Source of the DNA: Incurvaria masculella
Taxonomy: Eukaryota; Arthropoda; Insecta; Lepidoptera; Incurvariidae
DNA length: 64,000 bases
NCBI GenBank assembly: GCA_946894095.1
Contig: OX335651.1
Span: 4,734,501 to 4,798,500, forward strand
Reading direction: 5' to 3'
Shown here piece by piece: positions 1-64,000 of this stretch. Position numbers and translations under genes: made by a program. A model generated the notes under the pieces. It saw only the letters and a program-made list of their open reading frames with translations, did no database searches and was not told the origin of the DNA. Position 1 is the stretch's first letter; each line of letters starts with the position of its first letter.

Positions 1-63
1 CGCTAGAGACATATTGCTTATCTGTGACATTATTTTTTTACAAAATGCAACTAACCATCAGAC

Positions 64-295
64 TTAGGGCTGATTTTTCAATAGCGAGATAAACAGCCAG
101 ATAACTATTCGACGGATTTATTTACGCTGCTTATCTATCCGATATAGTAAGTCCATATGTTTATTACTAAAATTATAGTCAGATAATTGTTACAGAAAAT
201 ATAATTCTTCGGCAATGACTAACCGTATTTTAGCAACGTGAATTTACACTATCAGTCCGATAAGTACTATCTGAGGATTAAAAAATCGGCCCTTA
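64..295. mobile_element. MITE family A, TTA-flanked (PIF/Harbinger-like)
   Basis: Element 67-292 has terminal inverted repeats GGGCTGATTTTTCAAT at the left and the reverse complement of GGGCCGATTTTTTAAT at the right. TTA lies immediately outside both ends (64-66 and 293-295), which fits the 3-bp TWA duplication of PIF/Harbinger elements. A second copy in the opposite orientation lies at 38229-38450. It has no coding capacity. The superfamily is inferred only from target duplication and length. Confidence 0.75.
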
Positions 296-721
296 ATCTT
301 TAACTTGTATGTTTACTCAGCGAGTAAATTTACCATGGTAACCACCTGTATACTTAACATTTCATCAAACGTTCTTTAATTATTCCAAAATATGAGATCG
401 GTATGTATAGTATACTCGTATCTTTAGCCAAACCTATATATTTCCTCATTAACTCTTAAACTAGTAGAATCCACCCCCTTTGGTTCCATCCCCTATATAT
501 GTATATATTGCCACCCTATGCACCTATGTGTTGTCGAGTCGACGAACTTGGAAACGGAGCGGACAATATTAATTGACTATCCTCGCCAAGTTAGATTGAC
601 ATTTCAACTTGATGGTTCTGTCGACGTCTCCGCGTCTCGGCACAAATCTCTTGGACTTTTCATTTTAATCTTTGCAAAGCTTTTAGAGTTCATCAGATGA
701 CCTTGTCGATTGGAAATACTT
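296..721. other. AT-rich intergenic stretch, nothing recognised
   Basis: No gene, RNA gene or repeat was recognised. The 60-codon frame at 518-700 has no familiar motif and I treat it as chance. Confidence 0.5.
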
Positions 722-1259
722 TTAAGGTGGCCCATCCCGCTCATCTGCCCATACAAAAGGGGAAAGAAGATCACGCCCATATTTCTTGTCCAAAATTTTT
801 CTCAAAATAGCTTTATTTGATCGAACTAGCTGTCTGATGACCATTGGCAATGTAAAATTGTGTTTGGTTTCTAAGTTATAAGGTCCGAAAGTTCGCATTT
901 TTCGCGCGTTTTATACAATAATTTTGGAGGTGGATTACGCAATAATAAAGTAAGAATATCTTAAAAATATTAGTCATCAGACATAGCTTATTTAATCAAG
1001 ATTTATAATCTATTTGGTTTTTGTTCGATTTTTTACTACAGCGGTCGTGGTTTACTTTTAGCTATAAGTCGTTTTAAAATTAAAATTTTCGTAAATCTTA
1101 ACAAATCATACACTATGCACATTGTCTTTTTTTTGGACATATTGCATCTTCCTCATCACGGAGCTTATTCTTTGAAACAGAGAAGGTCCCACAGATCAAC
1201 AGCACGGTTTTGTACCGTGCCCGCGAATGAGTTAGGCCCGCCGGGTTGGGCCACCTTAA
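722..1259. mobile_element. MITE family B, TTAA-flanked, copy 1
   Basis: Element 726-1255 (530 bp) is bounded by TTAA at 722-725 and 1256-1259. Its ends are GGTGGCCCATCCCGC and the reverse complement of GGTGGCCCAACCCGG. A colinear copy lies at 44801-45342, also with TTAA on both sides. TTAA duplication is known for piggyBac and Kolobok transposons, and the GGTGG terminus is not the usual piggyBac CCC terminus. It has no coding capacity. Confidence 0.85.
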
Positions 1260-1534
1260 GAGCATATGCGTACAAATAAACACTAGTGGCCCTCTGAGCT
1301 GTAGACCTCGCGAGTCAGTCTTTTTGAAAATTTGACATTTTTAAACTTTTTTTTTAAATAATGTAATTATTGAACCTGCTCACAAAATTTCTCGAGAATC
1401 GGTTGAGAAATGCGACCTGTAGAGAAGTGAATCTAAAACGGAGACACAACGCTCGAGCTTAGCTCTTCACTTGATCAATAAGCATTGAAAAAAGTCATAA
1501 ATTGTACTGGTTAACTTTTAGACTGTTTGGTATA
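1260..1534. other. AT-rich spacer, nothing recognised
   Basis: No supported feature lies between the family B MITE and the SINE pair. Confidence 0.5.
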
Positions 1535-1547
1535 AATACATCTACAG

Positions 1548-1748
1548 GGGCTTGCCTTGTACTCCAAAGGTCTGGGTTGAGATACCTGCCTCGCTCATGC
1601 AGCACTTTATTTCTCTTTCTGTGTTGTATGAGAGCGTTTCGTCACGAATGCGAGCTGTTCCATGGTTCGGATTCCCTTGCATTTTGATTAAAATATGCTC
1701 GAAGCGGCAATGGAAAAGTGTCCATATTTTCCATCCAGTTTAATGTTT
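1548..1748 (+). mobile_element. tRNA-type SINE, degenerate, plus orientation
   Basis: It carries the SINE landmarks in order: the B-box region, the GTCACGAATGCGAGCTG block, CCATGGTTCGGATTCC, GAAGCGGCAATG and CCATCCAGTT. An internal deletion removed the block around the GGTACCATCGCATTGG motif. It sits tail-to-tail with the minus-strand copy that follows, forming an inverted SINE pair. Confidence 0.75.
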
Positions 1749-1754
1749 CCATCC

Positions 1755-2036
1755 AGTTAAATGTTGCTACATTGAAATGGACGGAAAACTTCGACCATCT
1801 TTTTGTCCAATGCGATTGTACCAACCCGGGCGGGTTTAAACCCTAGTAGAGAAAGGGGATCTTCAGTTTTATAAAGATTCCGAACCATGGATCAGCTCAG
1901 CTCGCTTTCTTGACTAAAAGCACTAATCCAATCCAGAAAGAGAAAGAAAGTGGTGCATAAACGGGCGAGAATTTGAACACAGACCTCTGGCATGCTAGGC
2001 AAGTCCTCGCACCACTAGGCTACGAGCCGCCTAGTT
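1755..2036 (-). mobile_element. tRNA-type SINE, minus orientation
   Basis: Read on the minus strand it has a tRNA-derived head (AGCCTAGTGGTGCG A-box region near 2020, then a B-box region), the CCATGGTTCGGAATC block, the GGTACAATCGCATTGG block and GTCGAAG. The tail is truncated. It pairs in inverted orientation with the preceding SINE. Confidence 0.8.
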
Positions 2037-2040
2037 CATA

Positions 2041-2105
2041 CGTAGTGTGTTGGGCTAATATAATGACAGTAGGTCTGGTAATTATCCATACATTTCCAAT
2101 TACAA
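2041..2105 (+). mobile_element. SINE 3' tail fragment
   Basis: Matches the shared SINE tail (GTGTGTTGGGCTAATA, ATGACAGTAGG, then a decayed ATTAGCCATCCATG equivalent). It is an isolated tail, a remnant of an older copy disrupted by the adjacent inverted pair. Confidence 0.65.
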
Positions 2106-2691
2106 TAATAATAATGCCTTGTTCGAGACTCGAAACAAGTTATGTCGCAATTCATGTGGACCTGCGAAGATTCCTGCACACAGCTGCACCCGACCGCCAT
2201 AAAACACTTCACGGGGACAGTTCGCAGAGAATAAAAAATGTAAAAGTCCAACCTTCCTCCGGTTATTCTGCGTTCGGACAAAGTGGAGTTCGCGAGGGCA
2301 AAGAAAATTAGGGGGGGGGGGGGGGGAAGTTTAGAGATTTGGTTTACGGGCGGCGTAATAGTTCCCTCCCTGATTAATGGCGGGGGTAGTTGCAGCGGGC
2401 GGGTCCGCGGGGCTAGGGGAAAGGGGAGACTTTATTGAGGTTCACGGCAGGGTCACCTACGGCGGTGGACAGGCTGATTAGGGTTCCGTAGATGAATACT
2501 TCCTATAAATGTCCCTGTATCGTCTTTCCATGTGTCCGTATATTTGGTTTGGAATACGTAACAGATGCAGAACTAAGTTCAAAACACATATTCTGTGTGG
2601 ATTTCGGCTCGTAAAATTAATAAAATTGGGCCAACGATATTTCTTCCCGTGCATGTCTTAAGAGCCTTTTAAGGGATCCGGCGTTCCTGGT
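2106..2691. other. Intergenic stretch with poly-G run and GC-rich patch
   Basis: Contains 15 consecutive G at 2312-2326 followed by a GC-rich patch at about 2340-2480. No gene was recognised. The overlapping 112-codon frame (1973-2311) begins inside SINE sequence and is not supported. Confidence 0.5.
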
Positions 2692-2958
2692 TCAGATTCC
2701 AGGTTAAACTGTAGATCCCCTTCCTTAATTACTAGGTGGTAGGGTTAATCCCGCCACATTAATAACATAGCATAGAGTGAACGATGGTCGAAGCAGCAAT
2801 GAAAATTGTCAGTGTTATCCATCCAGTAGCTGTGCAATATAAGAAGGCCCTGGCATGGCACCTAGTTCCCATGAGGTGTGTTGCGCTAATATCATGTGAG
2901 TAGTTATGGTATTATCCATCCATATGTATTTATTATTTATTGTCCAGTCACATGAAAA
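2692..2958 (+). mobile_element. SINE body (5S-type subfamily), head missing
   Basis: Runs from the GTAGATCCCCTTCCTTA block through ACGATGGTCGAAG, GTGCAATATAAG and GGCATGGCACCTAGTT to CAGTCACATGAAAA. ACGATGG, GCAATATAAG and CAGTCACAT are the variants found in the 5S-headed copies at 6898 and 12837, not those of the tRNA-headed copies. Confidence 0.8.
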
Positions 2959-3373
2959 CATATTGTTTTTTTGATAAAAAATATTATTTTAATAGTTTTC
3001 GGAATCTCTCCATCCATACCATTGAAACAAAAATGCAAAATATCGGGTATGAGTTGTTAACAAAAACATTCTTTAAATTTTAATGTGATTTAATGAAAGA
3101 GAAGTAGGCCAATTCTTGCTCTAATTAGTTTACATACGTAATACACTCTCCTGAATCGTAATTAAATCAGTAAATAACTTTGGAGTTTTTTTTCTGCTGC
3201 ATTTATGGATCGCTTATGGAAATGGATTTAGCACTGGATTCCAACCGCTTGACGCAGGAGACCGACACATATAGCTTCAGATGGTTGTTTTTTTATCCTG
3301 CGAACCCAGGTCCAGCCATTAACGTTATCGTTACCATTTTTGTCGCTACCTCCTAGTCTATACATATTACATT

Positions 3374-3545
3374 GTTCCGTACCCAAAAGGTACCAACGGG
3401 GTCCCGTTGGTACCTTCTGCTTTCGGCTCGTCCGTCCGCCTTTACGTCCGTCCGTTCGTGTCAGCGGGCTGCACCGTAATAGGTAGACAGTTGAAATGAT
3501 CACGGAGTGTTTATTTCTATTGTCGCTATAACAACAAATAGTAAA
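3374..3545 (+). repeat. (TCCG)n-bearing interspersed repeat, partial
   Basis: GTTCCGTACCCAAAAGG, a degenerate TCCG run, then CCGTAATAGGTAGACAG and GCTATAACAACAAATAG follow the order of the full copies at 8351 and 18805. The GCGAGTCCGACTCGC end is missing. Confidence 0.75.
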
Positions 3546-3598
3546 AAATAATAAAAGTATGAAATATATTTCATTTAATTTAATTTTTTTCCATTTTT

Positions 3599-4007
3599 GA
3601 GCGGCTTGAAGCCTAGTGGCGCGGGGACTGGCCTAGCGTACCAGAGGCCGGGGTTCAATTCCGACATGCACCACTGTATTTCTCTTTCCGCGTTCGATAA
3701 GTGCATTTCGTCACGAATACGAGCTGCTCCATGGTTCGGAATCCATGTAAAACTGTAGATCCCCTTCCCCTACTAGGTGGTAGGGTTTAAGCCCGCCCGG
3801 GCTGGTACCATCGCATTGGATGAAAAGATGGTCGAAGCGGCAATTAAAAATTCTCCGTGTTTTCCATCCAGTTCAATGTAGCCGTGCTCATAAAGGTATG
3901 GTCCTGGTATGGCACCTAATTCCTTCGGGAATGTGGTGTATTGGGCTAATATCATAACGGTAGTTGTGTGGTATTAGCCATCCATGTCAGGTCGCATAAA
4001 AAAAAAA
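3599..4007 (+). mobile_element. tRNA-derived SINE, near full length
   Basis: Starts with GAGCGGCTTGAAGCCTAGTGG (A-box-like), with a B-box GGTTCAATTCC at about 3653-3663, typical of an internal RNA polymerase III promoter. The body ends in GGTCGCAT plus an A-run. The same element recurs at 15116, 43036 and 51428. The antisense 60-codon frame inside it recurs in all of these copies and is not a gene. Confidence 0.92.
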
Positions 4008-4107
4008 TTATGAAATCTAGTACGTTTACGTGTCGTGCTTAGCCGGTTTTTTTAAAATTTACAAGAAGTAACTGAAATTAATTTATCGGGATGTATCTTA
4101 TTTCCTA

Positions 4108-5353
4108 CTAGCGGCCTGCTCCGGCTTCGCACGGGTATAAAATATATAGAGTATGTCACTTACTGAAAAAATGATTAACATCGATCCATTAGTTTTGATT
4201 TATTCATTACTGTCCGTGGCCCGCACGCGTTAAATTTAGAGTAAAACAATTCCCCTTTCCTTATACCATGAGTATTTCCTGCTATCTTTGGAATATCTAA
4301 ATTCATACACTACATTTTTACTTATTTACTTTTTAATTTTTACCTATTTATTTTATTTTTACAGCAATTAATATATTACAAAATGTCATTATATACATCG
4401 TTCACAGCTTTATTGTCATTAGACAATACAAACATGTTTTCTCTAGAGGTTATTCTTGAAATAGCGACATACAGTTGGCCATGTGAAAAACAGTCAACGC
4501 TCAAATCTAAACCTGCAACGTTGAAGGTTTGACCCTGCGATTTATTAATGGTCATTGCAATTTTTAAATATGTAATATCTTCGAAAATATTCATTTAAAT
4601 CATATGCTGTAACGGGCCATATATATCCATATTAAATCAACAATTTATTTAAGGTATTTAATTGGATAAGGATTAATGCTGTATTGGTTAAAATCACTTC
4701 GAAAATTAGCCATTATTTGTCGTAAAAAGTAAATGACAAAAAATTTTTATTGTGGGATATCCATAAGAGATAGACATATACCATCGCGGAGTTTTCTGTA
4801 GACCTTTTCAATGTGTACAATACTTAGTACGTTATTTTGACAAATCTCGTAAGGTTCAGCCTGCGTTTGCAATGTAAGCGGAAAAATGATTTTTTAAGCT
4901 ATTGCATAGCTTCTATCTCGAGGGCCTTGAGCGCGGGGACCGAATCCAGAAATTCCGTAACGAAAAAAAAACCTCACGCTCCCCACTCCAACGGGCACGG
5001 AGGTGTGTGCCGGTAGCGCTACTTCACACCAGGGGGAGCGGGGCCGGGGGCGGCGGCGGGAGCGGCGGCGGGGGCGGGGCGGCATAAGTTGATACAAAAT
5101 GCTAAGCAATAGCTTTACCGCGGCAGTCCCCGAGTGCCACACGTCTTTTTTTATGACATCACATTGGAAACCTCAAAAATAACAGTATTTCTCCACTATT
5201 TAATGGATGTTATTATACATATAAACCTTCCTCTTTAATCATTCTATCTATTAAAAAAAACCGCATCAAAATCCGTTGCGTAGTTTTAAAGATTTAAGCG
5301 AACATGGGGATATAGGGACAGAGAAAGCGACTTTGTTTTATACTATGTAGTGA
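4108..5353 (-). mobile_element. Helitron, internally decayed
   Basis: On the minus strand the 5' end reads TCACTACATAGTATAAAAC preceded by A. The 3' end is a CCCGTGCGAAGCCGG GC-rich hairpin region followed by CTAG and then T. The A|TC...CTAG|T layout is the known Helitron signature (insertion between A and T, no target duplication). A helicase C-terminal fragment lies inside on the same strand. At about 1.25 kb it lacks the Rep domain and most of the helicase, so it is non-autonomous. A GC-rich block at about 5020-5085 lies inside. Confidence 0.75.
4376..4594 (-). pseudogene. Helitron helicase C-terminal fragment (PIF1-like)
   Basis: The 72-residue frame contains AMTINKSQGQTF (about residues 13-24), then GLDLSVDCFSHGQLYVAISR and ENMFVLSNDNK. 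These match the last helicase motifs of the PIF1-type helicase domain of Helitron Rep-Hel proteins: the INKSQGQT motif V region and the arginine-containing S-R motif VI region. In an intact Rep-Hel protein this domain unwinds DNA during rolling-circle transposition. Here only the extreme C-terminus remains out of a protein normally well above 1000 residues. No upstream Walker A or Rep HUH region is present, because the sequence upstream (4595-5353) is AT-rich or GC-rich non-coding DNA followed by the Helitron 5' end. It is a relic. The apparent start methionine is simply the first Met in the surviving frame. Confidence 0.85.
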
Positions 5354-5589
5354 TAGGATGACCGGACCCGAGGTGGTAGTAATCCATTAAGCTCGCTGAA
5401 TACAATTACCGGACGTGAGGCCTTTTTGCTCACTTGTAATTATATTAACCTGATTTCGGGTGAAAAGACAACGCCATTTGTAAGTACTTATGGAAGAGGA
5501 CCTATGAAAATCGTCCATAACTGAGATGAATACGCCTGTAACTGTTCCTAAACTGGAACCGCTAATCCATACCTTAATAACATCTTAAA
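5354..5589. other. Spacer, nothing recognised
   Basis: No supported feature lies between the Helitron 5' end and the LINE fragment. Confidence 0.5.
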
Positions 5590-5601
5590 TTATGTACTTT
5601 T

Positions 5602-5910
5602 TCATAAAATGCGATGAACCTTCGGTCAACGCGGAACAAGGAGAAAATGCACAAATTCACAGTCGACATTCCAAAAATAAGAACTCACCGATCCTCTAGA
5701 TCCTTTATCTATAGGGTCGGTAAACAATGGAATGAACTCCCTTCCGAGGTATTTCCCCCAAATTACGACCTGGGGTCCTTCAAACGTGGTGTGAAGAAGC
5801 ACCTGGCCGGCCGGCATGGTTTTCGCAGCCCCCCTGAATGTTCGAAAACGCATGGGCGTCGTCGGGCACCTTTAGGTCTTGGCGTACGCCATATGCCGCG
5901 CTTAACATAA
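5602..5910 (+). pseudogene. LINE ORF2 C-terminal fragment (CR1/Jockey-like group)
   Basis: The frame encodes RSFIYRVGKQWNELP (about residues 28-42) followed by SFKRGVKKHLAGR. This is the R-x-W-N-x-LP then F-K-x-x-V-x-x-H/F pattern found at the very C-terminus of many non-LTR retrotransposon ORF2 proteins; the intact LINE at 56967-59909 has the equivalent RLWNSLP and SFKLKVKEF. Only this 3' end is present, as expected from a 5'-truncated insertion. It ends near TGGCGTACGCCATATGCCGC, a tag that recurs alone at 10319, 21148 and 47586. Related fragments lie at 40710, 44690/45347, 45438 and 62912. There is no endonuclease or reverse transcriptase core, so it is inactive. Confidence 0.75.
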
Positions 5911-6007
5911 AAAAAAACAGAACCTAATATTGACCTCCACAGATTTTTTCCCAAACTTTAAGTAAATAAAATAAATTTGTCGTACTGAGCAAGCACGTCA
6001 CTTTATT

Positions 6008-6060
6008 AAATGAATGTGATATGTATGTAGAATCGACCGTGAAGCAAGGACACATTAATT
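6008..6060 (-). mobile_element. Leu-type tRNA SINE, tail only
   Basis: On the minus strand it reads TTAATGTGTCCTTGCTTCAC, GGTCGATTCTACATACATA and TCACATT. This matches the tail of the element at 53662-53826, including sequence beyond the shared core. No tRNA head is present. Confidence 0.65.
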
Positions 6061-6335
6061 TAAGTTAATATTTACATTTATTTATAATTCCAATATAGCA
6101 CATACATTATGTGCAATAAAATTTAACTTAAACATTTTGGATTGCACCATTCCTGTAGAGTAAGGCCCATGGTGAAAGAAAATATTGACAACAAAAGGCT
6201 AATAAACATACTGAAAACATACGCATTCAAAAGTTCAGTAGCACATTCCAAAGCGATTGCTATGAAACGCTCGCATCGTGCAGAGGCGAAGCGGGAGGAG
6301 GGGATAGCTCCGCCCGCGCGGGTTGCGGTAGGACG

Positions 6336-6348
6336 CCCCCCCCCCCCC
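6336..6348. repeat. Poly-C run (13 C) in GC-rich patch
   Basis: Thirteen consecutive C lie within a GC-rich block at about 6280-6390. Similar runs are at 2312-2326 (G), 18699-18714, 20731-20746 and 32087-32098. Confidence 0.9.
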
Positions 6349-6608
6349 GCCTGCAGACCAGGCGGCGGGGGCAAGGGGCACGCCACATGTGCAAATCAAA
6401 CCCGACCTTAGGGTGCTACTGGACTTATGTCGTCGATGGTACATAAAGCATAGGGTTAGAATGTAAGCACAGCGCGCTATGCTATGTCTATTACATTGAG
6501 GGTTTTTCAATAGGGACAAGTTATCATTGACAGTCGATGGCGGCCATGTTGGATTGTCTATTAGCACGAGTTTTTGACAGTTCAGTCATTAAAAGTTCGG
6601 CATTTATC

Positions 6609-6716
6609 AAGACGAGTCGCTATACAGTCGAACAGCGCGTTGAAATGATTTGACTGTATTATTAAATCGGCAACAGAAATATCAGGAAACCATTGCCAAC
6701 AGAAGAAACACAAACT
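6609..6716 (+). pseudogene. Possible mariner/Tc1-type transposase N-terminal remnant
   Basis: Reading from 6609 the frame gives RYTVEQRVEMI, stop, LYY, stop, IGNRNIRK, then PLPTEETQT. Y-T-x-E-Q-R-V-x-x-I-x-L-Y-Y is how the helix-turn-helix N-terminus of several insect transposase-like proteins begins; this rests on memory of that pattern, without a search. Two in-frame stops and loss of any DDE/D core mean it cannot work. Upstream, 6530-6605 resembles an untranslated leader but is not diagnostic. It could also be chance similarity. Confidence 0.3.
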
Positions 6717-6897
6717 TAAATGTGTTTGACGGAAATGATGTGAAAAATCAGGCTACAAACATAACTATGGAGATCCTAGAAAGTTTACACCACTAGATTT
6801 TAGATATACTTACATCACAATTTACATGCACATATAGCATCATACCGCTTTCTCGGAGGGTTAAATAAAGATAATAAAGCACCACGATCACAGCATA

Positions 6898-7288
6898 GTC
6901 AGCCTCAGTGGCCCAGTGGCGCGACACTTCGGCAATCGCTCTCCGAAGTTAAGCAACGCTGGGTCCGGTCTGGTCTTGGATGGGTGACCATTAGACCATT
7001 GAGAGAGGCTGGCCGTGGTTCGGATTCCACGTTAAGCTGTAGGTCCCCTTCCTTACTTACTAGGTGGTAGGGTTTATCCCGCCCGGGTTGGTACCATCGC
7101 ATTGGATGAACGATGGTCGAAGCGGCAATGAAAATTGTCCGTGTTTTCCATCCAGTTCAATGTAGCCGTGCAATATAAGGAAGGTCCTGGCATGGCACCT
7201 AGCTCCCATGTGGTGTGTTGGGCTAATACCATGACAGAACTTGTGGTATTAGCCATCCATGTCCAGTCACATAAAAACAAAAAAAACA
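6898..7288 (+). mobile_element. 5S rRNA-derived SINE (SINE3 type), copy 1
   Basis: The head contains CCGAAGTTAAGCAACGCTGG and TTGGATGGGTGACC, the conserved internal promoter and 3' half of 5S rRNA, preceded by CAGCCTCAGTGGCCCAGTGG. The body from GTGGTTCGGATTCCACG onward is shared with the tRNA-headed SINEs, ending CAGTCACAT plus an A-rich tail. 5S-headed elements form the known SINE3 class, transcribed by RNA polymerase III from the A/IE/C-box region. Confidence 0.9.
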
Positions 7289-7825
7289 ACTTTAGCTGTC
7301 AATTCAGTTATACCATGTATAAAAACTACTTACCTAAATATACGAAGCATCTAGTCATGGTACCTCTCTCTGGCCTCACGTCGATTCCCCTCACAAATGC
7401 CTTCATCGGTTCGATTCGAAAGCGTGCATGAACACAGGTTACAGAGTTGTACCGGCATACTCAATTCTCTTAAACACCCCCTGCCTTTATCTCGCCACAA
7501 CGATTAAGGGCGTTGGCCGGCAGCAGCTGTGTTCGTATCTCACTCTTTGTAATACCAGCTTTGATATATTAATGCCCCTTTATTACCGCGCAGCGCCGCG
7601 CCCGATATATTAATGCCCCTTTTATTAATTTGCCAGCCCACTATTATGGAGTGTGCACGCGATCTGGTCAGTTTTTGTTTCATTGCGGTATTAGGAATTG
7701 AACAGAATCGTAAGTTCGAATGACAGGCTTCCTTGCATCAAACTATGTTGATGCACGAAATGCAAGGAATAATAAATACAAAATATCTCCCTTTCTTTCT
7801 TATGAAAGTCATATTTTATTAGTTA
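7289..7825. other. Intergenic stretch with short direct repeat
   Basis: No gene was recognised. GATATATTAATGCCCCTTT occurs twice (about 7561 and 7603), flanking the GC-rich ACCGCGCAGCGCCGCGCC. Confidence 0.5.
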
Positions 7826-8270
7826 CTAGCTGATCAATGGCGTTTTGAACTGAGGTCCCTCTTTTTTAATACTTTCATAAATAAATAATTATATCGACAA
7901 AATGAAGCTCCGCTCTACGCCGATAGGCTGTATACGATACACATCATTGTTGGTCGCGTTTATCGTAAACAATAATAATAGTGCATTGTAAATTGGTGCT
8001 ATGCTCGGCCTTATCTCGTCCACCGCCACCTGGAAAATATTTTCGGGAAATTCTAAGTTGTACTTTCCTTTTTCATCTAAGAGGTCCCCATCATAACTTC
8101 CGTGCCTTATTTCAGCACTTTCGAGTCTCATTTTCGCTAAAAGGTAGCCTATGTCCTTCCCCAAGGTCCATACTATCTCTATACCGAAATTCATCAAAAT
8201 TGGTTCAGCGGTTTAGGCGTGAAAATGCAACAGACAGAGTTACTTTCGCTTTTATAATATTAGTATGGAT
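7826..8270 (+). repeat. RTE-like 3' region or related arthropod repeat
   Basis: Ends with TCAAAATTGGTTCAGCGGTT, a GCAACAGACAGAGTTACTTT block and TATAATATTAGTATGGAT. These are signatures I recall from 3' ends of RTE-type elements and related repeats in insects. The left edge TACTAGCTGATC is also typical of a widespread arthropod repeat whose end resembles a Helitron terminus. No coding sequence. Class assignment is uncertain. Confidence 0.4.
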
Positions 8271-8350
8271 TTCAGTTACTCTGAAGTTTTAGTGCTCTAG
8301 TATTTCCATTGACGTTTTAGAATGATTTCTTACTAACGTTATATGTATCG

Positions 8351-8638
8351 TTTTTAGGGTTCCGTACCCAAAGGGTGAAAACGGAACCCTATTACTAAGC
8401 CACCGCTGTCCGACGGTCCGTCCGTCTGTCACAGGGCTGTATCTCATGAAGCGTAATAGGTAGGCAGCTGAAATTTTCACACAGTGTGTATTTTTTTGCC
8501 GATATGACAACAAATACGTAAAATAAAAAAATATATAAAAAAAGGGGGGCCCCATACAAAAAACTTGATTTTTTGGTGTTGATGGTACGGAACCCTTCGT
8601 GTGCGAGTCCGACGCGCACTTGGCCGGTTTTTTTTTTT
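8351..8638 (+). repeat. (TCCG)n-bearing interspersed repeat, full copy
   Basis: Begins TTTTTAGGGTTCCGTACCC with a short stem (AGGGTTCCGT pairs with ACGGAACCCT 15 bases later). A short TCCG run, ATCTCATGAAGCGTAATAGG and GGTACGGAACCCTTCGTGTG follow. It ends in GCACTTGGCCGGTTTTT just after a GTGCGAGTC...GACGCGCAC hairpin. About 16 full or partial copies occur in the window. Transposition class unknown. Confidence 0.9.
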
Positions 8639-9110
8639 CAATGCTAATTTATAATATTTTCATTTTTATCTCTTCATTGGAATTGATATCAGGATGCTAG
8701 CAATTCAATAAGACACCCGTAAACCATAATTTATTGTACTTACTTACTTGGAGCATGTTGGTATTTTTATCAAGGAGTTTTCTTGAAAACTGAATAAAAT
8801 ATTAACAACTAGTGGCTCGCACGACGATGTGAGTTATCATAAGAAGTTAGAAATATTCTGTCCTACACTTTTTTATTTCAAAATAAAGTTGCAACTTTAG
8901 CCTATTTACGCAGCGCACGCCGTGAAAGCTCTCAAGATGGGCGACTTTTGCCGAACTAGTGGACGTATATCATCATACATTTAGCTAATTATTCGTGCAT
9001 GTATCCTTTATATGTTCTATGTATGCCTATGTTCTTATGGAGTAATGTACTGATATTGGAGATTACCCTCCACATGTAGAAAAACATACAAAATCAGCTC
9101 TCTCTCTTTC
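8639..9110. other. AT-rich stretch, nothing recognised
   Basis: No supported gene or repeat. Confidence 0.5.
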
Positions 9111-9243
9111 TAAGGGCCCGAGTGCAAGAAAGGCCAAAAAATCAAACGTATGATTCAACACGTCACTTTGTATGGACAGTATGGAAGGAGCTCTGTGGGG
9201 TTCACTAAAAGTGACGTATTTGAAAATTGATTAACGGGCCTAA
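9111..9243. mobile_element. MITE family C, TAA-flanked (PIF/Harbinger-like), copy 1
   Basis: Element 9114-9240 (127 bp) starts GGGCCCGAGTGCAAGAAAGG and ends TTAACGGGCC, with TAA on both sides. It shares ACACGTCACTTTGT, GGACAGTATGGAAGGA and CACTAAAAGTGACGT with the copy at 16935-17093. Confidence 0.8.
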
Positions 9244-9539
9244 GAGTCGTATGATGTTATCAACGAGAAAATATATTATATTATATGATATTATGAAATA
9301 AGGCTACGTGTATAAAAACACGCTAGTGCTGTGGAGCTGGGTTTAGAGGGAGTGCGAGAGCGGTGGGTAGGGAACTATTAGAACTGCATACTATGATTGC
9401 ATTATGATTATTTGTCCGTCACCAGCAACTATAAGCTCTTTCGGGTTAAGCAAGACAGTTCGTCCACATTTCTTGTCTATTCCTAACCGCGTGCGAACAA
9501 CAACACTAGCTAAGATTAATCACAAGGCGCTAGTTAATT

Positions 9540-9785
9540 AATTACGCTTCGCGCACCTTCCGCTAGATGGCGTCTCCGGGTCGGAACTGCGCCGTGATTG
9601 GTCGCAACGCGGACGCTTTGACGGGAATTTCCGTAGTTCGCGCCCCGGATGAAGTCCCGCGGTGTAGGCGGGAACTCAGTGCAGGAACTAGACGGCTTCG
9701 CCATTTTGTTTGTGTCAAAGGTGTGCAGATTGAACACCTATCGTGCTCTCTTCATTGGTGGTGACACCGAGTTAGGAAAGTACGG
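9540..9785. other. CpG-rich patch, possible promoter or retroelement leader
   Basis: Locally GC- and CpG-rich compared with flanks. Contains TGATTGGTCG (inverted CCAAT) and CTCAGTGC. The two overlapping opposed frames (9534-9737 and 9567-9764) show no known domain. It could be a host promoter or part of a decayed retroelement; I cannot decide. Confidence 0.25.
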
Positions 9786-9942
9786 TGAGGACGTAGAATC
9801 GACCGTGAAGTAAGGACACATTTATGAAAGAAATAAAGCTTAAAAAAACGACTTTATGAATATACTCCAAGGCTGGAATTGAACCAGCAGGCAAACTTTT
9901 CGCGGGCCAAGCGTCTACCAACTCTGCCACTCGCTCTATACC
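9785..9942 (-). mobile_element. Leu-type tRNA-derived SINE, copy 1
   Basis: Minus strand: GTGGCAGAGTTGGTAGACGC (A-box and D-arm of type II, leucine-like tRNAs), GGTTCAATTCC B-box inside a paired T-arm, then about 75 bases ending TGTGTCCTTACTTCACGGTC and GATTCTACG. The same head-tail order recurs at 53662-53826, so it is a repeat family and not a tRNA gene. Confidence 0.8.
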
Positions 9943-10318
9943 TACCCATAATTTGGAATTATCCTACAGTCCCTCCTCCCGTAATCAATGCCTCCTATGA
10001 ACACAGTGATTACGATAATTCTACGTTTATTTAACGATTTACCCACGTTGCGCACATTGACTACAGACATTTAACATTCTACACACGTACATGCAGAATA
10101 AAAAGCGACGTAGGTACTTGCTTAATACAATTTAGTATATTTTACAGGACTCAACATGTTTAGTTTGTTCCAAAACAACTGATCCTTTAATAATTTCTAA
10201 AACTTTTGTATTTGTGATTTTTCGAAGGCTTTTCTAAAATTATTTAGATTGAGCATCTACGGAATTAGTAAAATACAAAATTAAAAACATTCAGATTCAT
10301 GGGCCTCTTTCTTGTGAG

Positions 10319-10348
10319 GTCCTGCCGTGCGCCATATGCCGCGCTTAA
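10319..10348. repeat. LINE 3'-end tag fragment
   Basis: GTGCGCCATATGCCGCGCTTAA matches the 3' end of the LINE fragment at 5602-5910. A TTAA MITE is inserted exactly at the TTAA of this tag. Confidence 0.55.
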
Positions 10349-10712
10349 GGCTGTTCCGACCCATATAAAATTGTTTGCACACATAACGCAAAAAGTATTG
10401 CACTTTAAGCCACGAATTAATAATAAAAGTTTAATATAGTCATATTACTTGCAGCGAAAACAATTTCACAATTTCAGGATTATTGGTTTTGTTACAATTT
10501 ATTTAAATACGATTTTTATTTAACAGCGCCATCTAACGGTGTAAAACTTCTAATCGGCAATTACAACGAAACCATAAAACCTGAAATTGTGAATATGTTT
10601 TCGCTGCAACTACTATGGCTATATTAAATATTTTTGACGAATTCGTGCTTTAAAGTGCAATACTTTTTGCGTTCTGTGTAAAAAAACATTGTATGGGTCG
10701 GAACATCCTTAA
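10345..10712. mobile_element. MITE family D, long palindrome, TTAA-flanked
   Basis: Element 10349-10708 (360 bp) lies between TTAA at 10345-10348 and 10709-10712. Its termini are GGCTGTTCCGACCCAT and the reverse complement of GGATGTTCCGACCCAT. The arms pair imperfectly for about 150 bp (AACGCAAAAAGTATTGCAC, TGCAGCGAAAACA and others recur inverted). The centre carries CAGCGCCATCTAACGG. Non-coding. Confidence 0.88.
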
Positions 10713-11118
10713 AGGTAAAATATCCTTAACGATAAAGTAATAAAAATATAAATATTCTGTTGGTTGTACTAGCTTCCTAAATAATTATTTACATTCTTTG
10801 CAGGGCCTAGGATAGGGGTTTCTAACATAAAACACGCTGAAACATTTAAGAAGCCTGCGAGGGTAATATTTATCCTACGTGAGGCTTTATTTGCTTTACC
10901 TTTAGAAAATAACGGCGACATCCAGGCCCAGTCGGAGTTTCCACGAAAATTGTCGAGAGCTGTGCGTGAGTGTCACTCAACGCTTACTCGGTTTTATTAT
11001 GTCTTAAGAAGGCTTCAGTCATTTCGACACTCTTTCTTTTCAGTTATATTAGCCTGGATAGTAATTTTTTTTTTGCATCTTCCACTCCTTTTCTCACCAA
11101 ATAATTAGAAAACCCTCG
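10713..11118. other. Spacer, nothing recognised
   Basis: No supported feature. Confidence 0.5.
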
Positions 11119-11426
11119 TTTTTAGGGTTCCGTACCCAAAGGGTGAAAACGGAACCCTTTTACTAAGCCTCCGCTGTCCGTCCGTCCGTCCGTCTGTCTG
11201 TCCGTCCGTCACAGGGCTGTATCTCAGTAACCGTAACAGATAGACAGCTGAAATATTCACAGAGTGTGTATTTATTTTGCCGCTATAACAACAAATAGGT
11301 AAGATTAAGAAATAATTAAAATTAAAGGGGGTCCCCATACAAAAAACGTGATTTTTTTGTATACATTTTTTTACGATGGTACGGAACCCTTCGTGTGCAA
11401 GTCCGACTCGCACTTGGCCGGTTTTT
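11119..11426 (+). repeat. (TCCG)n-bearing repeat, first of tandem pair
   Basis: Full copy from TTTTTAGGGTTCCG to CACTTGGCCGGTTTTT. Its last T-run is directly followed by AGGGTTCCG of the next copy, so the two are head-to-tail and share the T-tract. Confidence 0.92.
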
Positions 11427-11747
11427 AGGGTTCCGTACCCAAAGGGTGAAAACCCTATTACTAAGCCTCCGCTGTCCGTCCGTCCGTCCGTCCGTCCGTC
11501 CGTCCGTCCGTCCGTCCGTCTGTCTGTCTGTCTGTCACAGGGCTGTATCTCAGTAACCGTAACAGGTAGACAGCTGAAATTTTCGCAGAGTGTGTATTTA
11601 TTTTGCCGCTATAACAACAAATAGGTAAGATTAAAAAATAATTAAAATTAAAACTTACAATTAAAATTACAAAAAACCAGATTTTTTTGTTTTATTTTTT
11701 ACGATGGTACGGAACCCTTCGTGTGCGAGTCCGACTCGCACTTGGCC
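11422..11747 (+). repeat. (TCCG)n-bearing repeat, second of tandem pair, expanded array
   Basis: Same order as the first copy, but the microsatellite is expanded (TCCG and TCTG units, about 11474-11540) and ACGG beside AACCC is deleted near 11450. The 82-codon frame across it is a microsatellite artefact. Confidence 0.92.
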
Positions 11748-12836
11748 GGTTTTTTATTTTATTTATGAGAGAGGTGTCGTGGGAAAACCGGTAGGATTAA
11801 TGTTCCTTTCGCTAAATATTGTTCGCACGGTTTTTTTCACGCCATTTTAAAACTGAGACAGGCCACACAATGACGCAATCCGTTTTGTCATCCCATAGTA
11901 GTGACTGGAATAAGATTTTTTTTCTGTGCTCGCTAATGAATAACAAAAAAAAAAGTTTTGTCAATCCGATTGCTACCCAACTGCACAGGATCACCCTGGA
12001 CTAATGCTGGACTAATCTGAAAATTACATCATAAACGGTCACGACGCCGTCACTTCCTGTTGAACATTCACCCGAGCGCAGCTTCTAAACTTCCAAACTG
12101 CACAGGACCACCCGCTGGGCTAATCTGAACATTGCGAGATTGACGGGAGGACTGAAGCTCTGCCTCTTTGACAGCAAAAGTCTCGCGTCAGTGTCGCAGT
12201 CTCTTTCACAGGATTTTTTTCCTTTCTAGCTCTCATCCGCGAGTTCGATTATCTAATCGATCTGTTAACAATTAATTAGCTTCTGCAACCGCAATATACA
12301 TACGCTACTTTCAACCGTTACCACGCACAACAGGCCCGCGATTCTTTGCTATCTGCAAAGAACAAGATTGGAAGGAAGATTCCGATTTTAACTTAGTGCC
12401 TTCATAACGTGTACGTGACTGTCATCTCAAAGACGCTTCGTCTCTGCTTCGTTTCACTTTTTGTTTCCAATCAGATGGCTGCAAACGTTTCAACCCTTTG
12501 ATAAAACACAACAAGCGTTCGAGCTCAATGGAGCTTCGTCTTAAAGGATCGCGTCAATAATTTTGATGTTTACTGCCGACATCGTTTTCTCTCTTTTATA
12601 TAGCGCCGAAATTCGCTTACGAGCCTAGGTAAACATATACATATATATAGTATACAAATATCCAGGCTTATATCCGATGATATGTATTGTATTGTAATGT
12701 ATGCATTGTATGTATGCGTTGTGTTAGAAAATGATATTTTTTTTGTTTTGATTACATAGGTATCTGCATACATCTATCCTTTCATTTAAATTTGATTCCT
12801 CGTTTATAATTATCATTACTCATCTGGTAAACATAT
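11748..12836. other. Intergenic stretch, weak internal duplication
   Basis: No gene was recognised. AACTGCACAGGAYCACCC followed by a GGRCTAATCTGAA motif occurs twice (about 11980-12020 and 12096-12137), an imperfect duplication of about 115 bp spacing. The rest is AT-rich. Confidence 0.5.
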
Positions 12837-13225
12837 GTCAGCCTCAGTGGCCCAGTGGCCCGACACTTCGGCGATCGCTCTCCGAAGTTAAGCAACGCTG
12901 GGTCCGGTCTGGCCTTGGATGGGTGACCATTCGACCGTTGAGAGAGGCTGGCCGTGGTTCGGATTCCACGTTAAGCTGTAGGTCCCCTTCCTTACTTACT
13001 AGGTGGTAGGGTTTATCCCGCCCGGGTTGGTACCATCGCATTGGATGAACGATGGTCGAAGCGGCAATGAAAATTGTCCGTGTTTTCCATCCAGTTCAAT
13101 GTAGCCGTGCAATATAAGGAAGGTCCTGGCATGGCACCTAGTTCCCATGTGGTGTGTTGGGCTAATACCATGACAGAACGTGTGGTATTAGCCATCCATG
13201 TCCAGTCACATAAAAAAAAACATAT
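12829..13225 (+). mobile_element. 5S rRNA-derived SINE, copy 2, with target duplication
   Basis: Element 12837-13220 is nearly identical to the copy at 6898. AAACATAT stands directly before the head (12829-12836) and again at the end of the A-tail (13218-13225), as expected for a target-primed insertion, although the leading A residues could belong to the tail. High similarity and an intact duplication suggest a fairly recent insertion. Confidence 0.92.
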
Positions 13226-14267
13226 AAAACCTACAGGTGATATTAAATCTTCGTTTAATGTAAAAGCCCGAAAATACTAGGACAATCCATTAAATTTATT
13301 CCCGGTACATTTATTTATGTGCTGTGTAATGCGAGTGGATTTTATGGGGTGGATAAATTAATAGATTTTAACCAATTACTCCAAAATCAAAAATAAACAT
13401 TACGAATGTAATACGGGATAAAGTTAGCGGGGTTTTAACAAAGAATTTCCGGTGGTCTACACCCGGCATTAAAATATTTTTTTGATTCCCGAATGCCAGG
13501 GAAAAGCCAGGTTTAAACGTGCGCTCGACAACTGAAAAAACGTACATAAATATGTTCATCAAATAAAACATTTTAATTATGTTTATTAACATGGTAATCA
13601 TTTTGAGTGAGGGCTGTATAAACACTTGCTTTTATTCATATTTTCAGGTTACAACCATCACATTAGTTCTGATGAAATGCGACTTTACAATATGTTACAT
13701 GGTCATTAATAGATTGGTTACCCAAATATTTTTTTTCAGTCAATGTAACGTCACCTAACTTTAATTTTGTAAGTTAAGCGTTACTGTGTGTGCGTCCTTG
13801 TTCTCATAGGTTCTTCAATGAGTATTTTTTCTTTAAATACTTACGGTTGACCGGTGTGTGATTCCTTTCCAATTAATAATCTGGATTGCATGATGTGACC
13901 AAAACGTCACTTAATTTAGTTCCCGCCACCACCGCTCGGCGGCGCCAGCCGCATCGCGCACGTGTCGCGTGTTGTTTGTGTCAACGTATTTATTTTTATT
14001 GCCCGGTCAGTTCGCTACTTTATTGCCTAATGACGGGCGACGGCAGAGTTACGAGCGAGCCGCTAGATGTCGCCAGGCGATATACTCGGACGTTCAAAAA
14101 CCAACATCGTTAGAAATTTAACAAAATTGTGCCGGACGCTCGCTGGTCTATGGGCTGGCGGACATTAGGGTACTATTATTTTATATTCCGATGAACATAA
14201 TTGATTACTTTTGTAGATCTTATTTGATTTTAAGTGTTTGATTGAAAGCAGAAAATACTATCAAACC
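13226..14267. other. Intergenic stretch with CpG-rich patch at 13920-14090
   Basis: No gene was recognised. The patch at 13920-14090 is CpG-rich (GGCGGCGCCAGCCGCATCGC) and could be a promoter or a retroelement leader. The 75-codon frame there has no domain. Confidence 0.4.
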
Positions 14268-14300
14268 ACTAGTTGAGTACCCGGCTCCGCTCGGGTCTAA
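14268..14300 (-). mobile_element. Helitron 3' terminus, isolated
   Basis: Minus strand: GACCCGAGCGGAGCCGGGTA forms a short GC hairpin, followed by CTCAA, CTAG and T. This is the hairpin plus CTAG|T signature of a Helitron 3' end. I cannot locate a matching 5' end. Confidence 0.5.
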
Positions 14301-14560
14301 TTCGATTTGGACTGATGTCGGGCTGAATTATTTCCTGGATAAAAAGTAACCCGAAAGGCTGGACTAAAATGCTCGTCCACGACAAAATATCTATACAAAA
14401 TATCTATACAAAATTTGACCTTATCTTTTGAGCCGTAATGGCGTGGCGTTGGAGAAACATCCAAATATTGCCAATTATTGTAGACATTTAGGGTCCTTTT
14501 TTTAAGAGCATGTGCCGCCGGAACCTTTCTGCACTGGCACTGCTGCAATGACAGTTTAAT

Positions 14561-14618
14561 GGTACGTATCAGCCCAAACGGGATTAACCCTACCACTTAG
14601 TAAATAAGGAAGGGGACA
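14561..14618 (-). mobile_element. SINE body fragment
   Basis: Minus strand matches the TCCCCTTCCTTATTTACTA, GGTAGGGTTAATCCCG and GGTACCAT-like blocks of the shared SINE body. Confidence 0.55.
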
Positions 14619-14909
14619 TTAAGTTACTACACCTAGTTTCGACTTTTTGTAACTCCAAATCTTATTGAAAAAAATGGTTTCACTAACGACTTAATTAGAG
14701 TGTGAAATTATTTTAAGTTTTGCTTATGAAACACAATTTTCAGTTACTTATTATGCGCATATTATTATGTGGTTTAATTTTAAGTAAAATATTTCTCATC
14801 GAGCAATTACTTATTTCATTACAAGAGTAAGTAAGCCTTGGTTTGCCGAGCTCAAGTCCACGTAGCCTGGTTTTCATCAATTGGTGATTTATTTTAATCC
14901 ACACTTAAA

Positions 14910-15022
14910 GGGCCTCTATTACTGAAGTGCTGATTATATTGTACTGGTATTGATTGCAAACTGCCAAGAAATGCTTTTAATATGTGGCGATTAAGCTGAT
15001 CAGCAGTATGTGAAAAAGGCCC
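14910..15022. mobile_element. MITE family E, GGGCC termini, copy 1
   Basis: Bounded by GGGCCTCTATTACTGAAGTG and the complement of GGGCCTTTTTCACATACTGC. Its reverse complement aligns along its length with 42616-42728 (shared CCACATATTAA and TTGCAATCAATAC). About 113 bp, non-coding. Target duplication is not clear. Confidence 0.72.
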
Positions 15023-15115
15023 GTCTATTCAAAACTCTGCCCTCTTTATTAAAAAAGCGGTAACTACATATTATATTAATACATACATAATATATACATA
15101 CTACATAATATATTC

Positions 15116-15521
15116 GAGCGGCTCGTAGCCTAGTGGCGCGAGGACTGGACTAGCGTTCAGAGGCCTGGGTTCAATTCCGACTTGCACCACTGTCTTTCTC
15201 TTTCCGAGTTTGATACGTGCATTTCGTCACAATGCGAGCTGCCCCATGGTTCGGAACCCATGTAAAACTGTAGGTCCCCTTCCCCTACTAGGTGGTAGGG
15301 TTTAAGCCCGCCCGGGTTGGTACCATCGCATTGGATGAAAAGATGGTCGAAGCGGCAATGAAAAATTGTCCGTGTTTTCCATCCAGTTCAATGTAGCCGT
15401 GCTCATAAAGGGAAGGTCCTGGCATGGCACCAAATTCCTTCGGGAATGTGGTGTATTGGGCTAATACCATAACAGTAGTTGTGCGGTATTAGCCATCCAT
15501 GTCAGATCGCATAAAAAAAAA
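15116..15521 (+). mobile_element. tRNA-derived SINE, near full length
   Basis: GAGCGGCTCGTAGCCTAGTGG head, GGTTCAATTCC B-box at about 15168, body and a GATCGCAT plus A-run tail. Very close to the copies at 3599, 43036 and 51428. Confidence 0.93.
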
Positions 15522-16217
15522 TATGGGCCTCACATGTAGTTACCGCCTGTTTAATAAGGAGGGCAGAATTATTCTTCCACTTTTATAAAATAAAATTATT
15601 ACTAAATAAGCAAAAGTAATCTCCGTAGTATTTTAAATATCGTTTTAATTAGTTTTAATGTTGCTAAATAGATTTTAATCATTTTACGAAAACAAAGTAA
15701 GCTATAAAGTCTCCAGTATATTTGTTTCTTCTGTTGAAAATATTTCTAAAGATACGTCAATAAATTAATTTCATGTTCAATTAAACTCAATTTATTCCTG
15801 ATGTTGTATTTAATATATTACTCCTTTCACTTTACTGATTAATAATGTCAAATTCGATACGTAATGAATTGGAGATTTCCCTAACTGGGTCTATTCGTTC
15901 ATTTATTATTTACCTGTAAGTAGGCGGGGTTCAGGTCGAGCCTTGTGTCTATTTCCGTATTTCAGGCATGTAGGACCAGCGCTCCCGTCAGCGTTTATTT
16001 AAGCCGGTTGAGTCTGCCAATTAGCATGACCTCAGAAGAGAAAACGAAGGAGAGGTGTCATGTGGTTGTTTCTCGACGTATGGAGAAATTTTGCATCTTA
16101 ATGGCAGTAAAAAAAAGCCATCGCGCGCGAATTTTCTCCCGAAATACTAAGTCAACTCCCACTCACACAAACCCTCATTATATCTGTCACTGTGTTAGCA
16201 TGAGGCATGCACGTTTT
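15522..16217. other. AT-rich stretch, nothing recognised
   Basis: No supported gene. The 147-codon frame at 15945-16388 runs into the antisense of a retroelement fragment and is not credible. Confidence 0.5.
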
Positions 16218-16385
16218 CAGTCAGTCAGCGTATTTGCGTCCACTGCTGGACATACGCCTCTCCAATTTTTTACCCAGTCCTCCCGGCTCCCAGCGGTACG
16301 GCACCACTGCTTTCCGCCAACGCAATTGATGTCGTCGTCCCACCTGGCGGGTGGTCTTCCCACACTCCGTTTTCCTGTCCACGTT
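16218..16385 (-). pseudogene. RTE-type ORF2 C-terminal fragment
   Basis: On the minus strand the frame reads WTGKRSVGRPPARWDDDI, then NCVGGKQWCRTAGSREDW. It then shifts by one base before the equivalent of GEAYVQQWT. W-x-P-x-x-G-K-R-S-V-G-R-P-x-x-R-W-x-D-D-I is the C-terminal signature of endonuclease-reverse transcriptase ORFs of an RTE/Jockey-related group common in moths. The better-preserved plus-strand relative is at 41114-41377. A frameshift and absence of the catalytic domains make it a dead fragment. Confidence 0.75.
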
Positions 16386-16872
16386 TAAGTAGTTTAAAAA
16401 AAACGTTTTAGACGAATTACAAAATCAGTAAGGAAGTATTTACAGTTTTTATTGGAGCCCAAGCCTTAACTCTTAACGGTCGAACGTCACCCATCTAAAA
16501 TAAGACTTCGCTAAGTGTTTCTGAACCTCAAGATCGAGCCACTGGCCGTCGAGGCTGAAAGAGTTTTTCACAATATTCTGGAGCTTACAATTAAGAGGAT
16601 AACGAGGTGATCAATCTCGATATAATGGCTTGTGCTCGATTCCTCAGTCAAATTTAGAAATATGTTTCTAATATTTTTCCCATTAAATGAATGAAGTCAG
16701 AGCAACATATGTACGTTTTGGTTTTTTGTCGAAAAACTTAAGCGTGGTGACATGAAAAGATTGTTCGATTCTACTAGAGAACATTCTCCTTTTTTCGTCG
16801 GTTATCAAATTTAGTAAATTCAAAGAGTGGTATTCTCATGAGATCATATTTTCGAATGCTTACGGGCGCACC
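16386..16872. other. Spacer, nothing recognised
   Basis: No supported feature. Confidence 0.5.
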
Positions 16873-17513
16873 TTAAGGCCCTGGTACTAGCCAAATCGCA
16901 AAGTTAGACGAGGCACCCCAAGTTAACTAACTAAGGGCCGAGTGCACGAAAGGACAAACAATCAAAATCAACGTCAAAGTATGATCAAACACGTCACTTT
17001 GTGTGGACAGTATGGAAGGAACTCTATGTGGATCACTAAAAGTGACGTGTGTGAACATTGATTAACTCAGCCGTCTCTTCGTGCAACCGGGGCTTAGTCT
17101 GACGATTATAAGTGTCATTCTTACAATATATGATTCCTTGTCTAGGAGTCAACCTATTTTTGTTAATGTATGTTTCCTTTTTCTATACAAAATACATTGC
17201 GGAAACGGTGTCCATTTCCGAACTTTTTTGACTAAATGTAGAAATCTAAAAGCAAATGGAACTTTTTGTTTATGCATATATGCTGTTTTTTCTTATATCT
17301 AGAAATCGAATTACTTTCATATTTCTAATGAGAAAAATCAACTTTTTTATTTTTATTATTGTTTAAATAAATGATGGAATCAAAAAATATTAACAATCCA
17401 TTATCAGTCTGGAGTTCTATTTGGATTTGCTGAAGCGTTTCACAAAATATTATTACATTTGTTAAAAAGTGCATTTGTATGGCGCGAGTAGTTGGCTAGT
17501 CCTAGCGCCTTAA
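16873..17513. mobile_element. MITE family F, TTAA-flanked, copy 1 (interrupted)
   Basis: Element 16877-17509 lies between TTAA at 16873-16876 and 17510-17513. Its ends are GGCCCTGGTACTAGCCAA and the complement of GGCGCTAGGACTAGCCAA. Removing the nested element plus one 3-bp duplication (162 bp) leaves 471 bp, exactly the length of the uninterrupted copy at 52069-52539. Confidence 0.9.
16932..17096. mobile_element. MITE family C, nested copy 2
   Basis: Element 16935-17093 (GGGCCGAGTGCACGAAAGG ... TTCGTGCAACCGGGGC) is flanked by TAA and TTA. The homologous site in the family F copy at 52069 reads AACTAAGTCTG without the insert, so this is a genuine insertion with an empty paralogous site. Confidence 0.9.
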
Positions 17514-18059
17514 GTTATGAAACAAATGATTTTTATATGGAAGAAAACTCTGGTTTCGGCATACATTAGTAGAAAATACATTCCCCAAGGAAATTTCGGT
17601 GACAGCGATCACATGCGTAAGTCGCTCGGTTATTGGCGAACTTTACCCTTAACTTGACCTCAGACGAGACGTTCTGTCGAGGGAGTTGTCCGCAAGGACA
17701 GTCGGTAGAAGCCTTTGAAAAATTCAAACATCTATTCAAGCCAACCTTACCGCAGTGTATAATGTTTTTATGTAACTGGACGTTGAATTGACGAATTAAT
17801 TTGTTGAGAAATGGTAAAATTTAAAAAAAAAAATTAATAAAAATTCACCCTGCACTATGCATACGATACATATTACGATCCTTCGATATTCCTGGCCGAA
17901 CGTCGGACAATCTGTATATATATATGGCCTATCTTTGTCATGATAATAGTCCATATTATCACATGTGTCATGCCAAAACTTTCTTTGCCTTGCACGGCTA
18001 TGTTGAACTCGATGGAAAATATGATTTTTTTTTATTTCCGCTTTGAACATAGGCCCGAT
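17514..18059. other. Spacer, nothing recognised
   Basis: No supported feature. The 117-codon minus frame (17796-18149) runs into the palindrome that follows. Confidence 0.5.
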
Positions 18060-18698
18060 GGGAGTCGTATTCACTACGTATAATATGCACAACGTATAAT
18101 AGTATTTTTTTCCAAAAAATGAAAACCATGCATATCGTATAATATTCACAACGTATAATGTTATACGTTGTGCATGAGTTTAAAAATAAAATCAACTCTT
18201 TGCATCATGCAGAACGTCTAATAGTCACAACGTATAATATTCCTAACATGAATTCACAAAAAAAGAAAACCATGCAGAACGTATAATATGCCAAGTAGCA
18301 CTGCATAAAGCGCCCTAATAACGATACATTTAAGGCTGAAATTGCTACGAATCGATATTTGTTGAAGAGTAAAAATTTGCTACAACGCTAATTGAGACGG
18401 TCGAAAAGTCGCGTGCGAGTATACGCTTTAAAAGTATAGTCATAAGGGCGCTTATCGTATGAAAAGTTTTTGGATTATATGATATGCATGGTTTTCTTTT
18501 TTTGTTAAATAAAGATCATAATATTATACGTTGTGACTATTATACGTTATGCATGGAGAAATAAGTAATTTTATTTTTTAAACTTCGTCATGCACTACGT
18601 ATAAGATTATACGATCTGCCGATTATACGTTGTGCATGGTTTTATAATTTTGTTAAAATATGACATTATACGATCTGCATATTAGACGTTCTGCCGTT
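18060..18698. repeat. Palindromic element built of ACGTATAAT/GCATGG words
   Basis: Left arm (about 18120-18330) and right arm (about 18430-18690) are imperfect inverted repeats: AAAACCATGCA and AACGTATAATA on the left, TGCATGGTTTT and TATTATACGTT on the right. The centre pairs AGCGCCCTAATAACGATAC with GTATAGTCATAAGGGCGCT. ACGTATAAT or its complement recurs roughly ten times, including a compact palindrome near 18140-18175. It ends at a 16-C run. No coding capacity and class unknown. Confidence 0.7.
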
Positions 18699-18714
18699 CC
18701 CCCCCCCCCCCCCC
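18699..18714. repeat. Poly-C run (16 C)
   Basis: Sixteen consecutive C immediately follow the palindromic element and precede a SINE body fragment. Confidence 0.95.
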
Positions 18715-18757
18715 GATGGTACTCATCCGGTCGGAATTTACCCTAACACCTAGTTTA
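18715..18757 (-). mobile_element. SINE body fragment
   Basis: Minus strand resembles CTAGGTGTTAGGGTAAATTC, then CCGGATGAGTACCATC, a decayed form of the shared body. Confidence 0.45.
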
Positions 18758-18804
18758 GATGGATCCTTAGTTTATTAGGAATAATGATCAATCAAAAATT
18801 TTGC

Positions 18805-19102
18805 TTTTAGGGTTCCGTACCCAAAGGGTGAAAACGGAACCCTATTACTAAGCCTCCGCTGTCCGTCCGTCCGTCCGTCCGTCTGTCACAGGGCTGTATC
18901 TCATGAACCGTAACAGGTAGGAAGTTGAAATTTTCACAGATTATGTATTTATTTTGCCGCTATAACAACAAATAGGTAACATCATAAAATAATAATAATT
19001 AAAGGGGGGCCCCATACAAAAAACGTATTTTTTTTTAAATCTTGTGCGATGGTACGGAACCCTTCGTGTGCGAGTCCGACTCGCACTTGGCCGGTTTTTT
19101 TT
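18805..19102 (+). repeat. (TCCG)n-bearing repeat, full copy
   Basis: Complete from TTTTAGGGTTCCGTACCC to GCACTTGGCCGGTTTTTTTT, with GTGCGAGTCCGACTCGCAC hairpin and a short TCCG array. Confidence 0.93.
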
Positions 19103-19321
19103 AAAGAAATTTTAAAAACACAGACATACGGTTGCCTGCGGTAACCAGCTGTAATGACTAGATTTGATGATGAATAGATTTTCAATAATTCTGAATCCAA
19201 AACATTTCTTAACCCTTAAGCCATTATTTGACTATGGTGCTATGTATGTTTTTATCTTATTGGCTAAGAGTTATGTTAACATGTTATTCTATTGCATTTA
19301 CAATAAATAAAATTTTCGCAT

Positions 19322-19460
19322 TCAATGAACGATGACCGAAGCGGCAATGAAAATTATCCGTGTTCTCCAGGGCCAAGCTATGCAATACATGGAAGGTCCT
19401 GGCATGGCACCTAGTTTCCATGTGCTGTATATTCATGCCCAGTTCCATAAAAAATTGGCA
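19322..19460 (+). mobile_element. SINE body fragment (5S-type subfamily)
   Basis: GAACGATGACCGAAGCGGCA, GCAATACATGGAAGGTCCTG and CAGTTCCATAAAAAA match the 3' half of the 5S-headed SINE; the middle is shortened. Confidence 0.75.
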
Positions 19461-19868
19461 GTTTTGAAAAGAAATACCAAAAAACCCGAAAACTTCATAA
19501 AACGTGAAGCGCGTTCGCGGTCCTCGCTTCCGTTATATAACTTGGATGTCATCCATCAAATGTGACACAAGACGACAGAGATACATAATATGTACCTACA
19601 TTGAGACAGCGCTCCGATACTGTAACAGGCGAGTGAACTTTCATTAAAATGTATCTTGAAATGTTACCAACCTTTATTATGATCGGTATATTTGATTCTA
19701 CTGAATATTTCTCTAAACTTTCGATAAGGTTTAATCAGCGGTTAGGGATGTCACTAACTATGAGAATATTTATTGCTATCTGCCAATATCTTGTGATATT
19801 ATTATTATTTCAGTGAGAGGGATAACCATAACTTAATTATTTCGACAAACCGTGTTAAGGCCTTAGAT
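19461..19868. other. Spacer, nothing recognised
   Basis: No supported feature. Confidence 0.5.
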
Positions 19869-20075
19869 AAAAAACCGGCCAAGTGCGAGTCCGACGCACG
19901 CGAAGGGTTCGGTTTTTTATTTGGGGCTCCTATTATTTAACCGATTTATTGTTATAGCAGCAAAATAAATGCAAACTCTGTGAACATTTTAGCTGCCTAC
20001 TTACTACGGTTGATTAGATACAGGCCTGTGACGGACGGACGGACATCGGAGGCTTGGTAATAGGGTTCACCTTCA
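19869..20075 (-). repeat. (TCCG)n-bearing repeat, partial and diverged
   Basis: AAAACCGGCCAAGTGCGAGT, TTATAGCAGCAAAATAAATG and ACGGACGGACATCGGAGGC keep the family order; the final stem-loop is missing. Confidence 0.85.
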
Positions 20076-20730
20076 GGCTGTCACCATCACATTATATTTT
20101 TAGGGGGTATATATATTACAATATAAATTTAGTTTTATTATATATAATATATTATATTACAATACAATTTAGGGTAGCCTTTTTCAAATTTAATAGACAC
20201 AAAAATAGACGGTATTTAATAATATAAACCACTAACATCTTCTAACTATTCCTAACGTATACACACGCAATTTTCACAAACAAATATTTGTTTAAATTAT
20301 ACCACATAGAATAGATAGATACATAAATAGATAAATAAAAGATCAGATAATTAGCGAATAACGAAAAGTCACAATTTAAAATGAAACATAAGGATATTGT
20401 GACACATTTAACATATGCTTACATAGGTATTACCTATTAGGTATTACCGTCCTGCGAAGATACTTTCCTTCAGACGGATTTCTTTTTCTTATAATGATAC
20501 GGCGAGTCAAAAAATATATCGAATATTTTCAATTAAAATATATTTAACGCTATAGAATTTGCGAGAGAATCCAGTTCAATCTCGAAAACACCTTCGTATT
20601 GCTACCCAAATATAATCCAATAAGGGAAGTGAGGATACAAAAATATTGGTAGACTGCATCTGGGTTCATCCCTTACCTGAACTCCACCGAAGCTACTTTA
20701 TTTAATTAGAAGGGCGCTCCTGCCGCCCCT
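20076..20730. other. AT-rich spacer, nothing recognised
   Basis: Strongly AT-rich between 20090 and 20400. No supported gene. Confidence 0.5.
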
Positions 20731-20746
20731 CCCCCCCCCCCCCCCC
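20731..20746. repeat. Poly-C run (16 C)
   Basis: Sixteen consecutive C within TGCCGCCCCT...GCAACCCTGC. Confidence 0.95.
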
Positions 20747-20892
20747 GCAACCCTGCAGCGCGGATATACGATAAAATGGGGCACAGTTTTCCATTTTCCG
20801 AACGATGCACCGACACATCCGTTATCAGGGGATCACTACAAAACGCACTCGGGTGCCAAATGCCCGGACTATGAAAAATGTTGAGTGTTGAA

Positions 20893-21055
20893 TTAATAAT
20901 CGTCGAAGCGGCGGCAGTGAGAATTGTACATGTTTTTCGTTCATTTCATGGAAGGTCCTGGCATGGCACCAAGTTCCTATGAGGTGAGCTAGACTAAGAG
21001 CATGACAGTAGGGTGTGGTATTAGAAATCCATTTCCAGTGACCTAAAAATAAATT
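20893..21055 (+). mobile_element. SINE body fragment
   Basis: GTCGAAGCGGC, GGAAGGTCCTGGCATGGCAC, GGTATTAGAAATCCAT and CAGTGACCTAAAAAT are in SINE order; it is old and diverged. Confidence 0.7.
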
Positions 21056-21147
21056 AGGTATCTGTTTCCGTGGATAAAACATGTTAACGATTATCGTAAG
21101 AGACAAAAAACGAAAAATAATTACTAACCGATCCTATTATGTCAGTG

Positions 21148-21178
21148 TCTGGCGTACGCCATTTGCCGCGCTTTACAT
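21148..21178. repeat. LINE 3'-end tag fragment
   Basis: CTGGCGTACGCCATTTGCCG matches the terminal tag of the LINE fragment at 5602-5910. Confidence 0.55.
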
Positions 21179-21429
21179 ACAAATATGTATGTATCGCATT
21201 ATTTATTTTTTGAGATACACACTTAATTGCGACCATAATTCCAATGCAGTGAAAAATCACTGTTTCGCTCTTCGTTACAAAAATGAGTTTCGCGATTAAA
21301 ATTACCAATTGTAATTTAATCATTGTTCTTTACATTTATTTAAACTGATAGTCAAACAACACTCGCAAATAGATTGATTGCTCCTCGGATTCGATTAACT
21401 CGGTTAAAAAGTAGTGAACTATGGATGGA

Positions 21430-21527
21430 TAGCATTGTTTATTGTGGTTATTTATTCTTTATTTATCATCCATAGGCTGCTATTTAGACTGCACTCGGAT
21501 TTGTCATATTTCATCATTTACCAGTTC
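21430..21527 (-). repeat. Conserved about 85-bp repeat, copy 1
   Basis: The reverse complement of 46560-46655: both share ATCATCCATAG, a CTGCACTCGGATTTGTCATA block and a CCAGTTC end beside a (TTTATTG)n-like run. The A/T-rich microsatellite end suggests a retrotransposon 3' tail. Confidence 0.6.
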
Positions 21528-22751
21528 AAAAAAATACAGCTTAAATTTTTCCTTCACAGCGCCACATCCGCTCCGTAGTAAATATATTCGGGCACCTGTG
21601 CGAATCCCTTTATCAGCGCAGAGCAGAACGGCGCACTCGCGCCATCTCTATCTGACGTCGGTAGTCGCGTGCGATCGACGCGCCCCGACGGTCGTCCCGA
21701 CGCCAAATAAAACGCGCGTTACGCAAAACGTCCGGCAGATCTGACGTGCGAGTGTTGTGCTCCGAAACGAAACAGTGAACGAAGCGATAACATTGGATCA
21801 TGTCATCTTAATCGCCCATAGGTCTGTATCTCAATGTTTTCACCCGTGATGCTTTCAAGATTTTTTGATATACCTTACGATATATTATTATTATAGATTC
21901 GCTAACGTTTGATAAATTGATACCTTGTTAAATTATACTCGGCAAATCTGAAACTGAAAAAATGCGAAACCCTAAAAACCATAATTTACATTCTAAAATT
22001 CCATTGTATGTATCGTATATCCATATTTCCATATGGTAAAAAATATTATAAAAAACTATATTTGTATTAAATGTATGCCAACCTTTTAAAATTCTAACAA
22101 GATAATTATATTTTTTTAAATTAAATGCCTTTACAGTCTACGAAATTAACACGGATTCTAGAAAATGTTTACCAATAAATTATCTACAATGACATGTATA
22201 TCTATGTATTTAAGCATTCCCGCAGTCATGGAATGTGTGTCAAGTAGGTGTCTTGTGTGCGTGACAGTTTTACGAACTCGTTAAGTTACGTATTTTGTAG
22301 TTTTTACGACAATCCAGCTATGGGAATCGTCTTTTTAATTGATTCATTAACATTCTCGATTGTTCATGTGAGAAAATCTGTTTTTTATTTGTTCCTAGAA
22401 ATTATATCATCGACAACATTGCGATAAATACTCATTAAAAATATTCTACTAATCACTTCAATGTTTCCATACCTTCAATATTGTGGATAAATAATTAAAG
22501 ATGTCATGATTTATGTATTACATGTGAAACTCGGTTAATATTAGTAATATATGTAAATTTATAGTGAATTTAGATTTTTTTTAAACTAGAAAAGGTGTCT
22601 TGATATCTTTCACTAGGTAAACTTACCTACCTAACGGTTAGACTTATAGTCTTTTTTGAAAGGATATCATAGTTTCTTAAACCACGGTGTACACTGTGGT
22701 CATTTTCTTTAAACAACTTGTTCGTTCCATTTATGGTTATCAATGTTCCAT
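21528..22751. other. Intergenic stretch with CpG-rich patch at 21590-21780
   Basis: The patch (GCGTGCGATCGACGCGCCCC, CGTCGGTAGTCGCG) is unusually CpG-rich for the window and could be a promoter or first exon, but no start codon plus splice donor combination supports an exon. The remainder to 22751 is AT-rich without features. Confidence 0.35.
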
Positions 22752-22905
22752 AGCGGCAATGAAAAATTGTCCGTATTTTCTCTCCAGTACAATGGAGCCA
22801 GTGTCCGATAACCCTCGAAGCTCACATACCTTCTGAGATGAGGTGTGTTGAGAGATATTATGTGTCAAAGGCTAATATCATAACAGTAGATGTGGTTTGT
22901 ACGTG
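22752..22905 (+). mobile_element. SINE body fragment
   Basis: AGCGGCAATGAAAAATTGTC and a GAGATGAGGTGTGTTGAG then GGCTAATATCATAACAGTAG order identifies an old SINE copy with a small internal rearrangement. Confidence 0.7.
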
Positions 22906-25215
22906 TATTATAAAATGATAGAGATGTCAAATTAAGAAATGGACATGCATTCGCTACGACACCCACATTAAAAAAAATAGCGATGTAGTGCAATGCCGAA
23001 TGCAGGAAATTTTAAATTGTGTTTCAAAATAATAGTTGAAACATGTTAGTAAACAACTATTTCGCCTTCTAATGCTGCAATTTTTTTTTACTGATTTGTA
23101 AAACTTTAGACCGAATTCATTGATGAAAACAATTAGTAAATTGTATTTATAAAGTAGAGCAGTTTGGCGATATTTTCTTATCGCCTTCGCTGTTATCGCC
23201 TGTTCGTATCGCCTTGAACTTGGACTCTTAAGTGATTTTTATTAAGAACTCATCGACAAATAAACCATCTACGAAACACCAAATTAGGTGAAACATAATT
23301 AATTAACAATGTGGAGGCTCCATTTGCGGTAGATTTCCCTTATTGTGCCGTATCAAGTTTCCGCTACGATTACGAGCAAAGCCGCCCGCCCACCGGGTGC
23401 GTATTAGGTAATTTATGGGGTAATTTATAATGATTTATGAAAATCTACTTAAGAAACTATTAAAATCTACTGATTTACCTACGCACCGCTGGTGCTGCCA
23501 TTCAATGAAAATGTGAGAGAGTTTTTCACGCGCATTCTGATCACTAAATCGTGACATTAAACGTGTGATTTAGTAACCATAAAACTATATAGCTTTTAAA
23601 AGTAATTAAAAATATGCGGAAAAATGCACTTGCTACAATGTAATGATATTCTTCCATATTATAATGGATATCATGAACTTGATTTTTTTATGAAAGGGAT
23701 TTTAATGTAATAAAAAAAAAAATAACTTGATTGCTTACCAATTAGTGCTTATATATAAATCAGGCGTGTTTATTGCGAAAGTAAATCTCCAACACACAAC
23801 AATTTTCTTAAGACGACCATACTCATAATCTAGATGCATACGTACAATTTGCAATCACGCCGCTTTCTTGGAGGGGCAGGCATATATGATAGAACGCCAT
23901 CACAGCATCCTTATTTCGCTTCCTCTACCGACATTCATATGTTCATACATGCTCTACGATTACGTTCCTAATTCCTCTAGGTTATATATACAACGTAAAT
24001 TAAACAACTAGAGCAATTTAACTGGCTGCTTTACTAGGGTTTTCTTGTCATACCATGTTGTTATTCTCGTGTTATGACAATGATTTGTTGTGATTCGTTC
24101 GTTGACAAAGCATCGAAGCATCGATCCATCGAGCTTGAGGCTTACATAATGGGTCCACTTGTCGTGGGAGCGATGCAGCTCGGGTTACCAAGTGGCTGCA
24201 TCATTGTTTTGGGTCAAGGCTGCGTCGCTTAGCGTCGCGGTACTCGATAATCCGGTCTAGCCCGTCACGGTTACACTGTACAGACAACCTAATATAAATT
24301 GATAAACTTCTGGTTGAAGCAAAAGATTAACAGTCAAAATACTTTGACTTAGTTATTTAAGGTTATTAAAATACTAGGTTATTTAAAAGGGAGGTAGTTT
24401 TATAACACCATTCATTTTTACTTTTAACGCGAAGTTTCTCTTTTGAATTTAAGTCAACTGTACAAGAACAAAACTTTTCCTGATTAATTTCATCTGGTTA
24501 CAATGCTTCAATGCAAATGTCGTTGGAAACAAATCAATAACGGTAATGTCATCTCAATTAAATACATAAATTATACCTGATTCAACAAACTGCCAAAGTG
24601 TACGATATAAAATATAATATATATCTTCTTTATTGCGGTATCTTCTTAGTAACCGTTCTCCGATAATGTAGGCTTATAGTTAGATAGGTCTTGTTAATCC
24701 TATTCCCACAAATACGCCTATGTTATTCATTTCAAAGCTTTATATTCTTTTTTGCTCTATGAGTTTTATATTCGCACTAAATATGGAAAATAACGTCCAA
24801 CTAAAACGAAAACATTGAAAAGTTTCCGTATCAAATCGCTTCAAAGTGCAGCCTCCTGCCTTAAACGGAATATACTGTACCCGAACGTAACGTTTATTGA
24901 TGCAATAAATTAGACCAATTTAGCCTTATACCGCGCATGCGCTCCGCACCCAACATGGTAATGAAAGGACCCACCGCGATGTTAGGTATTTACCTATACT
25001 AACTGCCTAATGCGGTGTTTGGACTTAACCAACCCTAAAACACTTCCCTTACCCAGCCCAAGATAATAAATCTCAGGTTCAGGTAGTTCCCCGAATAGGA
25101 CATATAATATAATAGAACAAAATTTCAGTGATTAAAATCCAAATCATTGGATCATAGACACGCTTCTATGTCATTAAATATTTGTGTATGTGTATTGCCC
25201 TAATCACTCAGTCAC
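22906..25215. other. Long stretch without a recognised gene
   Basis: About 2.3 kb, mostly AT-rich. The only repeat I see is a half copy of MITE family G at about 24489-24545 (GGTTACAATGCTTCAATG). A GC-moderate patch at 24120-24290 shows no gene signature. Confidence 0.5.
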
Positions 25216-25533
25216 TTTTTAGGGTTCCGTACCCAAAGGGTGAAAACGGAACCCTATTACTAAGCCTCCGCTGTCCGTCCGTCCGTCCGTCCGTCCGTCC
25301 GTCCGTCCGTCCGTCCGTCCGTCTGTGGGGCTGTATCTCATGAACCGTAATAGGTAGGCAGCTGAAATTCCCAGAGTGTGTATTTATACAAATACAACAA
25401 CAAATATATAGAATTAAATAATCAAAATTAAAGGGGGGCCCATACAAAAAAACCCATTTTATTGTGTTAAATCTTTTACGATGGTACGGAACCCTTCATG
25501 TGCGAGTCCGACTCGCACTTGGCCGGTTTTTTT
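25216..25533 (+). repeat. (TCCG)n-bearing repeat, full copy with long array
   Basis: Complete copy with an uninterrupted TCCG array at about 25271-25323. Confidence 0.93.
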
Positions 25534-27719
25534 ATTTCGTTACATCGGAACGGGAAAGAATGTATAAATCCGTATCACGGTACAGTATTTTCCTCTCAAT
25601 TGTATACACTGGAAAGAGAAGGAATTCCTAAGTCCCTTTTACTCTATGGTTGACGTCAGCATGACAGAAAGAGCTATAAAATTTGTCTCTATTTCCGGTG
25701 TGTATATTTCAGACGAAACGACTGTACGACACGAAAATTTACGTTCGTATTTTTTTTATTCCTCTCCAAAAAGGGCGCTTTAATTAAAAACTCTCTAACT
25801 AAAGGTTCTGGGATCCCTGTAAGTAGTTTAAATATATCTGTTCCGTTTCGTTTGGTAGAGATGAATGATTGCACGAAAACACGCCCCGCCATCGAAGGCC
25901 GCAGAAACAAAAGAATCTGTTTACTCCGCCATGCGCCACCACCAGCCGAGGGGCGTGCGAACGTGGTTTGATTTATTCGTGGGTTTTTCAGATCGGTCCA
26001 GTTAGCACTTTTAATGATACTGTATGATAAGTGAACTAATGATTTCCTTTGCATATGAGAGAACTTTATTCAAACTGTACTCATTATATTATGAGAACTG
26101 AACTTGCATTGTCATTTAGAGGTTACATTTGAGAACAATTATACATGATATTTTAATATCGTGATAAAATATCGAAGATAATAAAAGGCGTTTCCTCTAT
26201 CACACCGAATCAAATGGTGTACCTACTAGTGCCTTTTATCGGACAGTTTGCTTACTATATGATTCAGCTCTCGCATACAGGTGCCCTAGATGATTTAAGA
26301 AGGCTATTTAGTTTACGTATCATAATTGCCGCTGTGTTTATAAATTGCAACTCTGCGGTATTTCTGGAAGGTCTAATTTCCTTCAAAGTAACAGAATTTT
26401 GAAATTAGCCCATTACATTAAAATGGATCGTAACGATTATGCTAGAGGGTTCAGAATGGTCGGCTGTGTTATTATGACTGATATTTTAACATCTTTGCGG
26501 ACATTTGGTCCACTTAGATCGATGAATCATTTCTCATCTCATTCATTAAAATTTAGGCTGCGTTTTCGTTGGTGCTCCAGAAATAGGTACTTACTCAAGT
26601 TTGGATTAATCTTCACATTTGTCTGCTAGATCTGAATAGAGGACACTAAAATGTATTTTTAAATAAATGTCATAAATAACCAAGTACATCAAATGTAAAT
26701 ATATATTATTCTAGGCTGTTTGTGTACTGTGATTGAATCATTCCAATTGGTATAGATAACTAGAAGAGTGTGACAAATTATTCAGTGTTCATAGCAGATC
26801 AGTATTCATACAAATTCAATATTTAACTTCTGAAACTCTGACAACGGATTTTGTGTATCGATAAAAAAATGCTTAAAATATTTTTCAAAGTAGATTATTG
26901 CTGCACGCGCAATTTACTTTGCAATCGTCATTTACTCGCATGCCTTCATCCACCACGTCAAAATGAAAACTCGACAGCAAATTCGGCCAGCAATTTCGGT
27001 CAGCCGCGGCCATCGCGCTATTTCCAATTTGCATTCCACCCAAAAGCCTTGCTCTCATGACCAATCAATCCAACAGTGGCATTATGCACAGAGCAAACAA
27101 TACACAGGATTTCGACTCTATTTACCACGCATGAGAGGGACCGAGTAAGTCACGCGTGACGCGTCGCACCCAAAGCGACTCCTAATCATTTGTGGCGGAT
27201 GTGTGAGTGTAGCTTCAAAGCCCTCTCGCGTCTGTGAAACTAGTGCGCCCATCGCTATGTTAGATGCGTCGCCGTGTAGTGCGAAGTACATACGTAAACT
27301 CGAGCGTGTCAGTTGACTAGGCATTTGTTCCCTTCATCCTGTACTGCTGTTTATGTCTATTGTGGTTGATTTCAATAGATATGGGTCTATTGTATATTAT
27401 CTGGAAGCACGTAGGTATCCTAAGTACTAATGTCAATACATAATTGCTCCAATCAGTAAATATGTGCTAAATCTTTACGTATATCAATCAGTATATATCA
27501 GTAAACGTTTTTGTTTTTTTTTGTATCATCTGCGATCTGTGCTTGAACTTAGAGGGATTTGTTGGTGGTATCGGTCATAAGAATCATAAATTTAAAAAAC
27601 AATTAAAGAAATGGCATCACAAGAACGACAGTAGTTGCTAACTGTAATCAGATATTCCTAGTGGGAACACACTCTATGCATTTCATGATTTGACGTATAA
27701 ATGATAAAAACGAAATTAT
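25534..27719. other. Stretch without a confirmed gene; CpG-rich patch at 26960-27330
   Basis: Frames at 25689-26054 (minus) and 26214-26629 (plus) have no recognised motif. The frame 26963-27148 ends ATGAGAGGGACCGA directly at GTAAGT, a good splice-donor sequence, and the patch to 27330 is CpG-rich. A host first exon is conceivable but unproven. Confidence 0.25.
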
Positions 27720-27728
27720 AAATAATAC

Positions 27729-29540
27729 GGCTCCGTCAAGTTAGAAACCCCCTAACGAAAAATCGTATTTTTCTAATGCAGTCGTTTAGTACTTATTTTG
27801 TACAGATTTGTACACCTCATTGTTTATTTTGTACGGTTAAGATTGAGTAAATACAGGCCAAGCAACGGGGGTTTCTAACTTGACGCTCAGACCGCCAACA
27901 TTTCATTTTACCTACTTTTAATATCCAATCGTTTTGTACTCATTTTGTACTGATTAGTACACCGAATGAATTATTTAGTACAGCTTTGACTTCGAAATAA
28001 TAGACAAATGAATGGGGGTTTCTAACTTGACGTTTTTCCATTTAAACATTTATAACTTTTGAAAATGATATTCTAAAAGGCCATGCTTTGAAACGTTTAG
28101 TACACCAAAAAGTATGTTTAGTACGCATTCGTATCCATAACTACAGGACGTTGAATATTGCCAACCGATAGATCAGTTTGCTAAGGTAAATTGGGGGTGT
28201 CTAGTACATACCTAGCTCTACTTACAATACAAAAATGTATTATGACGAACATATATATATTTTCAAAAGTACAGCAAAAAAGTGATTTATTACACCTTTA
28301 GATAAGCTAGAAAAAAATTACAAAGCCCAGCGATGAATATGAAGCACTCGCCCCAATTGCCGTGTGGTGTCTAGTACACATTACTCTCTAGTTGGAAATA
28401 AAAAATGGATTCTGATCACAATATATATCATCTCAAAAGTACAGCAAAAAAAAAATTTATTACACCTTTAGATAAGCTAGAAAAAAATACAAAGCCCAGC
28501 GATGATTATTACGCACTCGCACCAATTGCCTTGTGGTGACTAGTACACACCACTCTCTAGTTGGAAATAAAAAATGGATTCTGATCACCATATATATCAT
28601 CTCAAAAGTACAGCAAAAAAATTACTTATTACAACTTTAGATAAGCTAGAAAAAAAATACAAAGCCCAGCGATTATTATGACGGACTCGCCCCGATTGCC
28701 TTGTCGTGAGTAGTACACACCACTCTCTAGTTGGAAATAAAAAATGGATTCTGATCACCATATATATCATCTCAAAAGTACAACAAAAAAGGAATTTATT
28801 ACACGTTTATAGAAGCTCGAAAAAATAAACCAAATCTTGTAACGATTATATAAGCGCTCGCGCCAATTGGCGTATGGTGTCTAGCACATACTACTCTCTA
28901 GTTGAAAAAAAAAATGATTATTATCAACAAACAGATTGTTTGGTAATTTGATACATTCCTTATTCACAAGGAGGGTCATAAATGACAGTTTATATAAAAA
29001 AGCATAACAAAAAAAAGTATTACACAAGCCATACTAATTATGAAAATAACTTCATTATTTTTTAAGTTTCCAGAAAAGATACAAATGTTGTCCAATTCAC
29101 ACAAGTTCCATACAAGCAAAAAATAATTTATTACAACTTTAGATAAGCTAGAAAAAAAATACAAAGCCCAGCGATGATTATTACGCACTCGCACCAATTG
29201 CCTTGTGTTGACTAGTACACACCACTCTCTAGTTGGAAATAAAAAATGGATTCTGATCACCATATATATCATCTCAAAAGTACAGCAAAAATTATGTATT
29301 ACACCTTTAGATAAGCTAGAAAAAAAAAACAAAGCGCAGCGATGATTATTACGCACTAGCCCCAGTTGCCTTTTGGTGTCTAGTACACACCACTCTCTAG
29401 TTGGAAATAAAAAGTGGATTCTGATCAACATATATATCATCTCAAAAATACAGTAAAAAAGTGATTGATTACACCTTTAGATTACCTAGAAAAAAATACA
29501 ATATCCTGTGATGATTATTAACAGATTCGTTACCCTATCA
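27729..29540. repeat. Left inverted-repeat arm of foldback element
   Basis: From the outside inward: terminal CGTCAAGTTAGAAACCCCC (27734-27752); two inverted copies of it, GGGGGTTTCTAACTTGACG, at 27867-27885 and 28014-28032; about ten GTAC-centred words (TTTTGTACA, TTAGTACACC and similar) at 27790-28130; then six about 170-bp repeats, with an inserted 130-bp module at about 28979-29113. The reverse complement matches the right arm. Confidence 0.88.
28210..29520. repeat. About 170-bp tandem repeats, left arm (six units)
   Basis: ACTCTCTAGTTGGAAATAAA (or close variants) recurs near 28383, 28552, 28722, 28893, 29222 and 29392, spaced about 170 bp except across the inserted module. Each unit also has TTTAGATAAGCTAG or a variant, CAAAGCCCAGCGAT and a TAGTACA word. 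The 154-codon minus frame at 28976-29440 is an artefact of reading across these units. Confidence 0.9.
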
Positions 29541-30147
29541 ATTCTCCATACTACGGGCGATAATTGTTTTTACATGCTCTTAATGTTTTAATAGGTTTTT
29601 TAAATTTTAGATTCTAAAATTTAAAAAATCTAAGTCTGTAAGTTTTCAATTTTTTAACATATCTATTAGTTTAGAAAATATTGGCTAATAAAGATTGGAA
29701 AAAAGTTGTCATTTTTTACGTTCATTTTCAATTTTTTTTACTGGAAAATACCAATATTTACATAATAATCAAAACATACGGACATAAAATTAAGCTTTTT
29801 CAAGTAATCAATAATTTAATTCAATTCTGACATAGATTAGGGGTAGGGAAACGTTAGAGCCTGGAAGACTCTACTACCAGAAGTTGAATAAATAAATGAA
29901 ATGAAATGAAGACTATTTCGCTATTTTAATGGCAGTCGCCGTGCAACATTGTGCCTTGGGCAATGGACAAAGAATGCATTTCTTAAACATTCCAAATCTT
30001 AGATTTCTTGTGACTTACCACTCTATAGTTGCAAATACAAAACAATGCTCTGAAAAGAAGAAAATAAACCCGAACTAAAAAATAGAACCATTTGATGACA
30101 TCGGAAATTATTATTGTTGCAATGGTATTGAATTGGAAAGAGCATTA
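29541..30147. other. Foldback interior, AT-rich; palindrome and LINE tail
   Basis: Contains an almost perfect palindrome at 29596-29628 (16-bp arms around a single T) and a GTTGAATAAATAAATGAAA-type tail with ATGAA repeats at about 29880-29910, typical of a LINE 3' end. No gene was recognised. Confidence 0.5.
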
Positions 30148-30430
30148 AGAATAAACACGGACGATTTTTCATTGCCGCTTCGGCCATCTTTTCATCCAAT
30201 GCGATGGTACCAGCCCGGGCGGGCTTACACCCTACTTACTAGTGGGAAGGAGACCTACAGCTTTACATGGATTCCGAACCATGGAGCAGCTCGCATTGGT
30301 GACGAAATGCACATATCCAACTCAGAAAGAGAAATAAAGTGGTGCACGAACTGGTTAGGATTTGAACTCAGACCTCTGGGATGCTAGACAAGTCCGCGCG
30401 CTACCTCGTATCCTAGAGCCGCTCGCTCCA
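30148..30430 (-). mobile_element. tRNA-type SINE, tail truncated
   Basis: Minus strand runs from a tRNA-like head (decayed A-box near 30410, B-box region near 30365) through GCTGCTCCATGGTTCGG to CATCGCATTGGATGAAAAGA and GAAGCGGCAATGAAAAAT. It lies inside the foldback interior. Confidence 0.85.
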
Positions 30431-30522
30431 CCACGCGAATATTACTGGTATAATTACTGGTCAGATTTTAATAAGGTTTTTACTACTCAAGCTACCACGT
30501 CGATAACTCCATTAGCTTAAAA

Positions 30523-30985
30523 CCAGTCCAGTACGAGTCGGACTCGCACACGAAGGTTTCCATATAATCGTACAAGATTAACACAAAAAAAAAGGCCAAG
30601 TGCGAGTCGGACTCGCATACGAAGGGTTACGTACCATCTTACAAGATTTACCCCAAAAATAACACGTTATTTGTATGGGGCCTCCCTTTCAATTTTTATT
30701 ATTTTATAATTTTACCTATTTGTTGTTATAGCGGCAAAATAAATACATAATCTGTGAAAATTTAAGTTTCCTACCTGTTACGGTTCATGAGATACAGCCC
30801 TGTGACAGACGGACGGACGGACGGACGGACGGACGGACGGACGGACGGACAGCGGAGGCTTAGTAATAGGGTTCCGTTTTCACCCTTTGGGTACGGAACC
30901 CTAAAAATCACGTTTTTTGGGGCCTCCTTTATTTTTATTTTTTTTTAAATTTTGCTGTTATAGCGGCAAAATAAATACACATCCA
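30523..30985 (-). repeat. Cluster of (TCCG)n-bearing repeats
   Basis: A 5' fragment (30523-30593), then a full minus copy (30590-30907) with a long GGAC array (about 30808-30850), then a partial third copy (30908-30985) that starts internally with GGGGCCTCC and GTTATAGCGGCAAAATAAAT. All share one orientation, as in the tandem pair at 11119-11747. Confidence 0.9.
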
Positions 30986-31047
30986 GCGTGGGTGGGAAGA
31001 ATTAGTGATGTGGGGAAGGAGGCACTCCACCTTGCACTCGCACATAT

Positions 31048-31365
31048 TTTTTTATGAAACCTGACTTGGACAGTTAATACCACACACTACCGTTATGATA
31101 TTAGCCTGATACACAATATTCTCGAATAAATTAAGTGCCATACCAGGTCCTTTCCTATATGAGCACGAAAAGATTGAACTGGACGGAACCATAGTTTCAT
31201 CCAATGCGGTAGTACCAACGCGGGCGGGCTTAATCCTGCCAACTAGTAGGGGAAGGGGACCTACACTTTAACATGTTTTCTAAACAAGGGAAAACAGCTC
31301 GAGACCAGAACCCAGACCTCACCCATAAAAGGGAAGTCCTCTAGCCCCTAGACCACGAGCTGACA
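31048..31365 (-). mobile_element. tRNA-type SINE, diverged
   Basis: Minus strand has a decayed head, GGTCCCCTTCCCCTACTAG, GGTACTACCGCATTGGATGA and the GGCACTTAATTTATTCGAGA tail block, ending at a T-run (A-tail). Confidence 0.82.
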
Positions 31366-32007
31366 AGTAGATACAGTAGATATTAGATGTACTTATTTTC
31401 AATTTGAAGGTTTAGTGCTTCATTGCGCCTAATTGACATACGAGCTATCCAACGAATCATATAAATTTAAAATGATAATATAATGACTGTTTTATAATCG
31501 GTACTTACTTACGCTCCACGTTTCAAAGGATTTGTTTGTCAACTAATCATAATCAGTACGACCGCCCAATAATGCGTTCGTCTGCACTCCATACAGCGAG
31601 TGTTCGCGCTGCCTTGATAGCGTGCTCTTTGGATTGATCGGACAACGTGTCGGCCAACAAACTGTCGGAAGAGTTCACGGCGCACAGGCCCACCAATACA
31701 TGCACACAGCTGCACACTCCGTAGATATTGGCACTAATACGAATACCATGCACATGTCCAAACTTAGTATGAGATTAGCACCGGCTAACCATACTAATAC
31801 CGGTTTAGTCCGGAGGCTTAAAGTTAGTCCGCCCACTCTGAATACAAAAGCAGGTATTGTTCATTTTGATATATTTTCAAAATGACCAATTTGAGAAAAG
31901 TTTCATCTAACATGTTTTGGTTTCTTGAATTCGATTCAGTATTACTTCTACTTCCATCCATATATCGCTGGTCGTTCTCCACTTAAATTCTCAAACTTAC
32001 AACAAAT
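31366..32007. other. Foldback interior, unrecognised
   Basis: Includes a moderately GC-rich patch at 31560-31760 with opposed short frames but no known domain. Confidence 0.45.
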
Positions 32008-32293
32008 AAAACCGGCCAAGTGCGAGTCGGGCTCGCACACGAAGGGTTCCGTACCATAAACACCAAAAAGTCACGTTTATTGTATGCCCCCCCCCCCCAC
32101 CCCTTTCATATTTTTTTATTTTACCTATTTTTTGTTATAGCGGCAAACATACAAAGTCTGTGAAAATTTCAGCTGCCTACCTTGTACCCTTCATGAGATA
32201 CAGCCCTGTGACAGTCGGACGGACGGACGGCCGGACAGTAGAGGCTTAGTAATAGGGTTCTGTTTTCACCCTTTGGGTACGGAACCCTAAAAA
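32008..32293 (-). repeat. (TCCG)n-bearing repeat, full copy
   Basis: AAACCGGCCAAGTGCGAGTC to CACCCTTTGGGTACGGAACC. Its internal GGGGCCCC block has become a 12-C run (32087-32098). Confidence 0.92.
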
Positions 32294-32326
32294 CCAACGC
32301 ATGTTTTAAATGCATATCTAAGAAAT

Positions 32327-32617
32327 AAAAACCGGCCAAGTGCGAGTCGGACTCGCACACGAACGGTTCCGTTCCATCGTACAATATTTAACACAAAAAA
32401 AATCTTTTTTTTTTGTATGGGACACACCTTTATTTTTTATATTTTTTTTATGTTACCAATTTGTTGTTATAGCGGCAAAATAAATATACACTCTCTGAAA
32501 ATTTCAGCTGCCTACCTATTACCGTTCATGAAATACAGCCCCGTGACAGACGGACGGACAGTGGAGGCTTAGTAATAGGGTCCCGTTTTCACCCTTTGGG
32601 TACGGAACCCTAAAAAC
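32327..32617 (-). repeat. (TCCG)n-bearing repeat, full copy
   Basis: Second same-orientation copy only 33 bp after the previous one, complete at both ends, with a very short GGAC run. Confidence 0.92.
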
Positions 32618-33159
32618 GACCGGCAGGTTTACTTTCCATAGGGGGCTTAATAAACGACTATTTCCATGCGAGCTATCTACATATTGCGTTTCTAATTTAA
32701 TTATAAAATTGACATGATTAATTCAATAAAACAAAATCGATAAGACAAGTATGTAAATAAGTTAACATAAGGACGAATTGAAAACATCCTCTTTTTGGAA
32801 GTCGGTTGGAAAACTATTCCCGTAAAAACAGTAATTATTGTTGAAGTGTCAACGGATGTGGGCAATCCCGCCATGTTACGGTGCGAAAGAAATATGTCAT
32901 CGATGGAGATAAGTGGTTGTTACGACCAAATGTTTATCAATTGCTGATTTCCAATGTAAAAACTCTAATCTTGTTCCTCTGGAATACTAATGAAAATAAG
33001 ATTGTTACAGAATGTCGGTTATTTATTAATCAGAAATTGTATTTAATTTGAAGACTGTTTAGGTTTCGTAACACATTAATATGAAAATTGATCCTACTGA
33101 TTTGACTCGTGTGTAGGTATTTTTATCCGCCTGCTGTTACATGGCCATAACTTTATTTT
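32618..33159. other. Foldback interior, AT-rich, unrecognised
   Basis: No supported feature. Confidence 0.5.
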
Positions 33160-33352
33160 ATTATGTGGACATGCATGGCTACTATCTCACTCACCGTCAT
33201 GAGATCAGCTCAACACACCGCATTTCTAAAGGAATAAGTTGCCATGCCAGGACCTTACCTTTAGGAGCACGGCTACATTTAACTGGATACGGAAAACACT
33301 GATTCGTTTTCATTGCCGCTTCGCCCGTCTCTTCATCTAATACGATGGTACA
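33160..33352 (-). mobile_element. SINE 3' half
   Basis: Minus strand: GGTACC-like TACCATCGTATTAGATGAAG, GAAGCGGCAATGAAAACG, TAGCCGTGCTCCTAAAGG and the GGCATGGCAACTTATTCC tail block. Confidence 0.75.
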
Positions 33353-33789
33353 ATAGTAGGGGTTAAACGAGTTCGTTGTTTCGAGTTAATTTGGTAAGAA
33401 ATTAACTAAACACATGTGGCTTAGATATCTGTTAATTATCCATATACCATTTTGGCAAAGTTTTGTATTTTTGAGCTTATCTAAAGTTACAAAATAAATA
33501 CAATACTAATAAATAACTTTTCTGTTCATTCCTTCTAAGGCGTCATTCTAGAGCAAATTTGCAACAAATTAGGCCCAGTAAAATTAAGGTCTGATATCAA
33601 TAGTTTTTGAGTTATTTAAGTTTTTTTTTTTAAATATTCCGTCTTATTATGAAAAAGTGATGATAATACACTCTAGGCATTTTAACAGCAACTTTGTAAT
33701 AGCTGATGAATGAGGAACTTCTTCAAAAAAAGAAATTGATTCAAAATATACATAATTTCAGAAATAAAGGATCACGAACAATAGTTTAT
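33353..33789. other. Foldback interior next to right arm, unrecognised
   Basis: AT-rich. A GAGCTTATCTAAAGTTAC at about 33473 resembles part of the 170-bp unit, so a decayed unit may extend here. Confidence 0.4.
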
Positions 33790-36110
33790 GAAAAAAAAAA
33801 TGTATTCAAATCAGAGAGAATTACTAAAAAAAAGTATGACACGTGGCATACAAACTATGGATATAACTTTATTATTTCATAAGCTTCCAGAAAAGGTACA
33901 AATGTTGTCCACTTTCACACAAGTTCTATATTTTTTTTTATTTAGTTGGGTTTGCGCTGTCGATTTTAATTTAAGAAAAAGGTCCTCATTAAGATGTATA
34001 AACTGGTCAACAATGAAAAAACATTTGCATTAGTTGCATTTGAAACCAAACAAAATAATATGGAACTTGTGTAAAGTGGACAACATTTGTATCTTTTCTG
34101 GAAACTTAAAAAATAATGAAGTTATTTTCATAATTAGTATGGCTTGTGTAATACTTTTTTTGTTATGCTTTTTATATAAACTGTCATTTATGACCCTCCC
34201 TGTGAATAAGGAATGTATCAAATTACCAAACAATCTGTTTGTTGATAATAATCATTTTTTTTCCAACTAGAGAGTAGTATGTACTAGACTCCATACGCCA
34301 ATTGGCGCGAGCGCTTTTATAATCGTTACAAGATTTGGTTGATTTTTTCTAGCTTCTATAAACGTGTAATAAATTTCTTTTTTGTTGTACTTTTGAGATG
34401 ATATATATGGTGATCAGAATCCATTTTTTATTTCCAACTAGAGAGTGGTGTGTACTACTCACGACAAGGCAATCGGGGCGAGTCCGTCATAATAATCGCT
34501 CGGCTTTGTATTTTTTTTCTAGCTTATCTAAAGTTGTAATAAATAATTTTTTTGCTGTACTTTTGAGATGATATATATGGTGATCAGAATCCATTTTTTA
34601 TTTCCAACTAGAGAGTGGTGTGTACTAGTCAACACAAGGCAATTGGTGCGAGTGCGTAATAATCATCGCTGGGCTTTGTATTTTTTTTCTAGCTTATCTA
34701 AAGTTGTAATAAATTATTTTTTGCTTGTATGGAACTTGTGTGAATTGGACAACATTTGTATCTTTTCTGGAAACTTAAAAAATAATGAAGTTATTTTCAT
34801 AATTAGTATGGCTTGTGTAATACTTTTTTTTGTTATGCTTTTTTATATAAACTGTCATTTATGACCCTCCTTGTGAATAAGGAATGTATCAAATTACCAA
34901 ACAATCTGTTTGTTGATAATAATCATTTTTTTTTTCAACTAGAGAGTAGTATGTGCTAGACACCATACGCCAATTGGCGCGAGCGCTTATATAATCGTTA
35001 CAAGATTTGGTTTATTTTTTCGAGCTTCTATAAACGTGTAATAAATTCCTTTTTTGTTGTACTTTTGAGATGATATATATGGTGATCAGAATCCATTTTT
35101 TATTTCCAACTAGAGAGTGGTGTGTACTACTCACGACAAGGCAATCGGGGCGAGTCCGTCATAATAATCGCTGGGCTTTGTATTTTTTTTCTAGCTTATC
35201 TAAAGTTGTAATAAGTAATTTTTTTGCTGTACTTTTGAGATGATATATATGGTGATCAGAATCCATTTTTTATTTCCAACTAGAGAGTGGTGTGTACTAG
35301 TCACCACAAGGCAATTGGTGCGAGTGCGTAATAATCATCGCTGGGCTTTGTATTTTTTTCTAGCTTATCTAAAGGTGTAATAAATTTTTTTTTTGCTGTA
35401 CTTTTGAGATGATATATATTGTGATCAGAATCCATTTTTTATTTCCAACTAGAGAGTAATGTGTACTAGACACCACACGGCAATTGGGGCGAGTGCTTCA
35501 TATTCATCGCTGGGCTTTGTAATTTTTTTCTAGCTTATCTAAAGGTGTAATAAATCACTTTTTTGCTGTACTTTTGAAAATATATATATGTTCGTCATAA
35601 TACATTTTTGTATTGTAAGTAGAGCTAGGTATGTACTAGACACCCCCAATTTACCTTAGTAAACTGATCTATCGGTTGGCAATATTCAACGTCCTGTAGT
35701 TATGGATACGAATGCGTACTAAACGTACTTTTTGGTGTACTAAACGTTTAAAGCATGGCCTTTTAGAATATCATTTTCAAAAGTTATAAATGTTTAAATG
35801 GAAAAACGTCAAGTTAGAAACCCCCATTCATTTGTCTATTATTTCGAAGTCAAAGCCGTACTAAATAATTCATTCGGTGTACTAATCAGTACAAAATGAG
35901 TACAAAACGATTGGATATTAAAAGTAGGTAAAATGAAATGTTGGCGGTCTGAGCGTCAAGTTAGAAACCCCCGTTGCTTGGCCTGTATTTACTCAATCTT
36001 AACCGTACAAAATAAACAATGAGGTGTACAAATCTGTACAAAATAAGTACTAAGCGACTGCATTAGAAAAATACGATTTTTCGTTAGGGGGTTTCTAACT
36101 TGACGGAGCC
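33790..36110. repeat. Right inverted-repeat arm of foldback element
   Basis: Mirror of the left arm, but longer. Seven about 170-bp units (CTAGAGAGT landmarks near 34268, 34438, 34608, 34938, 35110, 35280 and 35449) are arranged with two copies of the 130-bp module (about 34061-34200 and 34735-34866). This gives an about 671-bp higher-order duplication. A third, inverted module lies at about 33820-33925. The outer motifs are at 35807-35825, 35954-35972 and 36087-36105. Confidence 0.88.
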
Positions 36111-36128
36111 AAATAATACTGGCAATAA

Positions 36129-36547
36129 TAGTATCATCGCATCGGATAAAAGATGATCAAAGCGGTAAATTTTATAGCGCCTCGTATCTTAGGCCGTGTG
36201 GCCTTACTTATCATGTCATGCCCCGTTCATGCATCACTTTCTTTCTTTTCTGAGTTGGATATGTGCATTTCGTCACGAATGCGAGCTGCTCCATAGTTCG
36301 GAATCCATGTAAAACTGTAGATCCCCTTCCCCCACTCACTGGTAGGGTTTAAGCCTGTTCGGGTTGGTACCATCGCCTTGGATGAAAAGATGGTCGAAGC
36401 GGCAATGAAAAATTATCCATGTTTTCCATCCAGTTCAATGTAGCCGTGCTCAAAAAGGGAAATTCCTGACATGGCACCTAATTCCTTCGGGAATGTGGTG
36501 TATTGGACTAATATCATAACGGTAGGTATTAGCCATCCATGTCAAAA
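36129..36547 (+). mobile_element. tRNA-type SINE, plus adjoining body fragment
   Basis: 36129-36168 is a lone TATCATCGCATCGGATAAAA body piece next to the foldback target duplication. 36178-36547 is a longer copy with a decayed head (CGTATCTTAGGCCGTGTGG), the GTCACGAATGCGAGCTGC block and the standard tail. Confidence 0.8.
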
Positions 36548-37880
36548 ATATTGTATGAAGCATTCCAGAGGATTTTAACCCAGACCGCACGCTGTAGTTA
36601 TAGTAGCATTACTCAACTAGTTATATTAATTTATCTTCTTGAAAGTGTTGATATCCTGGTGAGTAATTTAAACATTTAAAACAAAACATTTGTAAAATTC
36701 ATTTACACAAGTGTTTCGATAGTGAAGAATACAAAACACGGCCTTCAAGTGCACAACGTACCTACATTGTTTCCATGTAGTTATTTACAACAAATGTACG
36801 TTTATGTAACTCATGCATACGAATGAAACGAACGTACTCGAGTTCTTTGAATATCGGCCAATTTCATTACACGCTATCAGATACGGCATACATATCTGGC
36901 AGGCTTACCTTCCTTTGACGAGCCCACGTCTTCTGATATGTATTTATTGTTTTCACAAAATATCACGTTGCTTTATAGACATGAAGATTCTTATTTACGT
37001 AATCACTCAAATCGGTATCGCGTGTAACTTTGATAAATCTTTTTGAATGTAAACTTCTGCAATTGTTTTTAAGCTGTTACGAAAATATTGCAAGCGATTG
37101 AATATTTTACAATGACTATATCATTGGGTTAAAGTACTGCTTGTATCACGACAGGTGACGTCTAGGTATCAGGCATAGCTGTCAGAAATACAATAGAAAA
37201 TAGAAAAGAATACATTTGAAAAATTGGTTTTCAAACTAAATTTCCTGAGTATTCATTTGAAAGCAAAGTGATCAATATGTAATCAAATATATATTCTAAT
37301 CATAAGAAAATTATGGGAAATAAAATAACATAACCTATGAAATTTATTTATATACTTTGTGCTCCTTAATAACATGAAGAGTAAGAAGTAGGTTATCGTC
37401 CAATTATTATTTTAACCGCATCATGGAGAGTATAATTTATTTAAAGACTCGTAACTAAAACTTGACAGGTATGACACCTTTGAACTTTTTAAGGTGAGGT
37501 CGCTCACACGCGTTTTCTTCCCCAGTCACAGAACCAAAACTTACAAACTTTTTGCATATAGTGTCCATCAGATTTTTGTTACACATTCATATCATATTAT
37601 TAGCAAATGTTTACATATTTTCACACACTATCACAATACTCTCATTTGAAACATTGAATGCCGAACTCACATGAGGTCACATCTGTACAACAAAAATGTT
37701 CTGCGATAATGTGGGCAAGACCTTCTTTAAGATTCCGTTTAAAAGGTTATGCTTAATGCTATAGCTACCTACTATTATACAAACTTATTAATTCACTCCA
37801 TCGTGGCTAACACCGTATTGCTAGTTCAATATTAGTTTAACACCGTTCTCAATTACCCAGAGCTTAGAATCCAACGTAAA
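36548..37880. other. AT-rich stretch, nothing recognised
   Basis: No gene. Frame 36813-37046 has no motif. Confidence 0.5.
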
Positions 37881-37927
37881 TTCGCTGGTTAAAGTTATCA
37901 GCTGTACTGATAACTTTAACCAGCGAA
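37881..37927. repeat. Perfect 21-bp inverted repeat, 5-bp loop
   Basis: 37881-37901 and 37907-37927 are exact complements (arm core CGCTGGTTAAAGTTATCAG) around CTGTA. Outside the arms ACGTAAA pairs with GTTACGT except for one base. Could be a MITE core or a hairpin RNA; no second copy in the window. Confidence 0.85.
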
Positions 37928-38225
37928 GTTACGTTTTCGTTTTTAAATTGGTATGATGTGTGATATATTCAGTTGGAATTTAGTATTTAGAGACTCGCCA
38001 TTGACCTTAACGGTTGTTTTGTTTGGATTGTGTTAATTTTGGGCCCGAACGTGATAAATGTTTTAGCGGTGATGGCGTTTTAATGTAGAAATATTAAACT
38101 TTGCTCTGTCTACATAGACAGTAATGGAGTTCCAATCATTACTATCTTTATTATTCTCAGCTCTTTGAAATATGAATAATTGTGATCACTAAAAGCTAAA
38201 ATCGTATCAGGGAAAATTATACTTG
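37928..38225. other. Spacer, nothing recognised
   Basis: No supported feature. Confidence 0.5.
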
Positions 38226-38452
38226 TTAGGGCCGATTTTTCAATCCTCAGATAGTACTTATCCGACTGATAGTACAAAGTTACGTTTGTCAATAGACATA
38301 TAGTCATTACCGGAGAGTTATATCATCCATCACAATTATTCTGACTGTTATTTTACTAATCAAATTATGGACTTGGTATAACGGATGGATATGCACAGAT
38401 GTAAATAAATCCGTCGAATAGTGCCTGATTATCAGACTATTGAAAATTAGTT
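38226..38452. mobile_element. MITE family A, copy 2, inverted
   Basis: Begins TTA then GGGCCGATTTTTCAATCCTC at 38229 and carries CAGATAGTACTTATCCGACT, matching the complement of the copy at 67-292. The far terminus near 38450 is eroded (GACTATTGAAAATTAG). Confidence 0.75.
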
Positions 38453-40709
38453 AATTAATAAAAAAATAAACGTTATTCATCTAAATTGTACTTATATTTG
38501 TTAGAATATAAATTTTAGCTGATCCTGCGTGCTACCATTATTTGTAGAATTTATGCTGCTGCAAGACCATGTCATAGCAAACTAAATATTTTTAGTTTAC
38601 TTTGAAATGTGTGTTGCCATAGCTGTTTGTCTGTTAATGTGTTTACATTTTGAGAAAATGCTTTTTTATCATGAAAATTTAATTTAAGAACACAGGAATG
38701 TAATCGATGTTTTTACATGAAAACCTGAAAATCATGTGAATTATCACGTAAGGAACTGTTGAATGACCATACCGATATGATATAGGACCCGTGTCGCCAT
38801 CTGGCGATTACTTAATGATGATAAACGGCTCGACCTCATGTGTGGTTGTGCTTTGCAGAGACCGTCATGATCGCGCCTACCTTTAAGGCCAGGGCCACTT
38901 CGCCAGGTACAAGCTCGTGAACCGTGTGTTTGTTTGGTCCTGAAACTTCCTGAATAGCTGTTTGTTCTTAAGAACCCTCAAGTCGCAAAGCCCAACTCAT
39001 AAACGCAAAATCGTATTCCATCATGACTTTAAAATGTTTAGTGGCAGTATCATAGTTTAACTTCTCAATTCTATTCTAAAGTTTGGGGATTTTTTTGAAA
39101 TTTCAAAAACCTTGTGAATCGAAGAAAAATTACGAATGGTTTGATTTACGTTCATAACATATGTTTTAAGCAGCCATTATATTTTGCAATTGATCAAAAA
39201 TAAGTTTTGATGAAAAACTATTATGCCGGGCAGTTGTGACTGGACAGGTTTAAATAATAAATTATTGTGACGACAAAAGTTTCCTGAAACCCAAAAAATA
39301 TGTTTTGATTATTGGAGTTTAATTCCACAGTTTTGAATTATCAGGGAACAATCCTGGATAGAACCTTTTTCGTCACAATCTTTCGAATATTTACAGTCAT
39401 CTTTTCTAACTTTTTAAATGCGCGTATCTTTATTGTTTTTTCCTAACTTTGATTTTTATGCTAACCAGTGTCGTTGAGTGCCCTTGTGCCTGGTTTGTAT
39501 TGTGTTTCTGCATTTTAATTGGTTTTAACTCTTATAATATCTTACATGATTTATTACATGTTACATTAGTTAATTTTGGTGACTTTTGTATTGTGTATTC
39601 ATATTTTATTTTATATGTTTTAATGTCGGTATTTGTACATAAAATGGTATCCTGCCTAATTTGTTTTTAATACGGTAAATATTTATTTTCTTAAAACATC
39701 GAATAATAAGGAAAAGTAATACTCTTGAAAAAAAAACCATTTATATTAGGTTTTTAATTTATATACGATTATTTTGAATTATCGGACTTCCTAGTTTTTT
39801 TAAATAATTAATTTCCATTGTTTTATTGTTCCATTGTTCGAATAAGATGAAGTAAAAATAAATAGCAACGAGGTTAAGTGAATGAATATATTTTTTTACG
39901 TTCTTCAGTGAATCGATAAAACAATAATTATAATTTATTATCGATAAAAAATATATATACATATATAATTACTTTAATTATCAATTATAATTGAATGTAT
40001 TTACTAGAAAGCTTTGAAATGTGGGTGAAAAGTGATAAATAAAATAAAAATACAATTCTATAACACCAGTTCAGCGTGCGCGGTTCGATGTTGTGTCCTG
40101 TCTGGATGAATGCAATACCTTGCAAGCTCAAGAGGGTAATAAGGTTATCAAGTTTCATACAATGGTTGCCTGTTTCCTCAGTCATATCAAGAAGTATTTC
40201 TGTACATTTTTTTATAACTTAACTTTTACTAATGATACCCTTTTTTGTATTTGTTTACACATTTTTAGAAGCGTATATCACGGATATAATTTGCGCAAAT
40301 CCCTTGTTATTTATCGCAAAACAATAAGGGTATTATTATTTATAACCATCCGATTAAAACAATGAGTCTTCATAAAACGAAACTTAACTAGATACATTTG
40401 GTTACACATGATATTTCATCCAGTCAACCTATTACCATGGAAATGGTCATTATAATTGATGCGGTACCTTCGTACTTACTCGTAACTGTATCGTGTCTTA
40501 GTGCACTGTAACTATTTATGACTTGAATGTCAGGTGCGCGGTTCCCTGTCCTCGACTTTTACGATTTGATTTACGATCCGGAGCGACGTTCAGCAAGAAG
40601 CTGTACACAGTACTGTCTGCAGAGGTCCCAGAAAATATTGACAACCACACGCTCTTCTAGACCTTTATTCCAGAGTGAGCGCCACCGGTGTTACCGTTTT
40701 TCATTTTAC
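38453..40709. other. Long AT-rich stretch without recognised features
   Basis: About 2.25 kb. Short frames (39449-39670, 39985-40365, 40527-40835) have hydrophobic or low-complexity translations without any known domain. Confidence 0.5.
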
Positions 40710-40850
40710 CGTTTTACATTCCACGGTTTACCGACCCTATGGATAAATAATCTAGAGGATCGGATGGTTCCTTTTTTTGCACTATCGACAGTAAATGGGG
40801 GCATTCCCTGCCGGTTCCGCGTTGAGAGATGGTAGAAAAGGGCTATGAAA
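40710..40850 (-). pseudogene. LINE 3' ORF2 fragment, diverged
   Basis: CGGTTTACCGACCCTATGGA, GATCTAG-like ATCTAGAGGATCGG and GTTCCGCGTTGAGAGATGGT match, in the same order, the antisense of the LINE fragment at 5602-5910 and the minus copies at 45438 and 62912. Non-functional remnant of an ORF2 C-terminal region. Confidence 0.5.
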
Positions 40851-40927
40851 GGGTGGCGTATACAGCTCGGATGAGCATTCTCCATGTTGTATGCTCCTCA
40901 GATAAAAAAGGAAGGAGATGTGCCATT

Positions 40928-41035
40928 TTTTTTTATGTGACTGGACATGTTATGGCTGGTATATTAGCCCTACACACCTCATAGGAGATATGAGGTATGT
41001 TGGGCTATGCCAGGAGCTTCCTTATATTCTAAAGC
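40928..41035 (-). mobile_element. SINE tail fragment (5S-type subfamily)
   Basis: Minus strand ends in a CAGTCACAT plus A-run; the GGCTAATATACC and ATGCCAGGA-complement landmarks are present, with a short internal rearrangement. Confidence 0.65.
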
Positions 41036-41113
41036 CCTTATCAGACCCAGACCAGCTGTCGCCAAATTTCTAAAACTACCAACCCAAATCAGTCGTATAA
41101 AAGGCCATACGAA

Positions 41114-41377
41114 ATGACGTCGGAGACGTTTTGGGTGGCTAAGCTCAAATGGCAGTGGGCTGATCACGTCAGCCAAAGAGACGACGACCGTAGCAGTAAC
41201 CGTGTCCTACACTGGCAGCCGTGGACAGGAAAACGGAGTGTGGGAAGACTACCCGCCAGGGGGGATGACGACATCAAGTGCATCGGCGGAAAGCAGTCGT
41301 TTCGTACCGCTGAGGGCCGGAAGGACTGGAGAAAAATTGGAGAGGCGTATGCCCAGCAGTGGACGCTAACACGCTAA
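41114..41377 (+). pseudogene. RTE-type endonuclease-reverse transcriptase, C-terminal fragment
   Basis: The frame reads AKLKWQWADHVSQRDDDR (about residues 9-26), VLHWQPWTGKRSVGRLPA (about 34-51), then DDDI, GRKDWRKIGEAYAQQWT and a stop. K-W-x-W-A-x-H and W-x-P-x-x-G-K-R-S-V-G-R-P are signatures of the extreme C-terminus of RTE/Jockey-related ORF2 proteins in insects. The intact protein nicks target DNA and reverse-transcribes its RNA. Only the last 85 or so residues survive, with no reverse transcriptase core upstream, because the sequence before 41040 is SINE. Still open without a stop, so a moderately young 5'-truncated copy; a frameshifted relative lies at 16218-16385. Confidence 0.85.
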
Positions 41378-42611
41378 CTGACTAAACAGTAAGTGGAGAC
41401 TTGCGTGTACGTTGCTTTACGAGTCTATAACGGTTGCCTTGGTGTTCCATACTATAAAAGCCACCCACGCGTTCGCTGCAACACTGCCACAAGACGGGTG
41501 CCATAACGTCACACCTGTTGAATTCGTCTCGCTGCATTTCGTACGGTAATGAGCTTCATGCGGGTATATGAACACAATTCGTCACTTTATGTGACATTGA
41601 AACTGTGAAATTATTCTTAAATCATCACACGAATAGATGAGGAATATACGCACATGTGTAAGTGTTGTCCCGTAGACGGTTTCTTGGAATGTTTATGAAG
41701 TTTTGATTCGTTCATTAATTTATTTAGAATATAAATTAAGCAGGACAGGACAGGTCCAGGACATATTACTTTTAAAGGATTTCAGGTTGTATTTTTGGCG
41801 TAAATACCAGCATGTACACCTATACGATTATTTCTGCATCTTTAAAACCGTGCATGATACATAACGTACCTTAATTCAATGTACATACCCCTATCTAATT
41901 TTAAATGACAAAATATTCAAACTAAAATTCCAAATTCCGAGAAAAAGACTCCCGCGTATGATACAATATGTTATGTGTGTTCGTTATCAAACGTTGTTGG
42001 TGTGAAAAAATAACTTGCAAATTGACATTGTAATGTATCTAGTACTCAGTAAGTCACCATGGTTGGCAATAATACCACTTTTTTGCTTGTTATCGCTATG
42101 ACACTTAATTAATTTTATTAAAATTCAACATTTTCGTTTAGTTTTTTTTTTATTATTATCATCAAATGAAAATCAATCTTTATCAAAATTATCAAAAAAT
42201 CCATACAATTTGGACATTTAAAAAAAAACTTTTAATGACGATGCGAGAGCGGAAGCCATAACTTTTTGGCTGGTTTTGATAGCCAATTACGGTTTGGAAA
42301 ATATAGGTGAGATTTTTTTTAATTTGAAAGCAAACATTTCGAAAACGATGCGTCGAATTAAGAATTCTTGTGTAGAATGTTTATTGCTTTCTCCAAAACT
42401 AACGATAGATCAATCTATGGGATACGCGAAACCTTTCCATGCATCCTAAGTATAGGTGCCGGCAAATAACTACATCGCTGGTGTGGCGCTTCCTTTGTGC
42501 ATAACCTCTAAGCACACCCCCCAATGTGACCCAAAACTCCACGCAGGTTAGTCACGTGGGCGTGAGTTAGGTAGCTGCCGGACTGATACTTAACTTTTGG
42601 GGTTAAATACC
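41378..42611. other. Stretch without recognised features
   Basis: About 1.2 kb, mostly AT-rich; no gene supported. Confidence 0.5.
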
Positions 42612-42732
42612 TTAAGGGCCTTTTTCACCTACTGCCGATTAGCTAAACTGCCACATATTAATGGCCTTTCTTAGCACATTGCAATCAATACGAGTACAAA
42701 ATATTCAGCAGTTTAGTAACAAAGGCCCTTTA
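42612..42732. mobile_element. MITE family E, copy 2
   Basis: GGGCCTTTTTCACCTACTGC to the complement of GGGCCTTTGTTACTAAACTG (42616-42728). Aligns with the reverse complement of 14910-15022. TTAA-like sequence lies at both edges, but not as an exact duplication. Confidence 0.75.
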
Positions 42733-43035
42733 AGTATCGAATATAATAAAATCAGCACTTGGTAAAAACCAGGCTAAGGGTTAAAATGTGTTGATTTTCT
42801 TTGCTTAGAGACATTCCTCTGGAGTAGGATATAATGACGTCCAGACATTTTTTTACTAAGATTAATGTCACCGCACCCTTAGAATAAAGTTGTATATTAT
42901 TAAATGCCAACCAATCCCAAACTACAAATCACTTATACTACAAGGGATTATTTTTTGTAATAGTATTCCTATTTAATAAATTATCCAAACAGCGTTTGGT
43001 TCTTAACATCTAAAAGAAAACAAGAAAGCCGATGT
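42733..43035. other. Spacer, nothing recognised
   Basis: No supported feature. Confidence 0.5.
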
Positions 43036-43440
43036 ATGTAGCCTAGTGGCGCGGGGACCGGCCGAGCGTACCAGAGGCCCGGGTTCAATACCAACTTGCA
43101 CCACTGTCTTTCTCTTTCAGAGTTCGATAAGTGCATTTCGTCACGAATGCGAGCCTCTCCATGGTTCGGAATCCATGTAAAACTGTAGGTCCCCTTCCCC
43201 TACTAGGTGGTAGGGTTTAAGCCCGCCCGGGTTGGTACCATCGCATTGGATGAAAAGATGGTCGAAGCGGCAATGAAAAATTGTCCGTGTTTTCCATCCA
43301 GTTCAATGTAGCCGTGCTCATAAAGGGAAGGTCCTGGCATGGCACCTAATTCCTTCGGGAATGTGGTGTATTGGGCTAATATCATAACGGTAGTTGTATG
43401 GTATTAGCCATCCATGTCAGGTCGCATAAAAAAAAAAAAA
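43036..43440 (+). mobile_element. tRNA-derived SINE, near full length
   Basis: TGTAGCCTAGTGGCGCGG head (first bases lost), B-box GGTTCAATACC, full body and a GGTCGCAT plus 13-A tail. Confidence 0.93.
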
Positions 43441-43907
43441 CCTAAGACATATGGATACCCATAATAACAATCCCATCGACAATGTTGACCGCCAGTGTAC
43501 GATAGACATATAAAACTGTTTGCTACTATATCGATAGTTTGGTATGCCGCTAATGATTCGAACGAACCGAGTATTTTCTCAATTTTATCGATAATGACAA
43601 CTCTAATTGGTCGACATTATCCTTGAGGCGCATAAACGATTTACTGTCGCTTGATAACTCAATCCAGATTCATGTGGTTATTCTCGACTTCATAAAATCC
43701 GTCACTTTGACATTGGACAAGGCTTAGTTTTGTAATAAAACGTGTTTTATAGGTAATTATGTATGCATACAATTTTTATTAGCCTATTAATACCAATGTT
43801 CAGCTGTTCTAGTCATTATTTTATAACGAATTCGGGTGATAGATATCGTTTCAGGAATTCTCTCCTGAGGGAATGTATTGCATCTATTATAATATTTTTT
43901 TTAATCG
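43441..43907. other. Spacer, nothing recognised
   Basis: No supported feature. Confidence 0.5.
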
Positions 43908-44262
43908 AATACCACCCCTGCTGTTATGATATTAGCCTAATACACCACATGGAAACTAGGTGCCATGCCTGGAACTTCTTTATATTGCACGGCCAACCCG
44001 GGCACAATTTTTTGGTCGGTGTCAGCCAAGGTAGCCAAGGTTCTCTTGACTGGCGCAGCGCGTGCCCGGCTGGCGCGACGCCATATATATCGTAACTACA
44101 AAAATGGCAATCATTTCTTTACTTTTTAGTGCTTTTACTTTGAAGTCGGTTTTTTTTGTTATTTTCTTTTTCTGATTTTCATTCATTCAATCCGGTGGTA
44201 CAACCTTCTTCTTGTGCCAACCCAGACGGGATTTATCTTACCACCTAGTGAATAAGGAAGGG
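43908..44262 (-). mobile_element. SINE fragments separated by an insertion or rearrangement
   Basis: 43908-44000 is a SINE tail on the minus strand (TATTAGCCTAATACACCACA, GGTGCCATGCCTGGAACTTC). 44190-44262 is the middle body (GTGCCAACCCAGACGGGATT, ACCACCTAGTGAATAAGGAA). The 190 bp between is unrecognised and includes GC-rich GGCGCAGCGCGTGCCCGGC. Confidence 0.65.
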
Positions 44263-44689
44263 AAATGGTAATAGAAAATGCAATATTCTGTGGGAATATG
44301 GAATCAGATCTTCAAACACGAACGATCAACCATCCAGAACCCGCATGTGCCCATTGTTTCTTAACCTCAAGATAGAAGCCCGAGGCATCATTGGCTACGA
44401 TAATGTTGTTAACGAAGAATATTTTACTATGTTTCATTCATTATCGCAACCGCACGGTTGACACGTTTCTTGTCAGGCTTACTATGTAGAGTTTTATTAC
44501 CTCTGATATTATTAGTTTAAATGCAACGTTAAACTTTTTAATAAGTGTTTTGTAAGCGACAAGAGATAAGTTCTGCTGTGTTAGTATAATAATGGCGTTT
44601 TATGATGAGTTGATTAAACCTTCCAACTAAAGACATTTTTTTAAAACGCTAACCTGGACACGGGGTCATAAAAACATAACGCAGTCCCT
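44263..44689. other. Spacer, nothing recognised
   Basis: No supported feature. Confidence 0.5.
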
Positions 44690-45436
44690 TGTCCCCTTTC
44701 TACCTTCGCTCAACGCGAAAATCGCTTAGAATACACCCAATTCAGTCGACATTCCAAATATAAAAACCAACCAATTGTCTATATCCTTTATCTCCTTTAA
44801 GGTGGGCCATCCCGCTCAACTCCCCATACAAAAGGGGAAAGAAGATCACGCCCATATTTCTTATCAGAGATCCCAAATTTTGCTCAAAATAGCTTTATTT
44901 GATCAAACTAGATGTCTAATGACCTTTGGCATTGTAAAATTGTGTTTGGTTTCTAAGTTATAAGGTCCGAAAGTACGAATTTTTTGCGCATTTTATACAT
45001 TAACTTTGGAGGTGGATTACGAAATGATAAAGTAAAAACATCTTAAAAAGATTTGTCCTCAGACATAGCTTATTTAATAAAGATTTAAGATCGGTTTAGT
45101 TTTTGTTCGATATTTGACTACAGCGGTCGTGGCTTACTTTTAGCTAGAAGTCGTTTTGTAATTAAAATTTTCGTAAATCTTACCAAATCATTCACTATGC
45201 GCATGGTCTTTTTTGAGGACATGTTGCATCTTCCTCATCGGGGAGCCTGTCTTTTTCTTCGAAACAGAGAAGGTCCCAGAGCGCAACAGCACGGTTTTGT
45301 ACAGTGCCCGCGAATAAGTTAGTCCCGCCGGGTTGGGCCACCTTAAAATAAACTACCAGCCGAGGTAGTAGATAAACTACCCCAAAGTACATCTTGGGAC
45401 CCCTTCAAATATGGTGGGAACCTGGCCTTGGCGGAG
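44690..45436 (+). pseudogene. LINE ORF2 C-terminal fragment split by a TTAA MITE
   Basis: 44690-44797 matches the 5' part of the LINE fragment at 5602 (CAGTCGACATTCCAAATATA, ATATCCTTTATCT). After the MITE, 45347-45436 continues it in order (TAAACTACCAGCCGAGGTAG, GGGACCCCTTCAAATATGGT). The ORF is destroyed both by point changes and by the insertion. The MITE is therefore younger than this LINE fragment. Confidence 0.65.
44797..45346. mobile_element. MITE family B, copy 2, inside LINE fragment
   Basis: Element 44801-45342 (542 bp) between TTAA at 44797-44800 and 45343-45346. It is colinear with 726-1255 and has the same GGTGGGCCATCCCGC and GGTGGCCCAACCCGG ends. Confidence 0.9.
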
Positions 45437-45437
45437 T

Positions 45438-45705
45438 CTTAAGGTGCCCGACGACGCGCATGTTATTTAGAACTTACAGGGGGGCGAAAACCATGCCGGC
45501 CGGCCAGGTGCTTCTTCACACCATGTTTGAAGGACCCCAGGTGGTACTTTGGTTGAATATCTTCATTCCATTGTTTTCCGACCATATAGATGAAGGATCT
45601 AGAAGATTGGTGGGTTCTAATTTTTGTAACCTCGACTGTGAATATGTGCATTTTCTCCCTGTTCCTCCACGGACATTTGGTGACTAATATTTCCGATTCC
45701 GGGAA
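45438..45705 (-). pseudogene. LINE ORF2 C-terminal fragment, inverted
   Basis: The minus frame contains RSFIYMVGKQWNE and SFKHGVKKHLAGRHG, the same C-terminal motif as 5602-5910, with a small deletion (LPSEV missing after WNE). It lies tail-to-tail with the split plus-strand fragment just before it. No catalytic domains. Confidence 0.75.
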
Positions 45706-46559
45706 ATTAGGTAGGCTCAAAGGTCTGTGATATATTTATTTTTCTGTCTCCAAAGTTTTTACAATCTTATGAGGTTTGGCTATTAAAATCTTAATATTTC
45801 GAATGTCTTTCCGGATTCCGAACAAGTCAATAATATAATTAGCCTTGAGATAAATACTTAGTTTATGTAAATTCAAGTATTGGCGTTTTGGTAATTTATA
45901 TGTGTGTCGACTGTCTCAATGTGATTGTATCTGCAAAAAAATTTGGAATATTATTGAAAATACATCATATTCGTAGATCGTTTCTGCTTAGATGGAATTA
46001 TTGCCAAAACATGATACGATTTGGACGGGCTAGGTTAGGTTAGGTTAGTTACACAATTTCATTCGGTATGCGTTCACAATTTAGAATTCACGCGCCCTAA
46101 CATGATGTATCCATGATTTTTTCATCTCTCCATGATTAAATTAGCTCACATGGAATAGCTAGATTACAAATTATTATCCTTATGTTTGCGACAAACCCAA
46201 CACTCTGCTCGGTCATTTATTAATTTTTAATGCATGACAGCACGACAGTAATGAAAAAAGTTTTGAGAAGTCCTTAAGGCCGCGTATAAAGTAAATGTCA
46301 CCAACGAAAAGTAATTTTATGTTAAGATCCACATCACCAAAAAATTACAGAAGAGGATAAAACTGAACGAATCCAGAAAATTAAGATTACAATATGGCGG
46401 GCATGGTCTTTACAAATAAACTGATATTTGTCATGAACTGTGTGATTTTCGTCAATTCATATTAATATAGCGTTTTTATCTGTGTTTCCAAATACTTTTG
46501 TAACTTAGACTAAGTGGGCGGTGAAAAAACTTTTCTTGTTTTTTACCAGTTCTTCTTCG
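45706..46559. other. AT-rich stretch with a short telomere-like repeat
   Basis: Nothing gene-like. Contains the (TTAGG)-type run annotated separately. Confidence 0.5.
46031..46048. repeat. Interstitial (TTAGG)n, about three units
   Basis: TAGGTTAGGTTAGGTTAG is the canonical insect telomere repeat at an internal position. Short enough to be chance or a repair scar. Confidence 0.7.
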
Positions 46560-46655
46560 CTGGGATTGCCGAACTGGCTAATGATAAAATATGACAAATC
46601 CGAGTGCAGTTAACTGTCTATGGATGATGAATAAACAATAAACAATAAATAAAAA
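46560..46655 (+). repeat. Conserved about 85-bp repeat, copy 2
   Basis: Inverted relative to 21430-21527. Ends GATGAATAAACAATAAACAA, a microsatellite-like tail consistent with a retrotransposon 3' end. Confidence 0.6.
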
Positions 46656-46734
46656 ACTCTTATGAAGCACTTTAACATTCTAATTTGAAAAGACTTTTTG
46701 AAATAAAATACTTATATTACGTGGTATTTGAGCA

Positions 46735-46830
46735 ACTGGTAGCCAGTCGTGCGGGAATTTGCCTTCCATGCCAGTGATCATGCGTTCGATCCCCACCCCG
46801 TACATGCACCACGTTTTTACCGACAGACAG
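46735..46830 (+). mobile_element. Possible third tRNA-like SINE head
   Basis: GAGCAACTGGTAGCCAGTCG resembles an A-box region and GCGTTCGATCCCCACC a B-box, about 45 bases apart. No second copy in the window and no clear cloverleaf, so this is weak. Confidence 0.35.
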
Positions 46831-47029
46831 AATATATTTAGGATTGCATCCATTAGCTCAACTCCATACAAAATCCCGATTTCGTTCACCTGTACAGGCA
46901 CATTTCGCATCGAACTGTCAGAAATGTTCCTTCGAGATCATTTGTTTAAAAATAATAGTATAAGCAGTGCTCCGCCAATATTTAAGTGACAACTCCGGCA
47001 CTCTATGCAGGGAAGTTATTTATCTCAAA

Positions 47030-47123
47030 AATCGCCTGAGGCACCTACTTCCTTTGGTAATGCGGTGTATTTGGATAATATCACGACGGTGAGTGTGGCC
47101 AGACATGTCCAATTATATAAAAA
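47030..47123 (+). mobile_element. SINE tail fragment
   Basis: GAGGCACCTACTTCCTTTGG, ATGCGGTGTATTTGGATAAT and CAATTATATAAAAA follow the SINE tail order. Confidence 0.6.
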
Positions 47124-47244
47124 ATCAACTTCGCGCTGGCTACCTGCATTTGAAACACCTGGGAACTAGTGTCATGGATTACCTTGTAACACTTGCACGA
47201 AAACAATTCGTTCACTCCAAGGTTTCACAAGACTACTGAATCGG

Positions 47245-47380
47245 ACTTACCGTTCTGACTAACCATCGTCAGCAGATTTCCGTGGTCCGTGCTGATCAAA
47301 CAAGCGGAGGCACTCGCCGCTGCCTCTGCCGAATTAGATATGCAAACAGGCTGACGTCAGGAGGCAAGACGCAGTGCATT
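47245..47380 (-). promoter_or_regulatory. Candidate host promoter and first exon (minus strand)
   Basis: Minus strand: TGACGTCA (CRE-type palindrome, 47353-47360) and TTTGCATAT upstream; then CpG-containing sequence; then ATGGTTAGTCAGAACG (47266-47251) immediately followed by GTAAGT, a strong splice donor. This would encode M-V-S-Q-N and a phase-1 junction. No acceptor or downstream exon is identified in the window, so this is inference only. Confidence 0.25.
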
Positions 47381-47527
47381 CCATAACCACGGAGATGGTG
47401 CAGTTGCTTGTGGTAGGCACGTATGCAATGGGTTTTTAAAATGCTGGCGAATCCCAGGGCACTAGCTTATTAATATTTTACAATTTTTTTATTTAAAAAT
47501 TTAATCATCGAAGTCAGATATTGTTTT

Positions 47528-47565
47528 CTTAATTATAGTTTTAATAATGTCAAACTATAATTAAG
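47528..47565. repeat. Perfect 14-bp inverted repeat
   Basis: CTTAATTATAGTTT pairs exactly with AAACTATAATTAAG across a 10-base loop. AT-rich, so modest significance. Confidence 0.8.
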
Positions 47566-47585
47566 GGCATCTCTGACGTGAGAGT

Positions 47586-47614
47586 CTGGCGTACGCCATG
47601 TGCCGCGCTGAACA
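47586..47614. repeat. LINE 3'-end tag fragment
   Basis: CTGGCGTACGCCATGTGCCG, the same tag as in the LINE fragment at 5602-5910. Confidence 0.55.
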
Positions 47615-48390
47615 TTGAGCAGTAAAATTTAGTAAAACTCTTTTCATTAAAGTCGTAATTATTTCAAACGCCTTGTCATGTTCGTTTTGGTTATAGATTG
47701 ATAATCCATTTTATGTTACAAAAAAATACAACTGGGAGACTGTATTTTGGGAAGTAAAGGAATCCTGATTTGCACTATTTTATTCGGTGGCAACGCTGAT
47801 GGTATATTAAACACATACACAAGTTCAAAAGTCGTCAAACTGAAAACTTTTCCAGTCGCACTTACGTGCTTCTACTCCGTACCGCATGCTTCGTCGCCTC
47901 GTCTCCCTCGCTCCCGCAAGCTTCTGGCATCGTCTGACTGGGAAGGGAGTTGTTGCGTGGTTCAACTTCGGCTAGCAAAAGATGCTATTAATATTCTTGC
48001 GTCATATCAAGTTTGTGACAGCCCCGTAGGAGATCGTAAAATATTCAGAGCGAAATATCCAATTTGGGGAACGAAATATACATCTGGAGTTACTCCGTAG
48101 CTCAGTGGAAAAATCAGAGGCCGGAGATCTGTTTGTATCATATTATAAAGATTTTTTAAATTTATATTTAGACCAATAGTTAATACTTTGCTTAAAATTA
48201 ATTATGTGAATACAATTAACATTAGATATAAATATAATTCATTTAAAGAGCTATGACAGCAGTTTTAACACAAAACTAATACGATTTAAAAATCTATCAC
48301 TTTAATTACCCCAAAACAAGGATTATCATCACATCAGAATTATAATTTTATCTTCATATTAAGAGAGACGAAATAGAAGAAGATGCAATA
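47615..48390. other. Stretch without confirmed features
   Basis: A 117-codon plus frame (47747-48100) has no recognised motif. CCGTAGCTCAGTGG at about 48098 resembles a tRNA A-box, but no B-box follows. Confidence 0.4.
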
Positions 48391-48660
48391 AAAACCGGCC
48401 AAGTGCGAGTCGGACTCGCACACGAAGGGCTCCGTATCATCGTACAAGATTTAACCCAAAAAAACACTTTTTTTGTAAAAAATATGTTTCATATTTTATT
48501 TTATTTGTTGTTATAGCGGCGAAATAAATACACACTCTGTGATATTTTAGCTGCCTGCCTATTACGGTTGATGAGATACGGCCCGGTGACAAACGGACGG
48601 ACGGACAGCGGATGATTAGTAATAGTATTCCGTTGGCACCCTTTGGGTAGGGAACCCTAA
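48391..48660 (-). repeat. (TCCG)n-bearing repeat, full copy
   Basis: AAAACCGGCCAAGTGCGAGT through ACCCTTTGGGTAGGGAACCC. Short GGAC array, several substitutions. Confidence 0.92.
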
Positions 48661-49571
48661 CAACGATAGGGGACTAATGTATTCCAGTGCAGATTTGATG
48701 TATTATAAAAGTACTTATACTTTCTAACTGAAGCTGAAAATGTCATGTTCCTTCTGCCGAAACTCCTCACTATAAAAGCTTTATATTCTCGACACTTATT
48801 CGCAGCCTGGCCAATAATTACGCTATATTTTGTTCTAGAATTTTATCGCGACAACAAAATATTTTTCGAGTTTCTGGGTTATAGGGTTTATTACGACCGT
48901 AATAAATTTGACTATACCAGCATTATATCTCCTATGGCAGGAAATATTCCCCGCTTAAGGTCTATTCACGCTCAGGTGAATCATATCTCTGTCGAATTCG
49001 AGCTAGGTCACCTATTAGCGGGATCTGCACCACTTTACCAGAGGCGTGGCAATTTTAAAAAACATTTGAATTATTAGTGAAACGTCCGACTCGCAGTCTT
49101 TGTCGTCGAAAAGGTACGCTTGTGTGTATGAATCGGAAGGATAAGCCCTTATTATCCCAAGATTACGTCGGAAATTGGCTTTTATTGTTGGGAAAGCGCC
49201 GAGTGTAATCCTTTTTCGCACTTTATGTGGGCTGTAATAAAATGCAATCACCTTCCGTCCTACTAAAAACCGATCCAGATAAAAGGTATCTCGATTTTCC
49301 ACCTATTTGGGCTGAATCTATCATTTGAGCTTTTTGTTTTTTATGTAAACACATATATATATAGAAATCAATTTCTATGTTAAAACTGACCTTTGAGGAG
49401 AATACGAATTTCTGTTTTTGTTAAATAATTGCCCCATTTTTTTGGTTCCCATTACTCGACCGAATTCTTTCAAAATTTATATCTGAGTACTTGATTTATG
49501 ACCAATTATATCACCATATTATTCTACGTTAAGGTGGAAACCGGACTGAAAACGTAAAAAACTTGCTATTT
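48661..49571. other. Stretch without confirmed features
   Basis: The 110-codon plus frame at 48745-49077 overlaps an opposed 95-codon frame; neither has a recognised motif. Confidence 0.45.
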
Positions 49572-49826
49572 CAAAATAAAATCGTTATTCGATAATTTTA
49601 TGTCATTAATGGATACGACATTACCGTATAGTTGATTTGAACTTATCCAGCGACATCTATATTGAATCAGATTTTGAAAATAATCAGAAAGCGTTTTTAA
49701 TCTTGACATTCGTCAGAAGCAGAATTACAAAGAGAAAATAATTCTGATTACAATTCTTCAATGTAGATGTCGTTAGTTAACCTCAAATCAATTTAGTTAT
49801 TCGTAGAGAAAAACGATTCGTAAAAT
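49572..49826. mobile_element. MITE family G, palindromic
   Basis: Imperfect long inverted repeat: TTGATTTGAACTTATCC, CGACATCTATATTGAA and AATCAGATTTTG on the left mirror AATTCTGATTACA, TTCAATGTAGATGTCG and CCTCAAATCAATTTAG on the right. A diverged half copy lies at about 24489-24545. No clear target duplication. Confidence 0.6.
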
Positions 49827-49875
49827 ATTTGTCATATATACTGCGTCGAAACTATATATCTAGCTAGCTTCATAG

Positions 49876-50144
49876 TTTTTAGGGTTCCGTACCCAAAGGG
49901 TGCCAACGGAACCCTATTACTAAGCCTCCGCTGTCCGTCCGGCCGTCTGTCACAGGGCTGTATCTCATGAACCGTAATAGCTAGGCAGCTGAAATTTTCA
50001 CAGAGCGTGTATTATTGCTGTAACAACAAATAGGTAAAATTAATAATAATAAAAAAATGGGGGCCCCATTTTTTTGTGTTAAATCTTCTACGATGGTACG
50101 GAACCTTCGTGTGCGAGTCCGACTCACACTTGCCCGGGTTTTTT
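49876..50144 (+). repeat. (TCCG)n-bearing repeat, full copy
   Basis: TTTTTAGGGTTCCGTACCC to CACTTGCCCGGGTTTTTT; TCCG array reduced to two units. Confidence 0.92.
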
Positions 50145-50905
50145 GTAACTAGTCCAAAAAGGTTTAAAATGACCGAGCATGAAACTTTAAAATAAAATTA
50201 TCTGGTAACCGAATGTAAAATTAAAGATTTCAATGTTTTTTTATAATCGTTGCTTTTTTTAATAAAGCTCGAAAATGAATGGAAACAGGTAATTTCCGAG
50301 CATTTAAAATATTTTGCTTCTCCTTAAAATCTTATTGACTACGGCTACCTTAAGGTTGCTCCGACATATTTATTACATTCACAATTTCAATGTTACGTAA
50401 TTTGTAAATTGCAACTATTTCTTTGAATGCACTTCAAATCATTTCAAATATGTCACTGGGCATGGATAGCTAACACACCACATGGAAACAGGAGCCATGC
50501 CATTTACATCTTTTAAAAACCATCTCCATATCCGATAAATTCGGTAAGGGTTCGAAACTATGATTCGGGGCTTTCAATAACTTTATGCTTGGAATGGAAT
50601 ATGGAAATGATTCGGTATCCAATCCATTTGTCGGGTCGGCGGTCATCAGGTGGCTACGTGGAGTAAGGATCATTTGTTGGAGTGGAACTGAACATGTAAA
50701 TGCATATTAGGTTATTGGATTTAGATGGTACTATACCAACCTATCATATGTTTTGAGAAATGTATTACATCCTTCATCAAAATACACTGTAAACAAAAAC
50801 AAAATAATCCCCAAATAAAATAAAACCAGCAACTAGCTTCTTACTAAAGCTATACTAAACTAAATAGAAAATTTCCTTCATGTCCGCCGAGCTGCCCATA
50901 GTACC
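50145..50905. other. Stretch with a lone SINE scrap
   Basis: 50460-50506 on the minus strand resembles the SINE tail (AACACACCACATGGAAAC, GCCATGCCA). TTAAGGTTGCTCCGACATAT at 50351 resembles the terminus of MITE family D (10349). No gene. Confidence 0.4.
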
Positions 50906-51105
50906 TAAAATTATATTAGCTGTTGAGCTAATATAATTTTATATTTGGGGACGAGGTGCCATGCCTTACTTATATTGCATTTTACCAATTCGAACCTTAT
51001 TCTTGTTACCAACCTGGGCGGGATTAACCCTGCTAAGTAAGGAAGTTGGCACCTACAGTTTTACGTGGAATCCGACGCAGGACCGTCAAATCCCTCAGTC
51101 GTCTC
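50906..51105 (-). mobile_element. SINE fragment with perfect 15-bp hairpin at its end
   Basis: Minus strand carries the GTGCCAACTTCCTTACTTAG, CAGGGTTAATCCCGCCCAGG and GGCATGGCACCTCG blocks. At the tail, 50906-50920 and 50927-50941 are exact complements around TGTTGA. Confidence 0.7.
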
Positions 51106-51427
51106 TTACGCCGTGCACGGGAAAAAAGACAGTCTTCATTATCCATATAATTCTCTATGAAATCGGGCATATGGCGATTCACGATAATTTGGGGACGGAA
51201 AAGTATCCGTACCTGCTAAGGGGCGACCAGTACTAACTTTATTTTTAGTTCATTTTTCACTTTTTACTAAAATATTATATTTACTTATTTTTGACGTGAA
51301 TTCGATAAACGTCTTACTCGAGGTTCGTATGAGGTGCGTCCTAAACTTTTATGTGACAAAATCGAGTACCGCGCGAAGCTTACTGTAGTTAGTTTAACGT
51401 TCTTACGATAATAAGTTACATACCATA
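51106..51427. other. Spacer, nothing recognised
   Basis: No supported feature. Confidence 0.5.
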
Positions 51428-51834
51428 TTTTTTTTTATGCGACCTGACATGGATGGCTAATACCACACAACTACCGTTATGATATTAGCCCAATACACTA
51501 CATTCCCGGAGGAATTAGGTGCCATGCCAGGACCTTCCCTTTATGAGCACGGCTACATTGAACTGGATGGAAAGCACGGACAATTTTTCATTGCTGCTTC
51601 GACCATCTTTTCATGCAATGCGATGGTACCAACCCGGGCGGGCTTAAACCCTACCACCTAGTAGGGGAAGGGGACCTACAGTTTTACGTGGATTCCGAAC
51701 CATGGAGCAGCTCGCATTCGTGACGAAATGCACTTATCGAACTCTGAAAGAGAAAGACAGTGGTGAAATTTGGTATTGAACCCGGGCCTCTGGTACGCTA
51801 GGCCAGTCCCCGCGCCACTAGGCTACGAGCCGCT
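51428..51834 (-). mobile_element. tRNA-derived SINE, near full length
   Basis: Minus strand GAGCGGCTCGTAGCCTAGTGG head at 51834, B-box near 51783, full body and a GGTCGCAT plus A-run tail at 51428. Confidence 0.93.
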
Positions 51835-52064
51835 CAATATAAAAGTGTAGCCTTTTCCCAATGGATTGGTATATGACATTTGTCTCGCATGCATGCGAAG
51901 TGAGAGACGTGAGGGGGCCGGGAGCGAGGGGCCGACTTTGACATTTTGATCTTTAATTTTATAATATCTTCTATAGTGAGGGCTTGAATTCACGAAAATA
52001 TTCACGGAACGACCGGTAAGCTGTGCCTCTGTAATTTTTCGTTCTCCTTTATTAGTGGCCACTT

Positions 52065-52543
52065 TTAAGGCCCTGGTACTAGCCAAATCGCAAAGTTAGA
52101 CGAGGCACCCCAAGTTAACTAACTAAGTCTGACGATTATAAGTGTCATTCTTACAATATATGATTCCTTGTCTAGGAATCAACCTATTTTCGTTAATGTA
52201 TGTTTCCTTTTTCTATACAAAATACATTGCGGAAACGGTGTCCATTTCCGAACTTTTTTGACTAAATGTAGAAATCTAAAAGCAAATGGATTTTTTTGTT
52301 TATGGATATATGCTGTTTTTGCTTACATCTAGAAATCGAATTACTTTCAGATTTCTAATGAGAAAAATCAAATTTTTTATTTTTATTATTATTTAAATAA
52401 ATGATGGAATCAAAAAATATTAACAATCCATTATCAGTCAGGAGTTCTATTTGGATTTGCTGAAGCGTTTCACTACATATAATTACATTTGTTAAAAAGT
52501 GCATTTGTATGGCGCGAGTAGTTGGCTAGTCCTAGCGCCTTAA
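52065..52543. mobile_element. MITE family F, TTAA-flanked, uninterrupted copy
   Basis: Element 52069-52539 (471 bp) between TTAA at 52065-52068 and 52540-52543. Nearly identical to 16877-17509 apart from the nested insert, and serves as its empty-site reference. Confidence 0.92.
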
Positions 52544-53661
52544 TCTTCAAATTTCGCTGATACGATACAAACGATATAGAATCCAATACTCTTACCGTCA
52601 AGTAAATTTATCATCAGACCATTAGGTAGGGTGCAAAGACATATAGGCCAGATGCGAGTTGGCTTTACGGGGAGTCCCATATAAGTTGACAGTTAAATGG
52701 TGACACTGCCATCAGGTGTTTTAATCAATGAGGAGTAAACATTTCAAAATATTGTAAATATTCGCTCACTTATTGTTCAAATATTCCGAATTCGAATTTC
52801 GTAATTCCGGAATAATCAGAATTCAAATGTACGGAATTCAATACATCAAATTAAGTTTAAAGAATATTTTCAAACGAATTAATGAGAAAATTTTCAATTG
52901 GGTTTTTGAGAATAACGGTGCAATCCTCTAACCGTATTTTAAATTTGTCTTTTTTTACATTTGGATAGTTGGTTGGTGTTTTTTTTTTCTATTGAAAACA
53001 ACTTTCATGTATCTGTAGTTATGGTCATGTTCTAAAGTATGGTAGGTTATACGTACACATTTTTGAGTGATGGGGAAAATTACCTTAAATGCCGCCGTAA
53101 ACATTAAACTTCCTAATCTCATGTTGACAGGCCACTTTAATGTCATATTCATGTCATACGAAAGCCGGATTATACAATGAAAAGCGAATACAAATTAGAT
53201 CAAAAAAGTAAAATATCGGCATTTTTTTAAAAAAATATCGTATTATCTGTACTAAATGTGTGTGACGATTTCATGAGAATAAATGGTATAATTTATCAAG
53301 TTTAACATTAAACGAACAAATTTTTCTAAAGAAATGATACGAAAAAATGTGAATTTAAGAAATATTGCTTGCTACTTCTCACAACGACTTAATTTTTTTC
53401 CACTCACCAAATATCACCATATTCAAGTTAGCCAAAAAAAATGCCTGAGTTAGTAGTCTCTCACGTCACGGTGGTGAGTGTACATCGAGCCCACCAGTCG
53501 AGCATTCTCTCAATGAAGCTGATAAAAATAGCGAATGAAGCGGCCGCAGTCGCGCCACATGGCCCTACCGACCTTCCACCAACATCACCGCCGCTCAGCG
53601 CATATCGGATGCCTTATTTTAATGGAAATATTAGGATTCCGTGGCATCCCAAAATTCATAC
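52544..53661. other. AT-rich stretch, nothing recognised
   Basis: About 1.1 kb without a supported gene. Frames 53441-53749 and 53535-53744 run into the tRNA-like SINE and are not credible. Confidence 0.5.
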
Positions 53662-53826
53662 AGCCGGTGGCGAAATTGGTAGACGCAATACCCGCGAATG
53701 GTATGTTTTGCTGGTTCGAGTCCAGCCGTGCAGTATTTTCGTAAAGTAGTTCTTTTTACTGGGCTCCTTCTTCTATTAATGTGTCCTTGCTTCACGGTCG
53801 ATTATACGTACATACATATCACATTT
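53662..53826 (+). mobile_element. Leu-type tRNA-derived SINE, copy 2
   Basis: GGTGGCGAAATTGGTAGACGC (type II tRNA A-box and D-arm) is followed by an ATACC/GGTAT stem with a 7-base loop, a perfect GCTGG/CCAGC T-arm around TTCGAGT, then the ATGTGTCCTTGCTTCACGGT tail. The acceptor stem does not pair and loop position 33 is not T, so it is not a functional tRNA gene. Confidence 0.8.
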
Positions 53827-55569
53827 CTTGGAATAAGCGACGCACCTGCTCAGTATGAAAAAGTATATTTGTTCTATTAACTTATTCAGGTTTCAATTAC
53901 TTTTTGCGTGGGCAATAATAGTTTGAAAAGAGCAGTTGATGGGAGAATAGCTCCGATCTTGAAACGGAAATCTACATTGAGGTTTCACTATCTATCTATA
54001 AAAAAAGATGTATTTTGAACCATTTATAATACAGAAATGGTGCGCATAGCAATCGTCGAATTTTGATGCCCGCAGAAAATATGTGAAAACTAATATATCC
54101 CTACTATTCCGTCTCATAATCCATAATCCGTGCTGATATTATTCGCGCAAAAGTCTGTTGGTTTATCGTTATTTCTCGCAACAACGGAACAACATAACTA
54201 CATATTTTCTTTAATAGATATAGGGTTACAAATATATTACTATTCCTCACCTTTGCTTTGCACAAAACCCTTGCTCGATACGACTGTTATTTAAATTCAT
54301 TTGGTTGTGTTAAAAAGTTCATCTCATTTTAAATGTTTATCTTTTTAGTTAGTACATAACGTGATAATAACAAAAGGTTTTTATTTATTTGAAGAAAATT
54401 GAAGTTTATATCGTTCAAATATACTAACTGATCAAACAACGGAATAGAGTTTAAATGCTTTTACAAGAAACTCAAACTTTTTTATCATTGCTTTTAATCA
54501 TTTAGTTGACGTGGCAAAAATTTAATCTAATTTATCTCATTACAGCCACAGCTACAAATATTTCTATGTATATCGCTACATCTTATCGCTCCCGTCTGAA
54601 TATTGAATTATTTCTTTCTTCCCTTTATCGCGTCCCAGAATATTTTCTGTGAAATATCCGACCTAAGTAACATGGGTAAAGTAGCTGACAGATATTCAGA
54701 CCAGTTTTTTTTTCGTGTTTCTGTGTACCTCATTCTCAGCCGATTTTACTAATGCAAATTCGAAGGAAGCGGTCTCACTTTAATTCTAACTTGGACTGGT
54801 CGCTGACTGAATAACTTTACCAATCTCGAGAAACTTGATAATGTATCGATTTTTTTGCCTAAAAATAAAGTTGTAAATGGAGAAATATAAATACGAATGC
54901 CGTGCAACACAACAGCCTCTAAGTATAAGAAAAATAAAAAAGGCCTATAAAAACATTAAATAAAACGTAAACATTTTTTTATAAATGTGTTTTTCCCGAC
55001 TTTTCCTCTATTTTTAACCTCATTGTCCACAACTAGCTAGTGGCTCATTCATAATCAGACGAATAGCAGGACAGCCGTTTCATATGCCTTACAGAAGACC
55101 AAATACTGTTTTTTTTTTATGTAAGGACAACTAAAAATTATTAATTGCATGGATAGTTAAACCGATACGCGAGAAGCACATATTAATTTGCAATTTCTGA
55201 TCCACACAGGCTTGCGAGGCACTTTGTAAATACCAGCGGACATAAAAACGAACAAACCCACATCTAAAGTAGGCTGTTTTTGAATGTTTCCTGCCGTAAA
55301 CGGCTGAAACGTTGCGTACGAAAAGGGCGAGCCCCTTTCAGGAGTGTAGACTCCTTTGTTCGCGCAGCGACCGGCGCTACCCCAATAAGTGCATTTCGGC
55401 GCCATATTGTGCCCCCGATATGGTGGGTAGAAGGCCTTCATAATCTAGCATATGTATTATTGAATCCTTCTTTTGCTGAATTTGGTTTTTGACATTGATA
55501 CCGAAAGGGTTACTGGCGTTACTTTTGAGAAAACATGTGAGGGAATTCGATTTATTCTGCACCAATTAG
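53827..55569. other. AT-rich stretch upstream of LINE, nothing recognised
   Basis: About 1.7 kb. A short GC-richer block at 55260-55440 has opposed frames without motifs. It may include the LINE's 5' untranslated region, but I cannot place that boundary. Confidence 0.45.
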
Positions 55570-55617
55570 AAGCGTTTATGTCATAACATCTGCGATCTTG
55601 AGCCGTGCCATCTGAGC

Positions 55618-56190
55618 GTGGTGCGCTCTCAGGTGGCAGGCCTTGCGGAAGTAGTGGACGCGCAAGAGATGAGGTCGCGGGCGAAAGTACTACTTATCCA
55701 TGGTGTAGCCGAGGACAAGACTGATGACTTGACGCAGAAGGTGGTGGTGCTAGCGCGCAGTAAGATGGGGCTAGCAGACTTCAGTAGCGACTGTATTAAG
55801 CTGTGCCATCGTCTGGGAGTGAATTCTCGGGCTCCGACACGCCCTCGTGCAATTTTGGTCCGCTTCACACAGCTCAGCAGCCGTACCGCGGTTTGGAAGG
55901 CGAAAACGTCACTAAAGGGCTCCGGCATTACAGTGTCCGAGTTCCTCACGCGGACGCGACACAACGTCTTCCTTGCGGCGCGGAAGCACTTCGGGATGGC
56001 GCACAGTTGGACACAAGAGGGTCGCATCGTCATCCAGTTGAAAGATGGAACCCGCATCAAAATCGTGACGGCTGCTGCGTTGAAGGTGCTGACCGACAAA
56101 CACCCTGCGGTCTCAGGCGGTGCCGATGGTGTTGCTGATAGGCAGAAGCCCAGGTCCTCGGACCGTATCAACAAGGGGAAAGCTAAGTGA
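55618..56190 (+). CDS. LINE ORF1, RNA-binding protein (possibly N-terminally truncated)
   Basis: About 190 residues. Nucleic-acid chaperone ORF1 proteins of non-LTR retrotransposons coat the element RNA in the cytoplasm and form the retrotransposition particle. Seen here: SRAKVLLIHGVAED near residues 20-33 (the usual beta strand after the coiled coil), RPRAILVRF near 76-84, then RIVIQLKDGTRIKIVTAAAL near 136-155, together resembling an RRM-like domain followed by a C-terminal domain. The tail is basic (KPRSSDRINKGKAK). The upstream coiled coil expected for this family is missing. The first ATG in frame is at 55669 (residue 18), while the open frame extends back to 55570, so I cannot fix the start. 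It is markedly more GC-rich than the spacer and ORF2. ORF2 follows after 776 bp. Confidence 0.75.
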   Translation: MVRSQVAGLAEVVDAQEMRSRAKVLLIHGVAEDKTDDLTQKVVVLARSKMGLADFSSDCIKLCHRLGVNSRAPTRPRAILVRFTQLSSRTAVWKAKTSLKGSGITVSEFLTRTRHNVFLAARKHFGMAHSWTQEGRIVIQLKDGTRIKIVTAAALKVLTDKHPAVSGGADGVADRQKPRSSDRINKGKAK

Positions 56191-56966
56191 ACTTCGGAGC
56201 TACTTCTGACGGACACAAGCACTATACCAAGCAAAATGATAAGCTTTCACAATTTTGCACATTGTTTCCAGATATCCAAACTGTGCTGAAATGTTTCTGG
56301 AAAGTCTGTATGGATAATATACTTGTTTTGCTTTTATTATCACTCAAACTAATATTTTACTCAAGTACTTATATAGTCTGTGCTACTCAGTCTTTGTCAC
56401 AAATTGGTTCTTGTAACCACAGAGTGTATTCAATAGTTTGTGCTCAATAGTGTTTTTATTTTCTCAAGCGGAGAGAGAAAAGGCTCTCGCCGTTTATGCT
56501 TGTTCGGGCAACCACTTTACGGTCAATTAATTATTTTAGGCCATATACTTTTATTCTTTTTTTTTCCTTAAACTTATCAACCATTGTTTTGTATACTTTT
56601 GTGTATTTTAGGTCTCAGAAGTGGTGTTTTACTGGGCATACTATTTTCCTGTGTCTGTATAATTTAATTAGAGTAAATTTTTCTTTTTTTTTCCATTGCT
56701 TGTGAGATAATGGTTTTGTTTAGTCTATTGATTATTTCTGCAAGGTGTTTTACTATATGTTTTAAGTCTCATATTTGTTATCCTTTTCTTGTGCCTTTGC
56801 AGTTTGTTTATGTTTCCTGTATTATGTGTTTTTTTTTTTCTTACTTTCCACAATGCTGGCGGGGGATGAGGTACTGCCTGCGGTTCGGCAGCTATATATA
56901 TTTTTTTTATTGATTTAAATATATATATATATACATTTTTAATTATATTATAGTAAATATTTATTT
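56191..56966 (+). other. Inter-ORF spacer of the LINE, T-rich
   Basis: 776 bp between ORF1 stop and ORF2 start, with long T-tracts and short hydrophobic frames that I regard as chance. It ends in an (AT)n run at about 56914-56935. Unusually long for a bicistronic LINE, where ORFs usually overlap or nearly abut. Confidence 0.6.
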
Positions 56967-59909
56967 ATGTCCACAATATCTGACAATTCAGATAATTATT
57001 TTTCTATTACCTCTTCTGACGAGTTTTTCAGTGACAATACTTCTGACAGTGAATGTGTTCTTCCTATAGATGAACAACTTGACTTCACATTTTCCAAATA
57101 TCCCAAAAACTTCAACTTTGTGCATATCAATGCTCAAAGCATACCCTCCCACTACCCCGACCTTCTCAGGACATTTCCAAGTAAGCACATTCATGCGTTA
57201 TTTGTTTCGGAAACTTTTCTCAAGCCTACATTACCATCCACTTCTTTTTCACTTCCCGGGTTCCACCTGGTCCGTAATGACAGAACGGGGAAAGGTTGCG
57301 GTGGTGTTGCTATCTACCTCCGAAGCAATATTCCTTTTACGATAGTTGCCCAGTCTCCTACTCAGTATTCGGAATCACCCGAATACCTTTTCCTGGAAAT
57401 CATCGTCAATCATACGAAAATCCTCATTGGTGTTTATTACAGCCCTAATCTAAATATCAATTATTTTTCATCATTTGAGTCTTTTCTTGAAGAACGCTGC
57501 CCTCAGTACAACCATACTATTATCATGGGAGATTTCAACACCTGCTTGATCAAAGATGATCACCGCGCTAGAAAACTTAAGTCCCTCGTGTCTTCAGTCA
57601 ATATGAACATTCTTCCCCTGGATGCGACACATCATTTTCCTAATTGTGAACCTTCTTTGCTTGATTTGATTATTACTTCTTCACCTAACCATGTAAGTGA
57701 ACATGGTCAGCTCCCAGCGCCTGGTTTCTCCCATCATGACCTAATCTATCTATCCTATAAGGTCCGTCCTCCTAAAAACAGACGGAAGGTTCTCTTGCAA
57801 CGTAACTTCAAAGACATCAATCTCGAACGCTTAAGGGAGGACGCGCGTGGCTTGGATTGGTCTGTTATACTCAATTCCTCTTCCACGGATGAGATGGTCG
57901 AGGACTTCACCTCCAAACTCACTGCACTCTTCGATGTTCACGCACCTCTTCGTCCCACACGAGTAAAACATTTTCCAGCTCCGTGGTTGACGGACAATAT
58001 TCGGATAATGATGGTGAAAAGGGACAAAGCCAAAATTAAACTAAGACATACATCCACGGACGAAAATCGCACCAAGTACAAGCTGCTCAGGAATCGGTGT
58101 AACAGGATGTGTAGAGATGCCCAAAGACACCACATTCACAATACCCTCGAAAATTGCTCTCCCGTGAATGCTTGGAAGTTTCTTAAAACTCTTGGAGTCG
58201 GTAAGAAATCATCTTGTAGTAAAAATAACATCGATATCAACTCCCTTAATAGACATTTTTCCTCTCCTCCTGTCACCATCGATCAAGTGGTAAAGTCTCA
58301 AACTCTTTTTCAGCTTTCAGCTTTACCGACTCCGGAGCACAATTCACTCACTTTTCGCCCAGTCACTGACCGTGAAGTTAAGATGATCCTGAATTCCATT
58401 TCTACAAAAGCTGTTGGTGCTGACTGCATTAGCCTTGACATGCTGTTACCACTGCTGGATGAACTGTTACCAATAATAACTTATATTTTAAACCATTCCC
58501 TCTCCAGTGGATCTTTTCCAAGTACCTGGAAAAGGGCTTACGTTATTCCTCTCCCAAAAATTTCAAATCCCTCCTCTTTCAGCCAATATCGCCCTATTTC
58601 AATTTTACCGGTTTTGTCAAAATTCTTGGAACGCATTGTTCACCAGCAGTTGGCCGACTTTCTTACAGATAACCACATACTGAACCTAATGCAGTCAGGT
58701 TTCCGACCTGGTCACAGCACTGTCACTGCCCTTGTCAAAGTCACTGAAGATGTCCGTACAAATATGGAAAATAAGAATGTTACAGTTTTAACGTTGCTGG
58801 ACTTCAGCAATGCTTTCAATACAGTTGACTTTGACATTATGCTAGGTATTCTAAGGACACTTAACTTATCTCCGGTAGTGCTTGACTGGTTTGATTCATA
58901 CCTTCGTGGTCGTCATCAGTGTATCAGGATTGACAATGAATATTCTGACTGGGCTGATTTGACTGCTGGCGTTCCACAAGGTGGCGTGTTATCTCCTTTG
59001 CTGTTTTCCATCTTTATAAATCTGATCACGAATCTGCTTACTTCTCTCTACCACCTTTACGCCGATGACTTACAGTTGTATTTGCATTGCTCCTTAGATA
59101 ACCTGGCAGATACCGTATCTGAAATGAACGTGAACCTGGAACATATACTTACTTGGACAAAATCATTTGGCCTGCTGGTAAATCCTACCAAATCACAAGC
59201 CATAATAATAGGCAGCCCTAGACTTCTGTCGAAGGTTGATTACAGCACATTGCCAGCAGTGATCTACAATGGAGTTGTCATACCATACTCCAAAACAGTC
59301 AAGAATTTAGGAATTTTCATTGACGAAACTTTATCGTGGGTGCCCCAGGTAAACGAGGTCAGCAGAAAAATCTTTGCCGCCGCCCACTCCTTAAAGCGCT
59401 TGCAGAATTTCCTCCCAGTCCGAACCAAAATTACTTTGGTGCAAACTCTCCTCTTTCCGATTTTAGACTACGCAGATGTTTGCTACTTGGATCTAACTGA
59501 AGTTCTCCTAGACAAGCTGGATCGTTTGCAGAATCTCTGCATTCGCTTGATATATGGTCTGCGTAAATATGACCATGTATCGCAGTACCGTCGTGAGCTT
59601 AAATGGCTACCCATCCGTTTCCGAAGGAACTGTCATTTACTAATTCTTCTTTACGGAATTCTAAATAACCCTAACTCTCCTGAATATCTTCGTTCCCGGT
59701 TTATGAACCTCTCTTCACACGGTCTCCCTTTGCGATCTAGCAATGACAGTATCCTTGCGATTCCTCGCCATACGACGTGTTTTTTCTCTAACTCCTTTAC
59801 TGTTCATGCCGCACGTCTGTGGAACTCGTTGCCCATCACAGTCCGCTCCTGTCAAACTATCAGCTCTTTCAAACTTAAAGTCAAGGAGTTTTACTTAAAT
59901 GAAATGTAA
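56967..59909 (+). CDS. LINE ORF2: AP-like endonuclease and reverse transcriptase
   Basis: 980 residues, uninterrupted. It nicks chromosomal DNA and primes reverse transcription of its own RNA at the nick. N-terminal endonuclease (about residues 50-262): HINAQSI at 53-59 (metal-binding Asn), FVSET at 79-83 (catalytic Glu), IMGDFNT at 186-192, SLLDLII at 230-236 and FSHHDLI at 254-260 (His-Asp). A linker follows. Reverse transcriptase (about 460-770): WKRAYVIPLPK at 521-531, YRPISILP at 541-548, QSGFRPGHST at 576-585, LLDFSNAFNTVD at 610-621, AGVPQGGVLSPLL at 667-679 and LYADD at 697-701 (catalytic Asp pair). The C-terminus has RLWNSLP followed by SFKLKVKEF, as in CR1/Jockey-group proteins. All catalytic residues I can place are present. 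The start is the first ATG after an (AT)n run; an upstream start is unlikely because of stops. Confidence 0.96.
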   Translation: MSTISDNSDNYFSITSSDEFFSDNTSDSECVLPIDEQLDFTFSKYPKNFNFVHINAQSIPSHYPDLLRTFPSKHIHALFVSETFLKPTLPSTSFSLPGFHLVRNDRTGKGCGGVAIYLRSNIPFTIVAQSPTQYSESPEYLFLEIIVNHTKILIGVYYSPNLNINYFSSFESFLEERCPQYNHTIIMGDFNTCLIKDDHRARKLKSLVSSVNMNILPLDATHHFPNCEPSLLDLIITSSPNHVSEHGQLPAPGFSHHDLIYLSYKVRPPKNRRKVLLQRNFKDINLERLREDARGLDWSVILNSSSTDEMVEDFTSKLTALFDVHAPLRPTRVKHFPAPWLTDNIRIMMVKRDKAKIKLRHTSTDENRTKYKLLRNRCNRMCRDAQRHHIHNTLENCSPVNAWKFLKTLGVGKKSSCSKNNIDINSLNRHFSSPPVTIDQVVKSQTLFQLSALPTPEHNSLTFRPVTDREVKMILNSISTKAVGADCISLDMLLPLLDELLPIITYILNHSLSSGSFPSTWKRAYVIPLPKISNPSSFSQYRPISILPVLSKFLERIVHQQLADFLTDNHILNLMQSGFRPGHSTVTALVKVTEDVRTNMENKNVTVLTLLDFSNAFNTVDFDIMLGILRTLNLSPVVLDWFDSYLRGRHQCIRIDNEYSDWADLTAGVPQGGVLSPLLFSIFINLITNLLTSLYHLYADDLQLYLHCSLDNLADTVSEMNVNLEHILTWTKSFGLLVNPTKSQAIIIGSPRLLSKVDYSTLPAVIYNGVVIPYSKTVKNLGIFIDETLSWVPQVNEVSRKIFAAAHSLKRLQNFLPVRTKITLVQTLLFPILDYADVCYLDLTEVLLDKLDRLQNLCIRLIYGLRKYDHVSQYRRELKWLPIRFRRNCHLLILLYGILNNPNSPEYLRSRFMNLSSHGLPLRSSNDSILAIPRHTTCFFSNSFTVHAARLWNSLPITVRSCQTISSFKLKVKEFYLNEM

Positions 59910-60330
59910 AGATGATAATATGTTCTCACTGTATATATATATTTAATTTTATTGTCCTTCTAATAGTACTGATTTTAGAATCAATGGTAATAGTTATTAT
60001 AGGTTTTTTTTCCCTGGTTTGTGGATATAATAATATGTATTAGTGTATTGTATCATATATATTAGTATATTCAATTATATGTATAAATATGTATATATTA
60101 TGGTATATGTATGTTTATGGAGTTAATTTTTTTTTTCTTTTCAAATTCTGGTGTGTCACCTACCTACAGATATTTCTATTGCCTTTCCTCATCACCCCAA
60201 GGGTTGACTGGAAGAAATCACTCTTAGTGATAAGTCCGCCTTTGTGCAGTATTGTTGTTTTGCTGTATGTTTTCTCTGAAATTGTATTTTTGTTATGCAC
60301 AATAAAGAATTTATTCATTCATTCATTCTT
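59910..60330 (+). terminator. LINE 3' UTR, poly-A signal and (TTCA)n end
   Basis: 421 bp, T-rich, with AATAAA at 60301-60306 and the terminal TTCATTCATTCATTC run at 60315-60329. The 93-codon frame inside has no homology I recognise. Confidence 0.8.
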
Positions 60331-60356
60331 ATTATCCACTTCTGAGCTGCTAGTGC

Positions 60357-60598
60357 CAGTTGTCACCTAAACTGGCGTTTACGGAACTTTGAGGTTCCGT
60401 AAATCGTAAAACTCCATACAAGTTTTTACTAGATATTCTGTGGATTTACTTCTTCAAGCTGTTAAAGTCAAACTCGGACTTCCGATTTGTATGAAAACGC
60501 GAAGTCGGCGTAAACAGCAACGTGAAAGTATTTGCGGCGACGGTGAGCTGTAAGCTGTCAAATCAAACTCAAACTCGCAAATGTAAGTTCGCTTAACA
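60357..60598. mobile_element. MITE family H, copy 1, truncated
   Basis: CAGTTGTCACCTAAACTGG, GGCGTTTACGG and CTTCTTCAAGCTGTTAAAGT match the reverse complement of 61629-61949. The far arm is missing where SINE sequence begins. Confidence 0.78.
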
Positions 60599-60915
60599 CC
60601 TGGATATGGATGGGAATCAGACCAACACAGCACATTGGAAGGAACTAGGTGCCATGCCAGTACCATTCTTATTCATTTATTTATTTTTCTAGGAAATTCA
60701 AAAGCTTAAACAGTAAAATTTAAATTCTAACTTAAATATCTAAAAAAAGCCAGTAAAAGATTTTGATATTTCCAATGAACTCGATTAAAAAAAAACGACC
60801 ATTTTCATTGCCGCATCGACCATCATCACCAACCCGGCATCAACCCTACTACCCACATAGTTAGTGAAGAAGCGGACCTACAGTTTTACGTGGAATCCGA
60901 AACGCGAGAGATTCG
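60598..60915 (-). mobile_element. SINE fragments
   Basis: 60598-60665 (GATGGGAATCAGACCAACAC, AACTAGGTGCCATGCC) and 60805-60915 (CATTGCCGCATCGACCATC, GACCTACAGTTTTACGTGG) are minus-strand SINE tail and body, separated by about 140 bp of unrelated A/T-rich DNA. Confidence 0.65.
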
Positions 60916-61628
60916 CGTTTTGTCGCCTCTACGACATGCGCGGGAAGAAGTTCAGTAAGCCTAATTATATGATGTTTACGGGCCGGAACCCACAGATTAG
61001 AAACACTTGATTTTTTTAAGAGCGTCTAAAGTTATTTAAATAATAATATTGAGACATCTATTCCTCTCTGCAGCAATCAGCAAGATACTGTTTATATTTT
61101 AAACAAAAAAAATACGACGCTTTCAAAAACTCTCTCTCTTTTAGTTTTTAAAAATCAAAATAAAAATCAAATAATTTATTGCATATTTGCAGAGGTGTAC
61201 AGAACCCAAATGAGGTAAATAAAAGCGAGTGCCATCTACAAATTGCCTGGGTAGGCGTACAATAGCACGTGGCTCTCAATAAGAGAGCAGTGCAATCACT
61301 ATATTAGCTTAATTTAACCATGCATGTAAATTTGAATAAATTAACCTCTTTTAACGTTTTCTTATCTAATTGAGCCATTTATATTATTAAAAAAAAAACC
61401 ATTGAACACTTCTCTATTATTTCAAAGTATTATCGTCATAAATTCATTAATTTTGTAGAAACATTTTTCTACTAACCATACATACAATTTTTTCTTAAAT
61501 TTAGTGGTGGTTTAGTAGTGGATAGGTTATTTTTCCTTCTAGTATTATATCTCTAGTATTATATTTATAAAGTTGTTTCACTATGAAACATAATATGTAC
61601 GTACTGAGCACTTCTGTACCCGAAGTCC
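60916..61628. other. AT-rich stretch, nothing recognised
   Basis: No supported feature. Confidence 0.5.
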
Positions 61629-61949
61629 CAGTTGTCACCTAAATTGGCGTTTACGGCAAACCGATCGACTGGCGTTTTCAAATGTATGGAGAAATTGAAG
61701 AGCGCGCGCAGTGGGCGAACTACCATTTGCGAGTCCGAGTTTGATTTGACAGCTAACTCAACGTTGCCGTAAATACGTCGACGTTGCCGTTTACGTCGAT
61801 TCCGCGTTTTTATACAATTCGGAAGTCCGAGTTTGACTTTGACAGCTTGAAGAAGTAATACCACAGAATATCTAGTAAAAACTTGTATGGAGTTTGACGT
61901 TTTTACGAAACTTCGAAGTTACGTTAACGCCAATTTAGGTGAGAACTGA
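61629..61949. mobile_element. MITE family H, copy 2, complete palindrome
   Basis: Termini CAGTTGTCACCTAAATTGG and the complement of CAGTTCTCACCTAAATTGG; 321 bp. Shares more than 200 bp, inverted, with 60357-60598. No exact target duplication seen. The 99-codon minus frame inside is shadow sequence. Confidence 0.85.
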
Positions 61950-62330
61950 GACTACCGGCTCTGATTCTTTCATGTTACGCCCTTACTTAGAACGATACAT
62001 ATATTTCAGCAAGTCTCAAAAGTTGTTGACTCTTCACATTAACTTCTATTTCAAATGCTCCGATTTTGTTATTCTCTTGGTAGCGTGATTTATCATTCCA
62101 CTCGCGAAGAAATTTCCTCTGCTCCTATAACATTTTCAGTCCGTGAAATAGTTTCAGCAACCGAACGTCCGGGGAATTCGATGCGGCTGAAATCGCTCGC
62201 ATGCACTCGGAATATATATGTTCGTATGTAATCTGTGTAACGGAGACCGGTACATATGTCATGACGGTAATCGAATCGTCTTGTAACGTGACTGACTACA
62301 AGGAATCTTGTGTGGACATTGAATGATTGA
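61950..62330. other. Spacer, nothing recognised
   Basis: No supported feature. Confidence 0.5.
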
Positions 62331-62522
62331 AAAACCGGCCAAGTGCGAGTCGAACTCGGCCACGAAGAATTCCGTAACATCGTACAAGATTTAAGACCAA
62401 AACGATTTTGATATTTGAATTTTTAGGGTTCCGTACCCAATTGGTGCCAACGGAACCCTATTACTAAGCCTCCGCTGTCCGTCCGTCCGTCCGTTCGTTC
62501 ATCCGTCTGTCTCATGAACCGT
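62331..62522. repeat. Two opposed (TCCG)n-repeat fragments
   Basis: 62331-62397 is a minus-orientation start (AAAACCGGCCAAGTGCGAGT). 62421-62522 is a plus-orientation start (TTTTAGGGTTCCGTACCC, TCCG array, ATGAACCGTAA). Both are truncated at the side where they meet other DNA. Confidence 0.85.
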
Positions 62523-62524
62523 AA

Positions 62525-62753
62525 GCAGCCTGGCAGCCATATTCCTGGGATTCCGCAATCAGGAATCAGGACTCCTGAGTCTAGAAAACCGGTTTTTTAT
62601 CGGTTTTCACAGCATTTTTTTTACGACAAAATTCCGGAGCATAGTTTTTCAATTTAATCAAGGTTTTCCGTCGAAAAAAAGCCTGGAAAACCGCTATAAT
62701 AGTTTTCTAGACACAGGATTCATGATTACGGAATTCCAGGAACAGGCCTGCTG
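62525..62753. mobile_element. Palindromic MITE-like element
   Basis: Inverted arms: GCAGCCTGGCAGCC, TTCCTGGGATTCCGCAATCA and GTCTAGAAAACC on the left mirror TTTTCTAGAC, TGATTACGGAATTCCAGGAA and GGCCTGCTG on the right. It interrupts the plus-orientation (TCCG)n fragment just after ATGAACCGTAA. One copy in the window. Confidence 0.6.
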
Positions 62754-62911
62754 ACCCTTCAAATACATAGTTCTATTTCAAGTATGAAAATATGATAAGG
62801 GGTTAGCTCTGGTTTTTAAACATACCACTGCTAGAAAAATGCTAATTTACTGTTTTTCTGCATGTGAATATTAAGAGTTAAGATATTGATATATATTTTT
62901 TATTTTAAGCA

Positions 62912-63175
62912 CGGCATATGACGTACAGCAGGCCCTCACATAAAAGGTGCGCAAAGTCGCCCATGGGCTTCCATAGAAGCTACGAAAAGCATGCTAGCCG
63001 ACCAGGTGCTTCTTCACACCTTGTTTAAAGGACCCCAGGGTGTGTTTTGGGGGAACTTCCTCAGCGGGAGACCCTTCCATAGTTTACCAACCTTATAGTT
63101 ATTTTGGGAATTTCGACAGAATTTCGGTAATTTCCCTACCTGTTCCGCGTTGAGCGGTGGTAGAGAGGGGACGGA
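62912..63175 (-). pseudogene. LINE 3' ORF2 fragment, inverted
   Basis: GGCATATGACGTACAGCAGG, GACCAGGTGCTTCTTCACAC and TGTTCCGCGTTGAGCGGTGG lie in the same order as in 45438-45705. It encodes the decayed SFK-VKKHL C-terminal motif on the minus strand, with frame-breaking changes. Confidence 0.65.
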
Positions 63176-63506
63176 GGTACTTTACTTACGTCAGGGTGAA
63201 TAGACATGCAAATACCAATGTATATGTTACTTTCATTTAAAATATAAGTTGGATAATCATAATGTAAATTGATGTTGCAAATCTAAAAGCTTACACCAGT
63301 ACTCACTTCTTTACAACTTTCCAACAAACAGCATATTTGCTATTATTTCACATCATCATCATTATGATATTATGCATAATGCCTTTCGTGAGTGGGAAGC
63401 AAATGAGTGACGGAAGAATTACAAAACAAATGTAAGGATTACAATGTCATCAGAACCATCGAGTTCTATCTAGACCAATGTTCCATGTCGCGAATACTCG
63501 CGGAAT

Positions 63507-63741
63507 ACTGTCCGTCCGTCTGTCCGTCTGTCACAGGGCTGTATCTCAGTAACCGTAACAGGTAGACAGCTGAAATTTTCACAGAGTGTGTATTTATTTT
63601 GCCGCTATAACAACAAATAGGTATGATTAAAAAATAATTAAAATTAAAGGGGGCTCCCATACAAAAAACCTGAGTTTTTTTTTTTTTACGATGATACGGA
63701 ACCCTTCGTGTGCGAGTCCGACTCGCACTTGGCCGGTTTTA
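63507..63741 (+). repeat. (TCCG)n-bearing repeat, 5'-truncated
   Basis: Starts at the TCCG array and is otherwise complete to GCACTTGGCCGGTTTTA, very close to the 11119 copy. Confidence 0.92.
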
Positions 63742-64000
63742 TTTTATGAAAGTTCATGAATATTTTCTAAATTGAGAACACAAAGCAGCGGTATTTTATT
63801 TACTTTTTTGATTATCGACATTATTTCTAGTTATTTTAAAATATAATTAAATGTTGTTTTTCTTACGGAGAATTATAATTATTTATTATTTTCTCATAGC
63901 ACTTAATACAATCAGATCAAACGATATAATTTTAATAAGTAAAGTTCGCTTGCATATACTACGCCTATGAGAAATACGACGAATATAGTAATAAATAATA
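63742..64000. other. AT-rich end of window, nothing recognised
   Basis: No supported feature. Confidence 0.5.

What the first reader, a model, noticed from the sequence alone, without database searches (positions are those of the whole stretch)
27720..36119. Foldback-type element of 8.4 kb with a 9-bp target duplication and old host repeats inside
Seen: AAATAATAC directly outside both ends; exact inverted termini; only about two differences over the outermost 330 bp of the arms; arms of tandem repeats. Known: Drosophila FB and Rehavkus-type Mutator-like elements combine long tandem-repeat inverted arms with 9-bp duplications. Inferred: a lepidopteran relative that moved as one unit and carried about 4 kb of SINE-filled host DNA. 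Young arms around an older interior point to capture or arm homogenisation.
Basis: partly seen in the sequence, partly recalled or inferred. Interest (0 to 1): 0.88.

Follow-up and report, generated by a model that had tools for sequence, protein, structure and literature searches.

The report
Foldback transposon family carrying host repeats
This 8.4-kb stretch is one of more than 30 closely similar copies of a mobile DNA element in this (likely moth) genome; the copies share a package of older repeats between two mirror-image arms, the large copies whose borders we read are flanked by a 9-base copy of the landing site, and they were likely moved by a Mutator-type enzyme made elsewhere in the genome.

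Summary
The element is 27729-36110 (8,382 bp) inside a 9-bp duplication AAATAATAC, with inverted arms of a ~460-bp end domain plus ~170-bp tandem units. The host genome was searchable. The 24-base end occurs 147 times; of 100 listed ends, 35 pairs form and 33 enclose the same interior. All 17 large elements that I delimited have exactly 9 bp duplicated, each different, and four of the 17 joined-flank sites match related empty sites. The 'older interior' is not local host DNA: it belongs to the family, 1.3-2.1% divergent between copies against 1.1% for the outer arm. About 40% of it is old host repeats, aboard before the copies spread. Arm homogenisation is shown for this copy only: 1,111 bp are identical in both arms, they share nine private variants absent from 16 other arms, and the right arm has gained left-arm sequence. 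This element's interior has no recognisable transposase. Eight uninterrupted Mutator-superfamily frames (809-853 aa) exist elsewhere in the genome but are not linked to these ends; Merlin-type transposases exist too. Closest in design: Tetris, Rehavkus-1_TC, Drosophila FB. A well-resolved new member of a known kind.

The parts
27720..27728 (.). left 9-bp target-site duplication AAATAATAC
   Evidence: sequence
36111..36119 (.). right 9-bp target-site duplication AAATAATAC
   Evidence: sequence
27729..36110 (.). whole element, 8,382 bp
   Evidence: exact inverted ends inside the duplication; other copies
27729..28195 (+). left outer (end) domain with three copies of the 18-bp end motif (27735-27752 +, 27867-27884 -, 28014-28031 -)
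35644..36110 (-). right outer (end) domain with the same three motif copies (35808-35825 +, 35955-35972 +, 36087-36104 -)
28226..29520 (+). left array of ~170-bp tandem units
   Evidence: unit matrix
34255..35644 (-). right array of ~170-bp tandem units
   Evidence: unit matrix
28181..29291 (+). left side of the 1,111-bp tract identical in both arms (copied arm to arm)
34549..35659 (-). right side of the identical tract; its inner part is left-arm-type sequence
34059..34729 (-). right-arm segment around and after the switch back to right-arm type; the arm is ~670 bp longer than in the copies compared
33826..33930 (+). inverted copy (about 84% to the left-arm equivalent) of the inner arm segment, facing 34059-34178
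   Evidence: D13, I23
29521..33825 (.). interior shared by the family; no Pfam domain in six frames of 29400-34100
30153..30404 (.). SINE-like host repeat in the interior
30518..30981 (.). host repeat with GACG microsatellite, with partial further copies
31041..31275 (.). SINE-like host repeat
31490..31860 (.). another dispersed host repeat; five hits away from listed ends at 76-94%
31994..32295 (.). host repeat with GACG microsatellite
32319..32619 (.). host repeat with GACG microsatellite
33166..33351 (.). SINE-like host repeat

Best explanation
This is an 8,382-bp foldback-type DNA transposon without a recognisable transposase gene, one of at least 35 copies in its genome, that was likely cut and pasted as one unit by a Mutator-superfamily transposase supplied in trans. 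Shown: the inverted ends, the 9-bp target duplications of 17 of 17 delimited large elements, four related empty sites, the shared interior with its host repeats, and the arm-to-arm copy event in this copy. Inferred: the ~70-bp outer ends are what the transposase needs, because a 120-bp element with only that part has its own 9-bp duplication; the tandem units are extra binding sites or passengers; an ancestor acquired the repeat-filled interior before the recent spread; and the arm copy ran from left to right by repair of a break in one arm using the other as template, rejoining out of register in the tandem array.
For: Ends: 147 matches with up to 2 mismatches, control 0; of 35 pairs among the 100 listed ends, 33 enclose the interior. 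Duplications: 17 of 17 exact at 9 bp. Empty sites: 4 of 17 joined flanks matched something in the sequences in hand across the joint - the inner nested element against arm units of other copies (up to 99%) and three others at 82-88%. Interior: 35 of 40 scored hits lie between two listed ends and 5 within 20 kb of one; divergence 1.3-2.1% interior, 1.1% outer arm. Mini-element of 120 bp with TAGGTAATC on both sides. Arm copying: 0 differences between this copy's arms at 461-1384 against 15, 17, 27 and 35 in four control elements; nine private states in both arms, 0 in each of the four controls; the right arm at 1290-1640 aligns over its whole length with left arms but only in part with right arms, and from 1568 it matches right arms best, at register 897. 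Mutator: eight uninterrupted PF20700 frames of 809-853 aa.
Against: No transposase gene is linked to these ends. The nearest PF20700 match is 165 kb from a listed end (100 of 147 ends listed). Merlin-type transposases (PF12762, 23 matches) are also present, one of them 44 kb from the family end at C3:10586946, a copy that I could not read; from recall that superfamily makes 8-9-bp duplications. Two of the three small elements have 8 of 9 duplicated bases. No empty site was obtained for this very insertion.
Confidence: 0.78

Rival explanations
1. The element belongs to another cut-and-paste superfamily with a similar duplication length, such as Merlin (DDE_Tnp_IS1595), and is moved by one of its transposases.
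For: 23 PF12762 matches, some with frames of 316-353 aa; one match lies 44 kb from a family end on C3; no transposase is physically linked to these ends.
Against: All 17 delimited duplications are exactly 9 bp; from recall Merlin mostly makes 8 bp. Tandem-repeat arms with duplications of about 9 bp are the published pattern of Rehavkus, Tetris and FB.
Confidence: 0.14
2. Two short elements inserted separately on either side of old host DNA, or a local inverted duplication, made the structure.
For: Short elements with the same ends exist (120, 344 and 927 bp).
Against: One 9-bp duplication frames the whole, and the same interior lies between 33 listed pairs of ends genome-wide.
Confidence: 0.01
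3. Arms are homogenised at every transposition, for example through a hairpin intermediate, and the identical tract is just a sign of a recent jump.
For: This copy's arms are identical for 1,111 bp; two other elements have 0 differences in the outer 470 bp.
Against: Within-element outer-arm differences (mean 4.6 of 470, 17 elements) are about as many as between elements (5.6); four control elements differ by 15-35 at 461-1384, and their arms share no private variants. Only five elements, this one included, could be compared over that stretch.
Confidence: 0.07

Closest known systems
Tetris of Drosophila virilis (PMC4079207, passages seen)
   Same: Non-autonomous; arms with an end domain plus ~220-bp tandem repeats; middle of variable composition without coding capacity; 8-10-bp duplications; shares its ends with a short element (DAIBAM); transposase not found.
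   Different: Here ~170-bp units (sequences not compared), the same interior between 33 listed pairs of ends, 17 of 17 exact 9-bp duplications, and a documented arm-to-arm copy. Tetris had three structurally complete copies.
Rehavkus-1_TC of Tribolium (described in PMC10218199, passages seen; Repbase entry not seen)
   Same: 9.5 kb, tandem units of 164 bp (mostly five and eight monomers) in the inverted termini, several copies; the Rehavkus group has 9-bp duplications (PMC6446971, passages seen).
   Different: Rehavkus carries a transposase with a PHD finger; none was found here. Sequence relation untested.
Drosophila FB4 / Ssk-FB4 (PMC8277862, passages seen)
   Same: Foldback element with 9-10-bp duplications, non-autonomous with unknown transposase, multicopy spread of a captured cargo.
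   Different: Cargo here is in good part host repeats, with no gene recognised; different host order (inferred).
Lepidopteran MULEs (PMC13359780, passages seen)
   Same: 2.7-9.2 kb, TIRs 24-1193 bp, G/C-rich first bases.
   Different: Those encode a transposase; the arms of this copy are ~1.57 kb of near-identity and made of tandem units.

Membership tests
Foldback (structural class) | long inverted arms with tandem repeats around a middle domain | tested here: met
Foldback (structural class) | arms variable in unit number between and within copies | tested here: met
   1-7 unit anchors per arm in 17 elements
Mutator superfamily | 8-11-bp, typically 9-bp, target duplication | tested here: met
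   17 of 17 exact 9 bp
Mutator superfamily | transposase of the superfamily encoded by, or shown to move, the element | tested here: inconclusive
   no Pfam domain in this element's interior; PF20700 and PF10551 loci in the genome but not near the 100 listed ends
Rehavkus | 9-bp duplication and tandem-unit (minisatellite) termini | tested here: met
   definition
Rehavkus | DDE transposase with PHD finger | tested here: not met
   no domain found in this element; autonomous partner unknown
Pack-MULE / Pack-TIR | host DNA between the ends, amplified with distinct target duplications | tested here: met
   host repeats in the interior, distinct duplications
Pack-MULE / Pack-TIR | captured gene fragment with identifiable parental gene | tested here: inconclusive
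   segment 31490-31860 has outside relatives but behaves as a dispersed repeat (793 candidates); no gene found
Galileo (P superfamily) | P-type transposase; 7-bp duplication (recalled) | tested here: not met
   duplications are 9 bp
Merlin | 8-9-bp duplication (recalled) and IS1595-type transposase on the element | tested here: inconclusive
   length compatible; 23 matches in the genome, nearest 44 kb from a listed end

The most novel reading that the evidence does not exclude
An animal Pack-MULE-like burst: a foldback element turned a cluster of old host repeats into a constant cargo and spread it to dozens of sites by an unlinked Mutator transposase, while breaks in its tandem arms are repaired from the opposite arm out of register, so that the arms grow and stay matched by copying each other.
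Probability: 0.4. Interest if true: 0.62.

Novelty: new member of a known kind. Interest (0 to 1): 0.5.

Why it matters
Foldback elements have been described from flies, nematodes and plants among others, and the enzyme that moves them is often unknown (FB4 and Tetris). This family is young, numerous and cleanly delimited in a genome of 31 contigs that also holds uninterrupted Mutator transposases, so the enzyme question becomes testable. It also gives a clear example of arm-to-arm copying that added tandem units, and shows a set of host repeats being spread as fixed cargo.

Tried and rejected
Large copies as autonomous elements: the extra DNA in the 12-, 18- and 19.5-kb copies reads as later insertions (two LTR retroelements with identical LTR-like repeats of 258 and 1,385 bp, a mariner-type and a LINE-type element; named by eye from their open frames, no domain search), not as a transposase of the family. 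A ~1-kb extra piece in L019 was not identified; the 11.2- and 12.3-kb copies on C6 and C15 were not fetched. MULE loci (PF10551, 9 matches): frames of at most 260 aa, no family terminus in the fetched ~3.2-kb loci, and over 2 Mb from the listed ends of their contigs or on contigs without any. Merlin loci: 23 matches, nearest 44 kb from a listed end. Orphan ends as the autonomous element: the 14 probed (12, 2) are older members, a ~0.9-kb variant in one repeated context, a 120-bp mini-element or truncated ends; none shows a recognisable transposase in its first ~1.3-1.5 kb (by eye, frames of 90 aa or more in 12 of the 14). L024, another orphan, has arms only. Thirteen listed orphan ends were not probed, ten of them without a scored interior hit beside them (C3:10586946 among these). 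Viral-contig scan for the exact end: none. An empty site for this very insertion was asked for three times and never answered. General homogenisation of arms rejected. Rows dropped: L024 from the duplication counts, because its left end is truncated. Of 30 arms given to (15 of 18 elements), 12 were dropped because their best single match did not span the 1,384-bp reference (mostly other unit numbers), leaving this copy's two and 16 others. In one search L024 and the outer nested element were left out, as were matches under 92% identity.
Full report
OBSERVATION. The element occupies 27729-36110 (8,382 bp) between two copies of AAATAATAC. The longest exact match between the two flanks is nine bases. 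The termini GGCTCCGTCAAGTTAGAAACCCCC are exact inverted copies. There are five differences between the arms (four substitutions, one indel) at arm positions 57, 254, 362, 387 and 452, so two in the outer 330 bp, and then none for 1,111 bp. Each arm has an outer domain of about 460 bp with three copies of an 18-bp end motif, one in and two against the direction of the arm, followed by an array of ~170-bp units.

GENOME-WIDE FAMILY. The window lies in a 552-Mb, 31-contig genome. The left 401 bp give 40 scored hits of 164 candidates at 98-100%. The 24-base end with up to two mismatches occurs 147 times, against 0 for the reversed control pattern; 100 places were listed. From these 100 I paired each left end with the nearest right end within 20 kb: 35 pairs, of which 33 (6.2-19.5 kb) enclose a scored interior hit and two are short elements of 344 and 927 bp. 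In the nested pair on C8 the script gave both left ends the same right end; the true outer right end is known from L021. Two more elements with the interior, whole or in part, were delimited from fetched DNA (L019 and the internally deleted L028), which makes at least 35. No exact match to the end was found in the viral contig collection.

MOVED AS A UNIT. I delimited 17 large elements (3.6-19.5 kb): this one and 16 fetched ones, chosen from the best-scoring ends. All 17 have an exact duplication of nine bases, no longer and no shorter, and all 17 are different. One further fetched copy (L024) has a truncated left end and was dropped. Of three short elements, the 120-bp one has a 9 of 9 duplication and the 344- and 927-bp ones have 8 of 9. 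One element sits inside the arm unit of another, and that site is found uninterrupted at up to 99% in the arms of other copies. The joined flanks of three more of the 17 match uninterrupted relatives at 82-88% among the sequences in hand; the other 13, this window's among them, matched nothing across the joint there. The 120-bp element keeps only the outer ~70 bp, which suggests that this part is enough for movement.

INTERIOR. The segment 32640-33160 gives 40 scored hits of 56 candidates (96-99% for nearly all the full-length ones, down to 92% for some partial ones and 94% for the inner nested copy); 35 lie between two listed ends and 5 within 20 kb of one. Mean pairwise divergence among the copies compared is 1.1% for the left outer arm (16 copies) and 1.3-2.1% for five interior blocks (15-16 copies); matches under 92% identity were left out. 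So the interior spread with the arms. What is old is its content: 1,740 of 4,310 bp match repeats elsewhere in the window, three related repeats in it are only 77-83% alike, and 31490-31860 has five hits far from any listed end at 76-94%. Two hits at 93% on C3, 5-7 kb from family ends, suggest that the interior was already aboard in an older generation (inferred). No Pfam family was found in six frames of this copy's interior. Extra DNA in the 12-, 18- and 19.5-kb copies reads as later insertions of other elements (by eye).

ARM COPYING. At arm positions 461-1384 the two arms of this copy have no difference, yet differ at 15-47 positions from each of 16 other arms. In the four other elements whose arms could both be aligned, left and right differ by 15, 17, 27 and 35. 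Nine states are found in both arms of this copy and in none of the 16 others; each of the four controls has 0 such states. The right arm at 1290-1640 aligns over its full length with left arms (up to 98.6%) but only from inside the stretch with right arms. Its part 1399-1567 is 98.8-100% to most left arms and 98.2% to the best right arms, so that part alone decides little. From 1568 on it matches right arms best (98.3%) and at register ~897. The right arm is thereby about 670 bp longer than in the copies compared. I read this as a left-to-right copy of at least 1.1 kb with rejoining out of register. The few columns that separate left from right arms in other copies do not settle the direction (of three substitution columns this copy has the right-arm majority at two and the left-arm majority at one). 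Repair synthesis across a break, unequal exchange and gene conversion would all give it; the choice among them is inference. It is not a general property: within-element outer-arm differences (mean 4.6 of 470 bp, 17 elements) are about those between elements (5.6).

WHAT MOVES IT. Mutator-type PF10551 matches (9) have frames of at most 260 aa. PF20700 'Mutator' gives 19 matches, eight with uninterrupted frames of 809-853 aa, three of them (852 aa) with the same score. PF12762 (Merlin) gives 23 matches, the nearest 44 kb from a listed end. Nine-base duplications and tandem-repeat arms favour Mutator; this stays an inference. On checking, the Merlin distance led me to raise that rival slightly and lower the main confidence slightly.

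KNOWN RELATIVES. Passages seen by term search: Tetris (PMC4079207), Rehavkus in PMC6446971 and PMC10218199, arthropod MULEs (PMC13359780), Tm1 (PMC3169594), Muta1 (PMC5225508), Pack-TIRs including Ssk-FB4 (PMC8277862), monarch elements (PMC8848866, only a reference matched). [quoted passage not shown] None of the papers listed by my searches shows a lepidopteran foldback family in its title or the start of its abstract; one search listed 15 of 32, and the library holds open-licence papers only. By design the present family is closest to Tetris and Rehavkus-1_TC. It is a new member of a known kind.

Noticed in passing
30518-30981, 31994-32295, 32319-32619 and many places outside the element: A ~300-bp repeat with a GACG/GTCC microsatellite and matching ends (AGGGTTCCGTACC ... 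GGTACGGAACCCT) is spread through the window; it recalls the mini-me elements of flies (recalled, not tested).
   Followed up: partly
L054, L056, L057, L059, L061, L063, L064, L065: A ~0.9-kb variant of the family sits after nearly the same flank (caccgcgg.cgc; L057 differs) in these eight places, so it probably rides inside another mobile repeat.
   Followed up: partly
L020+L021 (C8:10687047-10703551): One family member is inserted in the arm of another, each with its own 9-bp duplication.
   Followed up: yes
L014+L015, L016+L017: Apparent LTR retroelements with 100% identical terminal repeats (258 and 1,385 bp) sit inside two family copies, so they came in after those copies.
   Followed up: partly
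C20:1715592-1738855 (L034-L037): Four MULE-domain (PF10551) frames spaced ~7-8 kb apart and 97-100% alike in the aligned parts of the fetched stretches: apparently a tandem array.
   Followed up: no
C9:4793910, C19:15386280, C22:6717259 and five others: Uninterrupted PF20700 Mutator transposase frames of 809-853 aa, three with the same score: likely recently active elements.
   Followed up: no
window 56943-59909: A 988-aa open frame that looks like endonuclease plus reverse transcriptase, apparently a non-LTR retroelement (by eye).
   Followed up: no
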